Of a stretch of 64,000 nt of DNA, positions 1-64,000 are shown in pieces; positions within the stretch are counted from its first letter, which is position 1; every line of letters starts with the position of its first letter. A program made the translations under genes and the position numbers. The DNA lies in NCBI GenBank assembly GCA_007753915.1, contig CP036352.1, positions 3,225,306 to 3,289,305 of the forward strand. The letters are read 5' to 3'. Under the pieces are notes generated by a model. That model was not told the DNA's origin, made no database searches, and worked only from the letters and a program-made list of their open reading frames with translations. The DNA is from Phycisphaerae bacterium RAS2 (GTDB taxonomy: Bacteria > Planctomycetota > Phycisphaerae > UBA1845 > UTPLA1).

Positions 1-665
1 GCCGAGAGATACTCCCGTTGGTATTGCCGCGCCGCCGCCTGCAACTGAATTGACCACGCTCCCACCGCCGCCACCATCGCCGCCGCGCCGCAACACGCCA
101 GCACACCGATCCCGCGCCAGGCCGTCGGGTACGCTGCCATGCCATCCGCGCGCCTTGGCCACGCAGCAAGAGTCAACACCAGCATCAATCCGTTCACTCC
201 GTGCGCCGCCAGGCACCACGAGCACCAAACCGGCAGCCGCGTCGCCATCACGTAAACGAACCACGCCGACACCGCAGTGCCGGCCAGCACCAGCGCCATC
301 GGAGCGAGATGCCACGCCCGCGCGCGATGCGTCGGTACGCCGACCGCTGCGAACCAGAGGCCTGCCGCACAGAAGTAGGCAAAGCCGATCAGCGACGTGG
401 AGATTCCACGGAACTTTGCCCAATGGCTCGCGAGTACATAGTCGCAATTCACGCGCGCGGTGGGCGTGCAAAGCCGCGAGCCAAGTGACGCCGAAGAAGC
501 ATCCCCCGCGCTCGGCAGGGTCATCGCCAGCAGTACGGCACAGATAACCGCACCGCTTATCGCGCAAAGTATGATTAGTGTTTGAAGAAAGCGGCGACTG
601 CCCCCGCCGCGTCGAACCACTTCAAGCGGCCGCTCGTTGACTGCATCGGCCCGCGGTTCATTCAA
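1..665 (-). CDS. VKOR-family membrane thiol oxidoreductase, 5' part only (runs off left edge)
   Basis: The minus-strand frame stays open from 665 to the window edge. VKOR-family proteins form disulfides in exported proteins and pass the electrons to quinone. The visible part has a basic N-terminus and a first membrane segment (LIILCAISGAVICAVLLAM). A loop follows with two cysteines (RLCTPTARVNCDYVLAS), then a short motif ending FRGISTSLIGFAYF, as in VKOR proteins. Further membrane helices carry the redox pair CSWC. A TTG start at 665 is chosen because GGAG lies 8 nt upstream and an in-frame TGA lies 54 nt upstream. The C-terminus, and any fused thioredoxin domain, is outside the window. The downstream neighbour on the left is unknown. 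The family call rests on the loop cysteines, CSWC and the membrane pattern. Confidence 0.7.
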   Translation of the reverse strand, partial: MNEPRADAVNERPLEVVRRGGGSRRFLQTLIILCAISGAVICAVLLAMTLPSAGDASSASLGSRLCTPTARVNCDYVLASHWAKFRGISTSLIGFAYFCAAGLWFAAVGVPTHRARAWHLAPMALVLAGTAVSAWFVYVMATRLPVWCSWCLAAHGVNGLMLVLTLAAWPRRADGMAAYPTAWRGIGVLACCGAAAMVAAVGAWSIQLQAAARQYQREYLS

Positions 666-762
666 TGCCGTGGCTCCAGGAGTGGGCAATGGGCAACTCG
701 TGAGGCACTTTGATCGTCACAGTGGGCGGTGGCCACCCTGCGCAAGTCTCACGCCTCGAGCC

Positions 763-1440
763 TCACGTCTTCTCCGGCTGCACCGTCAGCATCTGCGTGC
801 CATTTCGCGGCACCTTGAGCATCTGCCTCGTGGAGCTGAGCACCTTGCCGTCGTCGCGCGCGTACTTCACCACGACGGCGATCTGCCTGCCTTCGAGGTC
901 CAGATCATCGCGCCATTGCATTCGCAGCCCGTAACCCCAGCCCAGCAGCGTGCGATCCTTGCATCGCCACGGATACGCCTTGTCCGGCGGCATTTCCCAT
1001 TCCTGAAGCGGCACCGCGACCTCGCGCCCCGCCCCGTCGCGATCCACGCGATAAAGACAAACGATAATCGTGCCCGAGCCGAACACACCGCGCGGCTTGC
1101 CCGGCCCTTCGAGGAACACCGAGCACTTGAACCCGTTCACGCGGCTTGTGCCGTCATTCGAAAACGTCAGCCACGGCTCGGCGGAGAAAAACTTCGTCAC
1201 GCGAACAATGTTCGTCTCCACCGGCGGCTCGCGATCATCCCCGTTCGATTTGGCCGCGCTGAACGTCGTCGTCACGCCCGGCTCCACCGGCTGCATGCAA
1301 CCCGGCAACGTCAGATTCACCCCGACCGCAACACAGGCGATCGCGAGGATTCTGCCATGCGAACTGGCCGTGATAAAACCCCGACAAGTCGAAGCAACGG
1401 CATTTCGACGTTTTGACGTTTTGACGTTTTGACGTTTCAT
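763..1440 (-). CDS. Predicted lipoprotein after the giant secretin gene; pilotin candidate
   Basis: A 225-residue protein with a basic N-terminus, a hydrophobic stretch and the lipobox LPGC around residues 45-48, so probably a lipid-anchored envelope protein. The mature part is soluble and beta-rich and matches no family I recognise. Its ATG overlaps the TGA of the secretin gene by 4 nt (ATGA), so translation is probably coupled, which fixes the start. The first dozen codons lie in an 8-bp tandem repeat. T2SS and T4P secretins often need a small outer-membrane lipoprotein (pilotin) for targeting. The position of this gene suggests that role, but there is no sequence evidence for it. It is the last gene of the secretion operon; the next gene on the same strand starts about 100 nt further on. 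Confidence 0.7.
   Translation of the reverse strand: MKRQNVKTSKRRNAVASTCRGFITASSHGRILAIACVAVGVNLTLPGCMQPVEPGVTTTFSAAKSNGDDREPPVETNIVRVTKFFSAEPWLTFSNDGTSRVNGFKCSVFLEGPGKPRGVFGSGTIIVCLYRVDRDGAGREVAVPLQEWEMPPDKAYPWRCKDRTLLGWGYGLRMQWRDDLDLEGRQIAVVVKYARDDGKVLSSTRQMLKVPRNGTQMLTVQPEKT
1407..1438. repeat. 8-bp tandem repeat, four units, at a gene start
   Basis: Read on the plus strand the unit is GACGTTTT, three perfect copies followed by a fourth with one changed base. It lies across the stop codon of the secretin gene and the first codons of the lipoprotein gene. Because the unit is not a multiple of three, gain or loss of a copy would shift the reading frame of the lipoprotein. Confidence 0.9.
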
Positions 1441-4400
1441 TCGCTCACTCCCGCCGCCGCTCGCGCCGCCGTTCGCCGCGCGACGATCTCTTCACCACTC
1501 GGCACCATCGGGCCGTATCGCGGCACCTGCGGTCCGTACCGCGGCTTGGGCTGCGACGGCTGCTGATCGTCTGATTCGCCACCCGGCCCCTCGTAGCGCA
1601 CCGGTTCGACGCCCGGCTCCAGGTCCGGCGCGAGGTCAATGTCCTCCACCTCAAACGGCGTCTCCGGCTTGACTTGCAACTTGTCCATCAACGGGCTTTG
1701 CTTCATTTCCGGTGTAATCAACCCGGAGATGTCGCGCGCCTCGATGCTGATCCGTCGCGCATCCTCCACCGTGCGCACCACGCGCGGTGTCATCGCGATC
1801 AGCAACTCGGTCTTGTTCTTCCGTCGCGTCGTCGTGCGGAACAGCATGCCCAGCCCGGGGATGTCGCCCAGCACCGGCACCTTGCTCTCCGCCTGATTCT
1901 CCGTCGTGGTGATCAAGCCGCCGATCACGACCGTCTCGCCGTCCTTCACCGCCACGCTCGTTGAGGCATTGCGCGTGTTGATGATCGGCGCGAACGACCC
2001 CGGCGCGATCTGAATCGTCGAATCGGTCAGCGACGAAATCTCCGGCTCAACGAGCATGTAGACAAACCCGTCGGGATTGATGTGCGGCTCGACCCGCAGG
2101 ATCACGCCGACTTCCTGATATTGCACGGCCGTGTTCACCTGACCCGCGAAGCTCGACGTGCCCTGCGGAATCGGCACCTGCTGGCCGATCAGAATCTGCG
2201 CCTGTTGATTGTCCTGACACATGATCATCGGGCGCTGAATCACTTCCAGCCGGCTGTCGGCCTGAAGCGCCCGCACGAGGAAGTTGAAATCCTCGCCGGT
2301 GATCGTGAACGAGAAACCACCCAGCCCGCTGCCGGCAGCACCCAGGTCCGTGCCGCCGACCACGTCGAAGTGGCTGCTTTGCAATACGCCGTTGCCGCCG
2401 GGAACGGCCGTCTCGCTGAACTTCAACTCCTGCAGTGCGAATTCCAACCCCATCTCGAAGCGGTCATCCAGCGACACTTCGGCGATCATCACCTGGATCA
2501 TCACCTGCGGCGGCGGCCGATCCAGCTGCTCCATCACGGTCATCACTTTGTCTTTGTACCGCGGGCTGACCGACACGATGAGCTGGTTCGACTCCGGGTG
2601 CGCCACGACCGACACTTCCTGCTCCATCCGTCGCTGCGGCGAGACCGTGTCGCCCAGCGTGTCCAGCCGCTGGCTCTCCGCGCTGAAAAACGACTCCATG
2701 GCCGACTGCACGTCCTCGGCGGTCGCGTTGTTCAGGGAATAGACGAAATTATCACGCTCGTTGATCGGCAGGCTGTCGAGCTGGTCGATCACGTCCGCCA
2801 CCACGTCGATGTCTTCTGGCCAGCCCGCGACGATCACGCTGTTCGTCCGCTCATCCGGCACGAACGTCGTCTTCGGTCGGCCGAACGTGCCCTTCATCGA
2901 GCCGCCGGTCTGCGAACCGGACGTCGGCACGCCGGCCGTGCTGCTTGATCCGCCTTCAACGCTGATGGAGCGGCCCTCTTGAAACGCTCGTTGATCCTCG
3001 GCGCCCTCTTCCTGGGCGAACATCTCATTCAGCAGGTCCACCATCTTCGTCGAGTCGGCATAGCTCAACGGGAAAACCTTCACCAGCACCGCGCGCTTCT
3101 GGATGCGATCCAGCTTGCGCACAAGCGATTCAATCAGTCGCAACGCCGACGGCGGGGCGACCGCCACGATGCTGTTCGTCCGCTCGTTGTAGGTGATCTG
3201 CACGTTCTCGCGCATCGTGCGGATCAGAATCTCCCGCCCGCGGAAGTCCTTGTCGCCGAACGAGATCAGAGTCGATGCAATGTCTCGCGCCGCTGCATCC
3301 TCGCCGCCGGCCGCCTCGGTGCTGCCTTCCGGCCCGCCTTTGCCCGTGATGACCGCATTGAGCAGTTCCGCCATCTTCTTGGCGTCTTCGTTCTCAATCG
3401 CGATCACGCCGACCTCGACCTGGCCCTTTACCTCGGTGTCATCCAGCCGCTGCACAAGCTTCGTAATGTTGTCCAGTTCGCCCGGTGGAGCCGTGACGAC
3501 GACTGAATTCGTTCGTTTGTCTTCAACCACCGCGATCGACTGACCGCCGCCGCTGCTGCCTTCGCCGCCGCCGCCCGTGCCGCTCTCGTAAAGCTCCTCG
3601 AGAATCTCCTTCACCCGCGCGGCCGGTGCCTTCCCCAGCGGAATCACCCGCGTCATCTCCGCCACCGTCGACGGCCGATCCAGCCGCTCCACAAGGTCGC
3701 GGATCAGAATGTGATCCTCGCGCGATGCGTTCACCAGCAGGCTGTTCGTCGTCGTGTTGGCCTCAATCGTCACCGGCACGCTTGCCACCTTCGTGCCCGT
3801 GTCGCCCTCGCGCGGCTTGTTCCGTTGCTCGAAGACGTTCTTGATCATCTCACCGATCCGCGTCGCCGAGGCGTCCGTCAGGCGATAGACCTCCATCACC
3901 TGCCCCGGCGTTCCCGGAGGGACATCGAGTTTCTTCACCAGCTCGACGGCGCTGTCGATGCCGTCCTTCGTCCCCCCGATCACCACGCGGTTGCTTCGTT
4001 CATCCGCGAAAATCGTGATGCCGAACCCGCCTGCGTTCTTGTCGCCACCCTCGCCCTCGCTGCGAACTTCCTTCAACTTGTCGAAATAATCGTTCACCTG
4101 CGCGGCGATCTTCACCGAGTCGCCGTGCTGAATGTCAATCAACCGCGTGATCGCCACGTCCCACGGCGTCGCCACGCTGTTCATCCGCTTGTGAATCTCG
4201 CGGATCACTTCCATGTTCTCCGGCGCCGCCGACACGATCAGGATGTTCGCCCGTGTGTCGATCGTCACTACCACCTTCTCGCGCGCCTTCAGCGCCTCGG
4301 TCTCCCTCGCGCCGCCCGGCCGATAGATGCCGTCGGTAAACAACTCGTCGATCGTGTCTTTCACGCGCTGCGCGCCGACGTTCTCACAGACGAAGTACTC

Positions 4401-7400
4401 CACCACGCCCGGCGCGACCATCTCCACGTCCAGCTCGGCCGTCTTCTGCTTCAACAGGTCGAAGTTCTCCTGCGACCCGGCGAACAAAATCGAGTTGCTC
4501 ACGTCGTCCACTTCGATCGCGACCTTGTCCTCCGGCCGGCTCTTGCCGTCCACCGTTCGCATTTCGGCGCGCTTGTCAAACAGCGACGTGAAGGCCCCCT
4601 TCAGCGTTGTCGCCGAGGCGTGCTTCAGCGTGATGATCTGAATCTTCGCCATCGGGTTCAGCTCGAGCGCCTCGATCTTGTCCACGACCGCCTTGATCGC
4701 GTCGAAATCGCCCTTGCTCGCCGCCACGATCAGCGAATTGCTGCGCTCGTCGGCCACGATCGCCGGCGTCTCCAGCTTCAATCCCTCGCCGCCCTCCTGT
4801 TGCGCCGCGCGCTCCTTCCACAACTCGGTCAGCTTCGTCGCCAGATCGCCCGCGCTGCCGTTCTTCAGCGTAATCGTGCGGATGTCCTCCACCAGCGCCG
4901 TCGCCGGCTTGTCCAACTGCCGAATCAACGCGCGAAGTTCCTCCATCCGCGCAGGCTTCGCCGCGATGATCAGTGACCGCGACCGCGGATCACCCTTGAT
5001 GATCACCGTCTCGGCCTTCTTCGCGTTCTCGCTCTTGCCGGTCGGCAGTGCTTCGGCCCGCTCCTTCATCATCGCCGTCAGCGCCGTCTCCAGCGATCCA
5101 GCGTTCGCATACTCCAGCGCCACGATCTGAAAGGGCATCACGTCCAGCCCTTTCACGTCGAGACTCTCCACCAGTCCCGTCAGAATCTTCACCGACGACG
5201 GCCGCCCCACCACCACCAACTGGTTCGACCGCATGTCGGCCATCACGACGGCGTTGTAAACCAGGGCCCCGGCCTCGCCATCGGGCGCGCCGCTCTTTTC
5301 GCTCTGGCCCGGCCGCGCCGTCAGGTTCTGGCTGTCGGTCAGCAGCTTCGTCACCTGCTCGGCCACTTCCGACGCATCGGCGAACTTCAGCGTCACCACC
5401 TGGCTGATGACCTCGGCCCGCGCCGGCTCCACGTCGAACGCGCCGGCCACCTGCTTCATGATCAGACAGTTTTCTTTCGTGCTCGCCACGACCAGCGAGT
5501 TGCTGTCCTTGTCGCCGAAGATGACCACAGGGCGATCAAGATTCACCTGTTGCAGGCGATTGCCATTCTCGTCCAACAGGTTGAACCGCCGAATGAAGTC
5601 CTTCATCGGCGTGTCGCCCGTCGCCGCCTTCTTGAGAATCTCGTTCAACAGCGCGCCCAGCGCGTCGGCCTTCGCCACGCGCAACGGGATGATCATCACG
5701 TCGGCCTCGCCCACCGACAGGCGGCCTTCCTTGTCGACCGGCTCCGGCTCGGCGTCCAGCCCCTTGATGATCCCCTCGACAAACTTCAGGTCCGTCTCAC
5801 CCGCGATGATGCTGATCGAGTTGGTCTGCGGGTCGGTCTCGATCTGAATCACGTTCTTGTCCAGCCCGCGCTGCGACAGGTACTTGTCGATAATCTTCCC
5901 CAGCACCTCCCCGACTTCCAGCACGCGGCGATTGCGGAATTGATACGTCTTGACGTTGCGGACCGTGTGCTCAGCTTCTTTCTCAATCTTGTCGATCAGG
6001 GCCAAAACCTGAGTCATCTTTTCGTCTGTCGCGGCGATGAACAATCCATTCGTCGTTGGGTCTGCGATGATGTCTACCTTGTCCTCCGGCTTCACCGGGC
6101 GGCTGCCGCGTGGCTCCAGCGGTTCAAACACCTTCTTCAGCGTTTCAGCCAGGCTCTTGGCCTGGGCATTCGTCAGTCCCTTGTATTCAATCTTCTTGGT
6201 TGGAATTGCCGTATCCAGCATCTGCAACAACGCTTCGATGATTTCGATATCCTCATCCGACCCCTCGATGAAGATGCCCTCTTCGCCCGCCTCCACCGCC
6301 GTGATCGGCGCGCCGCTCAACTTGCGGCTAAACGCCTCCTGCGCCGCCTCGGTCATCTGCGACATATCGACGCCTTGCTGCGCCGCGGCCTGGATCATCT
6401 GCTCGGCCGTCAGGCTCTGCGTCGGCTGCGTCGTTGGCACAGTCCGGGCTGCCGGTCGCACCGCTGTCGCCGGCTTCTTCTCCGCGGGCTGCGTCGTCGC
6501 CGAGCGAGGCCGAACGCGACCCACCACGGGCTTCGTCGCCTGCGTCGTCGCCGATTGATTCGCCGCGCCGGTCGATGCCCCGCGACCCGCCGACACCTGC
6601 TCCGAACCGTCCTCGTCGGAGTCGGCCTGCGCCAACAGCTCCGCCGAAGGCCGCACCGTCGGCATCGGTTCGTAGCTCGGAGGCAACTGCCCCATCGCCG
6701 TCGCCACCGACAGGTTCAAGAGCATGCCCTGCACCGTCCCCGCGACGATGGAACTTCGCCGCACGGGCAGGCCCAAGCTCTTCTCGTAGCGCCGCTGCTG
6801 CGTCCACGTCGCATCGCCGCGCGGGCCGCGATCGCCGCCGCCATCGCGCCGACGACCACCACCGTCACCGCGCCCGCCACGATCTCCTCGATCACCACGC
6901 CCGCCGCGATCACCTCGGTTGAACCCGCCCGACCCGCGACCGCTCTGGCTTGACTGACCGCCCTGCATGCTGTCAATGATCTTCTTCGCTTCCGTCGGCG
7001 TCAGTTGATTGTTCAGGCTGATGAACTTCCGCGTCGTCCCGCCGGCCGGGCCCATCGCGACGAGCGTCTTCACGATCCGCTCGGCCTCCTCATATTTGCC
7101 CTTCGATCCCGAGATCAGCAGCGCGCTGGCCCACGGCTCGGCGCCGATGCTCACGAGGTCGGGCTTGTAATCCTTCTGCACCTGTTGGCGATTCCGCTCG
7201 GCGTCGTTCAACTGCCGTTCGACCAGCCGCGCCAGATTATCCACGCTCTGACCCGCAGGCACCTGGAGAATGCGCACCTCGCCCGTCGCGCCCTCCATCT
7301 GGTTGTCGATGTTGTCGATCATCTTGCGAATCTGCGACAGGTCGTTCGCCTTTGCCCAGACGATCACGCTGTTCGTGCCCGTGTCGGCGACGATCGTCGG

Positions 7401-10400
7401 CGGCTTGCCGTACGACCCGCCGCGCGATTTGTCCTGCTGCCGCTTCGGGTCGTTGAATACGTTGTTCAGCGTGTTGGCGATTTCGCTCGCGTTGCCGTGC
7501 GCCAGCTTGAACGTCTGCGGCGCGCTCGAATCGTCCGGCCGCTCGACATCCAGCTCCTTGATCTTCTTCAGCGCATCCTCAACGCCTTCGGGCCGGCCCG
7601 CCACGATCACGGCATTCAGACTCTCCACGGCCTTGAGCCGCAGGTCGCCCGCCAGCACGACTTTCTCGTCCTTCTTCTCCTCGCGACCCTCCATCCACCA
7701 GGGGATGACCCGCTGGCCTTCGTCCGCCGGGGTGCGCTTGGACACTTTCAAGTATTCCGTCAATATCCCAATCATCTCGGCGGCGTCCATGTACTTCAGC
7801 GCCACCATTTCCATCGTCCGCCCGCCCTGCGGCGCGTCGGTGTCGATGTCCGCGATGATCCCGTCGATCATTTCCTTGGTCGTATCCGTGCAATACACCA
7901 GCAGCAGATTGCCCGTGGTCTCCGCCGTGATCGTCACCTGGTTGTCCAACTGCTTCGCGGCGGTCTCACCTCCGCCCATCCACGGCGGCAGGTTCGACGA
8001 CCGGCCGCGGGTGACGCCGCCCTTCTTGTCGAAGAAATCCTGTAGCGTCTTGGCGACTTCGTCCGCCACGGCGAACTTCAACGGAATCTTGAAGAACTTC
8101 AGCGCGCCGACGGTCGGCGTCTCCGACAGCTTCTTGATGACCTCTTCATTCACCTTGACGAATTCCGCTTCTGAAGCGAACACCAGCAGCGTATTGGTCG
8201 GTTCGTGAAACTCGGCCTTCACGCCGTCGCGACCGCCGCCCGCCTGCGTGCCGAACAGCTTGTTGATGTTCTCGGCCACACTCTTGGCCGGAACCATCTC
8301 CGGCATCGTCACCGTATGAACGCTCCGCCCGCCCTCCACGCTGTCCAGCATCTTGACCAGATTCGTGATCTGTTCGTACTCCGTCTGATTCGCGAAACAA
8401 ACGATCTTCGCGCTGCCGGCGACCGCGCGAATCGTCGCGCTGGACCGCTGCCGACGACCGGCGTTCTGCGCATCGAAAATCTGCTGCAACGTACTCGCCA
8501 CGTCCGGCGCATTCGCATTGGCGAGATCAATCACGTATTCCGATCGCGCGTCGCTGGACTTGTCCAGCTCGGCAATCAGCGTCGTGATCTCAACCATGTT
8601 CTCCTTCGACGCGGTGACAATCACGCTGTTCGTCGTGCCGTCCTCGGCCACCGACACCTGTTCGCGCACCGTCGGGTTGCGATTGACCGTCTGGAACGAC
8701 ACGCGCACCGCGTTGGCCACGCTCCACGGGTCGGCGTAGTTCAGCTTGAACGTCTTGCGCTCGCGCGACCCCTCCGCCAGCCCCTTCACATCGAGCGACT
8801 TGATCAGGCCTTCCACTTCCGTATAGTCCGAGTCCGACGACGTCACCACCAGCGTGTTGCTCGCGTCGTCCGGCGAGATGGTCACCGCCGGCGGCTGGCC
8901 CGGCACCGGCAGCATCGTTCGGCTCAATTGGCTGTTCAACACATTTGCCAGATCGCTGGCACGCGCGTTCACAACCTGATAAAGGTGGTTCTTCTGACCG
9001 CGCTCGCTGGGTACGTCGATTTGCGCCAGCACCCTGTCGATCAAACCGAACGTGATCGGACCGCCCGTCACGATCAGCGAATTCGTGCGGCCATCGGGCA
9101 CGACGCCGACAAGATCGAGCTTCACGTTGCCCATCGCGCCGGTCGCCGCAGCCTTCACCATCATTTCCGTCAGCTTGTTGTTGATGTCCACGGCGTTGGC
9201 GTGCTCCAAGTCATACCGCCGGACTTCCATGCCCGTTGGCGCCACGTCCATACCCGCCGCCACCTTCTTGATCTGATCGAACACGTCATCGTCCGCACCG
9301 AGCACATACAGCGTGCTCGCGCTCTTGCTGCCGGTGATTTTCACGTTGGCCTTGCCGCCGCGCGTCGTGCGGACCTCGCGGAAAATCTCCTGAATCTTCG
9401 GCGCGATCGCCTCTGCATCAGCGATTGTTACTCTGATCGTGCGAAACTCCTGCGTGATGCCGATGCGCTTCTCGAGCAATTCGATCTGCTCTTCGATCTC
9501 TTTCATCTGCGGTTCGGCCGCCTTCACAATCACCATGCCGCTGCCCGGATCGCCGTTGATAACGATGTCCTGCTGTGCCCCGCTGGTGACGAACACCGCC
9601 TTGAGCTGATTCGCGATCGCCGCTGCGTCGCCTTTCACCGAAAACTGCCGAATCGCGCTGCCTTCCGACTGGATGTCCAGATCCTTCACAATCTGCTCGA
9701 CGCGGTCAACGTCCTTCGTCTGCCCCGCGACGATCACGCTGTTCGTCCGCGCGTCCGCCGTCACCGACACCTGCCCGCCGCCACGACCGCCGCGGCCGCC
9801 CTGTCCGCCGCCGCCCTGATTCGCCGTCGCTGCCGAGACTTCCTTCGCGATGGTCGCGATCTCCGTCGCCCGCGCGTTCTTCAGTGCTACACGGCGCATC
9901 TCCGGCTTGGTCGTATTCGTTTTGTCTTCCAGGTCCTTGATGATCCCTTCCATCATGTCGAGTACGTCCGGCGGACCTTGCGCGATGATGCTGTTGGTCT
10001 GCGCATCGGCACTGATCTTCAGATTATCCGTTGACGAAAGCGTCGCTCCGGTTGCCTGACCCGGCTGCCCCGGCTGACCGCCCTGCATCTGGATGATCTG
10101 CTGCTGAACCTGCTCCGGCGTCTGCGGCTGACCCGGCTGCCCACCGCGACCACCGCCACGGCCGCCCCGCGCCGTCGGCAAACTGAAAATCTCACGCAAG
10201 TTCTCCGCCATCTGCGTCGCATCAAGATTGACCAGCGCGAAGATTTTGAGCGTGCCCTCGGCCGGGGGCACACGCTTGTCGATTTTCTTCAACACGTCCA
10301 CGATCAGCGGCACGTCCTGCGGCGGCGAAATCACCATCAGGCTCCGCGTCCGCGGATCGGGCACCACCTTGATCCGCGCCGGCGACTGCTGCACCATCAC

Positions 10401-13400
10401 CTGCTGCGGCTGTTGTTGGCGGCCGCCCCCGCCCGGCTGCCCCGGCTGACCGGGTTGGCCCGGCTGACCCGGTTGCGGCTGCGGCATCGGCACGGCTTGC
10501 GGTTGCGCCGCCTTGCCCTTGCCCTTGGTCAGCGCCGCCTGGCCCTGGTTGAACACCTGCTCCAGCAGTTGTGCCGCCGTTGCGACATCCGCATGCCTTA
10601 GCGGGAACACCCGAATCACCGGTGTCGTATCGCCCTCCAGCAGCTCCTCGATCAGGTCCTCCAGTTCGTCCAGCAATTCCTCCGGACCCTGAAGAATCAA
10701 TTTGTTCGTGTCGGGATCGACCGTGATCGTGACATTCTGCTCCTCCATCGCCTTGCCGATCACCTGCTCCGGCGTCTGCGCGGCCGGCTGGGCGATCTCG
10801 CGGCGTCCCACGGCGCGAGGCTGGGGCGCGGCGGCCGGTTCGGCGGGTTTCTCCGCCGGCTCGGCGTGATTGTGCTGCGGTTCATCCTCTTCCGGCTGCT
10901 GCGCCGCGGACGACGCCTGCTGCGCGTCCACATCGTCATAGAGCGGATCATCGAACGATGTATAAATCACCTGCGTCAGCGAGTTCGCCAGTGCCCCCGG
11001 CAATGCGCACGCATGCTGCCGACACAACGAACAATCCTTCGGATGCGAGATGTACAGCGGCTGATTCGCTACGACCTGGCCTGTCGCCGCCGCGCCGATC
11101 GCACTCAACAGGCTCGCCGGCAGCACGCACGGCGACATCCCGCCGCCATCGCTGCGCCGCTCCGTGGCCGCGGGGGCCGGCGCGGCTTCTTCTTCCGGCT
11201 CGTCCGCGTGAATGTCGATCAACTGCACCGCGCTCGTGTCCAGCGCGCCCTGGATCGTGAGCTTCATGCCTTCGGGCCGATTCCGCTCCAGCAGCTTCGC
11301 CATCGCGGCCGGCGGAATCTTCGAATCGATGATGCGGATCTTCCCGCTCTGACCTCGTTTGGGCACGTCCCACATCTTCACCATCTCTTCGACTTGCTCG
11401 CGCTGCGCCGGCTTGCAATTTTGCACCAGCAGCGTCCGCTCGCTCGGACCTTCCGACAGGCTGATCCCGCTGCTCTTGCGATCCGGATTCAGCAAATCTT
11501 CAATATCAAACGCGATGTCGAACGCCTTGCGGTGCTTCAGCTCAATCGTGAAATACGACTTGCCGCCCGTGCTATCCTCCGGCCCGCCCTCGATCTTCCT
11601 CGCGTCGGCAAAGACCAGCCCCAGCAGCCGCTCGATCGTGTCGAAATCGCTTTCGACCTTCACTCCGACCAGCAGCGCGTTCTCGAACGTATCCGCGTAG
11701 ATCGTCACCGCGTCCGGCGCGGCCAGGCTCACCGCCGCGGCCGATTTCGCCGGCGCACCCGGCGCACCGCCGCCGCCCGCCGCGGGCGTCGTCTTCGCCG
11801 AAGCCGTCGGCGTCATCGCCAGCAACGCGCGCAGCTTCTTCTCATCCTCCTCCGCGTCCATCACCAGATACTTGCGGAAGTACGGCTGGTCATACGGCAC
11901 ATCAAGCTGCTCGTGCAACTGAATCAGCTTGGCCACTTCCTCGCGCGGACCATCGATCACAATCTGTCGGCCCGACGTGACAATCGTCGTCGCGCGGCCG
12001 CCGCTTGCCGCCACGGCGGGCTGACCCGGCGCGCCGGCCGGCTTGGCCCCGCCGCCGCTGCTGACCATGTTGCGCAAGGCCGACGCCAGTTCCTCCGCGC
12101 CGCGATGCTTCGCTTCGAGGATGATCCGCGCCGTGCGCGTCTCCTCTTCGGAGTCCATGTCGGCCGCCAGCTTCTTGATCTGATCCAGTTCCTTCACCGG
12201 CGCGCGCACCAGCAGCGCGTTCGTGATCGGCTCCGCCACGATCCGCACCTGCCCGCCCGGCGCGGCTCCGGCCGGTCGCGGCGGCTGACCCGGTTGCGCC
12301 GGCACCATCGCCGGCCCCGCTTTCGCGCCCACCGCCTGCAACAGGATCGGCGCGATCGACTCGGCCCGGGCATGACTCAATCGGATGATCGTCAGCTCGG
12401 CGTCGGACTCGATGTCCAGCGCCGCGATCAGCGGCTTGACCTTCTCAATCAATTCCGCCCCGCCGTACACCTGCACCGCATTGTTGAAGCCGTCGGCCAT
12501 GAAGAACGGGCCGCCCATCGCCCGCCCCGGCTGCGCCGGCGCCGATGGATACATTTGTCGCAGCAGCGCTGTCACGTCATCCGCGTCGGCCTTCTCCAGC
12601 GTGAACCGCTCCAGCCGCGCCTCGCCCGCCGCCGCCTGCTCGTCCAGCCGATCAATCAGCGGCTCGGCCTGCTTCCACTCCTTATCCGTGCAATACACGA
12701 CCAACATGCCGGTCGTGTCGTCCGGAATGATCCGCGGCCCGCCTCCGCCCGGCATCGGCGGCGGCTGACCCGGTTGACCGGGCTGACCCGGCGCCCGACC
12801 CGCGCCTTGAATCACCCGCGCCTGCTGCACTGCGATCATCGACTGCTGCACAATCGTCGCCACCACGCTCGGCGTCGCGGCCTTGAGCTTCACCACGTGT
12901 TCCTGCGATTCATCCCCTGCGACGTCCAGCTTCTCGATCGCCTCCTTCATGCGATCCAGATTCTGCCGGCTCGCCATCACGAGCAGCGAGTTCGCCGTCC
13001 GCACCGTCACGCGGTCGGCCGGCTGACCCGGCTTCGCCACCGGCGGGAACATCTGCATCAACTGCGCCGCCAGCGGACCGGCATCGGCGTGCGCCAGCTC
13101 GATCACCTCGCTGACCTGATTCTCCGACGGAACATCCCACTCTTTCACCGTGCGCTCGGCCGCCGCGATGCCCTCGGCTCCGCCGACAAGAATCACCGAA
13201 TTGGTCATCGGATCGGCGAAGATGTCGCGATCCATCGCCGCGCGATGCTCCGGCGAGACGTACATCGTCGGATCGCGCGCCAACGTCTGCTGCTCCTTTG
13301 CGAAGATTTGCTTCAGGCTCGTCGTCAGCGCGTTCGAGTCGGCGTATTGCAGCTTGATGACTTTCATCTCCGGCGTCTGCGGGCCGATCCCCGTGTCCAG

Positions 13401-14771
13401 CCGCGCCACCAGCTCACCGATCTCGTCCAGCATCCGCTGCGGCGCCTTGATCAGCAGCGCGTTGTTGCGGATGTCCGCGATGATGTCGATCTTCTTCGCC
13501 GTCTCGGCGGTTTGATCCACGCCGGGACCGGTCCGTCCCGGCGCCGTCGGCGCGGTGACTGGATACACCTGTCTCAACAGCGTTTGAAGATCCGACGCTT
13601 TCGACCGCTCCAGCTTGATGAACCGGCTCGGCCGCGGATCAAACTGCGGCGGGTCCTGCATGGTCACAATGGTTGACACGACATCCCGGAACCGCCGATG
13701 CTCGCGAACGAGGCCCGTCAGTTCGATCCGCTCGCCGTTGACCTGCGTTCCGTACGTATCCGAGAACCACGGCCGATACCGCTCGATGATCTCATACGGA
13801 TTCCAACCCTGCGGCACGTCGAACTGCACCAGCACGATGTCGAACTCACCCGGCTTGGCGCGATCCATCGCCTCGAACGAGTCGAACATCTTCTCCGCCG
13901 GAATCTCTCGCATCAGGTCCGGCAGCCGCTTGATCGTCAGGAAGTTCCCCTCGCGCTGGATCAGGTACTTGTTCAGCGGCCGCGCCAGCAGCAGCTCGTT
14001 CAACTGATCCATTGCCTCGACGTAGGTGAACGTCTTCGGGCTGTGGAACGTCAGGCTGTCCGAAATCGGCGGATCGGGCTGGTTCAGGAACGACAGCCCG
14101 CTCATTCGCGCGAAGTCCGACAGCACGTCGCTCCACGGCGTGTTTACATAATCAAACCGGTACGACCGCGAAGTCGGATCGACCGGCGCAACCGTGAACG
14201 TCATCATTGTCTTCGGCGCGTCCGCGTCATCCTTCTCCGCCGGCGCGGAAGACGCCCCGCCCGTCGCCAGCCTCGGCATGTCCGCCGCAGGTTGAGCGCC
14301 GGCGTGCTGCGACCCCGCTCGCGCGCCTGCGCCCGCACCGGCCGGTCCACGCGGACGACTCGCACCGTCGCGACCGCCCTCATTCATCCCGTTGAAGTTT
14401 TGCGTCGGCACGCCCTGGGGCGACGGCATCGTTGCCGGCCACGTCGAAGGCTGACCTTGACGCGTCGCGGTCATCGGTTGCGCCGGTTCGGGCTTCGCCG
14501 TCTCCGTCGATGCCGGCGGCGGTGTGCGCCGCATGGTCGGTTTCGACGGCGCGGGCTGCGTTGTCGAAGGTTGACTCGAAGCAGGCTGGCTCGTCGCCGG
14601 TTGGTTGATCGACTGCAAGGCCGCGCGGCGCGCGGCTTCCAGCGCGTCGTCGTTCGAGGGCTGCGTCGTCGCCTGACCCCGTGCGACGGCCGACAACACC
14701 AGCATCGCCGCGATCGAGCCAATCCCCGCTCGACCCCAGCGCCGAATATCCTGTCTCGCGTGCGACTTCAT
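1437..14771 (-). CDS. gspD: Giant secretin (GspD/PilQ superfamily) with about 40 N1-type modules
   Basis: A 4444-residue outer-membrane secretin, against about 600-800 for ordinary GspD. Order: signal peptide (1-33); Gln/Pro/Thr-rich linker to about 190; N0-like region (190-370); about 40 degenerate N1/NolW-like modules of 75-110 residues; secretin domain (about 4084-4334); charged tail. Each module has an 'L.hAdA..la..L..lf' helix, then 'vtiiaD.rTNSviV.a', then a helix ending in 'LD'. Modules form three blocks (about 375-1200, 1340-2600, 2820-4080), separated by linkers that each hold a hydrophobic, signal-like stretch. The secretin domain has VMIQVMIAEV near its start and VPVLGDIPGLGMLFRTT near its end, as in functional secretins. 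Several module loops carry PGQ or RGG tracts. The start at 14771 overlaps the upstream stop (TGATG) and has GGGAGGAAA upstream; a longer reading to 14888 would overlap the preceding gene. Last-but-one gene of the operon. Confidence 0.93.
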   Translation of the reverse strand: MKSHARQDIRRWGRAGIGSIAAMLVLSAVARGQATTQPSNDDALEAARRAALQSINQPATSQPASSQPSTTQPAPSKPTMRRTPPPASTETAKPEPAQPMTATRQGQPSTWPATMPSPQGVPTQNFNGMNEGGRDGASRPRGPAGAGAGARAGSQHAGAQPAADMPRLATGGASSAPAEKDDADAPKTMMTFTVAPVDPTSRSYRFDYVNTPWSDVLSDFARMSGLSFLNQPDPPISDSLTFHSPKTFTYVEAMDQLNELLLARPLNKYLIQREGNFLTIKRLPDLMREIPAEKMFDSFEAMDRAKPGEFDIVLVQFDVPQGWNPYEIIERYRPWFSDTYGTQVNGERIELTGLVREHRRFRDVVSTIVTMQDPPQFDPRPSRFIKLERSKASDLQTLLRQVYPVTAPTAPGRTGPGVDQTAETAKKIDIIADIRNNALLIKAPQRMLDEIGELVARLDTGIGPQTPEMKVIKLQYADSNALTTSLKQIFAKEQQTLARDPTMYVSPEHRAAMDRDIFADPMTNSVILVGGAEGIAAAERTVKEWDVPSENQVSEVIELAHADAGPLAAQLMQMFPPVAKPGQPADRVTVRTANSLLVMASRQNLDRMKEAIEKLDVAGDESQEHVVKLKAATPSVVATIVQQSMIAVQQARVIQGAGRAPGQPGQPGQPPPMPGGGGPRIIPDDTTGMLVVYCTDKEWKQAEPLIDRLDEQAAAGEARLERFTLEKADADDVTALLRQMYPSAPAQPGRAMGGPFFMADGFNNAVQVYGGAELIEKVKPLIAALDIESDAELTIIRLSHARAESIAPILLQAVGAKAGPAMVPAQPGQPPRPAGAAPGGQVRIVAEPITNALLVRAPVKELDQIKKLAADMDSEEETRTARIILEAKHRGAEELASALRNMVSSGGGAKPAGAPGQPAVAASGGRATTIVTSGRQIVIDGPREEVAKLIQLHEQLDVPYDQPYFRKYLVMDAEEDEKKLRALLAMTPTASAKTTPAAGGGGAPGAPAKSAAAVSLAAPDAVTIYADTFENALLVGVKVESDFDTIERLLGLVFADARKIEGGPEDSTGGKSYFTIELKHRKAFDIAFDIEDLLNPDRKSSGISLSEGPSERTLLVQNCKPAQREQVEEMVKMWDVPKRGQSGKIRIIDSKIPPAAMAKLLERNRPEGMKLTIQGALDTSAVQLIDIHADEPEEEAAPAPAATERRSDGGGMSPCVLPASLLSAIGAAATGQVVANQPLYISHPKDCSLCRQHACALPGALANSLTQVIYTSFDDPLYDDVDAQQASSAAQQPEEDEPQHNHAEPAEKPAEPAAAPQPRAVGRREIAQPAAQTPEQVIGKAMEEQNVTITVDPDTNKLILQGPEELLDELEDLIEELLEGDTTPVIRVFPLRHADVATAAQLLEQVFNQGQAALTKGKGKAAQPQAVPMPQPQPGQPGQPGQPGQPGGGGRQQQPQQVMVQQSPARIKVVPDPRTRSLMVISPPQDVPLIVDVLKKIDKRVPPAEGTLKIFALVNLDATQMAENLREIFSLPTARGGRGGGRGGQPGQPQTPEQVQQQIIQMQGGQPGQPGQATGATLSSTDNLKISADAQTNSIIAQGPPDVLDMMEGIIKDLEDKTNTTKPEMRRVALKNARATEIATIAKEVSAATANQGGGGQGGRGGRGGGQVSVTADARTNSVIVAGQTKDVDRVEQIVKDLDIQSEGSAIRQFSVKGDAAAIANQLKAVFVTSGAQQDIVINGDPGSGMVIVKAAEPQMKEIEEQIELLEKRIGITQEFRTIRVTIADAEAIAPKIQEIFREVRTTRGGKANVKITGSKSASTLYVLGADDDVFDQIKKVAAGMDVAPTGMEVRRYDLEHANAVDINNKLTEMMVKAAATGAMGNVKLDLVGVVPDGRTNSLIVTGGPITFGLIDRVLAQIDVPSERGQKNHLYQVVNARASDLANVLNSQLSRTMLPVPGQPPAVTISPDDASNTLVVTSSDSDYTEVEGLIKSLDVKGLAEGSRERKTFKLNYADPWSVANAVRVSFQTVNRNPTVREQVSVAEDGTTNSVIVTASKENMVEITTLIAELDKSSDARSEYVIDLANANAPDVASTLQQIFDAQNAGRRQRSSATIRAVAGSAKIVCFANQTEYEQITNLVKMLDSVEGGRSVHTVTMPEMVPAKSVAENINKLFGTQAGGGRDGVKAEFHEPTNTLLVFASEAEFVKVNEEVIKKLSETPTVGALKFFKIPLKFAVADEVAKTLQDFFDKKGGVTRGRSSNLPPWMGGGETAAKQLDNQVTITAETTGNLLLVYCTDTTKEMIDGIIADIDTDAPQGGRTMEMVALKYMDAAEMIGILTEYLKVSKRTPADEGQRVIPWWMEGREEKKDEKVVLAGDLRLKAVESLNAVIVAGRPEGVEDALKKIKELDVERPDDSSAPQTFKLAHGNASEIANTLNNVFNDPKRQQDKSRGGSYGKPPTIVADTGTNSVIVWAKANDLSQIRKMIDNIDNQMEGATGEVRILQVPAGQSVDNLARLVERQLNDAERNRQQVQKDYKPDLVSIGAEPWASALLISGSKGKYEEAERIVKTLVAMGPAGGTTRKFISLNNQLTPTEAKKIIDSMQGGQSSQSGRGSGGFNRGDRGGRGDRGDRGGRGDGGGRRRDGGGDRGPRGDATWTQQRRYEKSLGLPVRRSSIVAGTVQGMLLNLSVATAMGQLPPSYEPMPTVRPSAELLAQADSDEDGSEQVSAGRGASTGAANQSATTQATKPVVGRVRPRSATTQPAEKKPATAVRPAARTVPTTQPTQSLTAEQMIQAAAQQGVDMSQMTEAAQEAFSRKLSGAPITAVEAGEEGIFIEGSDEDIEIIEALLQMLDTAIPTKKIEYKGLTNAQAKSLAETLKKVFEPLEPRGSRPVKPEDKVDIIADPTTNGLFIAATDEKMTQVLALIDKIEKEAEHTVRNVKTYQFRNRRVLEVGEVLGKIIDKYLSQRGLDKNVIQIETDPQTNSISIIAGETDLKFVEGIIKGLDAEPEPVDKEGRLSVGEADVMIIPLRVAKADALGALLNEILKKAATGDTPMKDFIRRFNLLDENGNRLQQVNLDRPVVIFGDKDSNSLVVASTKENCLIMKQVAGAFDVEPARAEVISQVVTLKFADASEVAEQVTKLLTDSQNLTARPGQSEKSGAPDGEAGALVYNAVVMADMRSNQLVVVGRPSSVKILTGLVESLDVKGLDVMPFQIVALEYANAGSLETALTAMMKERAEALPTGKSENAKKAETVIIKGDPRSRSLIIAAKPARMEELRALIRQLDKPATALVEDIRTITLKNGSAGDLATKLTELWKERAAQQEGGEGLKLETPAIVADERSNSLIVAASKGDFDAIKAVVDKIEALELNPMAKIQIITLKHASATTLKGAFTSLFDKRAEMRTVDGKSRPEDKVAIEVDDVSNSILFAGSQENFDLLKQKTAELDVEMVAPGVVEYFVCENVGAQRVKDTIDELFTDGIYRPGGARETEALKAREKVVVTIDTRANILIVSAAPENMEVIREIHKRMNSVATPWDVAITRLIDIQHGDSVKIAAQVNDYFDKLKEVRSEGEGGDKNAGGFGITIFADERSNRVVIGGTKDGIDSAVELVKKLDVPPGTPGQVMEVYRLTDASATRIGEMIKNVFEQRNKPREGDTGTKVASVPVTIEANTTTNSLLVNASREDHILIRDLVERLDRPSTVAEMTRVIPLGKAPAARVKEILEELYESGTGGGGEGSSGGGQSIAVVEDKRTNSVVVTAPPGELDNITKLVQRLDDTEVKGQVEVGVIAIENEDAKKMAELLNAVITGKGGPEGSTEAAGGEDAAARDIASTLISFGDKDFRGREILIRTMRENVQITYNERTNSIVAVAPPSALRLIESLVRKLDRIQKRAVLVKVFPLSYADSTKMVDLLNEMFAQEEGAEDQRAFQEGRSISVEGGSSSTAGVPTSGSQTGGSMKGTFGRPKTTFVPDERTNSVIVAGWPEDIDVVADVIDQLDSLPINERDNFVYSLNNATAEDVQSAMESFFSAESQRLDTLGDTVSPQRRMEQEVSVVAHPESNQLIVSVSPRYKDKVMTVMEQLDRPPPQVMIQVMIAEVSLDDRFEMGLEFALQELKFSETAVPGGNGVLQSSHFDVVGGTDLGAAGSGLGGFSFTITGEDFNFLVRALQADSRLEVIQRPMIMCQDNQQAQILIGQQVPIPQGTSSFAGQVNTAVQYQEVGVILRVEPHINPDGFVYMLVEPEISSLTDSTIQIAPGSFAPIINTRNASTSVAVKDGETVVIGGLITTTENQAESKVPVLGDIPGLGMLFRTTTRRKNKTELLIAMTPRVVRTVEDARRISIEARDISGLITPEMKQSPLMDKLQVKPETPFEVEDIDLAPDLEPGVEPVRYEGPGGESDDQQPSQPKPRYGPQVPRYGPMVPSGEEIVARRTAARAAAGVSE

Positions 14772-16408
14772 CACGGTTTCCTCCCGAGACCTTTGCCCGT
14801 CGGCGTCATCGGCGTCGGCGGCGGCGCCGCACTGGCCGACTGAACAGCTTCTGCCCCATCCGACTGCGCTTCCGGACTGGCCAGCCACGTGTCAATCGCA
14901 GCCGCCAGGTCCCCATCCGATCGCGCTTCCAGTTTCACCCGATCCGTGAACTTCCGGCCCAAGGGATACAGGTAGTAATTCCCGCTCGGCATCTTCACCA
15001 CGCCGCCGCGCGGATGAACCGCCAGCAACGTGCCGGTGTCCACTGCGCCCGGCGCCCCGGCCGGAATGACCTTTCGCGTCGTACCCCCCGTCGCGATCAA
15101 TTCCTGCGTGCCCTGATAGGTCACCAATCCTGATACACTCATGGTCGCGTCCGGCGGCGGGTCATTTACCGCGATCGGCGCTTCCACGCGCACTTCCGCG
15201 GACTCAACCGGCACGAGGTACGTCTGCTTACCGGCCCCGGGAGCGAACGACCGCGGCGGCAGCTTCTTGCCTGATGGGTAGGTCGCCGTCACCGCGACGC
15301 GCTGCGCTTTGAACTCATCAACGTCGGTCCGCCCCGGTTTGATCCGCATCGTCGGCAGCGTCTTCGTCTTGCCGTCATCGCCGGTCACCGTCACGTCGAC
15401 ATCCACCGGCTCCTTCGTGGAATTCTCGACCGCCAGATCGACGTACACCGGCGGCGGCGGCGGCGTGTGCGACGGTACGACGTAGGTCCAGTCTTTCTTC
15501 GCGTTGAAGTCCAGCCGCTCCGGGCCGAACGCCTTGCCGTCGACGTACGAGCCCATTACTTCCACCGCGTCGCCGAGTCCTTTGACGGGCTTCTGACTCT
15601 TGCCTGCCACGGTCTCGACAATCGGCTCTTCCGGCTGGCCCTCCCAGAAGTAGGTCACCTTCAGCGCCACCATCTTCAGGTCCTGATTGTCGATCAGCAC
15701 CACGTTCTCCGGCGGCGGCAGATACGTCTTGAAGATATTCCGCTTCGCAAGGATCGCCTGGAGCACTTCGCTCGGAAGCGCCTCGCGCGCCGGGGGCGGC
15801 GGTGCTTCACCCGCCTTGATTGCCTCCATCATCGTGACGGCCAGCGCCGCGTCCGGCATCTTCTTCTTGTCGATTTCCGGCAGCACCGGCGTCTCGATCG
15901 TCAACTCCAGCTTCAGCTCATCACGCATTCGGCCTTTGCCCTGAATCGGCGAAGCGCCCAGCTTGGTGATCTGTGCAAGGTACGGCGTGCGATACAGCTC
16001 GTTGACGAACGCTCGCGCCTTGTCAAACGGCCCCTCCGCCACGATCCGGTAGGCCACGGTCGTGATGTTTGTCTTGTTTCCGATCTTCGTGCCGCTGGTC
16101 GGCGTGAAGAAGGCCGCCTCGAAGCCGTGCCGCTGCGCGACTTCCTTGAGGCTCTTGCCGAACTGATTGGACGCGATCGAACGATCGTATGAAAACGTCT
16201 TTGACGCGGCGTCGAGCCACGTGCGCACCAGCCGCCGGCGCTGGCGCACGATGTTTTCCAGCCGGTCATTCTCCTCGCGCAATTCAACAATGCGCTTCTT
16301 GGAGTCCGTGATGGGCGATATGAAGAATAAATTCACGCCCTGATACAGAACGTACAACCCCACCGCTCCGCCGATCAGGAACAACAGGGTGCGCTCGCGC
16401 TGGTTCAT
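14771..16408 (-). CDS. GspM/PilO-like inner-membrane assembly protein with C-terminal GspC/PilP-like segments
   Basis: 545 residues: a short cytoplasmic N-terminus, one membrane helix at about 9-30, a coiled coil at about 35-65, then a ferredoxin-like PilO/GspM-type domain to about 190. GspM and PilO are normally under about 220 residues, so the remainder is an addition. After a Pro-rich linker comes LAKRNIFKTYLPPP, followed by a beta-rich stretch that resembles the RNxF start and homology region of GspC/PilP. Near the end LLAVHPRGGVVKMPSG looks like a second such element. This suggests a GspM-GspC-type fusion linking the inner-membrane platform to the secretin; no separate gspC is visible here. 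The ATGA overlap with the upstream gspL fixes the start. The PilO-like call is fairly sure; the GspC comparison is inference. Confidence 0.75.
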   Translation of the reverse strand: MNQRERTLLFLIGGAVGLYVLYQGVNLFFISPITDSKKRIVELREENDRLENIVRQRRRLVRTWLDAASKTFSYDRSIASNQFGKSLKEVAQRHGFEAAFFTPTSGTKIGNKTNITTVAYRIVAEGPFDKARAFVNELYRTPYLAQITKLGASPIQGKGRMRDELKLELTIETPVLPEIDKKKMPDAALAVTMMEAIKAGEAPPPPAREALPSEVLQAILAKRNIFKTYLPPPENVVLIDNQDLKMVALKVTYFWEGQPEEPIVETVAGKSQKPVKGLGDAVEVMGSYVDGKAFGPERLDFNAKKDWTYVVPSHTPPPPPVYVDLAVENSTKEPVDVDVTVTGDDGKTKTLPTMRIKPGRTDVDEFKAQRVAVTATYPSGKKLPPRSFAPGAGKQTYLVPVESAEVRVEAPIAVNDPPPDATMSVSGLVTYQGTQELIATGGTTRKVIPAGAPGAVDTGTLLAVHPRGGVVKMPSGNYYLYPLGRKFTDRVKLEARSDGDLAAAIDTWLASPEAQSDGAEAVQSASAAPPPTPMTPTGKGLGRKP

Positions 16409-18309
16409 GATCGCCCCCCCTTCGCCGGCGGCCGCGTCGGTGACGGAACTCTGGCACGGCCCGCCGCTCCCGGGCTTGCTTCGCCCGCCTTCGCCGCGCC
16501 GCCCGACTTCGCGGACTCTTCCTTCGCATTGGCCTTCGCGGATTCATCCTTCGAACTCGCGGAATCGCTCCCCGCGGCTTGCCGTTCGGCGGAACCACCG
16601 CCTGCCATCCCGTCCCCCGTCGCAGGCCGGCTCGTGGCAGCCCCACCCTCCGTCGCCTGACTCGTCGCCTCGGGCGGCGGAACCGCATCACGCGATTCAC
16701 TCTCGCCCGCGCCAATCGAACCGGTCGCGGACGCCACCGACCACTTCTTCTGCGGCACGACTGCATCAATGCCCGTGTCATTGCGATACACGTCGCGCGC
16801 TCCCGTCGGCATCTCCTTGCCCGGCACCACGTTCTCAAACCCGGCGGCACGCAGCTTCTCCGCCAGCTCATTCACCGTCCCCAGCGAAGCCGTGCGAAAC
16901 TTGATCTTGGCGGTCGCCTCGCGCTTGACGCTCTTGCGAACCGGAACCAACTCGAGGTCCAGCCGTGTCGCGTAAGCCTCCCGATCCGGCGGAAAAGACT
17001 CCGCCAGCGCCGCGATCACCGAGGGCCAATGCTGCTCCGACTCGATCCAGCCCTCCAGCGAATCCACCTTCTCGGCGAACTCCCGAACCGCCTTCTCCTC
17101 GACCTTCATCTTCGACTGGGCCTTCTCCAGCGTGCGAATCTCCTCTCGCAGCGGCGATACATACTTCGTTTGAAACAGGTAGATCGATCCGATCAGCAGG
17201 ATCGCCGCCATCACAGCCGACGGCGCTTTCTTCAATCGCAACTCGCGCTTGGTGACCGGCCGCTTCGGATGCAGGAAGTCAATCAGCGCCAGCCGGTCGT
17301 GCGAATGCCCGATCGCCAGCCCCAGGGCCGCGCTGAACCCGCGCAGCTCGCGGGCCCGCTCCGCCGAAAGTCCCAACGCCTTCTCCGGGCTGAACAACTC
17401 CGCGCGCGTCGCGAACCGCGCCCCGAGCATCTGCGCCAGTTGCGGCTCCAGCCCGCTCGAGCCCGCCACCACGATTCGATCCAGGCTCGCAGAAGGCTCC
17501 GTCGCGCGAAACGCCTCAAACGATCGGATCACTTCCACCAGCAGCGCGCTGACGGCCTGCGGGTTCGCCTCGGCCGATTCCCGTTGGACCCCGCTTGCAA
17601 TGATGCGACTGTCTTGATAGCCCGCGCCGTCCCCTTCGCCGCTCTCGGCGACCGTCGACGGTTCCATTCCCACGCTCATCGATGCCGCGCGAGAGAACAC
17701 CAGCACCCCGCCCCGGATCAGATCAATCTCCGTCCGATGCGGGCCGACGTCCACCAGCAGCGTCAGCTCCGGACCCGTGCCGCCCGTCGCCGCCGTCAAT
17801 GCGATCAAATTCGCCAGCGGCCGCAAACCCACGCTTTCAATCGAAAGCCCCGCGGCCGACGCCACTTTCTGATAGAACTCCAGCAACTCCCGTCGAATCG
17901 CCGTCGCCAGCACACTGCAAGGCGACTTCGGATCGTGCGCCCCGGCCACCGCGAAATCCAGCACCGCCTGCTCCGCCGCGAACGGAAGCTCCTTCGAAAC
18001 CTGAAACTGCACCAGCGATGCCATCTCCTCCGCCGGCGTCGGCGGAAGGCTGATCGTGTTCAGCACCACCTGGTCACGCGGAATGCACAGGATCGCCCGG
18101 CCCACGCCGATCCGCGCGCTCGATATAGACTCTTTGATGAATGCTCCGAGGCTCGCCGCGTCTTCCGCCGACACGTTCGACGGGATCGGAGCCGACACCG
18201 CCTTCAACAACTCCACGCCCTCGGTCTTCGGCCGCGCCAGAACCATCCGAATGCTGCGCGAGTCCCATTCGACCGCCAGAATCTTCTTGCTCGACAGCCC
18301 GATCGCCAT
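16405..18309 (-). CDS. gspL: GspL-type platform protein (PilM actin-like domain fused to PilN-like domain)
   Basis: Residues 1 to about 350 form a cytoplasmic actin-like ATPase fold: an N-terminal 'ILAVEWDSRSIRMVLA' strand-turn, then LPPTPAEEMASLVQFQVSKE as in PilM. One membrane helix (AVMAAILLIGSIYLF) follows at about 375-392. A periplasmic coiled coil and a PilN-like ferredoxin domain come next, then an Ala/Ser/Glu-rich disordered tail. This is the GspL architecture of type II secretion, where it links the assembly ATPase to the inner-membrane complex. I prefer the ATG at 18309, which has a G-rich ribosome site 8 nt upstream. A TTG two codons earlier would overlap the gspK stop. The gene lies between gspK and the GspM-like gene, the usual K-L-M order. 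Confidence 0.85.
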   Translation of the reverse strand: MAIGLSSKKILAVEWDSRSIRMVLARPKTEGVELLKAVSAPIPSNVSAEDAASLGAFIKESISSARIGVGRAILCIPRDQVVLNTISLPPTPAEEMASLVQFQVSKELPFAAEQAVLDFAVAGAHDPKSPCSVLATAIRRELLEFYQKVASAAGLSIESVGLRPLANLIALTAATGGTGPELTLLVDVGPHRTEIDLIRGGVLVFSRAASMSVGMEPSTVAESGEGDGAGYQDSRIIASGVQRESAEANPQAVSALLVEVIRSFEAFRATEPSASLDRIVVAGSSGLEPQLAQMLGARFATRAELFSPEKALGLSAERARELRGFSAALGLAIGHSHDRLALIDFLHPKRPVTKRELRLKKAPSAVMAAILLIGSIYLFQTKYVSPLREEIRTLEKAQSKMKVEEKAVREFAEKVDSLEGWIESEQHWPSVIAALAESFPPDREAYATRLDLELVPVRKSVKREATAKIKFRTASLGTVNELAEKLRAAGFENVVPGKEMPTGARDVYRNDTGIDAVVPQKKWSVASATGSIGAGESESRDAVPPPEATSQATEGGAATSRPATGDGMAGGGSAERQAAGSDSASSKDESAKANAKEESAKSGGAAKAGEASPGAAGRARVPSPTRPPAKGGRS

Positions 18310-18311
18310 AG

Positions 18312-19940
18312 TCAACGCCCCCCCTGACCGGCCGTCGCGCGCTGCTCAACCACATGCGGCAGGTACGCCGTCCCCAGGCTGCTCAAATTGCGGTAGTACC
18401 GCACCTGCGCCACCGGGCCGCGCATCTCCAGCACTGCTTTGATTCGTTGTGTCACGCCCGTGTGATCTCCGTATCCCACCGCATCCACCGTGAATACCGC
18501 CGAGGCCGACGTCACTTTCGGGAGAATCCGCCGAAACTTGTACGGACTCACCAGCCCTGCCGTCACCAGAAAGGCCGGCGTGCTCAATTGATCCGCATCC
18601 AGTTGCTGCCTCGCCGCGAAAATCGCCTGAACCTCCTCGTCCGTCAGTTCCACGATCGAAGCCAGCACCGGCAACGGCGCGGTGCTCACGTTGATACGCC
18701 CGGCCATCGCAGGCGTCGCATCCACCGTCAGCCGGTCGAGGATCAGCGGAAGATCCTCAGGGGTCCCCGGCGGCGGCTCGGGTGTCAGGTCCTTGAAAAC
18801 AGGCGGCGCACCTGCCGCCTGCTTTTCGGACCTACCCTGATCGGTACTTTCACTCGGTTGACTCGCCGGGTTTTCTTCGCCCGGCTGGGAGGAGGGGGGA
18901 TCCCCCTGCGGCTGTGTTGTCGCGGGGTCTTCCTGTGGTTCGGCCTCTTCCTCCGGAACCTCGTCCGGCTCGGGCGCCGGGATCAGGTTCATAACACTGT
19001 TAAAGGCCTTCCCCCCGGTCCGGACCGCCATGATATAACTGGTAAGGTGGGGCGGAATTTCCGCCTCCAGCGCTTCCTGCAATTTTTGCGTGTCCTTCAT
19101 GTTCAGGTTGATGCGCGGCCGCCCGTCGCGCGAGAGGTTCGCCTCGTACGACCAGATGGTGAAATAGGGCGCGACACCGGGGTACAAAACACCGTCGCCG
19201 TTGTCCGGCGGAAACGAATTCGCCCCGTCATCCTCGTTGGGGTCGAGCAGGCCGTTCTGGTTGTAATCCTCGCCGTACAACACCCAGCCGCTGAACCCAC
19301 GGACCAGCAGCAACTCCTCAATCGTCGAGAAGCGCGCCCCTTTCACGCGATAGCCCGGCTCGAGCTTTGCGTAATACTCGTCCTTCGCGCCGTTGGGCCG
19401 CGGGGCCGCGCCCTTCTCACGCCAGTCAAGCAGCGAGTCCACCAGCACGTTCACATCCACCTGCGAGGTCGTCTCCTGCGGGATGGCGTACTCGAACAGC
19501 CGCCGAAGCTGATCCTCCTTGGCAAGGTTCAAATCCAGACGCGATGTTTCGTCCGTCAGGCCGTAGCGAACCGTCGCCGGCGCGTACGGATTCGGCGCGA
19601 CGAGATTGAACCGCCACACCGGCGGCGCGTTCGGGTCGTAACTGTTGTTGACGACCTCGTTGCCCTGCACGGCCTGCTGCGGCGTCGGTGTCACCGGTAC
19701 GGCACGAAACACCGCGGGGTTGTCGTACCACACCGTCGGGTCGCTTCGATACGCCCGCAGCACGACGATGGCGTGCTGAATCCCGCTCTCGGCGGCCATC
19801 CGTGCGTAGAACGATGCCTGCTGCGAATTCACTTCGTCGGTGTATGACCGCACCATGAACGAATAACTCGCCGCCAGCAGCGAGAGCAGGGCGATCATCA
19901 CCAGCACCACAACCAGAATCAGCCCGCGGCGGCGTCTCAT
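18312..19940 (-). CDS. gspK: GspK-like minor pseudopilin
   Basis: 542 residues with a basic leader and an N-terminal hydrophobic helix (GLILVVVLVMIALLSLLAA) typical of the GspK family, which caps the pseudopilus tip. A SAM-like region follows (SRLDLNLAKEDQLRRLF, then a 'STIEELLLVRGF' motif), as in GspK. It contains DYNQNGLLDPNE, an EF-hand-like loop; calcium binding has been described for GspK, so this is plausible here. A Glu/Pro/Gln-rich insertion of about 55 residues sits near residues 330-385. The family lacks the conserved Glu5 of other pseudopilins, and none is seen here. The gene overlaps gspJ by 4 nt at its start. Confidence 0.85.
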   Translation of the reverse strand: MRRRRGLILVVVLVMIALLSLLAASYSFMVRSYTDEVNSQQASFYARMAAESGIQHAIVVLRAYRSDPTVWYDNPAVFRAVPVTPTPQQAVQGNEVVNNSYDPNAPPVWRFNLVAPNPYAPATVRYGLTDETSRLDLNLAKEDQLRRLFEYAIPQETTSQVDVNVLVDSLLDWREKGAAPRPNGAKDEYYAKLEPGYRVKGARFSTIEELLLVRGFSGWVLYGEDYNQNGLLDPNEDDGANSFPPDNGDGVLYPGVAPYFTIWSYEANLSRDGRPRINLNMKDTQKLQEALEAEIPPHLTSYIMAVRTGGKAFNSVMNLIPAPEPDEVPEEEAEPQEDPATTQPQGDPPSSQPGEENPASQPSESTDQGRSEKQAAGAPPVFKDLTPEPPPGTPEDLPLILDRLTVDATPAMAGRINVSTAPLPVLASIVELTDEEVQAIFAARQQLDADQLSTPAFLVTAGLVSPYKFRRILPKVTSASAVFTVDAVGYGDHTGVTQRIKAVLEMRGPVAQVRYYRNLSSLGTAYLPHVVEQRATAGQGGR

Positions 19941-20779
19941 GGCGTCGTTCCTCCGCCCGCCGACTGGTTCAGTTGCGACGCTCGCTGCTGCGCCCGCATC
20001 ATTCGCGAGCCGAAGAACACATCCGCCTGCGGCAGCTTCACCTGTACGGTGAACGTCTTCCGCGAAAACGCCTCCGGCAACGCCGGCTGCAACTCCGAGT
20101 CCTGCAGGTCGATTTCCTGCTCATCCGGCGGCGGCAGTTCGTCATACCCCACCGTCACCTCGACCGCCTGCGGCAGCGAGTTGCCCATCCCGCCGAACCC
20201 GCCGCGCAGGTCCCACTTGTCGATCCAATCGATGCCGTCGTAGTAGCGAATTCGCAGGTATTTCAGCTCCGGCGCGAGCAGGTCCAGCTCGATGGAATCG
20301 GGCCGGGCCTCGTTCAACACCGTCTGGTTCAGCGTCTTGATCTCCCGCCGCGCCAGGCCCAGCGGCTTGGGGCCTTGTGTGCCGTCGGGGTAGTCATGCG
20401 ACTCGTCGTAGTCGTAGGCGAGGTAATACTGCACCTGGCGGATGTCGCACCGCGCGGCGATGGGGTTGTCGCCGATTGCCCGCGGAATGAACTGCTCCTT
20501 TGATGGCAGGACAACTGTCTGGATCGACAGGAACCGCTCCATCCCCCACACGCCCGGATCGCCGTTCCCCAGGAACCCGGCCGACGAGCGGATCTCGTCG
20601 GCGATCTTCAGCGCCGTCCGTCGCGCCAGCGATCCTTCGGTGATCATGCGCGTGCTGCGGTCGCGCTCTGACAGCGTAATGTCATAAAACGCGAACATGA
20701 TCATCATCACGAGCGCAATGAGGCTGATCGCCAGCAGCAGCTCCAGCACCGTCATCGCCCGTCGTGTTCGCACCGCCAT
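19937..20779 (-). CDS. gspJ: GspJ-like minor pseudopilin
   Basis: 280 residues. The prepilin signature is RRAMTVLELLLAISLIALVM: a short basic leader, then a hydrophobic helix with Glu at position 5 after the cleavage point. Ala replaces the usual Gly before the cleavage site. The globular part contains a segment about DYDESHDYPDGTQGP and a C-terminal Gln/Ser-rich tail. GspJ forms a tip complex with GspI and GspK, and all three are encoded in a row here. It overlaps gspK by 4 nt and lies 15 nt after the GspI-like gene, so all are probably one transcript. The J assignment rests on gene order and length. Confidence 0.75.
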   Translation of the reverse strand: MAVRTRRAMTVLELLLAISLIALVMMIMFAFYDITLSERDRSTRMITEGSLARRTALKIADEIRSSAGFLGNGDPGVWGMERFLSIQTVVLPSKEQFIPRAIGDNPIAARCDIRQVQYYLAYDYDESHDYPDGTQGPKPLGLARREIKTLNQTVLNEARPDSIELDLLAPELKYLRIRYYDGIDWIDKWDLRGGFGGMGNSLPQAVEVTVGYDELPPPDEQEIDLQDSELQPALPEAFSRKTFTVQVKLPQADVFFGSRMMRAQQRASQLNQSAGGGTTP

Positions 20780-20794
20780 CCCTCACGCTTGCGC

Positions 20795-21790
20795 TCAACC
20801 GCCGCGCTGTCCGCGACGCGGCGTCCCCGGCATCATCCCGCTGTTCCCGCCCGGTTGACCCGCGCCGTCCTGCCCGCCTCGACCACTCTGGCCTCCTCGT
20901 CCGCCCTGGCCGCCTTGCCCGCCCGGAAGCCCGCCGGCGCCGCCCAATTGCTGCTGCAACTGCTCGATCTGCCCCTGATCGCCGCTCTGAATCGCTTCCA
21001 TGATCTGCTGCATCTGGGCCTCGCCAAGCTGCCCGCCGAAGGCCTGCATCAGCATCGGGAGGATCTGCGCCAGCATGTCTAAATCCAGCGACGCCAGCGC
21101 CTTCGGATCAACCGCCGCCGGATCCAGCACCGCCGCCCCGCCCGGGATCGCGTCCGTCAGCTGCTGCAACTGCTCATCCGACAGGCCGAAATCGCGTCCG
21201 AGGTTGATCGGCCGAGGCGGCGCGCGAAGCACCATCGTCGAAAGGATCAACGGGCTGTTCTCGTCGGTCGGGTCGCCGTTGAAGATGTCCACCTGCACCC
21301 GCGCGGCCCCGGGGATCATCGGGTCCATCCCGGCCATCACGCGGTAGCTCATGCCCGGCGGCGCGTCGATGTCCATCGCCCCGCTTAGGTCGGTCATCTG
21401 TCCGCCGGTCGTCGCCTCGGCCTGCTGCACGATCGGCAGCGTCGCCAAGTCGATGTTTGTCAATACCTGCTCGGTCGCCATCATCGCCCGGGTGCGCAGC
21501 TCGGCCCGGTCGATGTCGAGTTGCCCGTTGCGAAACGCAAAGCCGATGATCCCCATCGCGATCACGAGGATCGACACCGAAAGGACCACCTCCAGCAGCG
21601 CCGCCCCGCGCCGCCCACGCGCGCGGCCGACTGGCGCGCGACGCACCCACAATGCATCCCGCCCGCTCGCAATGGATTTCGATCGCTCCGCCATCGCGTA
21701 ACCCAAGCTCGTATATCGAGTAAAAGGCCGACCGAAGGCCCCTGCGTCTTGTACGCGCAGCGGCCCGTTTCGTCGCAGCCGATCGGCCAC
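20795..21790 (-). CDS. gspI: GspI-like minor pseudopilin with Gly/Gln-rich tail
   Basis: A prepilin-type helix begins at RRGAALLEVVLSVSILVIA, with the Glu5 residue. The globular domain is followed by a C-terminal low-complexity tail rich in Gly, Gln and Arg (GGQGGQGGRGGQ type), similar in composition to loops of the giant secretin. The GTG at 21790 has a strong GGAGGG site 6 nt upstream but gives a leader of about 60 residues. The ATG at 21694 gives a 24-residue leader, more usual for pseudopilins, but has no clear ribosome site. It is the first gene of the secretion operon; the 190 nt before it contain a 6-bp hairpin at 21844-21859 and no promoter I could call with confidence. Confidence 0.7.
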   Translation of the reverse strand: MADRLRRNGPLRVQDAGAFGRPFTRYTSLGYAMAERSKSIASGRDALWVRRAPVGRARGRRGAALLEVVLSVSILVIAMGIIGFAFRNGQLDIDRAELRTRAMMATEQVLTNIDLATLPIVQQAEATTGGQMTDLSGAMDIDAPPGMSYRVMAGMDPMIPGAARVQVDIFNGDPTDENSPLILSTMVLRAPPRPINLGRDFGLSDEQLQQLTDAIPGGAAVLDPAAVDPKALASLDLDMLAQILPMLMQAFGGQLGEAQMQQIMEAIQSGDQGQIEQLQQQLGGAGGLPGGQGGQGGRGGQSGRGGQDGAGQPGGNSGMMPGTPRRGQRGG

Positions 21791-21980
21791 GAAGTTCCCT
21801 CCAAACCCGCCTCACCCGGCCCTGTGAATTCCTGCTTAAGGATAGCTCCAAGCGGAGCTTACGACTGATCGAGGTAGTGGGTCAGTCTCGTCACGTACCG
21901 GCGTGAGGCAACGTAACTCTTGCCTACCGAGCGAGTTGGACAATCCGTGCGATGCGACAAAGTTCCGCGTAACGAATCGC

Positions 21981-23228
21981 TTACTTGCTGAACCGGCCGA
22001 CGGCGATGCAGGCGTTGTGACCGCCGAAGCCGAAGGAGTTGCTGATGGCGATGTTGACGCGGGCGTCCTGCGGTTTGAGGGGGGTGTAGTTCAGGTCGCA
22101 GCCTTCGCCGGGGTTTTCGAGGTTGATGGTCGGCGAGATGACGCCGTGCTCGATGGCCATGACCGTGGCGACGAGTTCAACGCCGCCGGATGCGCCGAGC
22201 AGGTGGCCGATGCTGCTCTTGGTGCTGCTGACGCGGAGCTTGTAGGCATGGGCGCCGAAGACGCCCTTGATGGCCGTGGTCTCGGCGACGTCGCCCAGCG
22301 GGGTGCTGGTGCCGTGGGCGTTGATGTAGTCGACGGCGTCGGGATTGAGACCGGCGTCTTTGAGTGCGTACCGCATGGCCGCCGCGCCGCCGCTGCCCTG
22401 TTCGTCGGGCTGGGTGATGTGATTGGCGTCGCCGCTCATGCCGTAGCCGAGCACTTCGCAATAGATCTTCGCGCCGCGCCGCTTTGCGTGCTCCAGCTCT
22501 TCAAACACGAAGATGCCTGCGCCCTCGGCCATCACAAAGCCGTCGCGATCGCGGTCGAACGGGCGCGAGGCCCGGGGCGGATCGTCGTTGCGAGTGGAAA
22601 GCGCCTTCATCGAAGCGAAGCCGGCGAGGCCCAGTCGCGTCAGCGCGGCCTCGGCGCCGCCGGTGATCATGATGTCCGCGTCGTTCCGGCGAATCGCGTG
22701 AACGGCATCGCCCATGGCGTTGGTCGCGGAGGCGCAGGCCGTCGCAACAGCCGTGTTCGGGCCTTTGGCGCCGAGCATGATGGAGATGTTGCCGCTTCCG
22801 GCGTTGACCATCAGCTTGGGAATGGTGAAGGCCGAGACCTTGTCGGGGCCTTTTTCGTGGCAGCGGAGGTTCTGCTCCTCCAATTCCTGCAAGCCGCCGA
22901 TCCCCGAACCGATGATGACGCCGAACCGCGTCGGGTCGATCGCGTTGCGATCAATGCCGCTGGATTCAAAGGCCAGCTTCGCCGCGGCCATGGCCATCTG
23001 CGCGAAGCGGTCCAGCCGCTTGATCTCTTTCTTTTCGAGGAACTGCTCGGGGTTGAACTCCCGGCACTCGCCGCCGAAGCGCACGTCAAAACGAGAAACA
23101 TCCAGCCGCGTGACCGGGCCGATGCCGCTTTCGCCGGCCAGCAACCGCTCCCAGAACACGTCCGGCATGTTGCCCAGCGGGCTGATCAGCCCGATGCCCG
23201 TGATGACAATTCGACGACGTTCAGCCAT
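21981..23228 (-). CDS. fabF: 3-oxoacyl-ACP synthase II
   Basis: 415 residues, normal for FabF, which condenses malonyl-ACP with a growing acyl-ACP. The Cys-His-His triad is complete: Cys at about 165 in TACASA, His at about 305 in NAHGTSTPLGD, and His at about 342 in SSIGHLLGASG. The start is the ATG before AERRRIVITGIGLISPLG, a typical KAS N-terminus. It is the last gene of the fatty-acid operon, after acpP, in the order often seen in bacteria. Confidence 0.95.
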   Translation of the reverse strand: MAERRRIVITGIGLISPLGNMPDVFWERLLAGESGIGPVTRLDVSRFDVRFGGECREFNPEQFLEKKEIKRLDRFAQMAMAAAKLAFESSGIDRNAIDPTRFGVIIGSGIGGLQELEEQNLRCHEKGPDKVSAFTIPKLMVNAGSGNISIMLGAKGPNTAVATACASATNAMGDAVHAIRRNDADIMITGGAEAALTRLGLAGFASMKALSTRNDDPPRASRPFDRDRDGFVMAEGAGIFVFEELEHAKRRGAKIYCEVLGYGMSGDANHITQPDEQGSGGAAAMRYALKDAGLNPDAVDYINAHGTSTPLGDVAETTAIKGVFGAHAYKLRVSSTKSSIGHLLGASGGVELVATVMAIEHGVISPTINLENPGEGCDLNYTPLKPQDARVNIAISNSFGFGGHNACIAVGRFSK

Positions 23229-23321
23229 TGCCGGAAAATCTCGCTTTCAAAAACACGCAACCCAGCCGGCGCACTCGCAGCGGCCGGACCGGGCACCCCG
23301 CAAGTCGATCGGCTCGCCGGG

Positions 23322-23579
23322 TTACTCCTTCTTCTGGTTCTTGGCGATGTACTCCACCGCATGACCGACGGTCTGGATCTTCTCGGCCTCTTCGTCGGGA
23401 ATGCTGATTTCGAACTCGTCCTCGAACTCCATGACCAGTTCGACCGTGTCGAGCGAGTCGGCGTTCAGATCATTGACGAACGACGTCTCCATGTTGATGC
23501 CGTTCTTGTCGACGCCCATCTGCTCGCTGACGATCTTGACGACCTTTTCCTTGATCTCTTCCTGTGTAGCCACTGCCAC
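23322..23579 (-). CDS. acpP: Acyl carrier protein
   Basis: 85 residues, acidic and all-helical. The [16 protein letters not shown] motif carries the serine that accepts 4'-phosphopantetheine. The GTG start at 23579 gives a normal ACP N-terminus ([12 protein letters not shown]) and has AGGGAG 6 nt upstream. Longer readings of this frame would run back into fabG and are unlikely. It lies between fabG and fabF. Confidence 0.95.
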
Positions 23580-23667
23580 TGTGATCTCCCTTTTGTTGGC
23601 CACTGATTCCGGCGAGCGGCCCATCCGCCCGGCGGTGTCGACCCAGCGCCGACCCGGCCGCACGCCT

Positions 23668-24417
23668 TTACATTCGCAGTCCGCCGTCCACGGCGAGGAT
23701 TTGCCCGTTGATGTAACCGGCTGCCGGCGACGCCAGAAACGCCACGGCCGCCGCCACCTCCTCCGGCTCACCGAATCGCTGAAGCGGAATCAGCGGACGG
23801 ACCTGTTCCTTGACCTTTTCAGACAAGACGCTCGTCATGTCGGTGTTGATGAAACCCGGCGCGATGGCGTTGCACGTGACGCCGCGGCGGGCCAGTTCCT
23901 TGGCCACGCTCTTGGTCAGACCGATCACGCCGGCCTTGCTGGCCGCGTAGTTCGCCTGTCCGGCGTTGCCCATCACACCGCTGATGCTGGTGATGTTAAT
24001 GATGCGACCCCATCGCGCCCGGACCATGTACTTGCTGGCCGCGCGGGTCATGATGAACACGCTGCGAAGGTTGGTGTTCAACACTTCGTCAAACTGCTCG
24101 TCGGTCATGTTCATGAGCAGGCCGTCGCGCGTGATGCCGGCGTTGTTGACGAGCACATCGATGCGGCCCAGGTCGGTGGCAACGTCGTCGATCCATTTTT
24201 CAACTTTGACGGCGTCGGTCACGTCCAGGGCGCGGGGCACGATCTTGCCGATGCAACGTGAGTCGGCCGCTTCAGCGGTCAGCGAGCTAAGCCGCTCCGC
24301 GTTGCGGGCACAGGCCACCACCGTCGCGCCCGCCTTCGCCAGCGCCAAGCTCGTCGCCCGGCCGATGCCGCGCGATCCACCGGTCACAATTGCCACTCGG
24401 TCGATCAAGTCCGCCAT
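23668..24417 (-). CDS. fabG: 3-oxoacyl-ACP reductase
   Basis: 249 residues, the standard short-chain dehydrogenase length. The nucleotide-binding loop is [14 protein letters not shown] is present, and the catalytic Ser-Tyr-Lys lies in the SISG...YAASK stretch (Tyr about 157, Lys about 161). It reduces beta-ketoacyl-ACP with NADPH in the elongation cycle. The ATG at 24417 matches the usual FabG N-terminus. An upstream in-frame start would overlap fabD and is not favoured. Confidence 0.95.
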
Positions 24418-24466
24418 GAACGAAACACTCTCTTGCGGGCCATGCCCGTCGTCTGGATCGGGCCGC

Positions 24467-25411
24467 CTAACTGCGCACCGACTCGGAATCACGCACCAGC
24501 GACGCAGCCGTTGAAATGTTCACCGCCGTCGCCTTGCGATTGATTTTCTTCATCAGGCCCGTCAGCACGCGGCCGGGGCCGACTTCCACGAACCGCTCGA
24601 ATCCGTCGGCCATGAGGCGCTCCATCGAGGCCTGCCAACGAATCGGCTGCGCCACCTGGTCCCGCAGCAGGGTCCGGACCGTATCCGGGGTCGCATGATA
24701 GTCCGCCGAGACGTTTGATACCACTCCCAGCGGCCCCTTCACAATCGTCACCGCCCGAAGGGCCGGTTCCAGCCCCACCGCGGCCGGCTCCATGAGCGGC
24801 GAATGAAACGCCCCCGCCACCACCAGTGGGACCATCCGTGCACCGTACTTCTCCGCCAGGCCGACGGCCCGCTCGCAGGCCGATACCGTACCGGAAATCA
24901 CAATCTGCCCCGGGCAGTTAAAGTTCGCCGGCGCAAGGACTTCCCCCTGTGCCGCCTCGCTGCAAAGCTCGGCGGTCTTCGCATCGTCCAGCCCCAGCAC
25001 CGACACCATGCTCCCTTTGGAAGCCTCGGCCGCGTCCTGCATCAGCCGGCCTCGCCGGGCGACGAGCTTCAGTCCCTCTTCAAAACCGATCCACCCCGCC
25101 AGGTGCAGCGCGGTGTACTCTCCGAGAGACAGGCCGGCCATGGCCTGCGGGGCGAACTCGTCGGCCATGCCGTTGGCCTGCAGGGCGCGCCAGACGGCGA
25201 CCGAGGTGACAAAGATCGCCGGCTGTGACATGTCTGTGGCATTGAGCCGGTCGGCCGGGCCGTCGAAACACAGGCGCGACAGGTCCGTCTTGAGGATGTC
25301 GTCGGCCTGCTCGAAGACCGCGCGGGCCTCGCTCGAGGCTTCGGCGATGTCCTTGCCCATGCCCACATGCTGGGCACCCTGACCGGGAAAAATGATTGCA
25401 GTCTTACTCAA
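24467..25411 (-). CDS. fabD: Malonyl-CoA:ACP transacylase
   Basis: 314 residues. The N-terminal FPGQGAQ motif, the nucleophile elbow GLSLGEYTA (Ser about 98) and the catalytic His in GAFHSPLM (about 203) are all present. The enzyme supplies malonyl-ACP for the fab genes around it. It is 72 nt after fabH and just upstream of fabG. Confidence 0.95.
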   Translation of the reverse strand: MSKTAIIFPGQGAQHVGMGKDIAEASSEARAVFEQADDILKTDLSRLCFDGPADRLNATDMSQPAIFVTSVAVWRALQANGMADEFAPQAMAGLSLGEYTALHLAGWIGFEEGLKLVARRGRLMQDAAEASKGSMVSVLGLDDAKTAELCSEAAQGEVLAPANFNCPGQIVISGTVSACERAVGLAEKYGARMVPLVVAGAFHSPLMEPAAVGLEPALRAVTIVKGPLGVVSNVSADYHATPDTVRTLLRDQVAQPIRWQASMERLMADGFERFVEVGPGRVLTGLMKKINRKATAVNISTAASLVRDSESVRS

Positions 25412-25483
25412 AGTTGATCCTCAACGTGCCCGGGCCGCGGGTCGCTCGCGTCCGGCGGCGAATCCACCCGAAGAATGTTTCAA

Positions 25484-26479
25484 TCAAATGCGGACCAGCA
25501 CCGACCCCCAGGTCAGGCCGGCGCCGAACGCCACCATCAGCACGAGATCGCCGGATTTGACGCGGCCGGTCTTGCGGCACTCGTTCAACCCCAGCGGCAC
25601 CGAGGCGGCGGACGTGTTTCCATACTTCTGAATATTGCAGAACATGCGCTCCGGCGGCAAACCAAGCCGTTGCCGGGCGCTCTCGATAATCCGAAGGTTC
25701 GACTGATGCGGAATGACAATCGCCAGTTCGTCGGGCTTGACGCCGGCCTCTTCGAGCGTCGATTCGACCAGTTCCAGATTGCGCTTGACCGCCAGTTTGT
25801 ATACTTCGCGGCCTTGCATCTTGATGTAATGCAGCCGCTCGTTGATGGACATCTGCGAGGCGGGCGTGCGCGACCCCCCGCCCGGCACGCACAGCATGGT
25901 GAAGCCGTTGCCCTCGGCGTGCATCTTGTGATGCAGCAGGGCCGGGCCGGACGTGTCGGGCACGGCCGACAGAACCACGGCGCCGGCGCCGTCGCCGAAA
26001 AGAATGCAGGTCGCGCGGTCTTCGTAATCGGTGATGCGCGACATCGTCTCGGCGCCGATCACAAGGATGTTCCGAAACGTGCCGGTCTGAAGCAGGCTGG
26101 TCGCGGTGATGAACCCGTAGATGAACCCGCTGCACGCGGCGGCGAGATCGAACGCGGGAATCGTCCGCTTGGTCAGCGCCTCCTGCACGAAGCAGGCCGT
26201 CGACGGAAACGGGCATTCCGGCGTGATCGTGCTGACGATGATCAGGTCGATGTCGTCGGGGGTCATCCCGGCGTCGGCCAGGGCATCGCGCGCGGCGGCG
26301 GTCGCCAGCGTGGCGGTGCTTTCCTTCTCGGAGCAGATGCGGCGCTCGAGAATGCCCGTGCGCTCGCGAATCCATTCGTCGGTCGTGTCGAGCCGGTCGA
26401 TGAAGTATTGATTCGACAGGACGCGCTCGGGGACCGCGCTGCCCGACCCGCTGATCTTGACTCCAAGCGGCCTAGGCAT
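25484..26479 (-). CDS. fabH: 3-oxoacyl-ACP synthase III
   Basis: 331 residues. It has the KAS III Cys-His-Asn set: Cys about 115 in AAACSGF, His in IPHQSNLRI, and a C-terminal Asn in a Gly-rich strand region. It starts fatty-acid synthesis by condensing an acyl-CoA with malonyl-ACP. Its start overlaps the 3' end of plsX by 8 nt, supporting co-translation. Confidence 0.95.
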   Translation of the reverse strand: MPRPLGVKISGSGSAVPERVLSNQYFIDRLDTTDEWIRERTGILERRICSEKESTATLATAAARDALADAGMTPDDIDLIIVSTITPECPFPSTACFVQEALTKRTIPAFDLAAACSGFIYGFITATSLLQTGTFRNILVIGAETMSRITDYEDRATCILFGDGAGAVVLSAVPDTSGPALLHHKMHAEGNGFTMLCVPGGGSRTPASQMSINERLHYIKMQGREVYKLAVKRNLELVESTLEEAGVKPDELAIVIPHQSNLRIIESARQRLGLPPERMFCNIQKYGNTSAASVPLGLNECRKTGRVKSGDLVLMVAFGAGLTWGSVLVRI

Positions 26480-27473
26480 TCGCCACTTCCTCCGTGAGCC
26501 GGCTAAGAATCATCTCGTTCACGCCCGATTTGACGTAGTCCACGCTGACGCGGACGGCGTTCTTGATCGCGCGACGATCGCTGCTGCCGTGGCAGATGAT
26601 GCACACCCCATCAACGCCCAGCAGCGGCGCGCCGCCGTACTCGCTGTAATCGTGACGCGCCCAGATCGTCTTGACCACGGGCTTGAATCGCTCGGCCAGT
26701 TCGGCGCTTTCTTGCGCGATCTCATGCTGGATCGTTTCAAAGATGCCGTGGCTCAACCCCTCGACGAGCTTCAACACGACATTGCCGACGAATCCGTCGC
26801 ACACCGCCACTTCGCAAGCGCCGTTGAACAGCTCGCGCCCTTCGATGTTGCCGATGAAATTGACCGACGGATCCTGCTTGAGCAGTTCGTGCGTCTGCTT
26901 GACGAGCGGGCTGCCCTTGACCTCTTCGCTGCCGATAGAGAGCAGGCCGACCCGCGGGCCTTTTATCTTCAACACGGCCTCGGCATAAGCCGACGCCATC
27001 TGGGCGTATTGGAGCAGGTGATGCGGCTTTGGCGCGACGTTGGCCCCGACATCGCAGACCGTCAACGGCCCGTGAAACGACGGCAGCACGACGGCGATGC
27101 CCGGCCGCTGCAAACCGGCGAGCGTGCGCATCTTGAGCTGGCAGGCCGCGGCGCAGGCGCCGGTGTTGCCGGCGCTGATGACAGCGTCGACCGCGCGCTC
27201 CGAGGCGAGCTTCGCCATGATCATGATCGAGGAGTTCTTCTTCTGCCGAAGGGCCTCGACCGGCGAGTCATCCATCTCGATGACTTCGGGACAGTGATGG
27301 ATGACGATTTGCTTGTTGGATGCGTCGCTGCCCAGGTGCGCGCGGACGATGTCCTCTTTGCCCAGCAGGACAAGCTCATCGCCGGGGCCGATGTACGAAA
27401 GACCCTCGACCGCGCCGCGAACAATCTCGGCCGGAGCATGGTCGCCCCCCATCGCATCAATGGCGATCCGCAT
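26472..27473 (-). CDS. plsX: Phosphate acyltransferase
   Basis: 333 residues beginning MRIAIDAMGGDHAP, the PlsX signature. PlsX makes acyl-phosphate from acyl-ACP for phosphatidic acid synthesis at the membrane. The order rpmF-plsX-fabH is conserved across many bacteria and is kept here. It starts 9 nt after the rpmF stop. Confidence 0.95.
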   Translation of the reverse strand: MRIAIDAMGGDHAPAEIVRGAVEGLSYIGPGDELVLLGKEDIVRAHLGSDASNKQIVIHHCPEVIEMDDSPVEALRQKKNSSIMIMAKLASERAVDAVISAGNTGACAAACQLKMRTLAGLQRPGIAVVLPSFHGPLTVCDVGANVAPKPHHLLQYAQMASAYAEAVLKIKGPRVGLLSIGSEEVKGSPLVKQTHELLKQDPSVNFIGNIEGRELFNGACEVAVCDGFVGNVVLKLVEGLSHGIFETIQHEIAQESAELAERFKPVVKTIWARHDYSEYGGAPLLGVDGVCIICHGSSDRRAIKNAVRVSVDYVKSGVNEMILSRLTEEVANA

Positions 27474-27482
27474 GGGCCGATG

Positions 27483-27668
27483 CTACTCCTGTTCGGTCTT
27501 GACCTTGAGCGCGATCTTGTTGTTCACGTATCCGCAATTGGAGCATGCCCGGTGCGGGCGCTTTGCCGAGCCGCATTTGGGGCAGGCCGGCAGATTCGCC
27601 GCCTTCAGCGCGTGATGCGCCCGGCGCTTGCGGGTCATGGACTTGGAGCTACGTCTGGCTGGAACCAT
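27483..27668 (-). CDS. rpmF: Ribosomal protein bL32
   Basis: 61 residues, basic, with a zinc-ribbon pattern (CPKCGSAKRPHRACSNCGY). It begins MVPARRSSKSMTRKRR, close to the usual bL32 start. It is the first gene of the fatty-acid/phospholipid operon, with a promoter 42-70 nt upstream. Confidence 0.96.
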   Translation of the reverse strand: MVPARRSSKSMTRKRRAHHALKAANLPACPKCGSAKRPHRACSNCGYVNNKIALKVKTEQE

Positions 27669-27709
27669 CCTGTCACCTGTGAAACATTGGCCTGTTGATC
27701 GAATCCGGC

Positions 27710-27738
27710 AATTTAGGGGCGAATCGGGGGATTGTCAA
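27710..27738 (-). promoter_or_regulatory. Sigma70-type promoter for rpmF-plsX-fab operon
   Basis: On the minus strand a perfect TTGACA (27738-27733) is followed by 17 nt and then TAAATT (27715-27710, 4 of 6 matches to TATAAT). A start near 27703 would leave a leader of about 35 nt before the rpmF ATG. Seen in sequence; use is inferred. Confidence 0.7.
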
Positions 27739-27962
27739 GCATTTCCGGTTGATGCAACACGATTTATTGCATGTGGTTACGCGTGTTTGGCTCGGTTCCG
27801 ACCGATTGAACAGCCCATTCCCGAGGAGCGGACAAGAATTCGATATCGCACGTGGGAACCTAGGTCGCCGCAGACAGAACTCCGGTCGATTGCGCCGCGG
27901 GCCTAAGTCGGCCCATGCCAGACCGCACGCCGATCGCTCAAGTCACGCAACGGGTTCGAACG

Positions 27963-29318
27963 TTAGGGTCGATCCGGCACATAGAGCGCAATGTCCGGCC
28001 GCCGAAGCGGACTTAGCGCCTGTCCGCCCGAGCCGTCATCTACGAACCGAAACGCCCTCGCGCCGGCATCCGGCAGCTTGAGCTTGCCCGGCATTTTCGT
28101 TGCGGTCCAGGTCCCGTTCGATCCGGCGTCGGTGGTATAGACACCGTTTCCGACCGTCGAACCGGTGATCGTCCCCTTGTATTCGAAAAAGTAATCGTAC
28201 GAGACCAAGATCACCTGACCAGTGCTACCCGCTGCACCAATCAGTTCATAATCATCCTCGAAGCCGTATTTCGTCAGAGACAACGTCCCCGTCACACCGC
28301 CGTCTGCGGCAATGGTGAACTCGATGGGCGAACCAATGCTGTCTTCTCCGGTGTACTTTCCGACAAATGGGGTCACGTCGCCCGACAGGCCGTTGTCCGG
28401 CCGGAACGCATTTCCGTCTCCATTGAACTCGTCACCATCGCTGGCCCCATCACCGTCCGTGTCGGAGTTGCGCGGATCGAGGAGGTTGACGCATTCAATT
28501 CCGTCGTCGACTCCGTCACCATCGGAATCCGCCATATTCGGATTGGTGCCATAGACGAAAATCTCCGTCGCGTCGTCAATCCCGTCTCCATCCGTATCAA
28601 GCTGCGTCGGAGTCGGCACGGTCCGATTTGCATTGGCATCGGTGCCCGGCGGCTGCGTGCGCGGCTCGGGCTTAACCGTCCCATCGCGCGATCCGTAGAG
28701 CTTGTGCACGGCGGTAATGTCGGCTTGCGTCAGGTTTCCGGTTTGCCCGTTGTCGCTGGCGAACATCACCGCGGAGTTGTCGGGAAGATGCGGCAGTCCC
28801 AGTGCATGCCCCAGCTCATGAACCAGCGTGCTGAAAAGCAATCGCTCATCGGCCCAGTTGTGCGCATCGTTCATGTGACAATGCCCGGAGTTCGGGCCAT
28901 CCGGGAAATAAGCATGGCCGAGCGTTGATGCTTCAAACGCCGCGTCCATCGAACAAGTGAGGCTGCTGTCCACATAAAGCTCGCAGTGTCCGCCCGTTCC
29001 GTAGCCGACGATGAAGTCTGCCCCGGCTCGCGTCATGGTTCGCGAGAAGTTCAGCGGCGTAACGGCGCTCCAGCGACCAAACGCGTCGGTCGTGAATTGA
29101 ACCTGCTTGTCCTGGGAAATCTTTGAAGTGAAATTGGCGATGAAGTAAGTGAGATTCGTCTTCTGAAAGCGCGCGGACGACTCGGGAAGCCCCGATGCCT
29201 TTGTTGGGGGAAGCGGGTCTCGCCCGGGCGTCATTGGCCCGGTCATCGGACAGGCCGATCCACCGCACACGAAAATGAACGCAAGAAAAAAACCGACGCG
29301 AATCCATCCAGGCTTCAT
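27963..29318 (-). CDS. Matrixin-type metalloprotease lipoprotein with thrombospondin-3 repeats
   Basis: 451 residues. An N-terminal signal with a Cys at the end of the hydrophobic part (FVCGGSAC) suggests lipid anchoring, though the lipobox is not canonical. Residues about 50-210 look like an M10 matrixin domain: HELGHALGLPHLPDNSAVM carries HExxHxxGxxH and the following Met. There is no obvious propeptide cysteine switch. Residues about 235-300 hold Asp-rich calcium-loop repeats (DTDGDGIDD, DSDGDGVDD, DTDGDGASDGDE), as in TSP3 modules. A beta-rich C-terminal domain of about 140 residues follows. It probably cleaves extracellular or envelope proteins and is calcium-stabilised. The ATG at 29318 is chosen because it starts the signal peptide; the upstream open frame lacks protein-like composition. 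Confidence 0.82.
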   Translation of the reverse strand: MKPGWIRVGFFLAFIFVCGGSACPMTGPMTPGRDPLPPTKASGLPESSARFQKTNLTYFIANFTSKISQDKQVQFTTDAFGRWSAVTPLNFSRTMTRAGADFIVGYGTGGHCELYVDSSLTCSMDAAFEASTLGHAYFPDGPNSGHCHMNDAHNWADERLLFSTLVHELGHALGLPHLPDNSAVMFASDNGQTGNLTQADITAVHKLYGSRDGTVKPEPRTQPPGTDANANRTVPTPTQLDTDGDGIDDATEIFVYGTNPNMADSDGDGVDDGIECVNLLDPRNSDTDGDGASDGDEFNGDGNAFRPDNGLSGDVTPFVGKYTGEDSIGSPIEFTIAADGGVTGTLSLTKYGFEDDYELIGAAGSTGQVILVSYDYFFEYKGTITGSTVGNGVYTTDAGSNGTWTATKMPGKLKLPDAGARAFRFVDDGSGGQALSPLRRPDIALYVPDRP

Positions 29319-29509
29319 TTGTTTGATCCCGTTTCCGAGTCGCAAAACTCGTCCCCAAACCCCACCTTGAATATCCAAAGATATGCCGAATGCCTGACTT
29401 CCACAACATGGGAACGATGACCAAGAGCCGGCTTGGCATTGGCGGCGGCCCCGCGTCAATTCGACGGGGCAGATGGCTTCAGAATTTTGGAGGGGTCCGG
29501 TCTCGCGCC

Positions 29510-30199
29510 TCAACCCGGCGTGCGAACCGCCGCATGAAGTTTCCGAAGGTTGATCCCACCGGCGGCGTCGATGCGGGCTTCCCACGTTTCGCCCTTCTTC
29601 ACCGGCACGGCAGGGGCTTCGACCTGCGCTACGCGTACGCCATGTTGCGCGGCTACACGCGGGTCGTTTACCAATTGCCAGAATAGACGCCACAGACGTG
29701 CGTCTTCGGTCTCTCCGACCATCGACTCGGGCACGCGGCCTGCGCCGAGGTCGTAACCGAGCCTGGGCGGCTGGGCCTCCCCGAAGACCCGCCGGAACAT
29801 GACGAGGCTCTCTCCGCGGGCTTCGTCGCCGCCGCCGACCAAGTCCGGCTCGAACTTGATAACCAGCCCCTCGAAATAGACAAGTTGTCCGACGACTTCT
29901 ACGGTTTGCGGCGAGGAAAGTCGCCCATCCGGTCCGATTTCCTGCCAGCGGAGCGTCGTGACGGTCTGCCCGGCGGAGTCCTCGCGTTGCTCAATCACGT
30001 CAATCTGGGCCGCGCGGCGCGACGCGCTAAGCCGCCGAGCGAAAGCGGCGAGCTTCTCCTTCTCGCGCCGCTCCTGCTCGACTTGGGCCGAGAGACGCTT
30101 CAACTCGGCCGCGCCGAACTGATTCACGCCGTAGCCGATGCCGATGCCGAGGATCGCCATCCCAAACAGATATCGGAACCATCGAATTGACTTGAGCAT
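29510..30199 (-). CDS. Membrane-anchored coiled-coil protein of unknown function
   Basis: 229 residues: one N-terminal membrane helix (FRYLFGMAILGIGIGYGVN), a coiled coil rich in Glu, Arg and Lys at about 30-65, then a soluble domain of about 150 residues with alternating charged and hydrophobic residues. It contains WQEIGPDGRLSSPQ and FEGLVIKFEPDLVGGGDEARG. I do not recognise the family. The topology suggests an inner-membrane protein with its soluble domain outside the cytoplasm. It is followed, after about 190 nt, by the matrixin gene on the same strand. Codon use is typical of the region. Confidence 0.7.
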   Translation of the reverse strand: MLKSIRWFRYLFGMAILGIGIGYGVNQFGAAELKRLSAQVEQERREKEKLAAFARRLSASRRAAQIDVIEQREDSAGQTVTTLRWQEIGPDGRLSSPQTVEVVGQLVYFEGLVIKFEPDLVGGGDEARGESLVMFRRVFGEAQPPRLGYDLGAGRVPESMVGETEDARLWRLFWQLVNDPRVAAQHGVRVAQVEAPAVPVKKGETWEARIDAAGGINLRKLHAAVRTPG

Positions 30200-30290
30200 A
30201 GTGCCCCAATCACTTCCGCCGGTGCAACGCTGGACCGAGCTCTTCTACAAGCGTGCCCACCGATGGCCGCAGCCATGCCAACCGCCTGCT

Positions 30291-30322
30291 ACTAGCCACT
30301 GACCACTAGCCACTGACCACTG
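30291..30322. repeat. Two tandem 14-bp units just after thiG
   Basis: The unit ACTAGCCACTGACC occurs twice without a gap (30291-30304, 30305-30318) and is followed by ACTG. It lies immediately 3' of the thiG stop. A related CACTGACC-rich run is found at 41698-41728. Confidence 0.85.
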
Positions 30323-31135
30323 CTAATAAACAATCGTCCCCTCGACGGGCGAGCTCGCGCTGGCGTAGAGCTTTCGCGGAATACGGCCGGCGCGGGCGGC
30401 GAAGTAGCCGGCGGTCATGGCGTGTTTCATGGCGACGGCCATGGCGACGGGGTCTTTCGCCAAGGCAATGCCGGTATTGAGCAGGACGCCGTCGGCGCCG
30501 AGTTCCATCGCCAGTGACACATCGCTGGCAGTTCCGACGCCGGCGTCGACGATGACGGGGTATTCCGGGTCGCCGTCCTTGAGCATCTCGAGAATGATGC
30601 GGATGTTGTTGGGGTTGAGGATGCCCTGGCCGCTGCCGATCGGGCTGCCGGCGGGCATGACGCTGGTCGCGCCGGCCTCCTTGAGGCGACACGCGGCTGC
30701 GACATCGTCGCTCGTGTAGACCATCACCTTGAAGCCGTCCTTAAGCAGCTCGCGCGTCGCTTCGAGCGTACCAAGCGGGTCGGGCAGGAGCGTCTTCTTG
30801 TCGTGCAGGACTTCGACCTTGACCCAGTTCGCGCCGGGGTTGTTGATCTGTTCCAGTAGCTCGCGACCGAGGCGTGCCACCCGAATGGCATCGTCAGCGG
30901 TGAAACAGCCGGCCGTATTTGGCAGAATCGTGTACTTCTTTGTGTCGATGAAATCGAGCAGGCTGCGATTCTGCGCGTCGAACAGCCGCTCGCGGCGCAC
31001 GGCGACGGTGACGACCTCACAACCGCTGGCGGCAAGGCATTCGCGCATGAGTTCGTACGTCGCGTACTTGCCCGTGCCGACGAACAGCCGCGAGCGGAAG
31101 GACAGGTCGCCGACTTTCAGTGATTGCGGATCCAT
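30323..31135 (-). CDS. thiG: Thiazole synthase
   Basis: 270 residues of TIM-barrel type. ThiG forms the thiazole phosphate of thiamin from deoxyxylulose phosphate, dehydroglycine and ThiS thiocarboxylate. Family features are [14 protein letters not shown] near the start, the Lys of WVKVEVL, and phosphate-binding loops [12 protein letters not shown] and [10 protein letters not shown]. Its neighbour upstream is thiS. No thiH/thiO or thiE is seen nearby, and no TPP riboswitch motif was found before thiS. Confidence 0.94.
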
Positions 31136-31233
31136 CTTGCATCCCCATGTAGCTTTTTAGGACACATCGATCATCACGATGCGCCCAGCCGGAATTCGAT
31201 CCCTGACGATCGCGGCTCGGACAGCAGCAACCC

Positions 31234-31446
31234 CTATCCGCCGCCGACCAGCGTTACGATTTCCACGGTGTCGCGGTTCGCGAGCGGGGTCGCCTCGTAC
31301 GCCCCGCGGCGAACGAGTTTCTTGTTCAATTCCACGGCGAACGGCGGGCGTGGCTGACGCTTCGCGATCAAGGTCGCCACGGTGGCCGGCGCGTCGAGTG
31401 CGACCGATTCGCCGTTTACGGTGATTCCTATTGTTGTTTCGATCAT
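31234..31446 (-). CDS. thiS: Sulfur carrier protein ThiS
   Basis: 70 residues, ubiquitin-like fold, ending in Gly-Gly-Gly (LVGGG); the terminal GG is where adenylation and thiocarboxylation take place. It begins MIETTIGITVNGES, normal for the family. Encoded about 100 nt upstream of thiG in the same direction, so the two probably act together in thiazole formation. Confidence 0.92.
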   Translation of the reverse strand: MIETTIGITVNGESVALDAPATVATLIAKRQPRPPFAVELNKKLVRRGAYEATPLANRDTVEIVTLVGGG

Positions 31447-31541
31447 TAGGTTGTGGCACCTGACGGCGAGAAAGCTCGCTGGTTAGAAAACACGACGCGG
31501 AATTGTAGCCGAGATTCCCGTTCGATCCGACGGCCCACCCC

Positions 31542-31967
31542 TCACGTCTCCCGCACCAGCACGCGCGTGTAGAACCAATATACGAACGCAAGAAACGCGA
31601 ACTCCACCACGATCCCGATGGCCGCATCGACCACGCCATGCAGCAACACCAGCAGAATTGCGAAGGTCAAGCTGTTCAGCAGGATGGCCGCGACCGCCTG
31701 AAGCCGCCGGCCCGCGACCGCCGCATCGCCGCTTCTGTCCTTCCGCAAGTCCCAAAGCACCGCCGCCGACAGCGTCACGCTCAATGCGACCGTGTAGGGC
31801 ATGATCGTCAGCACGGCTTCCAGATCAGGCCCGCGCCAGAAGCACAGAACAGCGGCCGTGACGAGGCAACCCAGCGCGATCCAGACTGAAAGCAGGGCAA
31901 GCACGCGGGCATTGTCGGGCGTATCGCGATGATCGTCGAGCCCGATGTGCGCGTTCCATCGGGCCAA
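31542..31967 (-). CDS. Small multi-pass membrane protein, unknown
   Basis: About 141 residues from a TTG at 31967 (GGGAG lies 10 nt upstream). It has four hydrophobic helices, the first LLSVWIALGCLVTAAVLCF and the last near VVEFAFLAFVYWFYTRVLV. I do not recognise a family. The open frame extends to 32060, but that start would overlap the divergent glycosyltransferase gene and lacks a ribosome site, so a shorter form is preferred. Start uncertain. Confidence 0.55.
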   Translation of the reverse strand: MARWNAHIGLDDHRDTPDNARVLALLSVWIALGCLVTAAVLCFWRGPDLEAVLTIMPYTVALSVTLSAAVLWDLRKDRSGDAAVAGRRLQAVAAILLNSLTFAILLVLLHGVVDAAIGIVVEFAFLAFVYWFYTRVLVRET

Positions 31968-32026
31968 CGGCGGTATTCTCCCGCTCAGCCGATACTCTAT
32001 GAAGGCGAGAGACACAGGAGACCGGC

Positions 32027-33826
32027 TTGGCGGCCGAATTGCCCAATGTGGAACTGTCACGCAGCGCGGGGAATTCCGCGCGGCGCATCGATCGCGCCTG
32101 CAAGGCGATCGTGTTCCTTGCTACGCTCGCCATCGGCCTGCCGCGAATCATGCAAGGCGGGTTGGGTTGGTCCGACGCGCCGAACCATCTCTTCGACGGC
32201 GTGTTTCTGCTGGAGTTCTTCCGCGAGCAGCCGCAGGAGGCGGCACGCCAATGGGCCGAGCAGTTTTACCTGCGTCATCCGATCCTCGGCATCATCGTAT
32301 ATTACCCGCCTGGGTTCGCGCTGATCGAAGCGGGAATCTTCTCGATTCTTGGCGTGAGCGTATTCGCGGCAAGACTGACCGTGCTGCTGTTTGCTCTCGG
32401 CGCGACGCAACTGGTCTATTCACTGGGCCGGCGGTGGTTCGATCGCGCCACCGGCCTGTTCGCGGCGCTGCTCCTTGTGACCTGTCCGCACGGGCGGCTG
32501 TGGCTGTCCGATGTCATGCTCGAATGGCCGGCGACGTTTTGGATTCTCGCGGCGGTGTACGCGTATCAGAAGGATCGCGACACGCGGCGGCCGTGGTGGG
32601 CGCTGGCGATGGGCGCGGCCGTCGTCATGGCGTTCCTGACGAAGCAGACGGCCGGGTTCATCCTGCCGGTGATCCTGCTGCACGCATTGATTGAAGATGC
32701 TCGCGCGTGGCGGGATGCGCGGCGCGGCGAGCGCGATTCGGAAGCGCCGGACTCCCAAAGCCGACGGACGGCCATCCGTCGGCTTCAGACGCAATCTCCC
32801 GCAACATCGCATCACCCGGCGTATCTCGCCCGTCCCTCGATGTGGATTTCACTGGGCATTTCAAGTGCCATGATTGCGGCATACACGGCCTTCGCCCGGC
32901 CCTACGCCGCTCTGCCCGCGCAGCTGCTCCGGCCCAACCTCGACTTCTCCGGCATGGCGCATTGGCCCGCGGAAATCCTCGGTTGGCCGCTGCTGCCGAT
33001 CGCTTTGCTGGGGCTGGTCACACTGCTGATCGGTACCTGGCGCGGGCCGCGAGGCCTGATTCTGCTCTGGTTCGTCGCTTGGACGGGGTTTTCCCTTTGC
33101 ATCGCCGCCAAGGAACCTCGCTATTTCTTCTTCGCAATTGCCCCGCTCTGTTTCGCCGCGCCGCGATTCTTTCTGCGCGCCCGGCGCGACGACGACGCTT
33201 CGAGCGATCGCCCGCTTGCCTGGCAGACCGACGGCCCGCGTCTCATCCTCCTGACGCTGTTGGTCATCGTGCAAGCTGCGTTGAGCCTTCAGAAGGACAC
33301 CGGCCCGCTGCCGGACTACTCGCCCGCCGTCGCCGCGCTGGCCGAGCGACCCGACGCCGATGTCGTGCTGGTCGATGCCGTGCGCGACGGCCAGTTCATC
33401 CTCGACGCGTATCGCAACCCATCGACGCGCGAGCGAATCATCCCGCTGCGCGCGAGCAAGGTGCTCTATGCTCGGGCGGCGCGAGAAAAATACAATTATC
33501 AGCAATTCGTGAACAGCCCCGGCGAAATCGTCGCCCTGCTCGACCGCTACGGCATCCGCTACGTCGTCATCGAGTCGCAACTGCCCGACACGCCCTATCG
33601 CGACGCCGATCCGCCGCCGCGGCAGATGTTGCGCGATCTGCTCGCGACCGATACGCGCTTCAAACTGATCGCGCGGCAGCCGCTGGGCTGCAACGATCTG
33701 GCGTGGCGTGACATGGAGCTGCGCGTGTATGCCTATCCCGCTTGCCCGCCACGCAAGACCGACTCCATCAAGCTCTCGTTCCCGGCGATGAACCGCGAGG
33801 TGGAACTAAATCTGCCACAGAAATAG
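32027..33826 (+). CDS. Membrane glycosyltransferase of the ArnT/PMT (GT39/GT83) type
   Basis: 599 residues with about ten membrane helices. The first periplasmic loop contains GWSDAPNHLFDG, with an acidic residue where PMT-type enzymes keep a catalytic Asp/Glu. TWRG, YYPPG and the FLTKQTAG segment also fit the polyprenyl-phosphate-sugar-using family. The C-terminal 200 residues are soluble. Such enzymes transfer a sugar from a lipid carrier to protein, lipid A or glycan outside the cytoplasm; the acceptor is unknown. The TTG start is preferred because AGGAG lies 6 nt upstream. A charged cytoplasmic loop (about residues 225-270) carries an in-frame palindromic insertion. Confidence 0.78.
   Translation: MAAELPNVELSRSAGNSARRIDRACKAIVFLATLAIGLPRIMQGGLGWSDAPNHLFDGVFLLEFFREQPQEAARQWAEQFYLRHPILGIIVYYPPGFALIEAGIFSILGVSVFAARLTVLLFALGATQLVYSLGRRWFDRATGLFAALLLVTCPHGRLWLSDVMLEWPATFWILAAVYAYQKDRDTRRPWWALAMGAAVVMAFLTKQTAGFILPVILLHALIEDARAWRDARRGERDSEAPDSQSRRTAIRRLQTQSPATSHHPAYLARPSMWISLGISSAMIAAYTAFARPYAALPAQLLRPNLDFSGMAHWPAEILGWPLLPIALLGLVTLLIGTWRGPRGLILLWFVAWTGFSLCIAAKEPRYFFFAIAPLCFAAPRFFLRARRDDDASSDRPLAWQTDGPRLILLTLLVIVQAALSLQKDTGPLPDYSPAVAALAERPDADVVLVDAVRDGQFILDAYRNPSTRERIIPLRASKVLYARAAREKYNYQQFVNSPGEIVALLDRYGIRYVVIESQLPDTPYRDADPPPRQMLRDLLATDTRFKLIARQPLGCNDLAWRDMELRVYAYPACPPRKTDSIKLSFPAMNREVELNLPQK
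32758..32785. repeat. Perfect 11-bp inverted repeat inside the glycosyltransferase gene
   Basis: AAGCCGACGGA, a 6-nt loop, then its exact complement TCCGTCGGCTT. The hairpin is in frame and encodes part of a basic, low-complexity loop (around QSRRTAIRRLQT) in the cytoplasmic side of the enzyme. It has the look of a small palindromic element inserted into a tolerant loop. Confidence 0.85.
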
Positions 33827-33916
33827 CAGATGTGAATATCAGGAACGGACTTGAAAGCGTGGAAAGGCCATCTGCCGAACCTATACGCAAGTTTATCAGA
33901 GATTTGCATCGAGTCA

Positions 33917-34834
33917 TCATGCAACTTGTTGCTTGATCAGTGTTGCGTTGCCCGTATGGTTCTCGATGATCTTGAATGCAGGCGTATTCATGAATATATG
34001 CATATAGCAATGATGCACCGTAAGGACCCGATCTTGGAGGATTGGATCGCTTTCCAATTCGCGAACCATCAGTCCCATCGCCTTGCATTCGTCAATGTGA
34101 ATCGGCCTCCCGTGGCTCTTATTGCCGCTGTAATCATTCAGTTGTCGAACAATTCTCGCTGCCTTCGATTTCTTATTCGGGTCGCTTTCAAGCATTACCG
34201 TCTCTAATTGTTTCTTTACAAATTCTTTGGATAGCTGCACGGCATTCTCACATTGACTCAAGAAAGTAGGTCTGTACTGCCCAATAATCATCTGCCAAAT
34301 AGGAATCCTCTGTGGATTCTTGCTTACTTCCTTGCATGCTCGTTGAAACTCCTTTTTGACTCCTGCCGCTGGAATTCCATTCATGTGGGGGTCTGTAGGC
34401 CCCAGTTGCGAATGCTTTGCCAAGACTATCTCTTTGCAAGAACAAGCAATCATCGTACCGGCTGACATTGCAATCTGAGGCACGATCGCACGTATGTTCT
34501 TACCAAACATCTTCCGGAGATAATTCACAATCGACAGGGCTGCCGCAACACTGCCACCTGGTGTATGCAGGAGTAGATCGAGTCCAAGGTTGCGATCAAT
34601 CTTATGCACGGTCATCATGAAGCCGTTCAGATCTTCATGGTTTAGCTCTGTGTCGAGAATGGTCGGCTTGGATAGGAAACCCGAGTAATAGACGAGCAGA
34701 TTGCGTCCCGTATGCTGGTGGATTGAATTTAGATGTTTGTAGCGAACTGCGTTAAGAGAGCCCCCTGGACCCTCTTGCGGGAACTCCTTGATCCGTTCCT
34801 CAATCTCTCGCTGAACTTCGTTCCAAGCTGGCAT
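33917..34834 (-). CDS. SDH-type serine protease (ClpP/crotonase fold), probably acquired
   Basis: 305 residues. It contains LLLHTPGGSVAAALSIVNYL and PQIAMSAGTMIACSC, the two loops of the serine-dehydrogenase-proteinase (SDH_sah) family; Ser in MSAGT is the likely nucleophile. These are cytoplasmic or membrane-associated proteases related to SppA and ClpP. No membrane helix is obvious apart from the hydrophobic core. Base composition is clearly lower in GC than the flanking genes, and Lys, Asn and Ile are more frequent. Its 5' end overlaps a small ORF by 35 nt, and no clear ribosome site precedes the ATG, so translation may be coupled. Role unknown; SDH_sah proteases are sometimes in mobile or defence-rich regions, but nothing here proves that. 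Confidence 0.78.
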   Translation of the reverse strand: MPAWNEVQREIEERIKEFPQEGPGGSLNAVRYKHLNSIHQHTGRNLLVYYSGFLSKPTILDTELNHEDLNGFMMTVHKIDRNLGLDLLLHTPGGSVAAALSIVNYLRKMFGKNIRAIVPQIAMSAGTMIACSCKEIVLAKHSQLGPTDPHMNGIPAAGVKKEFQRACKEVSKNPQRIPIWQMIIGQYRPTFLSQCENAVQLSKEFVKKQLETVMLESDPNKKSKAARIVRQLNDYSGNKSHGRPIHIDECKAMGLMVRELESDPILQDRVLTVHHCYMHIFMNTPAFKIIENHTGNATLIKQQVA

Positions 34835-35039
34835 TCAAGGATGATAACATAACATCAGCTTTTACAATAACCTTGGAGCCTGCAAGGGTCGGAACAGACT
34901 GAAGGGGTGAAGGCTGAACATACGATTGATTTTCGGATGAAGGTAGTACCCGAAACAACCGCCTGTGCGCGTTCTCAATCTTCGCGATCTGCTTCAGAAC
35001 GGAAGATTCCCTGAACTTTGACAAGGTCTTCTTAGGCAT
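34800..35039 (-). CDS. Small basic protein overlapping the SDH protease gene, unknown
   Basis: 79 residues, basic at the N-terminus (MPKKTLSKFRESS). AGAAGG lies 6 nt before the ATG, a good ribosome site. Its last 35 nt overlap the start of the downstream protease gene in another frame, the arrangement of a small partner gene translated ahead of the protease. I do not recognise the family. Like the protease it is AT-richer than its surroundings. Confidence 0.55.
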   Translation of the reverse strand: MPKKTLSKFRESSVLKQIAKIENAHRRLFRVLPSSENQSYVQPSPLQSVPTLAGSKVIVKADVMLSSLNASLERSSARD

Positions 35040-35141
35040 TGGTTACCTTCTGGTCTCTCATTGATGTTATTATTATTCATCGTGGCTTTCAAGTGTCCAG
35101 CGTGATTTTTGATTGGACCTTTTCGAAACCCTGTAGTGTTT

Positions 35142-35170
35142 TTGACTAATTCGTGGGCGCACCCGAGAAT
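35142..35170 (+). promoter_or_regulatory. Candidate sigma70-type promoter for dapL-folK
   Basis: TTGACT (35142-35147), 17 nt, then GAGAAT (35165-35170, 4 of 6 matches). An AAAAGGAAG ribosome site then precedes the dapL ATG at 35207. The -10 match is moderate. Confidence 0.45.
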
Positions 35171-35206
35171 CCGCACGTGAAACCGACGTGAAAAGGAAGC
35201 CCTAGA

Positions 35207-36379
35207 ATGCCTTTCACACGCGCCAGCCGCCTCGATCAGCTTCCCCCCTATCTCTTTATCGAGATCGACCGCAAGAAACGCGCCGCCATCGCCGCCGGCA
35301 AGGACGTGATCGACTTCGGTGTCGGCGACCCCGACCGCCCCACGCCGACCTTCATCATCGACCGCATGGCCAAGACGATCTACGACCCAAAGAACCACCG
35401 CTACCCCTACGACGCCGGTTTCCCCGAATTCAAGAACGCCGCCGCCGCGTGGTTCAAATCGCGCTTCGGCGTCACGCTCGACCCGGCCGCCGAAATCCTC
35501 GCGCTCATCGGAAGCAAGGAGGGCCTGGGTCACCTACCGCTGGCCGTGCTCAACCCCGGTGATGTCGCGCTCGTGCCGACGCCGGCCTACCCCGTGTACA
35601 ACGCCGCGACGATCTTCGCCGGCGGCGTGCCGCATCAGATGCCGCTGGCCGAATCGCGCGGATTCCTGCCGGACCTCGATGCGATCCCCACCGATGTGCT
35701 GGCGAAGACGAAACTGATGTTCGTGAATTATCCGAACAACCCGACCGGCGCCGTCGCGCCGTTGTCGTTCTACGAGCGGGCCGTCGCGCTGGCTCGCAAA
35801 CACGATTTTCTCATCTGTTCCGACGCGCCGTACAGCGAGACGTACTTCGATCCCGCCGATCGGCCGCCGTCAATTCTCCAGGTGCCCGGCGCGAAGGATG
35901 TCTGCATCGAGATGCACTCGTTGAGCAAGACGTTCAACATGACCGGCTGGCGCGTGGCCTTCGCCGTGGGCAATCCCGACGTGCTGGCGGCGCTGGCGAA
36001 GGTCAAGGGCAACATGGACAGCGGGGCATTCGGCGCGATCCAGCAGGCCGGCGCGATGGCGCTTGAGCAGATCGATCGGCCGGAGGTGACCGCGATCCGC
36101 GAGACGTACAAGGCCCGGCGCGACGCGCTGGTGCCGGCGCTGAACCGCGCGGGGTTCAAGGTGGACCTTCCGCGGGCGACATTTTTCGTCTGGGCAAACT
36201 GCCCGGCCGGCTACGACTCGATGGGCTGCGCGTCGCGGCTGCTGGAGGAGGCGGCAATCGTCGCGATCCCCGGCGTTGGGTTCGGCCCGGCCGGCGAGGG
36301 GTTCGTGCGATTCGCGCTAACGGTCGAAGTGGATCGAATTGAAGCAGCGGGCCGGCGGCTGGCGGAGATGAAGTGGTGA
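35207..36379 (+). CDS. dapL: LL-diaminopimelate aminotransferase (class I PLP enzyme)
   Basis: 390 residues. The class I/II aminotransferase fold is shown by DFGVGDPDRPTP, NYPNNPTGAVAP, DAPYSETYF, and SLSKTFNMTGWR, whose Lys binds PLP. The N-terminus (RASRLDQLPPYLFIEIDRKK) closely resembles DapL, which converts tetrahydrodipicolinate to LL-diaminopimelate in one step of lysine and peptidoglycan-precursor synthesis. A generic alanine/aspartate aminotransferase is the alternative. Overlaps folK by 4 nt (GTGA). Confidence 0.82.
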   Translation: MPFTRASRLDQLPPYLFIEIDRKKRAAIAAGKDVIDFGVGDPDRPTPTFIIDRMAKTIYDPKNHRYPYDAGFPEFKNAAAAWFKSRFGVTLDPAAEILALIGSKEGLGHLPLAVLNPGDVALVPTPAYPVYNAATIFAGGVPHQMPLAESRGFLPDLDAIPTDVLAKTKLMFVNYPNNPTGAVAPLSFYERAVALARKHDFLICSDAPYSETYFDPADRPPSILQVPGAKDVCIEMHSLSKTFNMTGWRVAFAVGNPDVLAALAKVKGNMDSGAFGAIQQAGAMALEQIDRPEVTAIRETYKARRDALVPALNRAGFKVDLPRATFFVWANCPAGYDSMGCASRLLEEAAIVAIPGVGFGPAGEGFVRFALTVEVDRIEAAGRRLAEMKW

Positions 36380-36879
36380 GCGGACCAGCGCGGCACATCG
36401 CGTTCATCGGCCTGGGGTCGAACCTGGGCAACCGCGAGAAGAACATCTCGGCGGCGCTGAACGCGCTGGAGGCCACGCGCGAAATAGACGTATTAAAAAC
36501 TTCGGCCCTGTACGAAACCGATCCGGTCGGCGGCCCCGACGGCCAGGGCAAGTACCTCAACGCCGTCGCGCAGGTCCGCACGACCCTGACGGCCCCGCGA
36601 CTGCTGCACGTCTGCCGGCGAATCGAAGACTCGCTCCAGCGCCAGCGCGCCGTGCATCACGGTCCGCGCACGATGGACCTGGACATCCTCGCGTTTGACG
36701 ATGAAATTCACTCTTCGCCCGAGCTGATGATCCCCCACCCGCTGATGCACGAGCGGCGGTTTGTGATGGAGCCGCTCGCCGAAATCGCGCCCGACTGGGT
36801 CCACCCCGCCCTCGATCAGAATGCGACGGAACTGCTCGCGCGCATCGGCAGCGGTGAATCGACCGGATCGGATGACTAA
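36376..36879 (+). CDS. folK: 2-amino-4-hydroxy-6-hydroxymethyldihydropteridine pyrophosphokinase
   Basis: 167 residues. FIGLGSNLGNRE near the start, the YETDPVG loop, and the catalytic/metal motif GPRTMDLDILAFDD identify HPPK, which pyrophosphorylates the pterin in folate synthesis. The GTG at 36376 overlaps the dapL stop; GGAG lies a few bases upstream. Confidence 0.93.
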   Translation: MSGPARHIAFIGLGSNLGNREKNISAALNALEATREIDVLKTSALYETDPVGGPDGQGKYLNAVAQVRTTLTAPRLLHVCRRIEDSLQRQRAVHHGPRTMDLDILAFDDEIHSSPELMIPHPLMHERRFVMEPLAEIAPDWVHPALDQNATELLARIGSGESTGSDD

Positions 36880-36914
36880 CTCGTGGGCGACGGGCCACGC
36901 CGCAGCCGCCCGAT

Positions 36915-37751
36915 TCAATTCCCGTTCAACACCGCCGAAACAAACGGACCTACGTCGTCGGGCGTGATCTGCCCGTCGTTGTTCACGTCGGCGTTGTCGA
37001 TGCGGCAGGTGGTGTGCGCCGAGTAATACTGGCTTGAGTTCGCCAGGGCGTCCACAAACGCGCCGATGTCCGCGCCGTTGATCGCGCCGTCGCAGTTCAT
37101 GTCGGCCACGGCCTTGGGCGGCAGCTTGCGAAGCTGCACCCCGTTGCAGGCGGCGCCGAGGGCTTCGCTGTCGCCCGGTACGATGCCGGAATGCAGACGC
37201 AACAGTCCCAGCGGCGGACCGGCCGATGCACGGTGCCGCGAATACGTCACGAACTCCTGATGCTGACCGGGCCACGCCCCGCCGACGATGTGGTGCGGCA
37301 GGCCGAATTCCTCGTCGCAACTGGTCAGGCTTCGCGTCGCCGGCGCGCCGGGCATCCACGCATAAACAATGATCTCGTATTCGCCGTATTCGAGGTTGCG
37401 GAAGAACAGGCAGGTCTCCAGCGGCAGGGTGTACGTCACCTGGCAATGGTCCATGAGTTTTTCGTCGTCACCGCTCGTCGACGGATCGTTCAGCGTCTTC
37501 AGTTCCGTGCCGCCGTATTGCCAGACCTGGACCGGCGTCACAACGCCGTTCACGTCGGTCAGATTGAACGTCGTGGTGTTGTGATAGACCGGCAGCGCGA
37601 GCCACTGGCCTGCCATGCCCGCGCCGGCGTAACTTGGTGAGGGAACCTGATCCGGCGGCCCCACCGCGACGTTGAAAGACTGCCCGCTGGCGGCGGCGAT
37701 CAATCCACACACCGTGACCGCGACAACGAGACCGAACCGTGCGCGTTTCAT
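36915..37751 (-). CDS. Exported protein with dockerin-like EF-hand repeats
   Basis: 278 residues: signal peptide (MKRARFGLVVAVTVCGLIAAA), a beta-rich central part with several cysteines, and two C-terminal calcium-loop repeats, DMNCDGAINGADIGAFVDAL and DVNNDGQITPDDVGPFVSAV. Paired DxNxDG helices are the dockerin type I pattern, which is common at the C-termini of secreted planctomycete proteins, where the partner is mostly unknown. GGAGG sits 6 nt before the ATG at 37751. The central domain is not one I recognise. Confidence 0.8.
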   Translation of the reverse strand: MKRARFGLVVAVTVCGLIAAASGQSFNVAVGPPDQVPSPSYAGAGMAGQWLALPVYHNTTTFNLTDVNGVVTPVQVWQYGGTELKTLNDPSTSGDDEKLMDHCQVTYTLPLETCLFFRNLEYGEYEIIVYAWMPGAPATRSLTSCDEEFGLPHHIVGGAWPGQHQEFVTYSRHRASAGPPLGLLRLHSGIVPGDSEALGAACNGVQLRKLPPKAVADMNCDGAINGADIGAFVDALANSSQYYSAHTTCRIDNADVNNDGQITPDDVGPFVSAVLNGN

Positions 37752-37894
37752 GGGATGCCTCCACAAACGAGCGGCCGCCGAATGAAATTTCGGGCCTCGC
37801 TCATCCGAGTCGGGGATGGCGACGCTGACGCGAACAAGCCCAGTGTATTGAATCCGGGCGGGCGTTTCAAGCCCCGACGCGACCCCGGCGCGCC

Positions 37895-39469
37895 CTAACG
37901 AGCAAACCGGGCCGATTCCGGCGTGTCGCCCGAAGCGCGCCGCGCCAGGCCGCGCGCGGTGAGGTGCTCCATTAACAAGTAAATCGTCTCGATCGCGCCG
38001 GCCGAGGGGTCCAGCTTCGCAGCCAGCTCCTCCACTGATTGCGGCGAGGAATTCAGCGTCGCGAGCAAGCGCCCTTGCATCGCCAGCACCGAAGCCGCGG
38101 CCTTTTTGCCCGCTTCAACGCCCGGCTGATCGTACGCGTTGATGTTCACAAGGCTTGCATACAGCCCCACCGCGCGCTCGAACAACGCAATCAATGCGCC
38201 GAGGCTGCGCCCATCCACGCGCGGCAGCGTCAGCATCATCGACGCTCGCCCGCTCTCCGACAGCGCTTCGCGCGTGCCGAGCAGAAAGCCGTGCAGAAAG
38301 TCGCCGCTGGTCGCGCCGGGTTGCACCTCCAACACATCACCGCCGCCATCCAGCACCCGCACAAACGTCACGAAGAAATTCGCCACGCCGTCGCGAAGCT
38401 GCTGCACGTATGCGTGCTGATCGGTCGAGCCTTTGTTGCCATAGACCGTCAGCCCCTGCTCGACAGTCTTTCCGTCGCGATCCAGCCGCTTGCCCAGCGA
38501 CTCCATGATGAGTTGCTGCAAATATCGCCCCAATAGCAACAGCCGATCCTTGTACGGCAGCACGACCATGTCGCGCGCGCCGCGGCCGTCCGTCGCTGCG
38601 TGCCAGGCCAGCGCCATGAGCGCGGCGGGGTTCTTCATCGGGTCGCTGACGCGCGTCGCAGCATCGCAAAGCCTCGCGCCTTCCAGCATCGCCGCGATGT
38701 CCAGCCCCTGAAGCGCCGCTGGCAACAGGCCGACGGCCGACGTGACGCTGGTGCGACCGCCGACCCAGTCGAACATTTCAAATCGTGCGAGCCATTTCTG
38801 TTGCTCGGCGTGCTGGTCCATCGCGGAACCGGGCATGGTGATGGCAACGGCATGCTCCGCGAACGACAAACCCGCCGCGCGATAGGCCGCTTCGACCAGC
38901 AGCATCGCGTTGCGCGTTTCGGGGGTGCCGCCGCTCTTGGACGTGACGATGCAAAGCGTTTCGACGAGGCGGCCATTCAAACCGGCCAGAACGCGCGCGA
39001 TGCCGTCGGGGTCGGTGTTGTCCAGAAAGTGCGGCGCGAGCTGGTCGCGCGAAGGATGGCCCAGCGCATCGGCGATGAACATCGGCCCCAGCGCCGACCC
39101 GCCGATGCCAATGCCAAGCAGCCGCGTGAAGCGCGGCGCGCCGGGTGGTCGAACGCGCCCCGCATGAACGTCTTCGGCGAACTTCTGCACCGCGACGATC
39201 GACGCGCGAATGGCGCGGGCGATCTCCGCCGACGGCGCGAGGTCCGGCGCGCGCAGCCAGTAATGCCCCACCATGCGATTCTCATCGCGATTGGCGATCG
39301 CGCCGGCCTGCAACGCCGCCATTTCGTCGAACGCGCGCGTCATCGCCGGCCCCATGCGACGCAAAAACGCATCGTCCATCGGCATGCGGCTGACATCGAG
39401 CGTGAAATCAAGATCGGAAATGCGACACTGCCATCGACCAAAACGCCTCCATTGCTCGCGCGCATCCAT
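37895..39469 (-). CDS. pgi: Glucose-6-phosphate isomerase
   Basis: 524 residues. It contains the sugar-phosphate-binding loop [15 protein letters not shown], the [12 protein letters not shown] segment, and the C-terminal motif around [11 protein letters not shown] with the catalytic Lys. It interconverts glucose-6-P and fructose-6-P. The ATG at 39469 (GAGG 6 nt upstream) is preferred over an upstream in-frame start. Confidence 0.93.
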
Positions 39470-39514
39470 GTCGCACCTCGTGAAGTGCAAGTCTACCCGC
39501 GCCCGATTCAACCG

Positions 39515-40708
39515 TCACGTCGCGCGCAGTCGCCGCGTCAGCACCGTGCACCCGACCGACGCAAACGCGACAGCCATGCCAATCAGCACCGCGGCTTTGG
39601 GCAGCGTGCCCGCGAAGCCTTCGTTGCGAATCAACGCGATGAAGCCGTCGTACGACCAGCCGTTGATCGTGAGCAGGCCGAGCTTTTGCATGAAATCGGG
39701 CATGATCCAGCGCGGGACCATGCTCCCGCCGATTGCGCTCATCGCAAGGTTCACCATCGTGCCGATCGAGTCGAGTTGCTCGTAGGTGCGCGAGATCGCG
39801 CCGAGCAGCAGCCCGAACGCGGTCGTCGCCATGCACGTTGCAAGCGTCAACACAAACAGCCCGCCGGTCATGTCCCAGATGGCGACACCGAACACCGCCC
39901 ACGCATAGAGATACATCACGTAGCAATGCACAAGGCCCAGCGTGACCGCGAAAACCTGTTGCCCCATCACGATGTGCACGGGATGAATCGGCGCGGCCAG
40001 TTGCCGTCGAATCGTGCCGCTGGTGATCTCCTCCAGCAGCCCGCGCCCCGCGCCGGTCGAGAGAAACAGCAGAAACATCGGCACGATGCCCGCGAGAAAC
40101 GTGTGCTTCGACGCGACCACCATCCGCTGAATCGCCACGCCGCGACGATCGACCTGAATCAGCGCCTGCGGCTGGGCCGGCCCCGTCGTCGCGGTATCGC
40201 CTTCCTTGCGGCGGATGCCGAACAACTGCTCAAAAACATTTTGCCCCGCCGCCATCTGAACAAGGCCGATGACAATGTCCGCTTCGGTGTCCTGCGTCTC
40301 GTCGTAGTACATCACGATGCCGCGATGCGCCGGACCGGACAGCACGTTCGGCGCGAGACCGTAGCCCTTGGGGATGACCAGCGCGACGCGAAACTTGCCC
40401 TCGCGGCGGATGGCCTCCTGCACGCTCTGCTCCGTGAGCGGCTCGCCGTCGGGTGCTTCGTTTCGCGTCGTGATGACCTTCACGCGCTCTTCCTTGAGCG
40501 TGTCGACGAGCACCTGCGACTGCGGCGTGCGGTCGTTGTCGATCACGGCGACTTTGAACGGGCGACCCGCGGGACCGGCAAAGATCTGTGTGAAGATCGT
40601 GTACAGCACGATGCCCGGCAGAAAGATTACCGCCAGCGTCGAGCGCGAGCGCGACAGAATGCGAAAATGCTTCCAGGCGATCGTTCCGATGATCCGTGCG
40701 TGTGACAT
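39515..40708 (-). CDS. ABC-2 type transporter permease
   Basis: 397 residues: one N-terminal membrane helix, a long extracytoplasmic domain of about 150 residues, and about five helices in the C-terminal half. This is the ABC-2 (YhgE/DrrB-like) exporter layout. The gene starts 3 nt after the ATPase gene, so the two form one exporter. The substrate is not evident; drugs, lipids or polysaccharides are possible. Confidence 0.86.
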   Translation of the reverse strand: MSHARIIGTIAWKHFRILSRSRSTLAVIFLPGIVLYTIFTQIFAGPAGRPFKVAVIDNDRTPQSQVLVDTLKEERVKVITTRNEAPDGEPLTEQSVQEAIRREGKFRVALVIPKGYGLAPNVLSGPAHRGIVMYYDETQDTEADIVIGLVQMAAGQNVFEQLFGIRRKEGDTATTGPAQPQALIQVDRRGVAIQRMVVASKHTFLAGIVPMFLLFLSTGAGRGLLEEITSGTIRRQLAAPIHPVHIVMGQQVFAVTLGLVHCYVMYLYAWAVFGVAIWDMTGGLFVLTLATCMATTAFGLLLGAISRTYEQLDSIGTMVNLAMSAIGGSMVPRWIMPDFMQKLGLLTINGWSYDGFIALIRNEGFAGTLPKAAVLIGMAVAFASVGCTVLTRRLRAT

Positions 40709-40711
40709 GGG

Positions 40712-41659
40712 TTACTCGCGCAGCGCGCGACCGGTAAGCTCCAGGAACACCGTCTCGAGGTTCGGCTCTCGAAGGCTGATCGATGTCGGGTGAATGTCCA
40801 ATTCATTCGCACACCGCGCCGCCAGCGCGATCGTCTGGCCCGCGTCGCGAATCACAATGTGCGCCGTGTCCGACTCCAGGGTCCAGGCCACGTCGCCAAG
40901 CCGCCGGGCCAGTTCGCCGATCCGCGGTTCGGTCAGACCCGGCGCGCAAAGCACCAGGTCGCGCTGAATCCGACTGCTGCGCGTCAACTCGGCCAGCGTC
41001 CCCTGCGCGAGCAGCTTCCCGTGGTCGATGATCGCCGTGCGATGACACAGGCGCTGCGCCTCTTCCATGTAATGCGTCGTGTACAGCACCGCCCGGCCCG
41101 ACGCCGCCAGACGCTCCACGATCTCAAAGATATACGCCCGCGCCTGCGGATCGACGCCGGCCGTCGGCTCGTCGAGCAGCACCAGCCCCGGATCGTGCAA
41201 CAGGGCGGCCGCGATGTTCAGCCGCCGTTTCATCCCGCCCGACCACGTCCCCACCAGATCATTGCCGCGATCCGTCAGGCCGACCGCGTCCAGCAATTCA
41301 TCAATCCGGCGGGCCAGCGCCGCGCCGTGCAGGTCGTACAACCGGCCGACAAACCAGAGATTCTCGCGGCCGGTCATGCGGTCGGCGAGGCTGATCTCCT
41401 GCGGCACGTAGCCGATGCGGCGTTTGTAAGCCGTGCCGCCGAGTTCAACCTGGTCCTGCGTCGACCCGCCGCCGAGCAACACGGTCCCGCCGTCGGGCCG
41501 GAGCAGGCCGGCGATGATGTTGATGGTTGTCGATTTCCCGGCGCCGTTGGGACCGAGCAGGCCGAAGATTTCCCCGGCGGCGATCTCAAACGACAACCCA
41601 TCGACCGCGCGGTTCGATCCGTACGATTTGACAAGCTGCGATACGGTGAGAACGCTCAA
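40712..41659 (-). CDS. ABC transporter ATP-binding protein
   Basis: About 315 residues from the TTG at 41659 (a GTG at 41701 would add 14 residues but falls inside a repeat and has no ribosome site). Walker A is LGPNGAGKST, the signature WSGGMKRR, and Walker B LVLLDEPTAGVD, followed by the H-loop in LYTTHYMEE. DrrA/CcmA-type exporter subunit paired with the permease downstream. The start codon is uncertain. Confidence 0.92.
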   Translation of the reverse strand: MSVLTVSQLVKSYGSNRAVDGLSFEIAAGEIFGLLGPNGAGKSTTINIIAGLLRPDGGTVLLGGGSTQDQVELGGTAYKRRIGYVPQEISLADRMTGRENLWFVGRLYDLHGAALARRIDELLDAVGLTDRGNDLVGTWSGGMKRRLNIAAALLHDPGLVLLDEPTAGVDPQARAYIFEIVERLAASGRAVLYTTHYMEEAQRLCHRTAIIDHGKLLAQGTLAELTRSSRIQRDLVLCAPGLTEPRIGELARRLGDVAWTLESDTAHIVIRDAGQTIALAARCANELDIHPTSISLREPNLETVFLELTGRALRE

Positions 41660-41697
41660 CCGGGTAATCCGCGCGAGCGGCTCCTTGATATCTCCGG

Positions 41698-41728
41698 CCA
41701 CTGGTCACTGGTCACTGACCACTGACCC
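41698..41728. repeat. CACTGACC/CACTGGT repeat between exporter and dehydrogenase genes
   Basis: A run of CACTGGT and CACTGACC units containing a near-perfect palindrome (TGGTCA-C-TGACCA). It resembles the repeat next to thiG at 30291-30322. It touches the stop codon of the dehydrogenase gene at 41728. Confidence 0.8.
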
Positions 41729-43080
41729 TACGCTTTCACGATCTTCTCGCGGCCCTTGCGCACCTTTGCCGTCGCGTTGCGGCTGTCGATCACCAGTTTT
41801 GAATGCCGCACGATCGCGTCGTAGTCGTACGCCGAGTGATCGGTGGAGATCAGCACCGCGTCGTAGCGCTTCAGATTCGCCGGCGTCAGCGATACCGACT
41901 TCATGCGCAGATCGTGTTCGCGACCGCGATGCGTGCGCGGAATGTGCGGATCGTTGTAATCGACCTTCGCCCCCGCATGTCGCAGGTGTTCGATCAACTC
42001 GATGCTCGGGCTTTCGCGCAAATCATCGACGTCCTTCTTGTACGCCAGCCCCAGCACAAGAATCCGCGAACCGCGCAGCGGCTTGCCGCGGTCATTCAAC
42101 GCATCGGACAGACGGTTAATAACATAGCGCGGCATGTGCGTGTTGATTTCGCCCGCCAGCTCGATGAATCGCGTCGGCTCGCCGTACTGCCGCGCCTTCC
42201 ACGTCAGGTAAAACGGATCGATCGGGATGCAGTGCCCGCCCAGGCCCGGCCCGGGATAAAACGCCGAGTACCCGAACGGCTTGGTCTTCGCCGCGTTGAT
42301 CACATCCCACACGTCGATGCCCATCCGATCAAAGAGCATTTTCAACTCGTTGACCATCGCGATGTTCACGCAGCGATAGACGTTCTCCACGATCTTCGCC
42401 GCCTCGGCCACTTCGCAACTCGATACCGGCACGACCTGCGAAATCGCCCCGGCGTACAGCTTCACCGCCAGCCGCTTGCTCGTCGGGTCGTAACCGCCGA
42501 CCACCTTCGGAATCGTCTCGGTGCTGTAGTCCTTGCGACCGGGGTCTTCACGCTCGGGGCTGAACGCGAGAAAGAAATCCCGCCCCGCCTTGAGACCGCT
42601 GCCCTTCTCCAGAATCGGCTTCACCAGTTCGCGCGTCGTGCCGGGATAGGTCGTCGATTCCAGCACGACGAGTTGCCCCTTGCGAAGCTGCGCCGCAATC
42701 GCCCGCGACGTCGATTCGATGTAACTCATGTCCGGATCGCGGCTCTTCGACAGCGGCGTCGGCACGCAGATGATGATCGCATCGGGCTTGCTCAACTCGC
42801 GAAAGTCCGCCGTCGCGCGAAACCGACCGGCGCGAATCAGCGAACTGATCGTCGAGGACGGGATATGCTTGATGTAGCTCCTGCCTGCATTGAGCTGCTT
42901 CACCTTCGACCCGTCGATATCAAACCCCAGGCACTTGTACCCGGCCGACCCGAACGTCCGCACCAGCGGCAGACCGACGTACCCCATGCCCATGACACCG
43001 ACCAGCGCGCGGCGCGAGTCGATTCGCTTCTCGAGGTCCTTGCTGTTCAAGGAAATTGTCTCCTGTGAATTCTTCGCCAT
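41728..43080 (-). CDS. UDP-sugar 6-dehydrogenase (UDP-glucose/UDP-HexNAc type)
   Basis: 450 residues. The N-terminal Rossmann site is VMGMGYVGLPLVRTFGSAG. ESTTYPGTT and the catalytic Cys region GLGGHCIPIDPFYLTW match the UDP-N-acetylhexosamine/UDP-glucose dehydrogenase family. NAD-dependent double oxidation gives a uronic acid for surface polysaccharide. The HCIPIDP motif favours the UDP-HexNAc (WbpA-like) branch, but substrate is uncertain. The ATG at 43080 gives a normal start; an upstream in-frame ATG at 43239 would add a low-complexity stretch. Confidence 0.9.
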   Translation of the reverse strand: MAKNSQETISLNSKDLEKRIDSRRALVGVMGMGYVGLPLVRTFGSAGYKCLGFDIDGSKVKQLNAGRSYIKHIPSSTISSLIRAGRFRATADFRELSKPDAIIICVPTPLSKSRDPDMSYIESTSRAIAAQLRKGQLVVLESTTYPGTTRELVKPILEKGSGLKAGRDFFLAFSPEREDPGRKDYSTETIPKVVGGYDPTSKRLAVKLYAGAISQVVPVSSCEVAEAAKIVENVYRCVNIAMVNELKMLFDRMGIDVWDVINAAKTKPFGYSAFYPGPGLGGHCIPIDPFYLTWKARQYGEPTRFIELAGEINTHMPRYVINRLSDALNDRGKPLRGSRILVLGLAYKKDVDDLRESPSIELIEHLRHAGAKVDYNDPHIPRTHRGREHDLRMKSVSLTPANLKRYDAVLISTDHSAYDYDAIVRHSKLVIDSRNATAKVRKGREKIVKA

Positions 43081-43340
43081 CCGCCGCCCCGCACGCATCC
43101 AGCGGAGCCGACCGAACGGAACATTAGAAGGGCTGCCGCATGGCCCGACAAGCGAGGCGGGGCCTTTGTCCCTGCGGCCGATCGAACAGCTTGATCGGCC
43201 TGAACCTCCTCCCCCTTCGCCCCGTAGCGAAAGCGCCAATCAGGGCATCCGATAATCCGATTTCGAGTGCAGCCGGAGCGTGGCGGGCAGCCCGCTTGCC
43301 CTCGGCCGCTGCTCCGATACACTGCGCCGCACCGACAGCC

Positions 43341-44519
43341 ATGCTCGCAACCTCGCCCTTCATGCTTGGCGGAATCTGGACAGCCATCTCCCACAACTGG
43401 GCGCTGTTCTCCATTCTTCTCACGCTGCTCCTGCTGGTCATCGTGCCGGCCCTGGTACTCGCCAAGTACGTTCGCATCAGCCTCAACATCATGAAGGACA
43501 CGGTGCCGCCGCTCTCGGTGCCGCAGCTTTGCTTCGACCGCATCCCCGGCGAGGAGCGCGACGTCTTCGCGGCTGACGGCATTCGCCTGCGCGGCATCTT
43601 CATGCACCCGCCGCCCGGTGTCTCGCGCCGCGGGCTGGTCATCTTTGCGCCGGAGTTCATGAGCGATCGCAACAGTTGCGCGCGATACTGCCGCCCGTTG
43701 CTCGAGGCCGGTTACGACGTGTTCTCGTTCGACTTTCGCGGGCACGGCGAGAGCGCGAAGGAAGAAGGCTTCAACCCGCGCCAATGGGCCAGCGACCGCG
43801 AAATCTCCGACATGACCGGCGTCATCAGCTTCGCCGAACAGTGGTTGGAGAAAATGGGCTACCCCGTTGAGATCGGACTCTTCGGCATTTCGCGCGGGGC
43901 CTGCACGTCGATCCTCGTCGCGGCGCAGAACCCGGTCGTGAAGGCCATCGTCGTCGACGGGGCCTTCTCCTCCGACCACACGCTTGAGCACCTCATGAAG
44001 CGATGGGCCAAGATCTTCGCGAAAGTGAAGTTTGTCTATGAGAACCACCCGCCCGAGTTCTGGCGGTTCCTGCGATGGTGCCTTTTTGTCACATGCCGCT
44101 TCAAGTTCGGCTGCACCTACCCCTCGGTGAAGAAGGCCCTCAAGCGCATGCCGCCGCGGCCGCTCCTGTTCGTGCACGGACAGCGCGACAGCTACATCCC
44201 TGTCGAGCAGTCGCGCATGCTCTACGCCCTCGCCCCGCAGCCGAAATACCTATGGATCGTTCAGGGCGCGAAACACAACCAGTCGGTAGACATGGCCCCG
44301 GCCGAGTATGCCCGCCGCACGGTGCAGTTCTTCGATCAATACCTCTGGCGCAAGGCCGAGCCGAGCAACATGTACCAGCCCGATCGGTTCGTGCGCATGG
44401 CGCGCTCGGCGCGGGATGGCGTCGCGCGTTCCCCACGCGACCAAAACGAAGGCGAGTCGCGCGTTCCCGCCTCCAGCGCTAACGTGACTGCCGAAGTCGC
44501 GAGCAAATCTCAAAACTGA
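43341..44519 (+). CDS. Membrane-anchored alpha/beta hydrolase
   Basis: 392 residues. One N-terminal membrane helix (ILLTLLLLVIVPALVLAKYV) precedes an alpha/beta hydrolase domain. The nucleophile elbow is GLFGISRGACTS, the acid lies in VHGQRDSYIP, and the His is in GAKHNQS, so the catalytic triad is present. A DFRGHGES segment also fits. The substrate is unknown; acylglycerols, peptides or esters are possible. The gene is divergent from the UDP-sugar dehydrogenase. The ATG at 43341 is preferred because the upstream extension is low-complexity. Confidence 0.8.
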   Translation: MLATSPFMLGGIWTAISHNWALFSILLTLLLLVIVPALVLAKYVRISLNIMKDTVPPLSVPQLCFDRIPGEERDVFAADGIRLRGIFMHPPPGVSRRGLVIFAPEFMSDRNSCARYCRPLLEAGYDVFSFDFRGHGESAKEEGFNPRQWASDREISDMTGVISFAEQWLEKMGYPVEIGLFGISRGACTSILVAAQNPVVKAIVVDGAFSSDHTLEHLMKRWAKIFAKVKFVYENHPPEFWRFLRWCLFVTCRFKFGCTYPSVKKALKRMPPRPLLFVHGQRDSYIPVEQSRMLYALAPQPKYLWIVQGAKHNQSVDMAPAEYARRTVQFFDQYLWRKAEPSNMYQPDRFVRMARSARDGVARSPRDQNEGESRVPASSANVTAEVASKSQN

Positions 44520-44557
44520 TGGCGGAGGCCCCCGAAAACGTCGCAACCCCAACGACT

Positions 44558-44585
44558 CCCTCTCCCTTCCAGGGAGGGGTGAGGG
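44558..44585. repeat. GC-rich intergenic repeat of the CCTCTCCC...GAGGGG type
   Basis: A palindromic C-run/G-run hairpin (CCCTCTCCC near AGGGAGGGG, then GTGAGGG), similar in form to the two longer copies at 63506-63569 and 63625-63688. It lies 38 nt after the hydrolase stop and may also act as a stem in transcription termination, although there is no T tract. Confidence 0.6.
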
Positions 44586-44669
44586 TAGACCTGTTGAACT
44601 CGCCCGGCATCGCCTTTCTGCTCAACCGCTCGAGCACGCCGACGACGTGACGCAGCAACTCAAATTGCT

Positions 44670-44987
44670 CTATGCGATTTTGCGATACAACCATACCATC
44701 ATCGGAAGTGCAAGCAGAAACCAACCCATCCCGCGAATCAGCACCGCCGGCGTGGCCTCGGTGACGATGCTGTGCCCGGCCCAGCCTCGGTACCCTTCAA
44801 GGTACTGCGCGAGCAGGATGCACATGATCGACGTGATCAGGTAACGCGAACCGCGAAAATGCCCCATGGCGCCGCCGCCAAACGCGCCGAACAAATAAAG
44901 CACAAGGACCCCGCCCAATACGATCATCGCGCTGACGGATGTGTCATCAAGAAAATCGTCGTAAACCCCGCGGAAGAAAGCTCGCAT
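44670..44987 (-). CDS. Small membrane protein, unknown
   Basis: 105 residues from the ATG at 44987 (AAGGTG 7 nt upstream). It has three hydrophobic helices and two conserved-looking Gly-rich turns (FGAFGGGAMGHFRGS). The family is not recognised. It is 22 nt downstream of the propeller gene on the same strand and is probably co-transcribed with it. Confidence 0.6.
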   Translation of the reverse strand: MRAFFRGVYDDFLDDTSVSAMIVLGGVLVLYLFGAFGGGAMGHFRGSRYLITSIMCILLAQYLEGYRGWAGHSIVTEATPAVLIRGMGWFLLALPMMVWLYRKIA

Positions 44988-45009
44988 GCAATTCACCTTG
45001 ATGCAACCC

Positions 45010-46266
45010 TTACGGAAGCAACACACACTTCACGCTACGACGGTCTCGCAGATACAGGCGCTTTCCAACAAGCGTCGGTATTGTCCACGCGGGTTCGTCC
45101 AACACGTTCGCCCGGGCATGAGCCGTCATTCCGTCTGCGCCAGGCGCCGCAAGAATCAACTCGCCCGATTCCTCCATCAATAGAAGTTTGTCGCGCACGC
45201 GAAGAATCCCGCAGCGCCGAAGCGTCCGATCCTGCCAGCGCACTTCACCGGTTCGCACATCAATTGCCGAGAATGCGGTTGGACCGAAATCCCCGCTGGA
45301 GCCATACGCAACATCCTCAATCCGCACAACATTACGATGCACCACACGAAACTTTCGCGTCCACCACATCTCCCGCACGGCAATGTGATCCTTCACTCGG
45401 TTCAACTTGAGCAGCCGCGTGCCTGCGTCACCTTCCGAGGTCACGAGCAGCGTGTTGTCCCTGCACACGACTGGATTCGGAATGTTGTTTAGCCATTGCC
45501 CCTCGTGCGGATGTCGCCAAAGCAGCCGGCCGTCCGCCGGGTCGAAGCCGATGACCTCCCTCGCCATCAGACACACCATGTGCCGCAGGCCGTCTACTTC
45601 CACAACGATGGGCGAGCCGTAGCTGTTCTCAAAGTCGTGCCGACGCCAGACCACGCGACCGTTTGCCTGATCGAACGAAACCAGCGCAGCGCCCGGCCCG
45701 CCTACCGGGAGAATTATTCTCTCGCCGAATGCGATGGGACTGTTGGCGTAACCCCATCGTGGCAACGCGGCCTTGAATTGTTTGACCAGATCGACCGTCC
45801 ATTTGACCTGCCCGGTTTTCAGATCGAGACAGTGCAGTATTCCGTTGAAACCAATGGTGAAGACGAGCTTGTTGACGATTAGCGGAGTGGAGCGCGGCCC
45901 AAAACCATAGCGAGCCGCGAATTGCGACGTATCAACCGGATCGTGATAACGATGACTCCAGAGTGTGCGTCCGGTTTCGGCATCGAGGCAGGCGACTATT
46001 TCCTCATCGCCGTCGCGCAACATCGACACGAGCCGCCCGCCTTCGAGGACGATGCCCGAGTATCCCTCACCAAACGCGTGCGACCAGACGACCTTCAACC
46101 CGGACTTGGGCCAATCGGTTCGAAGTTCAACATGCTCGCAATGGAAGTCCCGCCCCTGCCCGCCAATCTGTGGCCATTGCCCGGCGGCAACCGCTGGCCC
46201 TGCCAGAAACGCAACAAGCTTGACCAGTAACACCGCGCCAATTACACCAAATCGCCCCGGCCGCAT
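45010..46266 (-). CDS. Exported PQQ-like beta-propeller protein
   Basis: 418 residues: a signal peptide (IGAVLLVKLVAFLAGPAVAAG) followed by repeated beta-propeller blades with the 'D..tG...W' pattern (DAETGRTLWSH, DLKTGQVKW, DQANGRVVWRR, DPADGRLLWRH, DVRTGEVRWQ). These are WD40-like PQQ/BamB repeats; PQQ binding itself is not demonstrated. Such proteins are abundant in Planctomycetota and are often periplasmic. It follows the nitrilase gene on the same strand. The start at 46266 is chosen because it begins the signal peptide. Confidence 0.85.
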   Translation of the reverse strand: MRPGRFGVIGAVLLVKLVAFLAGPAVAAGQWPQIGGQGRDFHCEHVELRTDWPKSGLKVVWSHAFGEGYSGIVLEGGRLVSMLRDGDEEIVACLDAETGRTLWSHRYHDPVDTSQFAARYGFGPRSTPLIVNKLVFTIGFNGILHCLDLKTGQVKWTVDLVKQFKAALPRWGYANSPIAFGERIILPVGGPGAALVSFDQANGRVVWRRHDFENSYGSPIVVEVDGLRHMVCLMAREVIGFDPADGRLLWRHPHEGQWLNNIPNPVVCRDNTLLVTSEGDAGTRLLKLNRVKDHIAVREMWWTRKFRVVHRNVVRIEDVAYGSSGDFGPTAFSAIDVRTGEVRWQDRTLRRCGILRVRDKLLLMEESGELILAAPGADGMTAHARANVLDEPAWTIPTLVGKRLYLRDRRSVKCVLLP

Positions 46267-46331
46267 CGATAGCTCACGCCCCTCCCCGGCCCACGGCTCT
46301 GCCACGCTTTGACATGCCCCGGGCGCGATCC

Positions 46332-47201
46332 CTACAACCGCACAATCTCCCCATAGCTTTCCGGCCGGCGGTCGCGGAAGAACTGCCACGTGTTCCGCAC
46401 CTCGCGAATCAGATCGAGATTCAAATCCGCGATCACCACGTCATCCTCCACGCGCTTGCCCACCGCCAGCATTTGCCCGCGCGGGTCGCAGAAGTAACTC
46501 TGCCCGTAGAACTCCCCGATCCGCCACGGCTCCTCCACGCCCGGCCGGTTGATCGCGCCGACAAAATACTGATTCGCCACCGCGTGGGCCGGCTGCTCCA
46601 GCTTCCACAGATACTCACTCAACCCCGCCACCGTCGCCGACGGATTGAACACGATCTCCGCCCCGTTCAAACCCAGGCACCGCGCCCCATCCGGAAAATG
46701 ACGATCGTAACAGATGTACACGCCCACCTTGCCGACGGCCGTATCAAACACCGGGTAGCCCAGATTGCCCGGCCGGAAGAAGAATTTCTCCCAGAATCCC
46801 GGCGCGACGTGCGGAATATGCATCTTGCGATACTTGCCGAGGTACTTGCCGTCGGCGTCGATCACGGCGGCCGAGTTGTAATACACCCCGGGCAGGTCCT
46901 CCTCGTACATCGGAACGACCAGCACGATCTTCAGCCGCTTCGCCAGATCGCACATCAGCTTCACGGTCGGCCCGTCGGGAATCTTCTCCACGAGGCTGTA
47001 CCACTTCGTGTCCTGATCGCAGCAGAAATACGGCCCGTAAAACAGCTCCTGCAAGCAGACGACCTGCGCGCCCTGCTTGGCGGCGCTCTCAATCAAGCCG
47101 ACGTGCTTGTCGATCATCGATTTTTTGATCTTCTCGATGGGGCTGGTGCCCGGCTCGGACAGCGTCGCCTGAATCAATCCGCCTCGAACGATGCGTGGCA
47201 T
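46332..47201 (-). CDS. Nitrilase-superfamily amidase (N-carbamoylputrescine amidase/beta-ureidopropionase type)
   Basis: 289 residues. The Glu-Lys-Cys triad is visible: Glu in QELFYGPYF, Lys in KYRKMHIPH, and Cys in VYICYDRHFPD. The motif order fits the N-carbamoyl amidase branch, which cleaves N-carbamoyl-putrescine or N-carbamoyl-beta-alanine. The exact substrate cannot be decided from sequence. It ends 65 nt before the propeller gene. Confidence 0.87.
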   Translation of the reverse strand: MPRIVRGGLIQATLSEPGTSPIEKIKKSMIDKHVGLIESAAKQGAQVVCLQELFYGPYFCCDQDTKWYSLVEKIPDGPTVKLMCDLAKRLKIVLVVPMYEEDLPGVYYNSAAVIDADGKYLGKYRKMHIPHVAPGFWEKFFFRPGNLGYPVFDTAVGKVGVYICYDRHFPDGARCLGLNGAEIVFNPSATVAGLSEYLWKLEQPAHAVANQYFVGAINRPGVEEPWRIGEFYGQSYFCDPRGQMLAVGKRVEDDVVIADLNLDLIREVRNTWQFFRDRRPESYGEIVRL

Positions 47202-47360
47202 GTGCGTGCTCCTACTGATTGGTTAGTTCGCCCCATTATGCCGCCGAATCGCAGGCAGCGAAACCGATCGGCGCTCGATGGTTCGCCGGCTTCCCGCTCG
47301 ACTCGTTTCTGCATGGTCGCCTTAACACCGCGCCGTCTTTCGCGGACAATACACCCCATC

Positions 47361-48323
47361 ATGATCAAGATCCTTCGCTCTATCGGCCTCCTTTCCCTGT
47401 GGCTCCTCGCCGTTTCCTGCACCGAGCCGCAATCGCATGGCATCTCGTCGCTCAACCGCTCGCAGCAGCCCGCCAAGCCCGAATGCACCTCGCTGCTCGG
47501 CAATCCCCTCTTCGCCAACCCCCCGGGCAACATGGACCATCTCCTCGGCGATCTCGCCGACGCCGAATCCTTCGCCGCCCAACAACCCGACAATCCCGAC
47601 GGCCGAATCTGGATCGGCCGCCGACTCGGCTACCTCTGGCGCATGAACGACGCCATCGCTGTCTTCACCGAGGGCGCCCGCCGCTGGCCGGACGACGCCC
47701 GGTTCCTGCGCCATCGGGGCCACCGATATATCGCCATCCGTCGCTTTGATGACGCCATCGCCGATCTGGAAGCCGCCGCGAAGCTGATCGACGGCCGCGC
47801 CGACGCCGTCGAGCCGGACGGCATGCCCAACGAGAAGAACATCCCGCTAACCACGACCGGCTTCAACGTGTGGTACCACCTCGCCCTGGCGCGATACCTC
47901 AAGGGCGACTTCGAGGGATCGCTGGCCGGCTGGCGGCGGGCGAAGGACTTCGGCCGCGGCTTTGATGACAACAAAGTGGCACTCGCCGACTGGGAATACA
48001 TGACCCTGCGGCGGCTGGGCCGCGCGGCCGAGGCGGCCGCCGTGATCGCGCCGATCCACGCGAAGATGAACATCATTGAGAACCACGCCTACCTGCGCCG
48101 CGTACTGATGTACAAGGGCGAGTTGAAGCCCGATGACCTGTTGAGCGATCGCGACGCCCGCCCGCTCGATGTCGCCACACAGGGCTACGGCGTCGGAAAC
48201 TGGCACCTCTACAACGGCGAAACGGAGAAGGCCCGCGCGATCTTCCAGCGCGTCGTCGACGGCCCATACTGGCCCGCCTTCGGCCACATCGCCGCCGAGG
48301 CCGACCTGGCCCGGATGCACTGA
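47361..48323 (+). CDS. Tetratricopeptide-repeat lipoprotein
   Basis: 320 residues. The signal LLSLWLLAVSC has a lipobox-like Cys. Helical TPR-like repeats follow (IGRRLGYLWRMNDAIAVF, RRFDDAIADLEAA). It probably scaffolds protein contacts at an envelope membrane. An upstream in-frame extension from 46314 lies opposite the amidase gene and is rejected. Confidence 0.8.
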   Translation: MIKILRSIGLLSLWLLAVSCTEPQSHGISSLNRSQQPAKPECTSLLGNPLFANPPGNMDHLLGDLADAESFAAQQPDNPDGRIWIGRRLGYLWRMNDAIAVFTEGARRWPDDARFLRHRGHRYIAIRRFDDAIADLEAAAKLIDGRADAVEPDGMPNEKNIPLTTTGFNVWYHLALARYLKGDFEGSLAGWRRAKDFGRGFDDNKVALADWEYMTLRRLGRAAEAAAVIAPIHAKMNIIENHAYLRRVLMYKGELKPDDLLSDRDARPLDVATQGYGVGNWHLYNGETEKARAIFQRVVDGPYWPAFGHIAAEADLARMH

Positions 48324-48356
48324 CACCGAACGGCCAGGTGGATTCATCGCCCCGCA

Positions 48357-48386
48357 TTGATTCGGACACGCCCAATCGGTTATACT
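48357..48386 (+). promoter_or_regulatory. Sigma70-type promoter for PEP-CTERM gene
   Basis: TTGATT (48357-48362), 18 nt, then TATACT (48381-48386). The ribosome site AGGAGGGAG and the ATG at 48413 follow closely, giving a leader of about 20 nt. The sequence fits; use is inferred. Confidence 0.6.
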
Positions 48387-48412
48387 CGCGTCGATTCTAG
48401 GAGGGAGACGCA

Positions 48413-49087
48413 ATGGCTTCATCAGCAAAACACTCATCCAGTCTCTTGGCTCGCTTCGATCGTCAGTGGCTCGGCATCGGACTCTCCGCCGCGGCCGGCG
48501 CGTCGCTCGCCCCCGCGACCACCGACGCCTCGATCATTCACAGCGGAATCGTGAACATCAACATCCCCTCGAATACGACCGGCGTCTATCTCAACTGCGT
48601 CACGCAGGCCTACAGCACGCAGCAAACGTCAGTCCCCGGCTGGGACGTGAACTCCTGGGGCAACACCGGCCTCGGCCTCTTCAGCCCCGCCGCCCCGGCC
48701 GGCGGCGTCTATGTCACGACCACCGCCGGCGGCAACATCGCCGTGAATCTCTCCTTCGGAACGCCCGTCAACAGTTCGAGTTTCTACGGCAACAACGATG
48801 TCGCGGCCGGCCCGAGCCAGGCGCAGTGGAACCTCGGCACGTCCAACAATCTCGTCGGTTTTCGATTTCAACACGAATCAAACGGCAACCAGATTCACTA
48901 CGGCTGGATGCGCCTCGCCTTCGCCGCGGGCGGCTCGGCCCTTCAACCGCGCACCATCGTCGAGTACGGCTGCGAAGACCAGGCCGGCGTCGGCATCGGC
49001 GCGGGCATGATTCCCGAACCCAGCACGCTGGCGCTGATGGCGCTCGGCGCGGTCGGACTACTCCGCCGCAGAGCGTCCAAACCCTGA
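48413..49087 (+). CDS. PEP-CTERM exported protein
   Basis: 224 residues. A signal-like N-terminus precedes a beta-rich Ser/Asn/Gly part. It ends with a classical exosortase tail: Pro-Glu-Pro (IPEPSTLALMALG), a short hydrophobic helix and a basic end (RRRAS). The tail marks it for exosortase/EpsH-type sorting to the cell surface. No exosortase is in the window. An AGGAGGGAG ribosome site precedes the ATG. Confidence 0.85.
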   Translation: MASSAKHSSSLLARFDRQWLGIGLSAAAGASLAPATTDASIIHSGIVNINIPSNTTGVYLNCVTQAYSTQQTSVPGWDVNSWGNTGLGLFSPAAPAGGVYVTTTAGGNIAVNLSFGTPVNSSSFYGNNDVAAGPSQAQWNLGTSNNLVGFRFQHESNGNQIHYGWMRLAFAAGGSALQPRTIVEYGCEDQAGVGIGAGMIPEPSTLALMALGAVGLLRRRASKP

Positions 49088-49242
49088 CCAGAGCATCCCT
49101 TCAATTCTTACGCGATCATTTCCGATTCGGTGCGCGTTTGCACGATCGCGTAGCCCCCTCTACCATTTCCCCCTTTCGCGGCCGCGGTTTTCGCGCCGCC
49201 CGCACCGACATCGATTAACCGCCATCACCGGGGAACCTCACC

Positions 49243-50739
49243 ATGACCGCGCAAGCCATCACCATGTCCGGCGGACGCCTCAACGTCCCAGACGAACCGA
49301 TCATTCCGTTCATCGAGGGCGACGGCACCGGCCCCGACATCTGGCGGGCCTCCGTCCGCGTGCTCGACGCAGCCGTCGCGAAGGCTTACGCCGGCAAGCG
49401 CAAGATCGCCTGGAAGGAAGTCTTCGCCGGCGAGAAGGCCTTCAACCTGTTCCGCAAGACCCTCGGCGACAAGAAAGCCTGGCTGCCCGATGAAACCGTC
49501 GACGCCTTCCGCGCCTACCTCGTCGGCATCAAAGGCCCGCTCACGACACCCGTCGGCGGCGGCATCCGCTCGCTGAACGTCGCCCTGCGCCAGATGCTTG
49601 ATCTTTACGTATGTCTAAGACCCGTCCGCTGGTTCAAGGGCGTCCCCAGCCCCGTCAAGCGACCCGGCGACTGCGACATGGTCATCTTCCGCGAGAACAC
49701 CGAGGACATTTACGCCGGCATCGAGTACGCCGCCGGATCGCCCGAAGCAAAGAAATTCCTCGACTTCCTCGCCGCCGAGTTCCCCAAGGACCACGAGAAA
49801 ATCCGCTTCGGCACCGCCACCAAGGCCTCCGAGTGGCAGGCCCTGCTCGAATCCATCGGCGCGCCCAAACGCGACATCACCGGCGGGCCCTGCGGCGGCG
49901 TCTTCGTCGGCCTCGGCATCAAGCCCGTCAGCTACCTCGGCACCGAGCGACTCGTTCACTCCGCCATCGGCTACGCCCTCAAGTTCGGCCGCAAATCCGT
50001 CACGCTTGTCCACAAGGGCAACATCATGAAGTTCACCGAGGGCGGCTTCCGCGACTGGGGCTACCAGGTCGCCACGCAGTTCTATCGCGGGCAGACCGTC
50101 ACCGAGCGCGAGTCCTGGATCCTCGGCAACAAGGAAGCCAACCCCGAACTCACGCTGCAGGCCAACGCGAAGATGATCGACCCCGGCTACGACATGATGG
50201 ACGCCGACAAGCAGCAGAAGATCGTCGCCGAGGTCGAAGCCGCGCTGAAACTCTGGCCGACCCACGGCGACGGCAAATGGAAGAAGATGCTGCTCGTGAA
50301 GGACGCCATCGCCGACATCGTCCTGCAACAGGTGCTCACGCGCCCGCGCGACTTTGATGTCGTCGCCACACTCAACCTTAACGGCGACTACCTCTCCGAC
50401 GCCCTCGCCGCACAGGTCGGCGGCATCGGCATCGCCCCCGGCGGAAACATCAACTACCTCACCGGCCACGCCGTCTTCGAAGCCACCCACGGCACCGCCC
50501 CCAAGTACGCCGGCCTCGACAAGGTCAACCCCGGCAGCGTCATCCTCTCCGGCGAGATGATGCTGCGCTACCTCGGCTGGACCGAAGCGGCGGACATGAT
50601 CATCAAGGGAATGGACGGCGCGATCTCGGCCAAGACCGTGACCTACGACTTCCACCGGCTCATGTCGGCCGAAGGCGACACCACCGCGAAGGAACTGAAG
50701 TGCAGCGAGTTCGCCGATGCGGTGATCAAGCACATGTAA
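49243..50739 (+). CDS. icd: NADP-dependent isocitrate dehydrogenase
   Basis: 498 residues. The catalytic and substrate motifs [24 protein letters not shown] and [19 protein letters not shown], with a [10 protein letters not shown] segment, identify the isocitrate dehydrogenase family. It converts isocitrate to 2-oxoglutarate in the TCA cycle. It is somewhat longer than E. coli Icd. NADP rather than NAD use is family-level inference. Confidence 0.93.
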
Positions 50740-50858
50740 GAGGGTATCTGCCAGGAACAGTGGCGCAATCTTCGGATTAGCTGTGGGCGAAGCAGACTGC
50801 GCCGATTGATTACCAACTACGATGGCGCTGCAGGAATGCAGTTCGGGCGAAGTCTGCC

Positions 50859-52427
50859 TCAATCCCCAAACCGAATCCCCTGCGCCAACGGCAGCTCCGT
50901 CGTGTAATTGATCGTATTCGTCTGCCGCCGCATGTACGCCTTCCAACTGTCGGACCCGCTCTCGCGGCCGCCGCCCGTTTCCTTCTCTCCTCCGAAGGCG
51001 CCGCCGATCTCCGCGCCGCTCGTGCCGATGTTCACATTCGCAATGCCGCAATCGCTGCCGACGGCCGACAGGAACCGCTCAGCCTCCAGCAGGTTTCGCG
51101 TGAAGATCGCACTGCTCAACCCCTGCGGCACGTCGTTATGCAGACGAATGGCTTCATCCAGATCGTTCAGTCCCGATCCGTGAGGTTTGCCGCCCGACGA
51201 AGCCGCTTTGCCGTAACCGATGATGTACAAAATCGGCGCGAACGTCTCCTCTTGCACGATCTTGTAGTGGTTTTCTGCAAGTGCAAGACACGGTTCGACA
51301 TAGCACCCGCTAGGGTTATGTTCGGGAGGTAACGGCTTACCTCCGATGAGTATCCGGCCGCCCTCTGCTTTTAATTGCAACATGGCTGATAACATATTTC
51401 CCATGGCGTCTAAGTCGATGAGTGGCCCCATGAGCGTTTCCTCATCAAGCGGATTTCCTATTTCGACTTGCTCGTACGCCGCAACCAGCCGATCCGTCAG
51501 CTCCTTTCGAACGCTTTCGTGCACGATCAGCCGCCGCGTGCTCGTGCAGCGCTGGCCGGCCGTGCCGACCGAGCCGAACACGATCGCCCGCAGCGCCAGA
51601 TCGAGATCGGCCTCGGGTGTCACGATAATGGCATTGTTTCCGCCCAGCTCCAGGATCGTCCGCCCCAGCCGTTTGCCAACGACCTCACCGATGCGATAGC
51701 CCATGCGACACGAACCCGTCGCCGAAATCTGCGGGATCCGCCGGTCGTTGATCAACTGCTCGCCGATCGTCGAACCCTTGCCGATCACGAGGCTGAAAAT
51801 CGCCGGATCGACTTTGTTCGCTCGACACACGCGCTCCGCGATCTTCGTCACCGCCACCGCCGTCAGCGGCGTCTTGCTGCTGGGCTTCCACAGCGTCGCG
51901 TTGCCACACACGGCCGCCAGCGCCGAGTTCCACGCCCACACCGCCACCGGAAAATTAAACGCGCTGATCACGCCCACAATGCCCAGCGGATGCCACTGCT
52001 CGTACATCCGATGCCCCGGCCGCTCGCTGTGCATGCTCAATCCATACAACTGTCGCGACAGGCCGCACGCGAAGTCGCAGATGTCGATCATCTCCTGCAC
52101 TTCGCCCTCGCCCTCGGCCCGAATCTTCCCCATCTCCAGCGTCACCAGCGCGCCCAGATCGGCCTTCACCTCGCGCAGCGCGTTGCCCAGTTGCCGCACC
52201 ACCTCGCCACGAACCGGCGCCGGCGTCACGCGCCACGATTCAAACGCCTTGCCCGCCGCCTGCATGATCTGTTCGTACTCGGCCGAATTGACCTGCGCCA
52301 CCGCCCCGATCACCTTGCCGTCGACCGGCGACGTGCTCTCCAGCTTCGTGTCGCTGCCGAGCCACTGCCCGCAGAACCCGCCGGGATTGACCGACTCGAT
52401 GCCCAATCGCTTGAGAATCTCTTGCAT
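50859..52427 (-). CDS. Aldehyde dehydrogenase, ALDH7/antiquitin type
   Basis: 522 residues. The active-site Cys is in GTAGQRCTSTRR and the Glu in LELGGNNA; the NAD site includes ISAFNFPVAVW. ALDH7 enzymes oxidise alpha-aminoadipate semialdehyde or betaine aldehyde in lysine breakdown or osmoprotection. Which reaction occurs here is not certain. AAGG precedes the ATG at 52427. The gene is convergent with icd. Confidence 0.9.
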   Translation of the reverse strand: MQEILKRLGIESVNPGGFCGQWLGSDTKLESTSPVDGKVIGAVAQVNSAEYEQIMQAAGKAFESWRVTPAPVRGEVVRQLGNALREVKADLGALVTLEMGKIRAEGEGEVQEMIDICDFACGLSRQLYGLSMHSERPGHRMYEQWHPLGIVGVISAFNFPVAVWAWNSALAAVCGNATLWKPSSKTPLTAVAVTKIAERVCRANKVDPAIFSLVIGKGSTIGEQLINDRRIPQISATGSCRMGYRIGEVVGKRLGRTILELGGNNAIIVTPEADLDLALRAIVFGSVGTAGQRCTSTRRLIVHESVRKELTDRLVAAYEQVEIGNPLDEETLMGPLIDLDAMGNMLSAMLQLKAEGGRILIGGKPLPPEHNPSGCYVEPCLALAENHYKIVQEETFAPILYIIGYGKAASSGGKPHGSGLNDLDEAIRLHNDVPQGLSSAIFTRNLLEAERFLSAVGSDCGIANVNIGTSGAEIGGAFGGEKETGGGRESGSDSWKAYMRRQTNTINYTTELPLAQGIRFGD

Positions 52428-52565
52428 GCGTTGACCTTGTCTCTTCCTGATGGATTGATTGATTCCAACGACACGGGCGCGATCGCACCCGCACGCCGAG
52501 CAGTTCAGGCCCTAGCTTGGTCGGTCGCTTCGCGCTGATCCGCTCACGCGCCGGTCCGCCGACAA

Positions 52566-53423
52566 TCAGATACCCCTCGGACGCGGCTTCGGCTTGCCCT
52601 TGGGAGTCGGCTTGGGGGCATCCGACGGTACATCCTCGCCGCCGGCCCGCGCCAGAACGACGGACACCTTGATGTCCTGTTCGGCGGCCACTTTGCTGCC
52701 GATCGCGCCGGGCTTGCCCTCGATCCCAAAGTCCTTCAGCGGAATCTTGAAAGATCCCTTGATGCCGAGAGCTTCCTTCGTCTTGTTCGATTTCGCCACG
52801 TACGACAGCGTGACCGGGATGGTCATCTCCACGTCACGCCCGTTCAGTGACATCGTGCCGACCAGTTTGGTCTTGAACAACGTCGCCTTCGTATTCTTCT
52901 TTTGCAGATTGCTTTCTTCAACGCCCGTTACCTTGAAGACAATTTCCGGGTGAGTCGCTGCATCCACCCAGCCGTGAGAAGGGTCGCGCATGTGCGAATC
53001 GCGCATCTTGTTGCCGGTTGAGACGTCGCTCCAGGGCACCTTGATCTCACCCGTCGCGCCCTCCGCCACGTTCCGCGGATTCAGCTCCAGCCAGCCCTCG
53101 ATCTTCTTCGCAGTGCCCTTGATCGTCTCACCCGGCGCTTTCGACGTGAACGAGACCTGATTGCGCGCTGATTCCGAGTCAAACTCGTAGCGCGTCTTTT
53201 CGTTCGGCCCCTTGTTCAGTCCCGTCGCAGACGCGCCCTTCTTGTCGCCCTTTTCCTTGTCCGATGGGCCGGCCTTCGCACCGCCGCCTCCGTCCTCCTC
53301 GGACGCCTTCGCCTTGATCTTGCGACCCTTGGCGACCGGCGGCTCGAACGCCTTCAGCGTTTCCACCTGAAACGACGCAAACAGCAACGCGGCGAACCCA
53401 AATACCATCGACTTGCGAGTCAT
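52566..53423 (-). CDS. Exported YceI-domain protein
   Basis: 285 residues: signal peptide (MTRKSMVFGFAALLFASF), a charged Lys/Gly/Asp-rich linker of about 60 residues, and a C-terminal YceI-like lipocalin domain that begins near YEFDSESARNQVSFTSK. YceI proteins bind isoprenoid lipids in a barrel in the periplasm. The tail is rich in Lys/Pro. GGGAG is 9 nt before the chosen ATG. Confidence 0.78.
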   Translation of the reverse strand: MTRKSMVFGFAALLFASFQVETLKAFEPPVAKGRKIKAKASEEDGGGGAKAGPSDKEKGDKKGASATGLNKGPNEKTRYEFDSESARNQVSFTSKAPGETIKGTAKKIEGWLELNPRNVAEGATGEIKVPWSDVSTGNKMRDSHMRDPSHGWVDAATHPEIVFKVTGVEESNLQKKNTKATLFKTKLVGTMSLNGRDVEMTIPVTLSYVAKSNKTKEALGIKGSFKIPLKDFGIEGKPGAIGSKVAAEQDIKVSVVLARAGGEDVPSDAPKPTPKGKPKPRPRGI

Positions 53424-53478
53424 GATGCACCACTCCCGGCAGGCAGGAAAAAAGGCCCGACGGCGGCGCACACACCGC

Positions 53479-54036
53479 TCAATCGGGACGCTCCATGATA
53501 GCCGCTGGGGCATGATGGGACAAAACAGGCTCGTCGCTCGCGGCACGCGCCTTCAACTCGACCGGCGTGCCGCCTCGCGCCGGAGGCCCCGCCACGAACT
53601 CCGTCTCGCCGCGGGTCGTTGCAACCCGCTCGTCGCCGTCCGTGCGCCGCCGCGACATCGGCCAGGCATCCGCCACACCGTATCGAAGTCGATCCCCGCC
53701 CAGCGTCGTCCACACCAGCTTCCCAACGGGGTAACTCAACCCCAGCAGCAACAGCCCCGCGCCAAGCAGCCGAAGCGTCCACGGGTCGTTGGTCTGAATG
53801 TCGCGCCCGGCCGTCAGATCGGTTCGCATCTGCACCAGCGCCGCGCTGACGCCCTTCAGCTCCGTCCGAAGTGCCGCAATGCTGGCATCGGCGTCGCCGC
53901 CTGCCACGGCGGCGGGATGAACGCAAGCACCCGCGACACCGCAAATCAGGAAAACCATCGCGGCGCGAAACAGGCGATGCCGCGCAGTTCGCTTGTGCGG
54001 AGGAAGTGATGGGGAAGTTGGCGATCCGCTATTCAT
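53479..54036 (-). CDS. Small membrane or lipid-anchored protein, unknown
   Basis: 185 residues. A hydrophobic N-terminal segment ends in a Cys (AAMVFLICGVAGAC), and a second membrane helix (LLGAGLLLLGLSYPVG) lies mid-protein; between them is a short coiled coil. The Arg/Gly/Pro-rich C-terminus looks disordered. Its start overlaps the 3' end of the next upstream gene by 8 nt, so the two are probably co-translated. I do not recognise the family. Confidence 0.6.
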   Translation of the reverse strand: MNSGSPTSPSLPPHKRTARHRLFRAAMVFLICGVAGACVHPAAVAGGDADASIAALRTELKGVSAALVQMRTDLTAGRDIQTNDPWTLRLLGAGLLLLGLSYPVGKLVWTTLGGDRLRYGVADAWPMSRRRTDGDERVATTRGETEFVAGPPARGGTPVELKARAASDEPVLSHHAPAAIMERPD

Positions 54037-54490
54037 GGCGCGGTCCACTCATACCGGCCGCCGACTGGCCTTCATTCGGCGAGGTCCCGCTTTCGAGAAG
54101 CATTTCGTGCAGCAGCTGCAACTTCTGCTCCGCCGACTTCGACGCATCCCGCCAGATTGCGTCGGCCGCCGCCTGAACCTCCGCCGACACCGGCCGGTCG
54201 AGCGGCCCCGACATCGACGCCTGCACTTGGCCGCCGACGCCCTCGTAGCGCGCGACCGCGAAGTACTCCACGCCGCCGCTCACGCGGATCCCGGGATTGA
54301 CCACATGCCCACCCGCCGCGATCTGCCCGTTGCCCGACTCACCCAGGCGCGATGCCGCGTCCTTCATCACACCGCGCATCGCGTCCATCATCTGCGCGTG
54401 CTGATTAAAGGCGCTGCCGCAGCCGCCCGCGCAACCTGTCGTCGCACCCAGCGTGGCAAACAAAACGTTGCACAATCGATGCTGTTTCAT
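54029..54490 (-). CDS. Small exported protein, unknown
   Basis: 153 residues from the ATG at 54490, preceded by AAGGGGGAAG. A signal-like N-terminus with several Cys (ATTGCAGGCGSAF) is followed by an Ala/Gly/Gln-rich helical protein. I do not recognise the family. Overlap with its neighbour supports a two-gene unit of envelope proteins. Confidence 0.6.
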   Translation of the reverse strand: MKQHRLCNVLFATLGATTGCAGGCGSAFNQHAQMMDAMRGVMKDAASRLGESGNGQIAAGGHVVNPGIRVSGGVEYFAVARYEGVGGQVQASMSGPLDRPVSAEVQAAADAIWRDASKSAEQKLQLLHEMLLESGTSPNEGQSAAGMSGPRHE

Positions 54491-54706
54491 TTCTTGCTTC
54501 CCCCTTGCAGAAAAGGCCCGCTCAATCGCCGATCGGCCCGCCGCCGAATCGGCCTCGCCGGATTTCAAGCTTGCCCACCGACCCGTCACATGAAATGGGA
54601 AACCACCGTCCGAAAAAGCACGCGCGCACTTGACCGCGACGAGCGACCGCGACCGGGCTACAATTGGGCATTCCCTCGCCCAGATAGACACTTATTTGAA
54701 ACCACG

Positions 54707-55507
54707 ATGACTCGATCTCTCCGCCTTTACTCCGGCCGATCTCGAACGACTCTCATTCTGCTCGCCTTGCTGTTGCCCGCCCTCGGCATGTCCGGCGGTC
54801 AATGCGGCGGTTTTTCTTTTCCCCCCACAGGCGAATGCCCGGGCGACCCCGTGCCCTCCGTCGTTCTCAAAGTCACCAACGGCGCGGGGCAGGTGCTGCC
54901 GATCGCTTCGATCTCGTTCCGTGTCAACAGCGTCGGGCCGTTCACCGGCATCTGCTCCGACGGCATGTGCAACGGCATGGTCCTCGCGCTCGACACGCTC
55001 GGCACGTTTTCGATACAAGTGTCTGCACCGGGCTACCTGACCGCCAACCACTCCGTCACCGTCGTCGCCGCGGCCGACGGCTGCCACCCCGTCACGCAAA
55101 ACATCACCATTCCGCTGCAGCTCGACAACACCGTCGCCGTTCTGGCCGGCGCGTGGGAATCGACCAACGCCTACGGGCGCACGATCATCCGATTCGGCAA
55201 CAACGGGCAGGTGATCGGCGCGATTCTTTTCGATCGAACCATCGCCGGCGACGGGAACTTCTACGTGGCCTACAATAACCGGCCGATCCGCGGCGCACCC
55301 GGCCAGTCGGTCGTTCTGGCGACCGCGAACGAACCGACGCGCACCCTGAACACGGTGAACTTCGTGACCACGACACTGGGGTATCCGGTGGGATTTGAAA
55401 ACGCGGCGCTGTCGGCGGATTTTCTGTCGCTGCAGGGGATGCTGGCCGGCGTGCCGGTCACTTACGCACGTCTGTCGAGCATTCCCGGCCCGCTCATGGA
55501 CCCCTGA
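54707..55507 (+). CDS. Exported protein, unknown
   Basis: 266 residues. A signal-like N-terminus (TLILLALLLPALGMSGGQC) with a Cys near the end of the hydrophobic part suggests export, perhaps as a lipoprotein. A carboxypeptidase-regulatory/Ig-like beta fold follows (VVLKVTNGAGQVLPIASIS, then GTFSIQVSAPGYLTA), as in surface proteins with beta-sandwich domains. The C-terminal half is beta-rich. It overlaps by 46 nt, on the opposite strand, the PEP-CTERM gene that converges on it. Confidence 0.68.
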   Translation: MTRSLRLYSGRSRTTLILLALLLPALGMSGGQCGGFSFPPTGECPGDPVPSVVLKVTNGAGQVLPIASISFRVNSVGPFTGICSDGMCNGMVLALDTLGTFSIQVSAPGYLTANHSVTVVAAADGCHPVTQNITIPLQLDNTVAVLAGAWESTNAYGRTIIRFGNNGQVIGAILFDRTIAGDGNFYVAYNNRPIRGAPGQSVVLATANEPTRTLNTVNFVTTTLGYPVGFENAALSADFLSLQGMLAGVPVTYARLSSIPGPLMDP

Positions 55508-56256
55508 CGGCGGCGGCGCAGCACCAGCCCGCCCGCCCCGGCAAGCAGAAGCATCGCCGTCCCCGGCTCGGGCGCGGGCTCGCCATACAGCGTGAACGAC
55601 AGATCAAGGACCGAGCCGTTCTCATCCCAGAACGGCACGCCCAGAAGCGTATCGCCGATGTGCGGCACGGCCCCCTGTCCGCTGTTGACCGGCTGCCAGG
55701 TCCAGTACGGAAGAAAACCGACAACTGCCTGAATCTCCAGCCAGTAGGGAACATTCGAATCGAGCACCACGCCGGCCGGCAACGTCGCCGAGTAATCCCA
55801 GAATCGCTCACCGTTCTCATTCGGCTCGGCCAGCGTCGGAACGTCTTCAAAATGGTAAAGCGCCTGGGAATAGTCCGGTGATCCCATCGGTGTGCCGCCC
55901 GCGGGTTTCGGCCCGTTCATGTCCTGCGGCCAGATGATGATGTTGAACAGTCCCACCGGCACCGGCGTGCCCCCGCCCATCGGAATGGCGCCCGACCACG
56001 AAAGCGCCGTGAGCTTCCACTTGCCCGAGGGATCCACGCTTGGCATCAGGACGAAATCGTCCGCCGCGCCGGAATCCCACGGAAACAAGAAGCCGTCCTG
56101 CGAATTGGGCCCGGTGCAGAAGTAGCAGTTGCCGCCCAGGGAAGTGAAATTGTCGAAGGCGATCTCATCACCCCGAGCCAGACCGCACGCGGCCATGGAT
56201 AGCGCGCAGGCCATCGCGCTCGCGATGACACTCTTGCTCTGCAACGTGAATGACAC
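55462..56256 (-). CDS. PEP-CTERM exported protein
   Basis: 264 residues from the GTG at 56256, which has GGGAG 7 nt upstream. It has a signal peptide (VIASAMACALSMAACGLARG), a beta-rich central domain with CYFC, and a C-terminal exosortase signal EPAPEPGTAMLLLAGAGG followed by a hydrophobic helix and Arg tail (RRRRQGS). Some residues follow the Arg patch, slightly longer than usual. The central domain is not recognised. Its end overlaps the convergent gene by 46 nt. Confidence 0.8.
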   Translation of the reverse strand: MSFTLQSKSVIASAMACALSMAACGLARGDEIAFDNFTSLGGNCYFCTGPNSQDGFLFPWDSGAADDFVLMPSVDPSGKWKLTALSWSGAIPMGGGTPVPVGLFNIIIWPQDMNGPKPAGGTPMGSPDYSQALYHFEDVPTLAEPNENGERFWDYSATLPAGVVLDSNVPYWLEIQAVVGFLPYWTWQPVNSGQGAVPHIGDTLLGVPFWDENGSVLDLSFTLYGEPAPEPGTAMLLLAGAGGLVLRRRRQGSMSGPGMLDRRA

Positions 56257-56357
56257 GGCATGGCTCCCCTGTGCCCTCGTTATTATACACGCGCGCACAG
56301 GTTAATTGCCCGTTTCGGTGGTCAAAAAGCCCGCGGTTGTTCAGGAACTCAATGCCC

Positions 56358-56987
56358 CTACTTCAGCTCGACCGACCAGTAGGCGTTGTCCAAAAAGGCC
56401 TTCCAGCTCGAGTACCGGCCGTCCGACAGCTTCACGGTCAGCACCGGGTTGCGCTTGGGCTTCTTGGGGACAGTCGTGAGGTGCATGCCGGCCTGTTCCG
56501 GAGTGCGGCCGCCCTTGCGGATGTTGCACTTCAGACAGGCGCAGACGATGTTCTCCCACGTTGTCTTGCCGCCGAGGCTCTTGGGCACGACGTGATCCAG
56601 CGAGAGCTCGGTCGTCGGGAAGCGCCGGCCGCAATATTGACAACTGTTGCCATCCCGCGCGTAGATGTTCCGCCGGTTGAACTTCACCGCCTGCCGCGGC
56701 AGCCGGTCGTACACCGCCAGTCGAATGATCCGCGGCACGGCGATGTGCAGCCGCACCGTGCGAATCCAGTCGTGGGCATCCGGCTCAAACTCGCGCGCCA
56801 GCGAGCTTAGCTCGCACCACTCGGAGAAGTCGTAAGAAAGGAACTGGCCGCTCTCGAGGTGCACCACCTCCGCCAGCTCGCGACAGAGCAGGCTGAACGC
56901 CCGCTTCACGTTCACGACGCGAATCGCCAGGTAGTGCCGGTTTAGCACCAGGACATTGCACGTTGTCCCTGTCGCTTGAGCGTTCAC
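56358..56987 (-). CDS. HNH endonuclease-like protein
   Basis: 209 residues. Its HNH nuclease module contains CQYCGRRFPTTELSLDHVVP and the later Cys pair CLKCN, giving the two Cys pairs and central His of a zinc-stabilised HNH fold. An N-terminal helical domain of about 90 residues precedes it. The type is widespread in Planctomycetota; the biological role is unknown. GGAAG 6 nt before the GTG at 56987 supports that start; a GTG at 57008 lacks a site. Confidence 0.8.
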   Translation of the reverse strand: MNAQATGTTCNVLVLNRHYLAIRVVNVKRAFSLLCRELAEVVHLESGQFLSYDFSEWCELSSLAREFEPDAHDWIRTVRLHIAVPRIIRLAVYDRLPRQAVKFNRRNIYARDGNSCQYCGRRFPTTELSLDHVVPKSLGGKTTWENIVCACLKCNIRKGGRTPEQAGMHLTTVPKKPKRNPVLTVKLSDGRYSSWKAFLDNAYWSVELK

Positions 56988-57207
56988 GCTGCACTTCCAT
57001 CCCGGCACTTGTCGGGAACTCTGGTTATTTGGGTATTGCTCCCCGGCCGCGGCGCCTCATTTTCGCCCGCGCCGCCAGCGCTCCCTAGCCGTTGCTTCTA
57101 CCTAATCTTACGACTCCGTATCGACAATCGCAAGCGTCCGGTAAGTGCGCCTCATAGCCCATCCCTTTTCACAACGTCAATGTTTCCCGACAGGCTATCA
57201 TGCCGAC

Positions 57208-58251
57208 ATGATCTCCCCGGCCGATGCCCACCTGCTCGAAACCGCACTCGCCCGCCGCAAGTCGCTCATTGAATCCGGCGCGACCACCGCTTATCGAATT
57301 CTTAACGGAGCGGCCGACGGGCTGGACGGTGTCGTCATGGAGCGCTTCGGCCCCGCGCTCATCGTCCAATGGCACGAGGGGCGGGCCGATGTCCCGCTCG
57401 AACGGATGCAAACCATAGCCCAGGCCGCTCACGATTCGCTGGGTACAACGGGGGTCTATCTCAAGCGATTCGTGAAGGACCGCGCCGCCGCCGGGACCGA
57501 CGTCGACGTCCGCCATCGCGACGCGACGCCGTGGATCGGCGAGGCGACGCTCCCCGATATCACCATCGACGAACACGGCCTGCGATTCATCATTCGCCCC
57601 TACGATGGATTTTCCGTGGGCCTATTCCTTGAGCATCGCGACAATCGTCGCTTGATCCGCGAGCTGGCCGCCGGCCGGCGGGTGTTGAACCTGTTCGCCT
57701 ACACGTGCGGATTCTCGGTGGCGGCGGCGCTGGGCGGCGCGACCCTCGTGGCCGGCGCGGATCTCTCGCGCCGCTATCTCGAATGGGGGCGCGACAATTT
57801 CGCGCTCAACGGCATTGACACGCGCACGACGGGTGATGCGGCGGCGGCAAAGCCGGGCCAGGGCCTGGCGACGCGCTTCTATGCATCCGATGCGTTCGAT
57901 TTTTTTGGCCGGGCGCAGCGGCAGGCGCAGCAATACGACCTGATCGTGCTCGATCCGCCGACATTCTCACGCACGCGGCGGCCGGCGCGCGTCTTCGAGC
58001 TGGATGCCGACCTCGGTCGCCTGCTCGCGGGTGCGATCAGCCTGCTGGCCCCCGGGGGGCAACTGTTCTTCGCGACAAATTACCGACAAATGTCAATGAA
58101 GCGCATGGAGGCCCAGCTCCACGCCGCCGCCGAAGCATGCGACGGCCCCGGCGCACCCCGCCGCGCGCACATCCTCAAACGTCCGGCCCTGCCTGTCGAC
58201 TTCGCCGGCGACGAAGAGTATGCAAAGGCCGTCCTCGCGCGCGTGGACTGA
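57208..58251 (+). CDS. SAM-dependent RNA methyltransferase, RlmI-like
   Basis: 347 residues. A substrate-binding N-terminal domain is followed by a Rossmann methyltransferase: the SAM motif VLNLFAYTCGFSVAAA and the catalytic DPPTFSRT. This is the RlmI/RlmK class that makes 5-methylcytosine in 23S rRNA. The target position is inferred. Start chosen at ATG 57208. Confidence 0.85.
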   Translation: MISPADAHLLETALARRKSLIESGATTAYRILNGAADGLDGVVMERFGPALIVQWHEGRADVPLERMQTIAQAAHDSLGTTGVYLKRFVKDRAAAGTDVDVRHRDATPWIGEATLPDITIDEHGLRFIIRPYDGFSVGLFLEHRDNRRLIRELAAGRRVLNLFAYTCGFSVAAALGGATLVAGADLSRRYLEWGRDNFALNGIDTRTTGDAAAAKPGQGLATRFYASDAFDFFGRAQRQAQQYDLIVLDPPTFSRTRRPARVFELDADLGRLLAGAISLLAPGGQLFFATNYRQMSMKRMEAQLHAAAEACDGPGAPRRAHILKRPALPVDFAGDEEYAKAVLARVD

Positions 58252-58299
58252 TTCCGCCCCTACATCGCATTACGCTCGATTAATTCGATCGGAGCCAAC

Positions 58300-58335
58300 G
58301 TGAAACGAAGAAAGCGTCGATGGAAAGCGCGGTAA
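58300..58335 (+). CDS. Possible 11-residue highly basic micro-ORF
   Basis: GTG AAA... encodes MKRRKRRWKAR. GGAG lies 5 nt before the GTG. The peptide is almost entirely Arg/Lys. It lies between the RlmI-like gene and the hicA stop. Size is far below reliable coding detection; the only support is the ribosome site. Confidence 0.2.
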   Translation: MKRRKRRWKAR

Positions 58336-58347
58336 TAATACTCGCTA

Positions 58348-58590
58348 TCAGAGGTTCAACTCGTCCACCAACTCATCGCGAGTGATCCCGTGGTGCTCGG
58401 CAACTTGTTTGAGCAATTCGTTCAATGTACCAGACTTCATCTCACGATGAGCAGGAACGGCGATTCGATGCCGTCCATAGCGTTCGGTTACCAGGTGAAT
58501 GTGACTGCCTCGTTGCCCTATTCGAACGTAACCGAACCGCTCAAGCGCCCGGGCGAGATGCTCCCCAACCACGCCGCGCGGCAATCTCAC
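58348..58590 (-). CDS. hicA: HicA-type mRNA interferase toxin
   Basis: 80 residues of the double-stranded-RNA-binding HicA fold. The catalytic-type His lies in a GSHIHL segment, and the C-terminal helix matches other HicA proteins. The GTG start overlaps the hicB stop by 4 nt. Toxin acts by cutting mRNA; neutralised by HicB upstream. Confidence 0.85.
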   Translation of the reverse strand: MRLPRGVVGEHLARALERFGYVRIGQRGSHIHLVTERYGRHRIAVPAHREMKSGTLNELLKQVAEHHGITRDELVDELNL

Positions 58591-58811
58591 GCTACAACCT
58601 CGTCGCGCACAAAGTGAAGGCGTATCCGGCCCGGCTTGACGGGCTCATCCGCGAAGCGCCCGGCCACCGCATCCAACACCATCGCACGAAGGTCATCCAA
58701 GTCATCACCCTGGGTAAAGATCCCATACGGGTGACACACGGCGCTGTACCCGCCATCTTCGGGCTCTTCCTGAACAATGAATACGATTTCTTCAAGTTGA
58801 CTTGTGGACAT
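58587..58811 (-). CDS. hicB: HicB-type antitoxin
   Basis: 74 residues from the ATG at 58811, with AGGAG 7 nt upstream. The sequence contains a YSAVCHPYGIFTQGDDLDD core, as in HicB partial RNase-H-fold antitoxins. No DNA-binding C-terminal domain is seen, so this is the short form. It is encoded upstream of hicA, the reverse of the E. coli order. Confidence 0.83.
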   Translation of the reverse strand: MSTSQLEEIVFIVQEEPEDGGYSAVCHPYGIFTQGDDLDDLRAMVLDAVAGRFADEPVKPGRIRLHFVRDEVVA

Positions 58812-58901
58812 TGAAGCGCTCCTGACTAGTGAGTATATCGCGCGATGGACACAATCCCAAAGCGAATCCAACTCCCCGCTGTAGGCAAGGTTCTGGGACC
58901 C

Positions 58902-59681
58902 CTACTCCAACCCCTCAATAATCGCGATAACATCCTTCGGATCGGGCCGGTCGTGCGTCTTGCGCGCGATCCATCGCCACGCAACCCGCCCGGTGCGGTC
59001 GATCAGGTAGTGCGCGGGGATGGTCGTGTCCTTGTCCATGGTCGATTCATGAAAGAACAGCCCCAGTGCGCGAATCACGTTCACCTTCTCATCACTAAGA
59101 ATGTCGTAACTCAACTTCTGCCGCGTCGTGACGCCCTTGGCCTCTTTGACCGTGTCCGACGAAATGGCGACCAGCTTGCCGCCGACCGATTCAAGCTTCC
59201 TGCTTACAGCTTCGAGACCTCGAAGCTCGGACATGCACACCGGTCACCAATGCCCACGATAAAAGACCAGCAGCGCCGGGCCGTTGGCATGGAGCGACGC
59301 CAGCGAAACCGGTCGCCCCTCCTGATTGGGCAGCGTGAAATCGGCCACGCGATCCCCCACGGTCGGCGCGTTCGGCGCCTCGGGCTGGACCGACATCACA
59401 AACATGAAATACATGAAGAAGCTTCCCAGCAGCACGCTGGCCGCGCCGGTCGGCACCGTCCACCACGATCGGCAGCGCGCCATCGCCCACACGGAAATCG
59501 CCATCCCGATCAGCGCAACCACGATGTTCGGCAGCGCCGTCGAGCGAATCCACGGCACATCCATCAGCGGCATGTACGAAGCCATGCCGATCAGCGTGAC
59601 CGGCAGGCCGATCAGCGCGGCGCGCTTGGCGACCGTTCTACGAGACGCGGTCGCGGAACTCGGCGCGGGGGACGTTGTCAT
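58902..59681 (-). CDS. Membrane-anchored peroxiredoxin-like selenoprotein candidate (in-frame TGA = Sec)
   Basis: One frame of 259 residues read through a single TGA at 59246-59244. Three N-terminal membrane helices (about 20-96) are followed by a periplasmic AhpC/TSA thioredoxin fold beginning PTVGDRVADFTLP. The TGA falls in FYRGHW-TGA-PVCMSELRG, exactly where family members have the peroxidatic Cys (GHWCPVC). Before and after the TGA the frame, composition and family match continue without a shift. AAGGAG is 8 nt before the ATG at 59681. A hairpin with a G-containing loop follows the TGA, as in bacterial SECIS elements. TGA is a normal stop elsewhere here, so this is not a changed code. A simple nonsense mutation is the alternative. 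Confidence 0.8.
59208..59227 (-). promoter_or_regulatory. Candidate bacterial SECIS hairpin
   Basis: Starting 16 nt after the TGA, the mRNA reads AGCUUCGA-GGUC-UCGAAGCU, a perfect 8-bp stem (9 if the loop closes) with loop GGUC. Loop distance from UGA is 24 nt. SelB-binding hairpins usually have a short stem, a loop with a G in its first positions, and a loop 16-37 nt from the UGA; all three hold. The stem is also coding sequence (around SELRGLEAV). Confidence 0.7.
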
Positions 59682-59729
59682 GGATTACACTCCTTGTAAT
59701 TTTCACCGGCTCGACGTGAGCCACGAAGA

Positions 59730-60842
59730 TTATATCGCCCGCTTCAGCGAATCGACCGCCTTCTCCTCCAGCTTCAACGCCTGCCCCAGCACGTCGATCT
59801 GCTGCTGCCGCGTCTGATACGGCGGCACCGACCCGCCCGCTTCCTTCGCCGACGGCACATACGGCAGGTTCTGAATCAACAGGCGAACTTCCTGATCGTA
59901 CCAGTCGGCCGCCATCGACCAGTGCATCTCCTTGCTGGAGAATGACCGCGCCTTGTCGCGCAGATACCGCACCGCCGCCGCCCGCGAATCAATTAGATTC
60001 ACGTACAGCCAGAAGTTCGCGTGCACGTACGACGCATCGCGCGGCGCGCGAAGCTGCGCCATCCACGTCTCGAACGCTTTGCGACCCGTCACATACGCCC
60101 CCGTCTGCCGCACCTGTTCAAACATCCCGATCCCGCGACGCAAACCATCCACGTGCACCTGCAAACTCGCCGGCCGCGTCCGCGCGCCGGTCAACAGGAT
60201 CACGCCCGTCGGCCAACCCTTCGCCACGCGGTCAACCGATTCGGCCCCGTCGTTGTACGCCCGGCAGAGCCAGGTGCGATCCGGCCGATACCCGACGATC
60301 AGCCCCCAGTCCTCCGGCGGCATGATGTTCGCCGCCAGCACCGGCACGCGCCGGTCAATGCTGTCGCGCACGGCCTGCAGCAGCGCGTCGCTCGCCGTCA
60401 GGTCCTCGCGCAGCACGACGCGAAAGTCGTAGCTCCAGCCGATCGCCGCCATGAGCGTATCCAGACATCCGTCGCCGACCGCCGGATCGGCCGCGCCGCC
60501 GTCCCATCCGCTCGCGCGCACCTGAAGCCGAAAGGCGTGCCCGCTCATTCCCATGAGATCGTCGTACGAGATCGGCCGGCCGAGCGCCTCCAGCGCGATC
60601 TCGAGGCAATGCATCAGCGAGCAGTCCTTGCCACGCGCGAAACCAACCAGCGGCGACAGCCCTGCCAGCTTCGCGCCGTTCGCGCCTTCGCGCTCCAGGC
60701 GCAACCGCGGCAGGTCCGCCTGCGACGGCGCGGACGTGGCGCCCGGGTTCGGTCCGCCGCACGACGCGCAGGCCGCCGCCGCGATCAAGAGTGCCACGCG
60801 GCACATCGCGCGAAATGAATATACGAATCGTGAAGTCGCCAT
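59730..60842 (-). CDS. Lipoprotein with BtrH-like N-terminal domain
   Basis: 370 residues. A signal with a Cys-rich end (LLIAAAACASCGG) precedes a domain with CSLMHCLEIALEALGRPISY and a later NIMPPEDWGLIVGYR, resembling the BtrH N-terminal/papain-like family. The remaining C-terminal half is helical and Trp-rich. Activity is not evident. It is 12 nt downstream of the transporter gene on the same strand. Confidence 0.62.
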   Translation of the reverse strand: MATSRFVYSFRAMCRVALLIAAAACASCGGPNPGATSAPSQADLPRLRLEREGANGAKLAGLSPLVGFARGKDCSLMHCLEIALEALGRPISYDDLMGMSGHAFRLQVRASGWDGGAADPAVGDGCLDTLMAAIGWSYDFRVVLREDLTASDALLQAVRDSIDRRVPVLAANIMPPEDWGLIVGYRPDRTWLCRAYNDGAESVDRVAKGWPTGVILLTGARTRPASLQVHVDGLRRGIGMFEQVRQTGAYVTGRKAFETWMAQLRAPRDASYVHANFWLYVNLIDSRAAAVRYLRDKARSFSSKEMHWSMAADWYDQEVRLLIQNLPYVPSAKEAGGSVPPYQTRQQQIDVLGQALKLEEKAVDSLKRAI

Positions 60843-60854
60843 CTCGGCCCTACG

Positions 60855-62540
60855 CTACCGCGCCGACCCGCGCGCTTCCAGCATCGGCCATGGCGACAGC
60901 GCCCGCGCCCAAAGCCAGATTGGAAGCAGTCGCCCCAGGATCAGGATGCCGATCAGGAGCAGTCGCCCGGCCCACGGAAGATGCGTCGTCAGGCCGGTCG
61001 ACATCCCGACGTTGTTCGCCGCCGTCACCGCCTCGAAGGCAATTTCGTAAAGCGTCCCGTCGCAACACATACGCAGCGAGAGGATCGCCAGCGCGGTCAG
61101 CCCCAGCGACGCAAGCGGAATGAGCGCGAGTCGCCCGAGGACTCGCCGACGCATCGCCATGAGCGGCAGCACGGTCAGTCGAAATCCGCCGGTCATGCCG
61201 CCGATCGACCCGCCGAGCACTGCGCCTGCCATGATCGTGGCATATCCCGGCCAGGAGATCCCGCCCTGCGAGACGGTGAAGCTCTGCAGCCCCGCCGACC
61301 GCGTCGCCGCCGCGAACACGCAGAACGACCACCGCTCGCCGTGCGACATCTGATCGTGCAGCGACGGCAGCGCGCCGCCAAACTCGACCGGCCGCGTCGG
61401 CGTCAGGTGCGCCGGCAGAAATCGCGGCGTCTCGCAGAAGAACAGCGTGAGCGCCACGACGGCCAGCGCGCCGCCAAAGACACCCGTCTCCCACATCGCC
61501 CACGCCCCGCCGCGCGGCGAGTCGATCCCCTCCCCACCGCCGCCCGCGCCCGGCGATGGCCGCAGCAGCGCCATCACCACGGGCAAGCCCAGCGACCCCA
61601 GCACCGCCAGAATCGTGACACTCGCGAACGCCAACGGGTTGCGAAGCTCCGCCGCCAGACCCGACGCCTTCAACGTCCACCCCGCGTTGAACAGCGCGCT
61701 CGCCGCATGAACCACGCTCCACCCCGCCCGCACGTCGGCCGTCGGCGCATCCGTCGACGACCACACCGGATACAGCAGCGCCGCGCCAGCCAGCAACACC
61801 GCCGCCGCGGCCTTCAACACTGTCGCGACGGGCAACGCACGCCCGATCAGCGGCTGCACCAGCGACGTCCCCACCGCCAGCCACGCCAGCCCCGACAGCA
61901 CCGTCACCCCGAAGACCACCGCCTGCCCCGCGCGCGAAAAATCCTCGCCGAGGCTGTACACCGTGTGACCCGACAGGCAGCCGGCCGAAACCGACGTCAC
62001 CGCGCAGCTCAACACGTGCGACCAGAAATTGTGACGGTAATCCGGCACTCCGCTGCGCGTGGCGATCGGCAGCGCCAGCACCAGCGTCGCAGCGACAATC
62101 AGCACGCCCCAACCGGGCAGCACGTGCGCCAGCACACGCCGCGCGTCGCTCACGTCGCCCTCGATGCCCGCCAACACCCGCGACAGCCACCCCAGCACAG
62201 CCGACCCCGCCAGAAACAACGTCGGCCCCAACAGGATGAACTCCACGCGCCGAGCGCGCAACGCCAAAACCGCTCCCAGCACGCTGACCATTGCGAACAG
62301 CGCGCGATCCAAGCCGCTCGCAATCGCTCGATGCCGTCCGAACGCCGCGCGGCCCCAAACCAGACACACCGGTAATTGCAGCAGCGGCGCCAACCACGCA
62401 ACCGGCCACGGCGAACCATCGGCCCGAAGCATGAAAGCCCCCGCCAGACCGACGACGAGGAACGCCGCAAACGGTCGGCCCAAGGGGGGGGTGACAATCT
62501 CTGTCACTGACGAACCCGGTTTAGAACGCTCTCGCGGCAT
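60855..62540 (-). CDS. TrkH/KtrB-family potassium transporter subunit
   Basis: 561 residues, about ten hydrophobic helices. Four pore-loop segments with a conserved Gly are visible: TSVSAGCLSG, SALFNAGWTL, ATRSAGLQSF and TAANNVGMSTGL. GGSIGGMTGGFR follows, as in the TrkH/TrkG/KtrB family. No TrkA/KtrA regulator is seen nearby. Transport of K+ is inferred. Confidence 0.8.
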   Translation of the reverse strand: MPRERSKPGSSVTEIVTPPLGRPFAAFLVVGLAGAFMLRADGSPWPVAWLAPLLQLPVCLVWGRAAFGRHRAIASGLDRALFAMVSVLGAVLALRARRVEFILLGPTLFLAGSAVLGWLSRVLAGIEGDVSDARRVLAHVLPGWGVLIVAATLVLALPIATRSGVPDYRHNFWSHVLSCAVTSVSAGCLSGHTVYSLGEDFSRAGQAVVFGVTVLSGLAWLAVGTSLVQPLIGRALPVATVLKAAAAVLLAGAALLYPVWSSTDAPTADVRAGWSVVHAASALFNAGWTLKASGLAAELRNPLAFASVTILAVLGSLGLPVVMALLRPSPGAGGGGEGIDSPRGGAWAMWETGVFGGALAVVALTLFFCETPRFLPAHLTPTRPVEFGGALPSLHDQMSHGERWSFCVFAAATRSAGLQSFTVSQGGISWPGYATIMAGAVLGGSIGGMTGGFRLTVLPLMAMRRRVLGRLALIPLASLGLTALAILSLRMCCDGTLYEIAFEAVTAANNVGMSTGLTTHLPWAGRLLLIGILILGRLLPIWLWARALSPWPMLEARGSAR

Positions 62541-62606
62541 TTGGGCAGACTATCGCCCTGCTCGGCGCTTGACAATGAGCAACGAGGCGATTGTATGAAG
62601 CAACTG

Positions 62607-62645
62607 CGAGCGGATTGTTTGGGGCAAATTGCTTCGAGCGGATTG
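62607..62645. repeat. Direct 11-bp repeats upstream of the S24 repressor gene
   Basis: CGAGCGGATTG occurs at 62607-62617 and 62635-62645, 28 nt apart. Related GGGGCAAATTG / GGGGCGAACA and a CCGCTTCGAA near-complement of TTCGAGCGG follow up to about 62700. The spacing and location suggest repeated protein-binding sites, but function is not shown. Confidence 0.6.
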
Positions 62646-62739
62646 CTTTCAACAGTCCGCCGCGGGCAGACCGCTTCGAACAGATCGCCCGGGGCGAACA
62701 ACTTACTGGGGGCTTCCATCGTAACGGATGCGATGAGCC

Positions 62740-63405
62740 ATGGCTGGATTACACACTCGCATGGACGCGACCACACATCGAAACGGAGTCGGTGCGCGGA
62801 TTCGTTCTCATCGCACGAAGCAGGGCATCTCCCAGTGCGGCCTCGCCGAGCGCGCCAACGTCAACCAGGGCTATCTCTCCTCCATTGAACGCGGCGACCG
62901 CAACCCGCGGCCCGACACACTCCGCGCCATCGCCGTTGCGCTCGGCGTGCCCGAATCCGTCCTTCTCGGCGACGGCGACGGCCACGACGCACCGCAGCAA
63001 CTCGACACGCGCGGCCTGCCGCTCTTCGGCACGATTCCCAACGGCGCCCCGACCGACACGCAGGAGCAGCTTGAAATCTTCCCCGTCCTGCGACACCTCT
63101 GGCGGCCCGACCGCTACTGCCTCCGCTGCGAGTTCGACTCCATGGAGCCGACCCTCAAACGCGGCGACATCATCCTTGTGGACTACCGGCCGAGTGTCGA
63201 TCCCGAGTTCGTGCAGGGGCGCATCTGCGCCTGCCTCGTCGACGGCCGCTCCACCCTCAAGCGTGTCAGCGTCGAGATCCAGACGCGCCAGCGCGTCGTG
63301 ATTCTCCGGGGTGACAATCCGGCGACACCGCCGATGCTGATCGACGACTCGCGCGAGTTTTCCATCCAGGGCGTGGCGGTGTGCCTCGTCAGCCGGGAGT
63401 TGTAA
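62740..63405 (+). CDS. XRE/S24-type (LexA/CI-like) repressor
   Basis: 221 residues. An N-terminal helix-turn-helix (GISQCGLAERANVNQGYLSS) is followed by a flexible part and an S24 peptidase domain. The catalytic Ser lies in FDSMEPTLKRGD, the Lys in STLKRV. At the usual self-cleavage site Ala/Cys-Gly, the sequence reads IPNGAP (Asn-Gly), so self-cleavage may be altered. The 200 nt upstream have direct repeats that may be operators. No prophage genes are near. The ATG at 62761 is an alternative start; neither has a clear ribosome site. Confidence 0.78.
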   Translation: MAGLHTRMDATTHRNGVGARIRSHRTKQGISQCGLAERANVNQGYLSSIERGDRNPRPDTLRAIAVALGVPESVLLGDGDGHDAPQQLDTRGLPLFGTIPNGAPTDTQEQLEIFPVLRHLWRPDRYCLRCEFDSMEPTLKRGDIILVDYRPSVDPEFVQGRICACLVDGRSTLKRVSVEIQTRQRVVILRGDNPATPPMLIDDSREFSIQGVAVCLVSREL

Positions 63406-63420
63406 AAGCGGTCCCAAGTT

Positions 63421-63700
63421 GTAGGGTGGGCACTGCCCACCACGATACATGTAGATACATGTAGCGTGGCTACCGCCCACCAACACACGCCGCGCGCCTG
63501 CAACACCTCTCCCCCTTGGGGGAGAGGCCGGGTGGGGGGGAACTCCCGTAGGGTGGGCACCGCCCGCCAACACACGCCGCGATTGGGACTCAATTGGTGG
63601 GCCATGCCCACCCTACCGAATACTCCTCTCCCCCTTGGGGGAGAGGCCGGGTGAGGGGGAACTCCCGTAGGGTGGGCACTGCCCACCACGATAGAGGCAA
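63421..63700. repeat. Cluster of interspersed intergenic repeats
   Basis: Two 64-nt direct repeats (63506-63569 and 63625-63688) start with a hairpin of CCTCTCCCCC and GGGGGAGAGG and end with GTAGGGTGGGCA...GCCC. The latter also occurs at 63421-63447. A CCAACACACGCCGCG unit is at 63479-63493 and 63567-63581. No gene is supported here; open frames are repeats. From 63406 to 63812 I see nothing else. Confidence 0.85.
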
Positions 63701-63812
63701 GGTGGGTCGGCCGTCTCGACCCGCCGGCTCATTGTGTGGCACCGGCGACCCGTAGTTGCCAACCGTTTGGCGGTTTGCCATCCCCGCCGGGCATTCCTTA
63801 AACTCCGCCGCC

Positions 63813-63884
63813 ATGGCACGAAGACGCGATGAAAAGAAAGCACTCGACTCCCCCATCGCGAGGCAGATGATGCTTTCCGATTAA
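63813..63884 (+). CDS. Possible 23-residue ORF, uncertain
   Basis: MARRRDEKKALDSPIARQMMLSD is followed by TAA. The frame then stays open again to the window end. There is no clear ribosome site. It might be the start of a gene interrupted by a stop, or not a gene. Confidence 0.2.
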   Translation: MARRRDEKKALDSPIARQMMLSD

Positions 63885-64000
63885 CACAACTCACGCAATG
63901 GACATAGACCAAAGCCCAAGGTCATCGCCGTCATCGTCGATCACGTAACCGACGAGATCAAGGAGAGCGCGGCCGACATCGGTATCTTCATAAGCAGGTG
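63885..64000 (+). other. Open frame at right edge with coding-like base use, no start seen
   Basis: From 63885 a plus-strand frame stays open to the edge and includes PKVIAVIVDHVTDEIKESA. Its third codon positions are rich in G/C, as in real genes of this window, but no ATG/GTG/TTG begins it here. A minus-strand frame (ending at 63891) also remains open to the edge. Sequence beyond the edge would decide. Confidence 0.25.

Follow-up and report, generated by a model that had tools for sequence, protein, structure and literature searches.

Bacterial selenoproteins related to peroxiredoxins have been divided into Sec-peroxiredoxins, which carry a TxxU motif, and Prx-like selenoproteins, which carry UxxC (PMC1088965, PMC2398784, PMC13188914). 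The latter were described from the Sargasso Sea as 'Prx-like' proteins with UXXC in place of TXXU (PMC1088965), and in the accessible passages of later work proteins of this kind appear as the GOS 'Prx-like 1' group, assigned to PF00578 (PMC2398784), and as 'Prx-like thiol:disulfide oxidoreductase' in a 2026 review (PMC13188914). The word 'transmembrane' is absent from the main text of both the 2026 review and the GOS paper, and among openly licensed papers a full-text search combining selenoprotein with Planctomycetota or Phycisphaer(ae) returned no study recognisable by title or abstract as one on selenoproteins; a Planctomycetes genome paper, PMC4807772, does mention selenocysteine. The locus analysed here had been proposed, in an initial annotation made from the sequence, to encode a peroxiredoxin-like selenoprotein with an N-terminal membrane anchor; its remark that UxxC peroxiredoxin-like selenoproteins are known in bacteria agrees with the Prx-like definition as given in the passages available of PMC1088965.

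The window, that is, the whole stretch of 64,000 nucleotides analysed, comes from Phycisphaerae bacterium RAS2. At 58902-59681 on the minus strand it holds a gene for a product of 259 residues, in which a three-helix membrane anchor is followed by a peroxiredoxin-fold redox domain. Re-reading of the frame (59681-58902), which reproduced the annotated coordinates and sequence exactly, gave an ATG start, a TAG end and exactly one internal TGA (59246-59244, minus strand), the predicted selenocysteine codon of residue 146 in the motif W-U-P-V-C; a Shine-Dalgarno-like AAGGAG (59690-59695, minus strand) lies 8 nt upstream of the ATG. That the frame continues on both sides of the TGA is confirmed by a PF00578 (AhpC-TSA) match to residues 108-235, which spans it (E 9.7e-28, 97 bits against a cut-off of 26). 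The AhpC/TSA domain as a whole occupies residues 104-259 (58905-59372, minus strand) and contains U146, C149 and P222. The gene neighbourhood is common to the genus and is not kept beyond a small subgroup, and therefore gives no clue to function, substrate or electron donor; the TrkH-like and unknown secreted neighbours likewise offered no functional lead. Directly downstream, at 58348-58871 (minus strand), lies a HicA toxin-like gene (PF07927) whose small upstream partner, itself without a Pfam match, is probably HicB. Elsewhere in the window, a single open frame of 4483 residues (1437-14888, minus strand) carries 28 Secretin_N domains and a C-terminal Secretin domain; secretins of the GspD/PilQ type have only a few Secretin_N domains.

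The three-helix anchor is supported by an AlphaFold2 model built on a 30-sequence alignment (mean pLDDT 93), in which helices at residues 9-34, 50-69 and 75-96 (59394-59657, minus strand) precede the peroxiredoxin-fold domain. Lysine and arginine residues are concentrated in the N-terminal tail (mean 2.9) and in the loop joining helices 2 and 3 (3.6), against 1.0 both in the loop joining helices 1 and 2 and after helix 3, a distribution which, by the positive-inside rule, places the N-terminus inside and the redox domain outside. On this charge distribution, the redox domain is likely to be extracytoplasmic, in the periplasm. Neither Pfam nor NCBIfam gives a significant match to the three-helix part, and among 30 orthologues no conserved cysteine is present in the helices, which argues against a DsbD-like relay and in favour of an anchor rather than a device for electron transfer. 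A DsbD-type protein is also encoded in the genome, together with two homologues of VKOR, of which one sits at the window edge (window 3-689, minus strand, running off the edge; genome 3225473-3225883), so that an extracytoplasmic disulfide economy probably exists in this organism.

The redox domain has the thioredoxin-like peroxiredoxin fold of the AhpC/TSA type (Z 23), with an active site of another kind. In the alignment to AhpE, FYRGHW-U-PV-C lies over FFPLAFT-GI-C, with U146 at Thr42, C149 at Cys45 and P222 at Arg116; in the alignment to Aeropyrum PrxQ, U146 falls at Ser46 and C149 at Cys49. Cys45 of AhpE and Cys49 of Aeropyrum PrxQ are taken here to be the peroxidatic cysteines, and Arg116 of AhpE the catalytic arginine. 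The initial annotation had put the TGA in the exact place of the peroxidatic cysteine; this has to be corrected, since the UGA replaces the conserved threonine three residues before it, and C149 is the equivalent of the peroxidatic residue. Within the peroxiredoxin set of P, T/S, C and R only the cysteine is kept, R142, U146 and P222 standing at the P, T and R positions, and the signature P-x-x-x-T/S-x-x-C with its catalytic arginine is absent. R142, W145, U146, C149 and P222 are invariant in 30 orthologues. In thioredoxin and ResA a W-U/C-x-x-C motif faces a proline (cis-Pro), and by sequence the active site W-U146-P-V-C149 with P222 is thioredoxin/ResA-like, set on a peroxiredoxin fold.

Taken as a whole, these features are best explained, with good confidence, by a seleno-thiol:disulfide oxidoreductase that is tethered to the membrane, faces away from the cytoplasm and may act as a peroxidase as well. 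In the proposed mechanism, the three N-terminal helices would tether the product with its N-terminus inside and its redox domain in the periplasm, where Sec146 would attack an extracytoplasmic disulfide (or a peroxide); C149 would then resolve the Sec146 intermediate by forming a selenenylsulfide, which a separate donor in the membrane, for example the DsbD-type protein of this genome, may re-reduce. The main competing explanation is a membrane-tethered, selenium-dependent peroxidase acting on lipid or hydrogen peroxide, with Sec146 reacting with the peroxide and C149 resolving it. The domain is indeed closest in fold and sequence to the PrxQ/AhpE peroxidases, and selenium is well suited to peroxide reduction; against this, three of the four peroxiredoxin active-site residues (P, T and R) have given way to the invariant R142, U146 and P222, and the rest of the layout is, by sequence, that of thioredoxin/ResA, so that we regard a dedicated peroxidase as rather unlikely. 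Disulfide reduction rather than peroxide reduction is favoured with moderate confidence.

A search for the selenocysteine machinery, set beforehand as the main test of the proposal, found all of its parts: a tRNA-Sec with anticodon TCA (71 bits; ARAGORN), adjacent selA (509 bits) and selB (298 bits) genes and a selD gene (372 bits), the three protein genes all scoring above their cut-offs. The selD gene (L048; G000:C1:2633461-2634384, minus strand) itself has an in-frame UGA at its active site, in the motif GUAGK. A tRNA-Sec scoring more than 60 bits is present in 31 of the 34 genomes carrying the gene; among the remaining three, selA was found in two and none was seen in the third, which is 75% complete. 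These 34 genomes, out of 101 related ones searched, hold full-length matches, every one of them with an in-frame TGA (a single one in 33, two in G100). In the 30 orthologues that were extracted from these 34 and aligned, with identities to the window protein of 33-91%, the TGA falls in one and the same column in all 30; the same-genus orthologue, 91% identical in protein sequence, has it at the identical position. Between the latter and the window gene, dN/dS is 0.24 upstream of the TGA and 0.14 downstream, the downstream value indicating purifying selection on the portion behind the stop. In a wider phylum sample full-length matches are mostly TGA forms, and the alignment of cysteine homologues that had been called for turned up natural cysteine codons at the UGA position in three (L061, L062 and L070). 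A UGA conserved at a redox position, with cysteine in some homologues, is the pattern by which bacterial selenoproteins are recognised. The comparative record thus makes it close to certain that this is a genuine selenoprotein gene whose UGA (59246-59244) is read as selenocysteine, and the proposal of a selenocysteine gene is upheld by a TGA kept in independent genomes together with a complete Sec pathway. The ribosome would read the codon by means of SelB, tRNA-Sec and the hairpin that follows it, as the conserved parts suggest.

Among the explanations that deny full decoding, the one that survives best supposes that the UGA is decoded only in part and that the 145-residue protein ending there has a function in its own right. 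In bacteria, Sec insertion has to compete with termination at UGA, and the short form would by itself make up a whole membrane protein of three helices; there is no sign of selection for the truncated form, however, and in the matches examined, which were obtained with the full protein rather than the helices alone as query, a redox domain comes after the helices in every case, which leaves this explanation improbable. Reassignment of UGA within the lineage to a different amino acid, for instance Trp, would account for a frame open through the codon, and can be set aside almost entirely because UGA ends 18 of the 33 likely genes of the window, so that the code is not reassigned, because the natural variants have Cys and not Trp, and because the Sec pathway is complete. 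A nonsense mutation or sequencing error in a cysteine gene, that is, a pseudogene, has nothing in its favour beyond the TGA itself and is refuted, with hardly any doubt left, by the TGA column common to all 30 independent genomes and by purifying selection on both sides.

The hairpin, AGCTTCGA-GGTC-TCGAAGCT, lies at 59208-59227 (minus strand), with its loop at 59219-59216 starting 24 nt after the UGA. The annotation had described a hairpin with a GGUC loop at the right distance; its presence and position stand and are supported across relatives, whereas in this gene alone the fold is within chance (z -1.4 relative to dinucleotide-shuffled sequences and -1.6 relative to synonymous recodings). 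A Rfam scan of 1 kb around the gene gave no match at a believable score. Comparison is more informative: in the 24 orthologues with ELRG(L/F), 94% of pair cells are preserved and C-G pairs are exchanged for U-A; across the phylum, compensatory stems surround GG-containing loops (CUCCGA/UCGGAG, CUUCGA/UCGAAG, CUCCAA/UUGGGG and CUGCAA/UUGCAG); in ELVGL forms the hairpin is shifted. The 28 LRGL forms use five codon combinations in all, and 16 of them have CTC-CGA-GGT-CTC, for which codon use elsewhere in these genes predicts about 0.0016 each. Over 30 genes, which are non-independent, the fold z relative to synonymous recoding averages -1.1. Between the two closest genes, the 20 codons that follow the UGA show synonymous differences at 1 of 15 sites, against 6 of 11 for the 15 codons that precede it. 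In one family (f61), the cysteine forms L061 and L062 are each sister to a different Sec form and both have lost the hairpin, with folding energies of -4.1 and -3.8 kcal/mol, where the Sec forms reach -9.2 to -12.2 kcal/mol. A broader set of cysteine forms, mostly from other subfamilies, also gives weaker folds on average (-6.5 kcal/mol, compared with -10.5 kcal/mol). Comparative evidence thus describes what would be a SECIS element, a hairpin close behind the UGA that carries G in its apical loop, and it is through this evidence only, the single gene being not significant, that the assignment is convincing. Set against L059, L060 and L068, the two cysteine forms L061 and L062 represent two apparently independent Sec-to-Cys conversions within one family, a natural experiment for SECIS function.

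The distribution of the architecture was followed with the DNA pattern F[FY]RGxW-TGA-xx-Cys, scanned over 84,980 species genomes, a search whose counts are lower bounds. Among the matches listed, many are unanchored, and two or three hydrophobic N-terminal segments occur, besides Planctomycetota, in Verrucomicrobiota, Acidobacteriota, Rokubacteria, Myxococcota and Pseudomonadota. Carriers of the anchored gene that can be cultivated include gamma proteobacterium NOR5-3 and Plesiocystis pacifica. In a tree of the redox domain calculated without the helices, again from the matches listed, the 71 anchored rows need two label changes against a shuffled mean of 43, the anchored label having been assigned by hand from hydropathy and the support values being those of a quick search. 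The anchored forms of the six phyla therefore appear to be largely one lineage, apart from the unanchored forms; the latter are represented by FYRGxWUPxC forms from the pattern scan, standing in for the published Prx-like 1/2/3. A peptide-pattern scan of the genome contigs with the cysteine-substituted protein found no relative, probably in part because TGA lay outside what its active-site pattern can match. In the relatives, a further group of matches has one in-frame TGA and the redox domain only (for example G075:C42:21545-21859, G097:C305:2541-2852 and G087:C244:20467-20778); these are probably further Prx-like or ResA-like selenoprotein families within the same order.

The redox domain and its UxxC motif are thus already known, and what is undescribed, in the passages found of the openly licensed literature, is the three-helix anchored lineage. 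With its recognition, the UxxC Prx-like selenoproteins gain a membrane-anchored architecture that is well supported and found widely, suggesting that selenium is used outside the cytoplasm in several bacterial phyla. Such genes would be split into two fragments by most annotation pipelines, in which UGA is treated as the end of translation. Since two Sec-to-Cys conversions are accompanied by loss of the hairpin, both the SECIS assignment and the Sec/Cys exchange are directly testable. More speculatively, the lineage may be a previously undescribed, cross-phylum selenoprotein family in which a specific module of three helices holds the redox domain at the outer face of the inner membrane. Selenium would then take part in the disulfide (or lipid peroxide) economy outside the cytoplasm in Planctomycetota, Acidobacteriota, Verrucomicrobiota and others, and the helices could bind a membrane partner or quinone and not only anchor the domain. 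We hold this broader proposal tentatively, as a doubtful extension of the data.

Compared with the described systems, the protein shares something with each. With PrxQ/Bcp and AhpE it has in common the fold of residues 104-259 (Z 21-23) and a C149 that matches their peroxidatic cysteine, and it differs in that R142, U146 and P222 replace their active-site P, T and R. It resembles ResA/TlpA in the W-C/U-x-x-C motif, the membrane tether and the predicted extracytoplasmic location of the domain, and ResA chains are among the matches of its profile (E 9.6e-17); ResA, however, is tethered by a single helix, in contrast to the three found here, and the score against NF002854 is 32.2 for a cut-off of 170. 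The SelL-related redox proteins (NF040769) also combine a Prx-like fold with a redox Sec/Cys motif, although the score of 47.9 lies below their cut-off of 120. With the Prx-like UxxC selenoproteins the protein shares an AhpC/TSA domain bearing UxxC instead of TxxU, and it is set apart from them by its three-helix N-terminal anchor, a feature unmentioned in the passages available of PMC1088965, PMC2398784 and PMC13188914.
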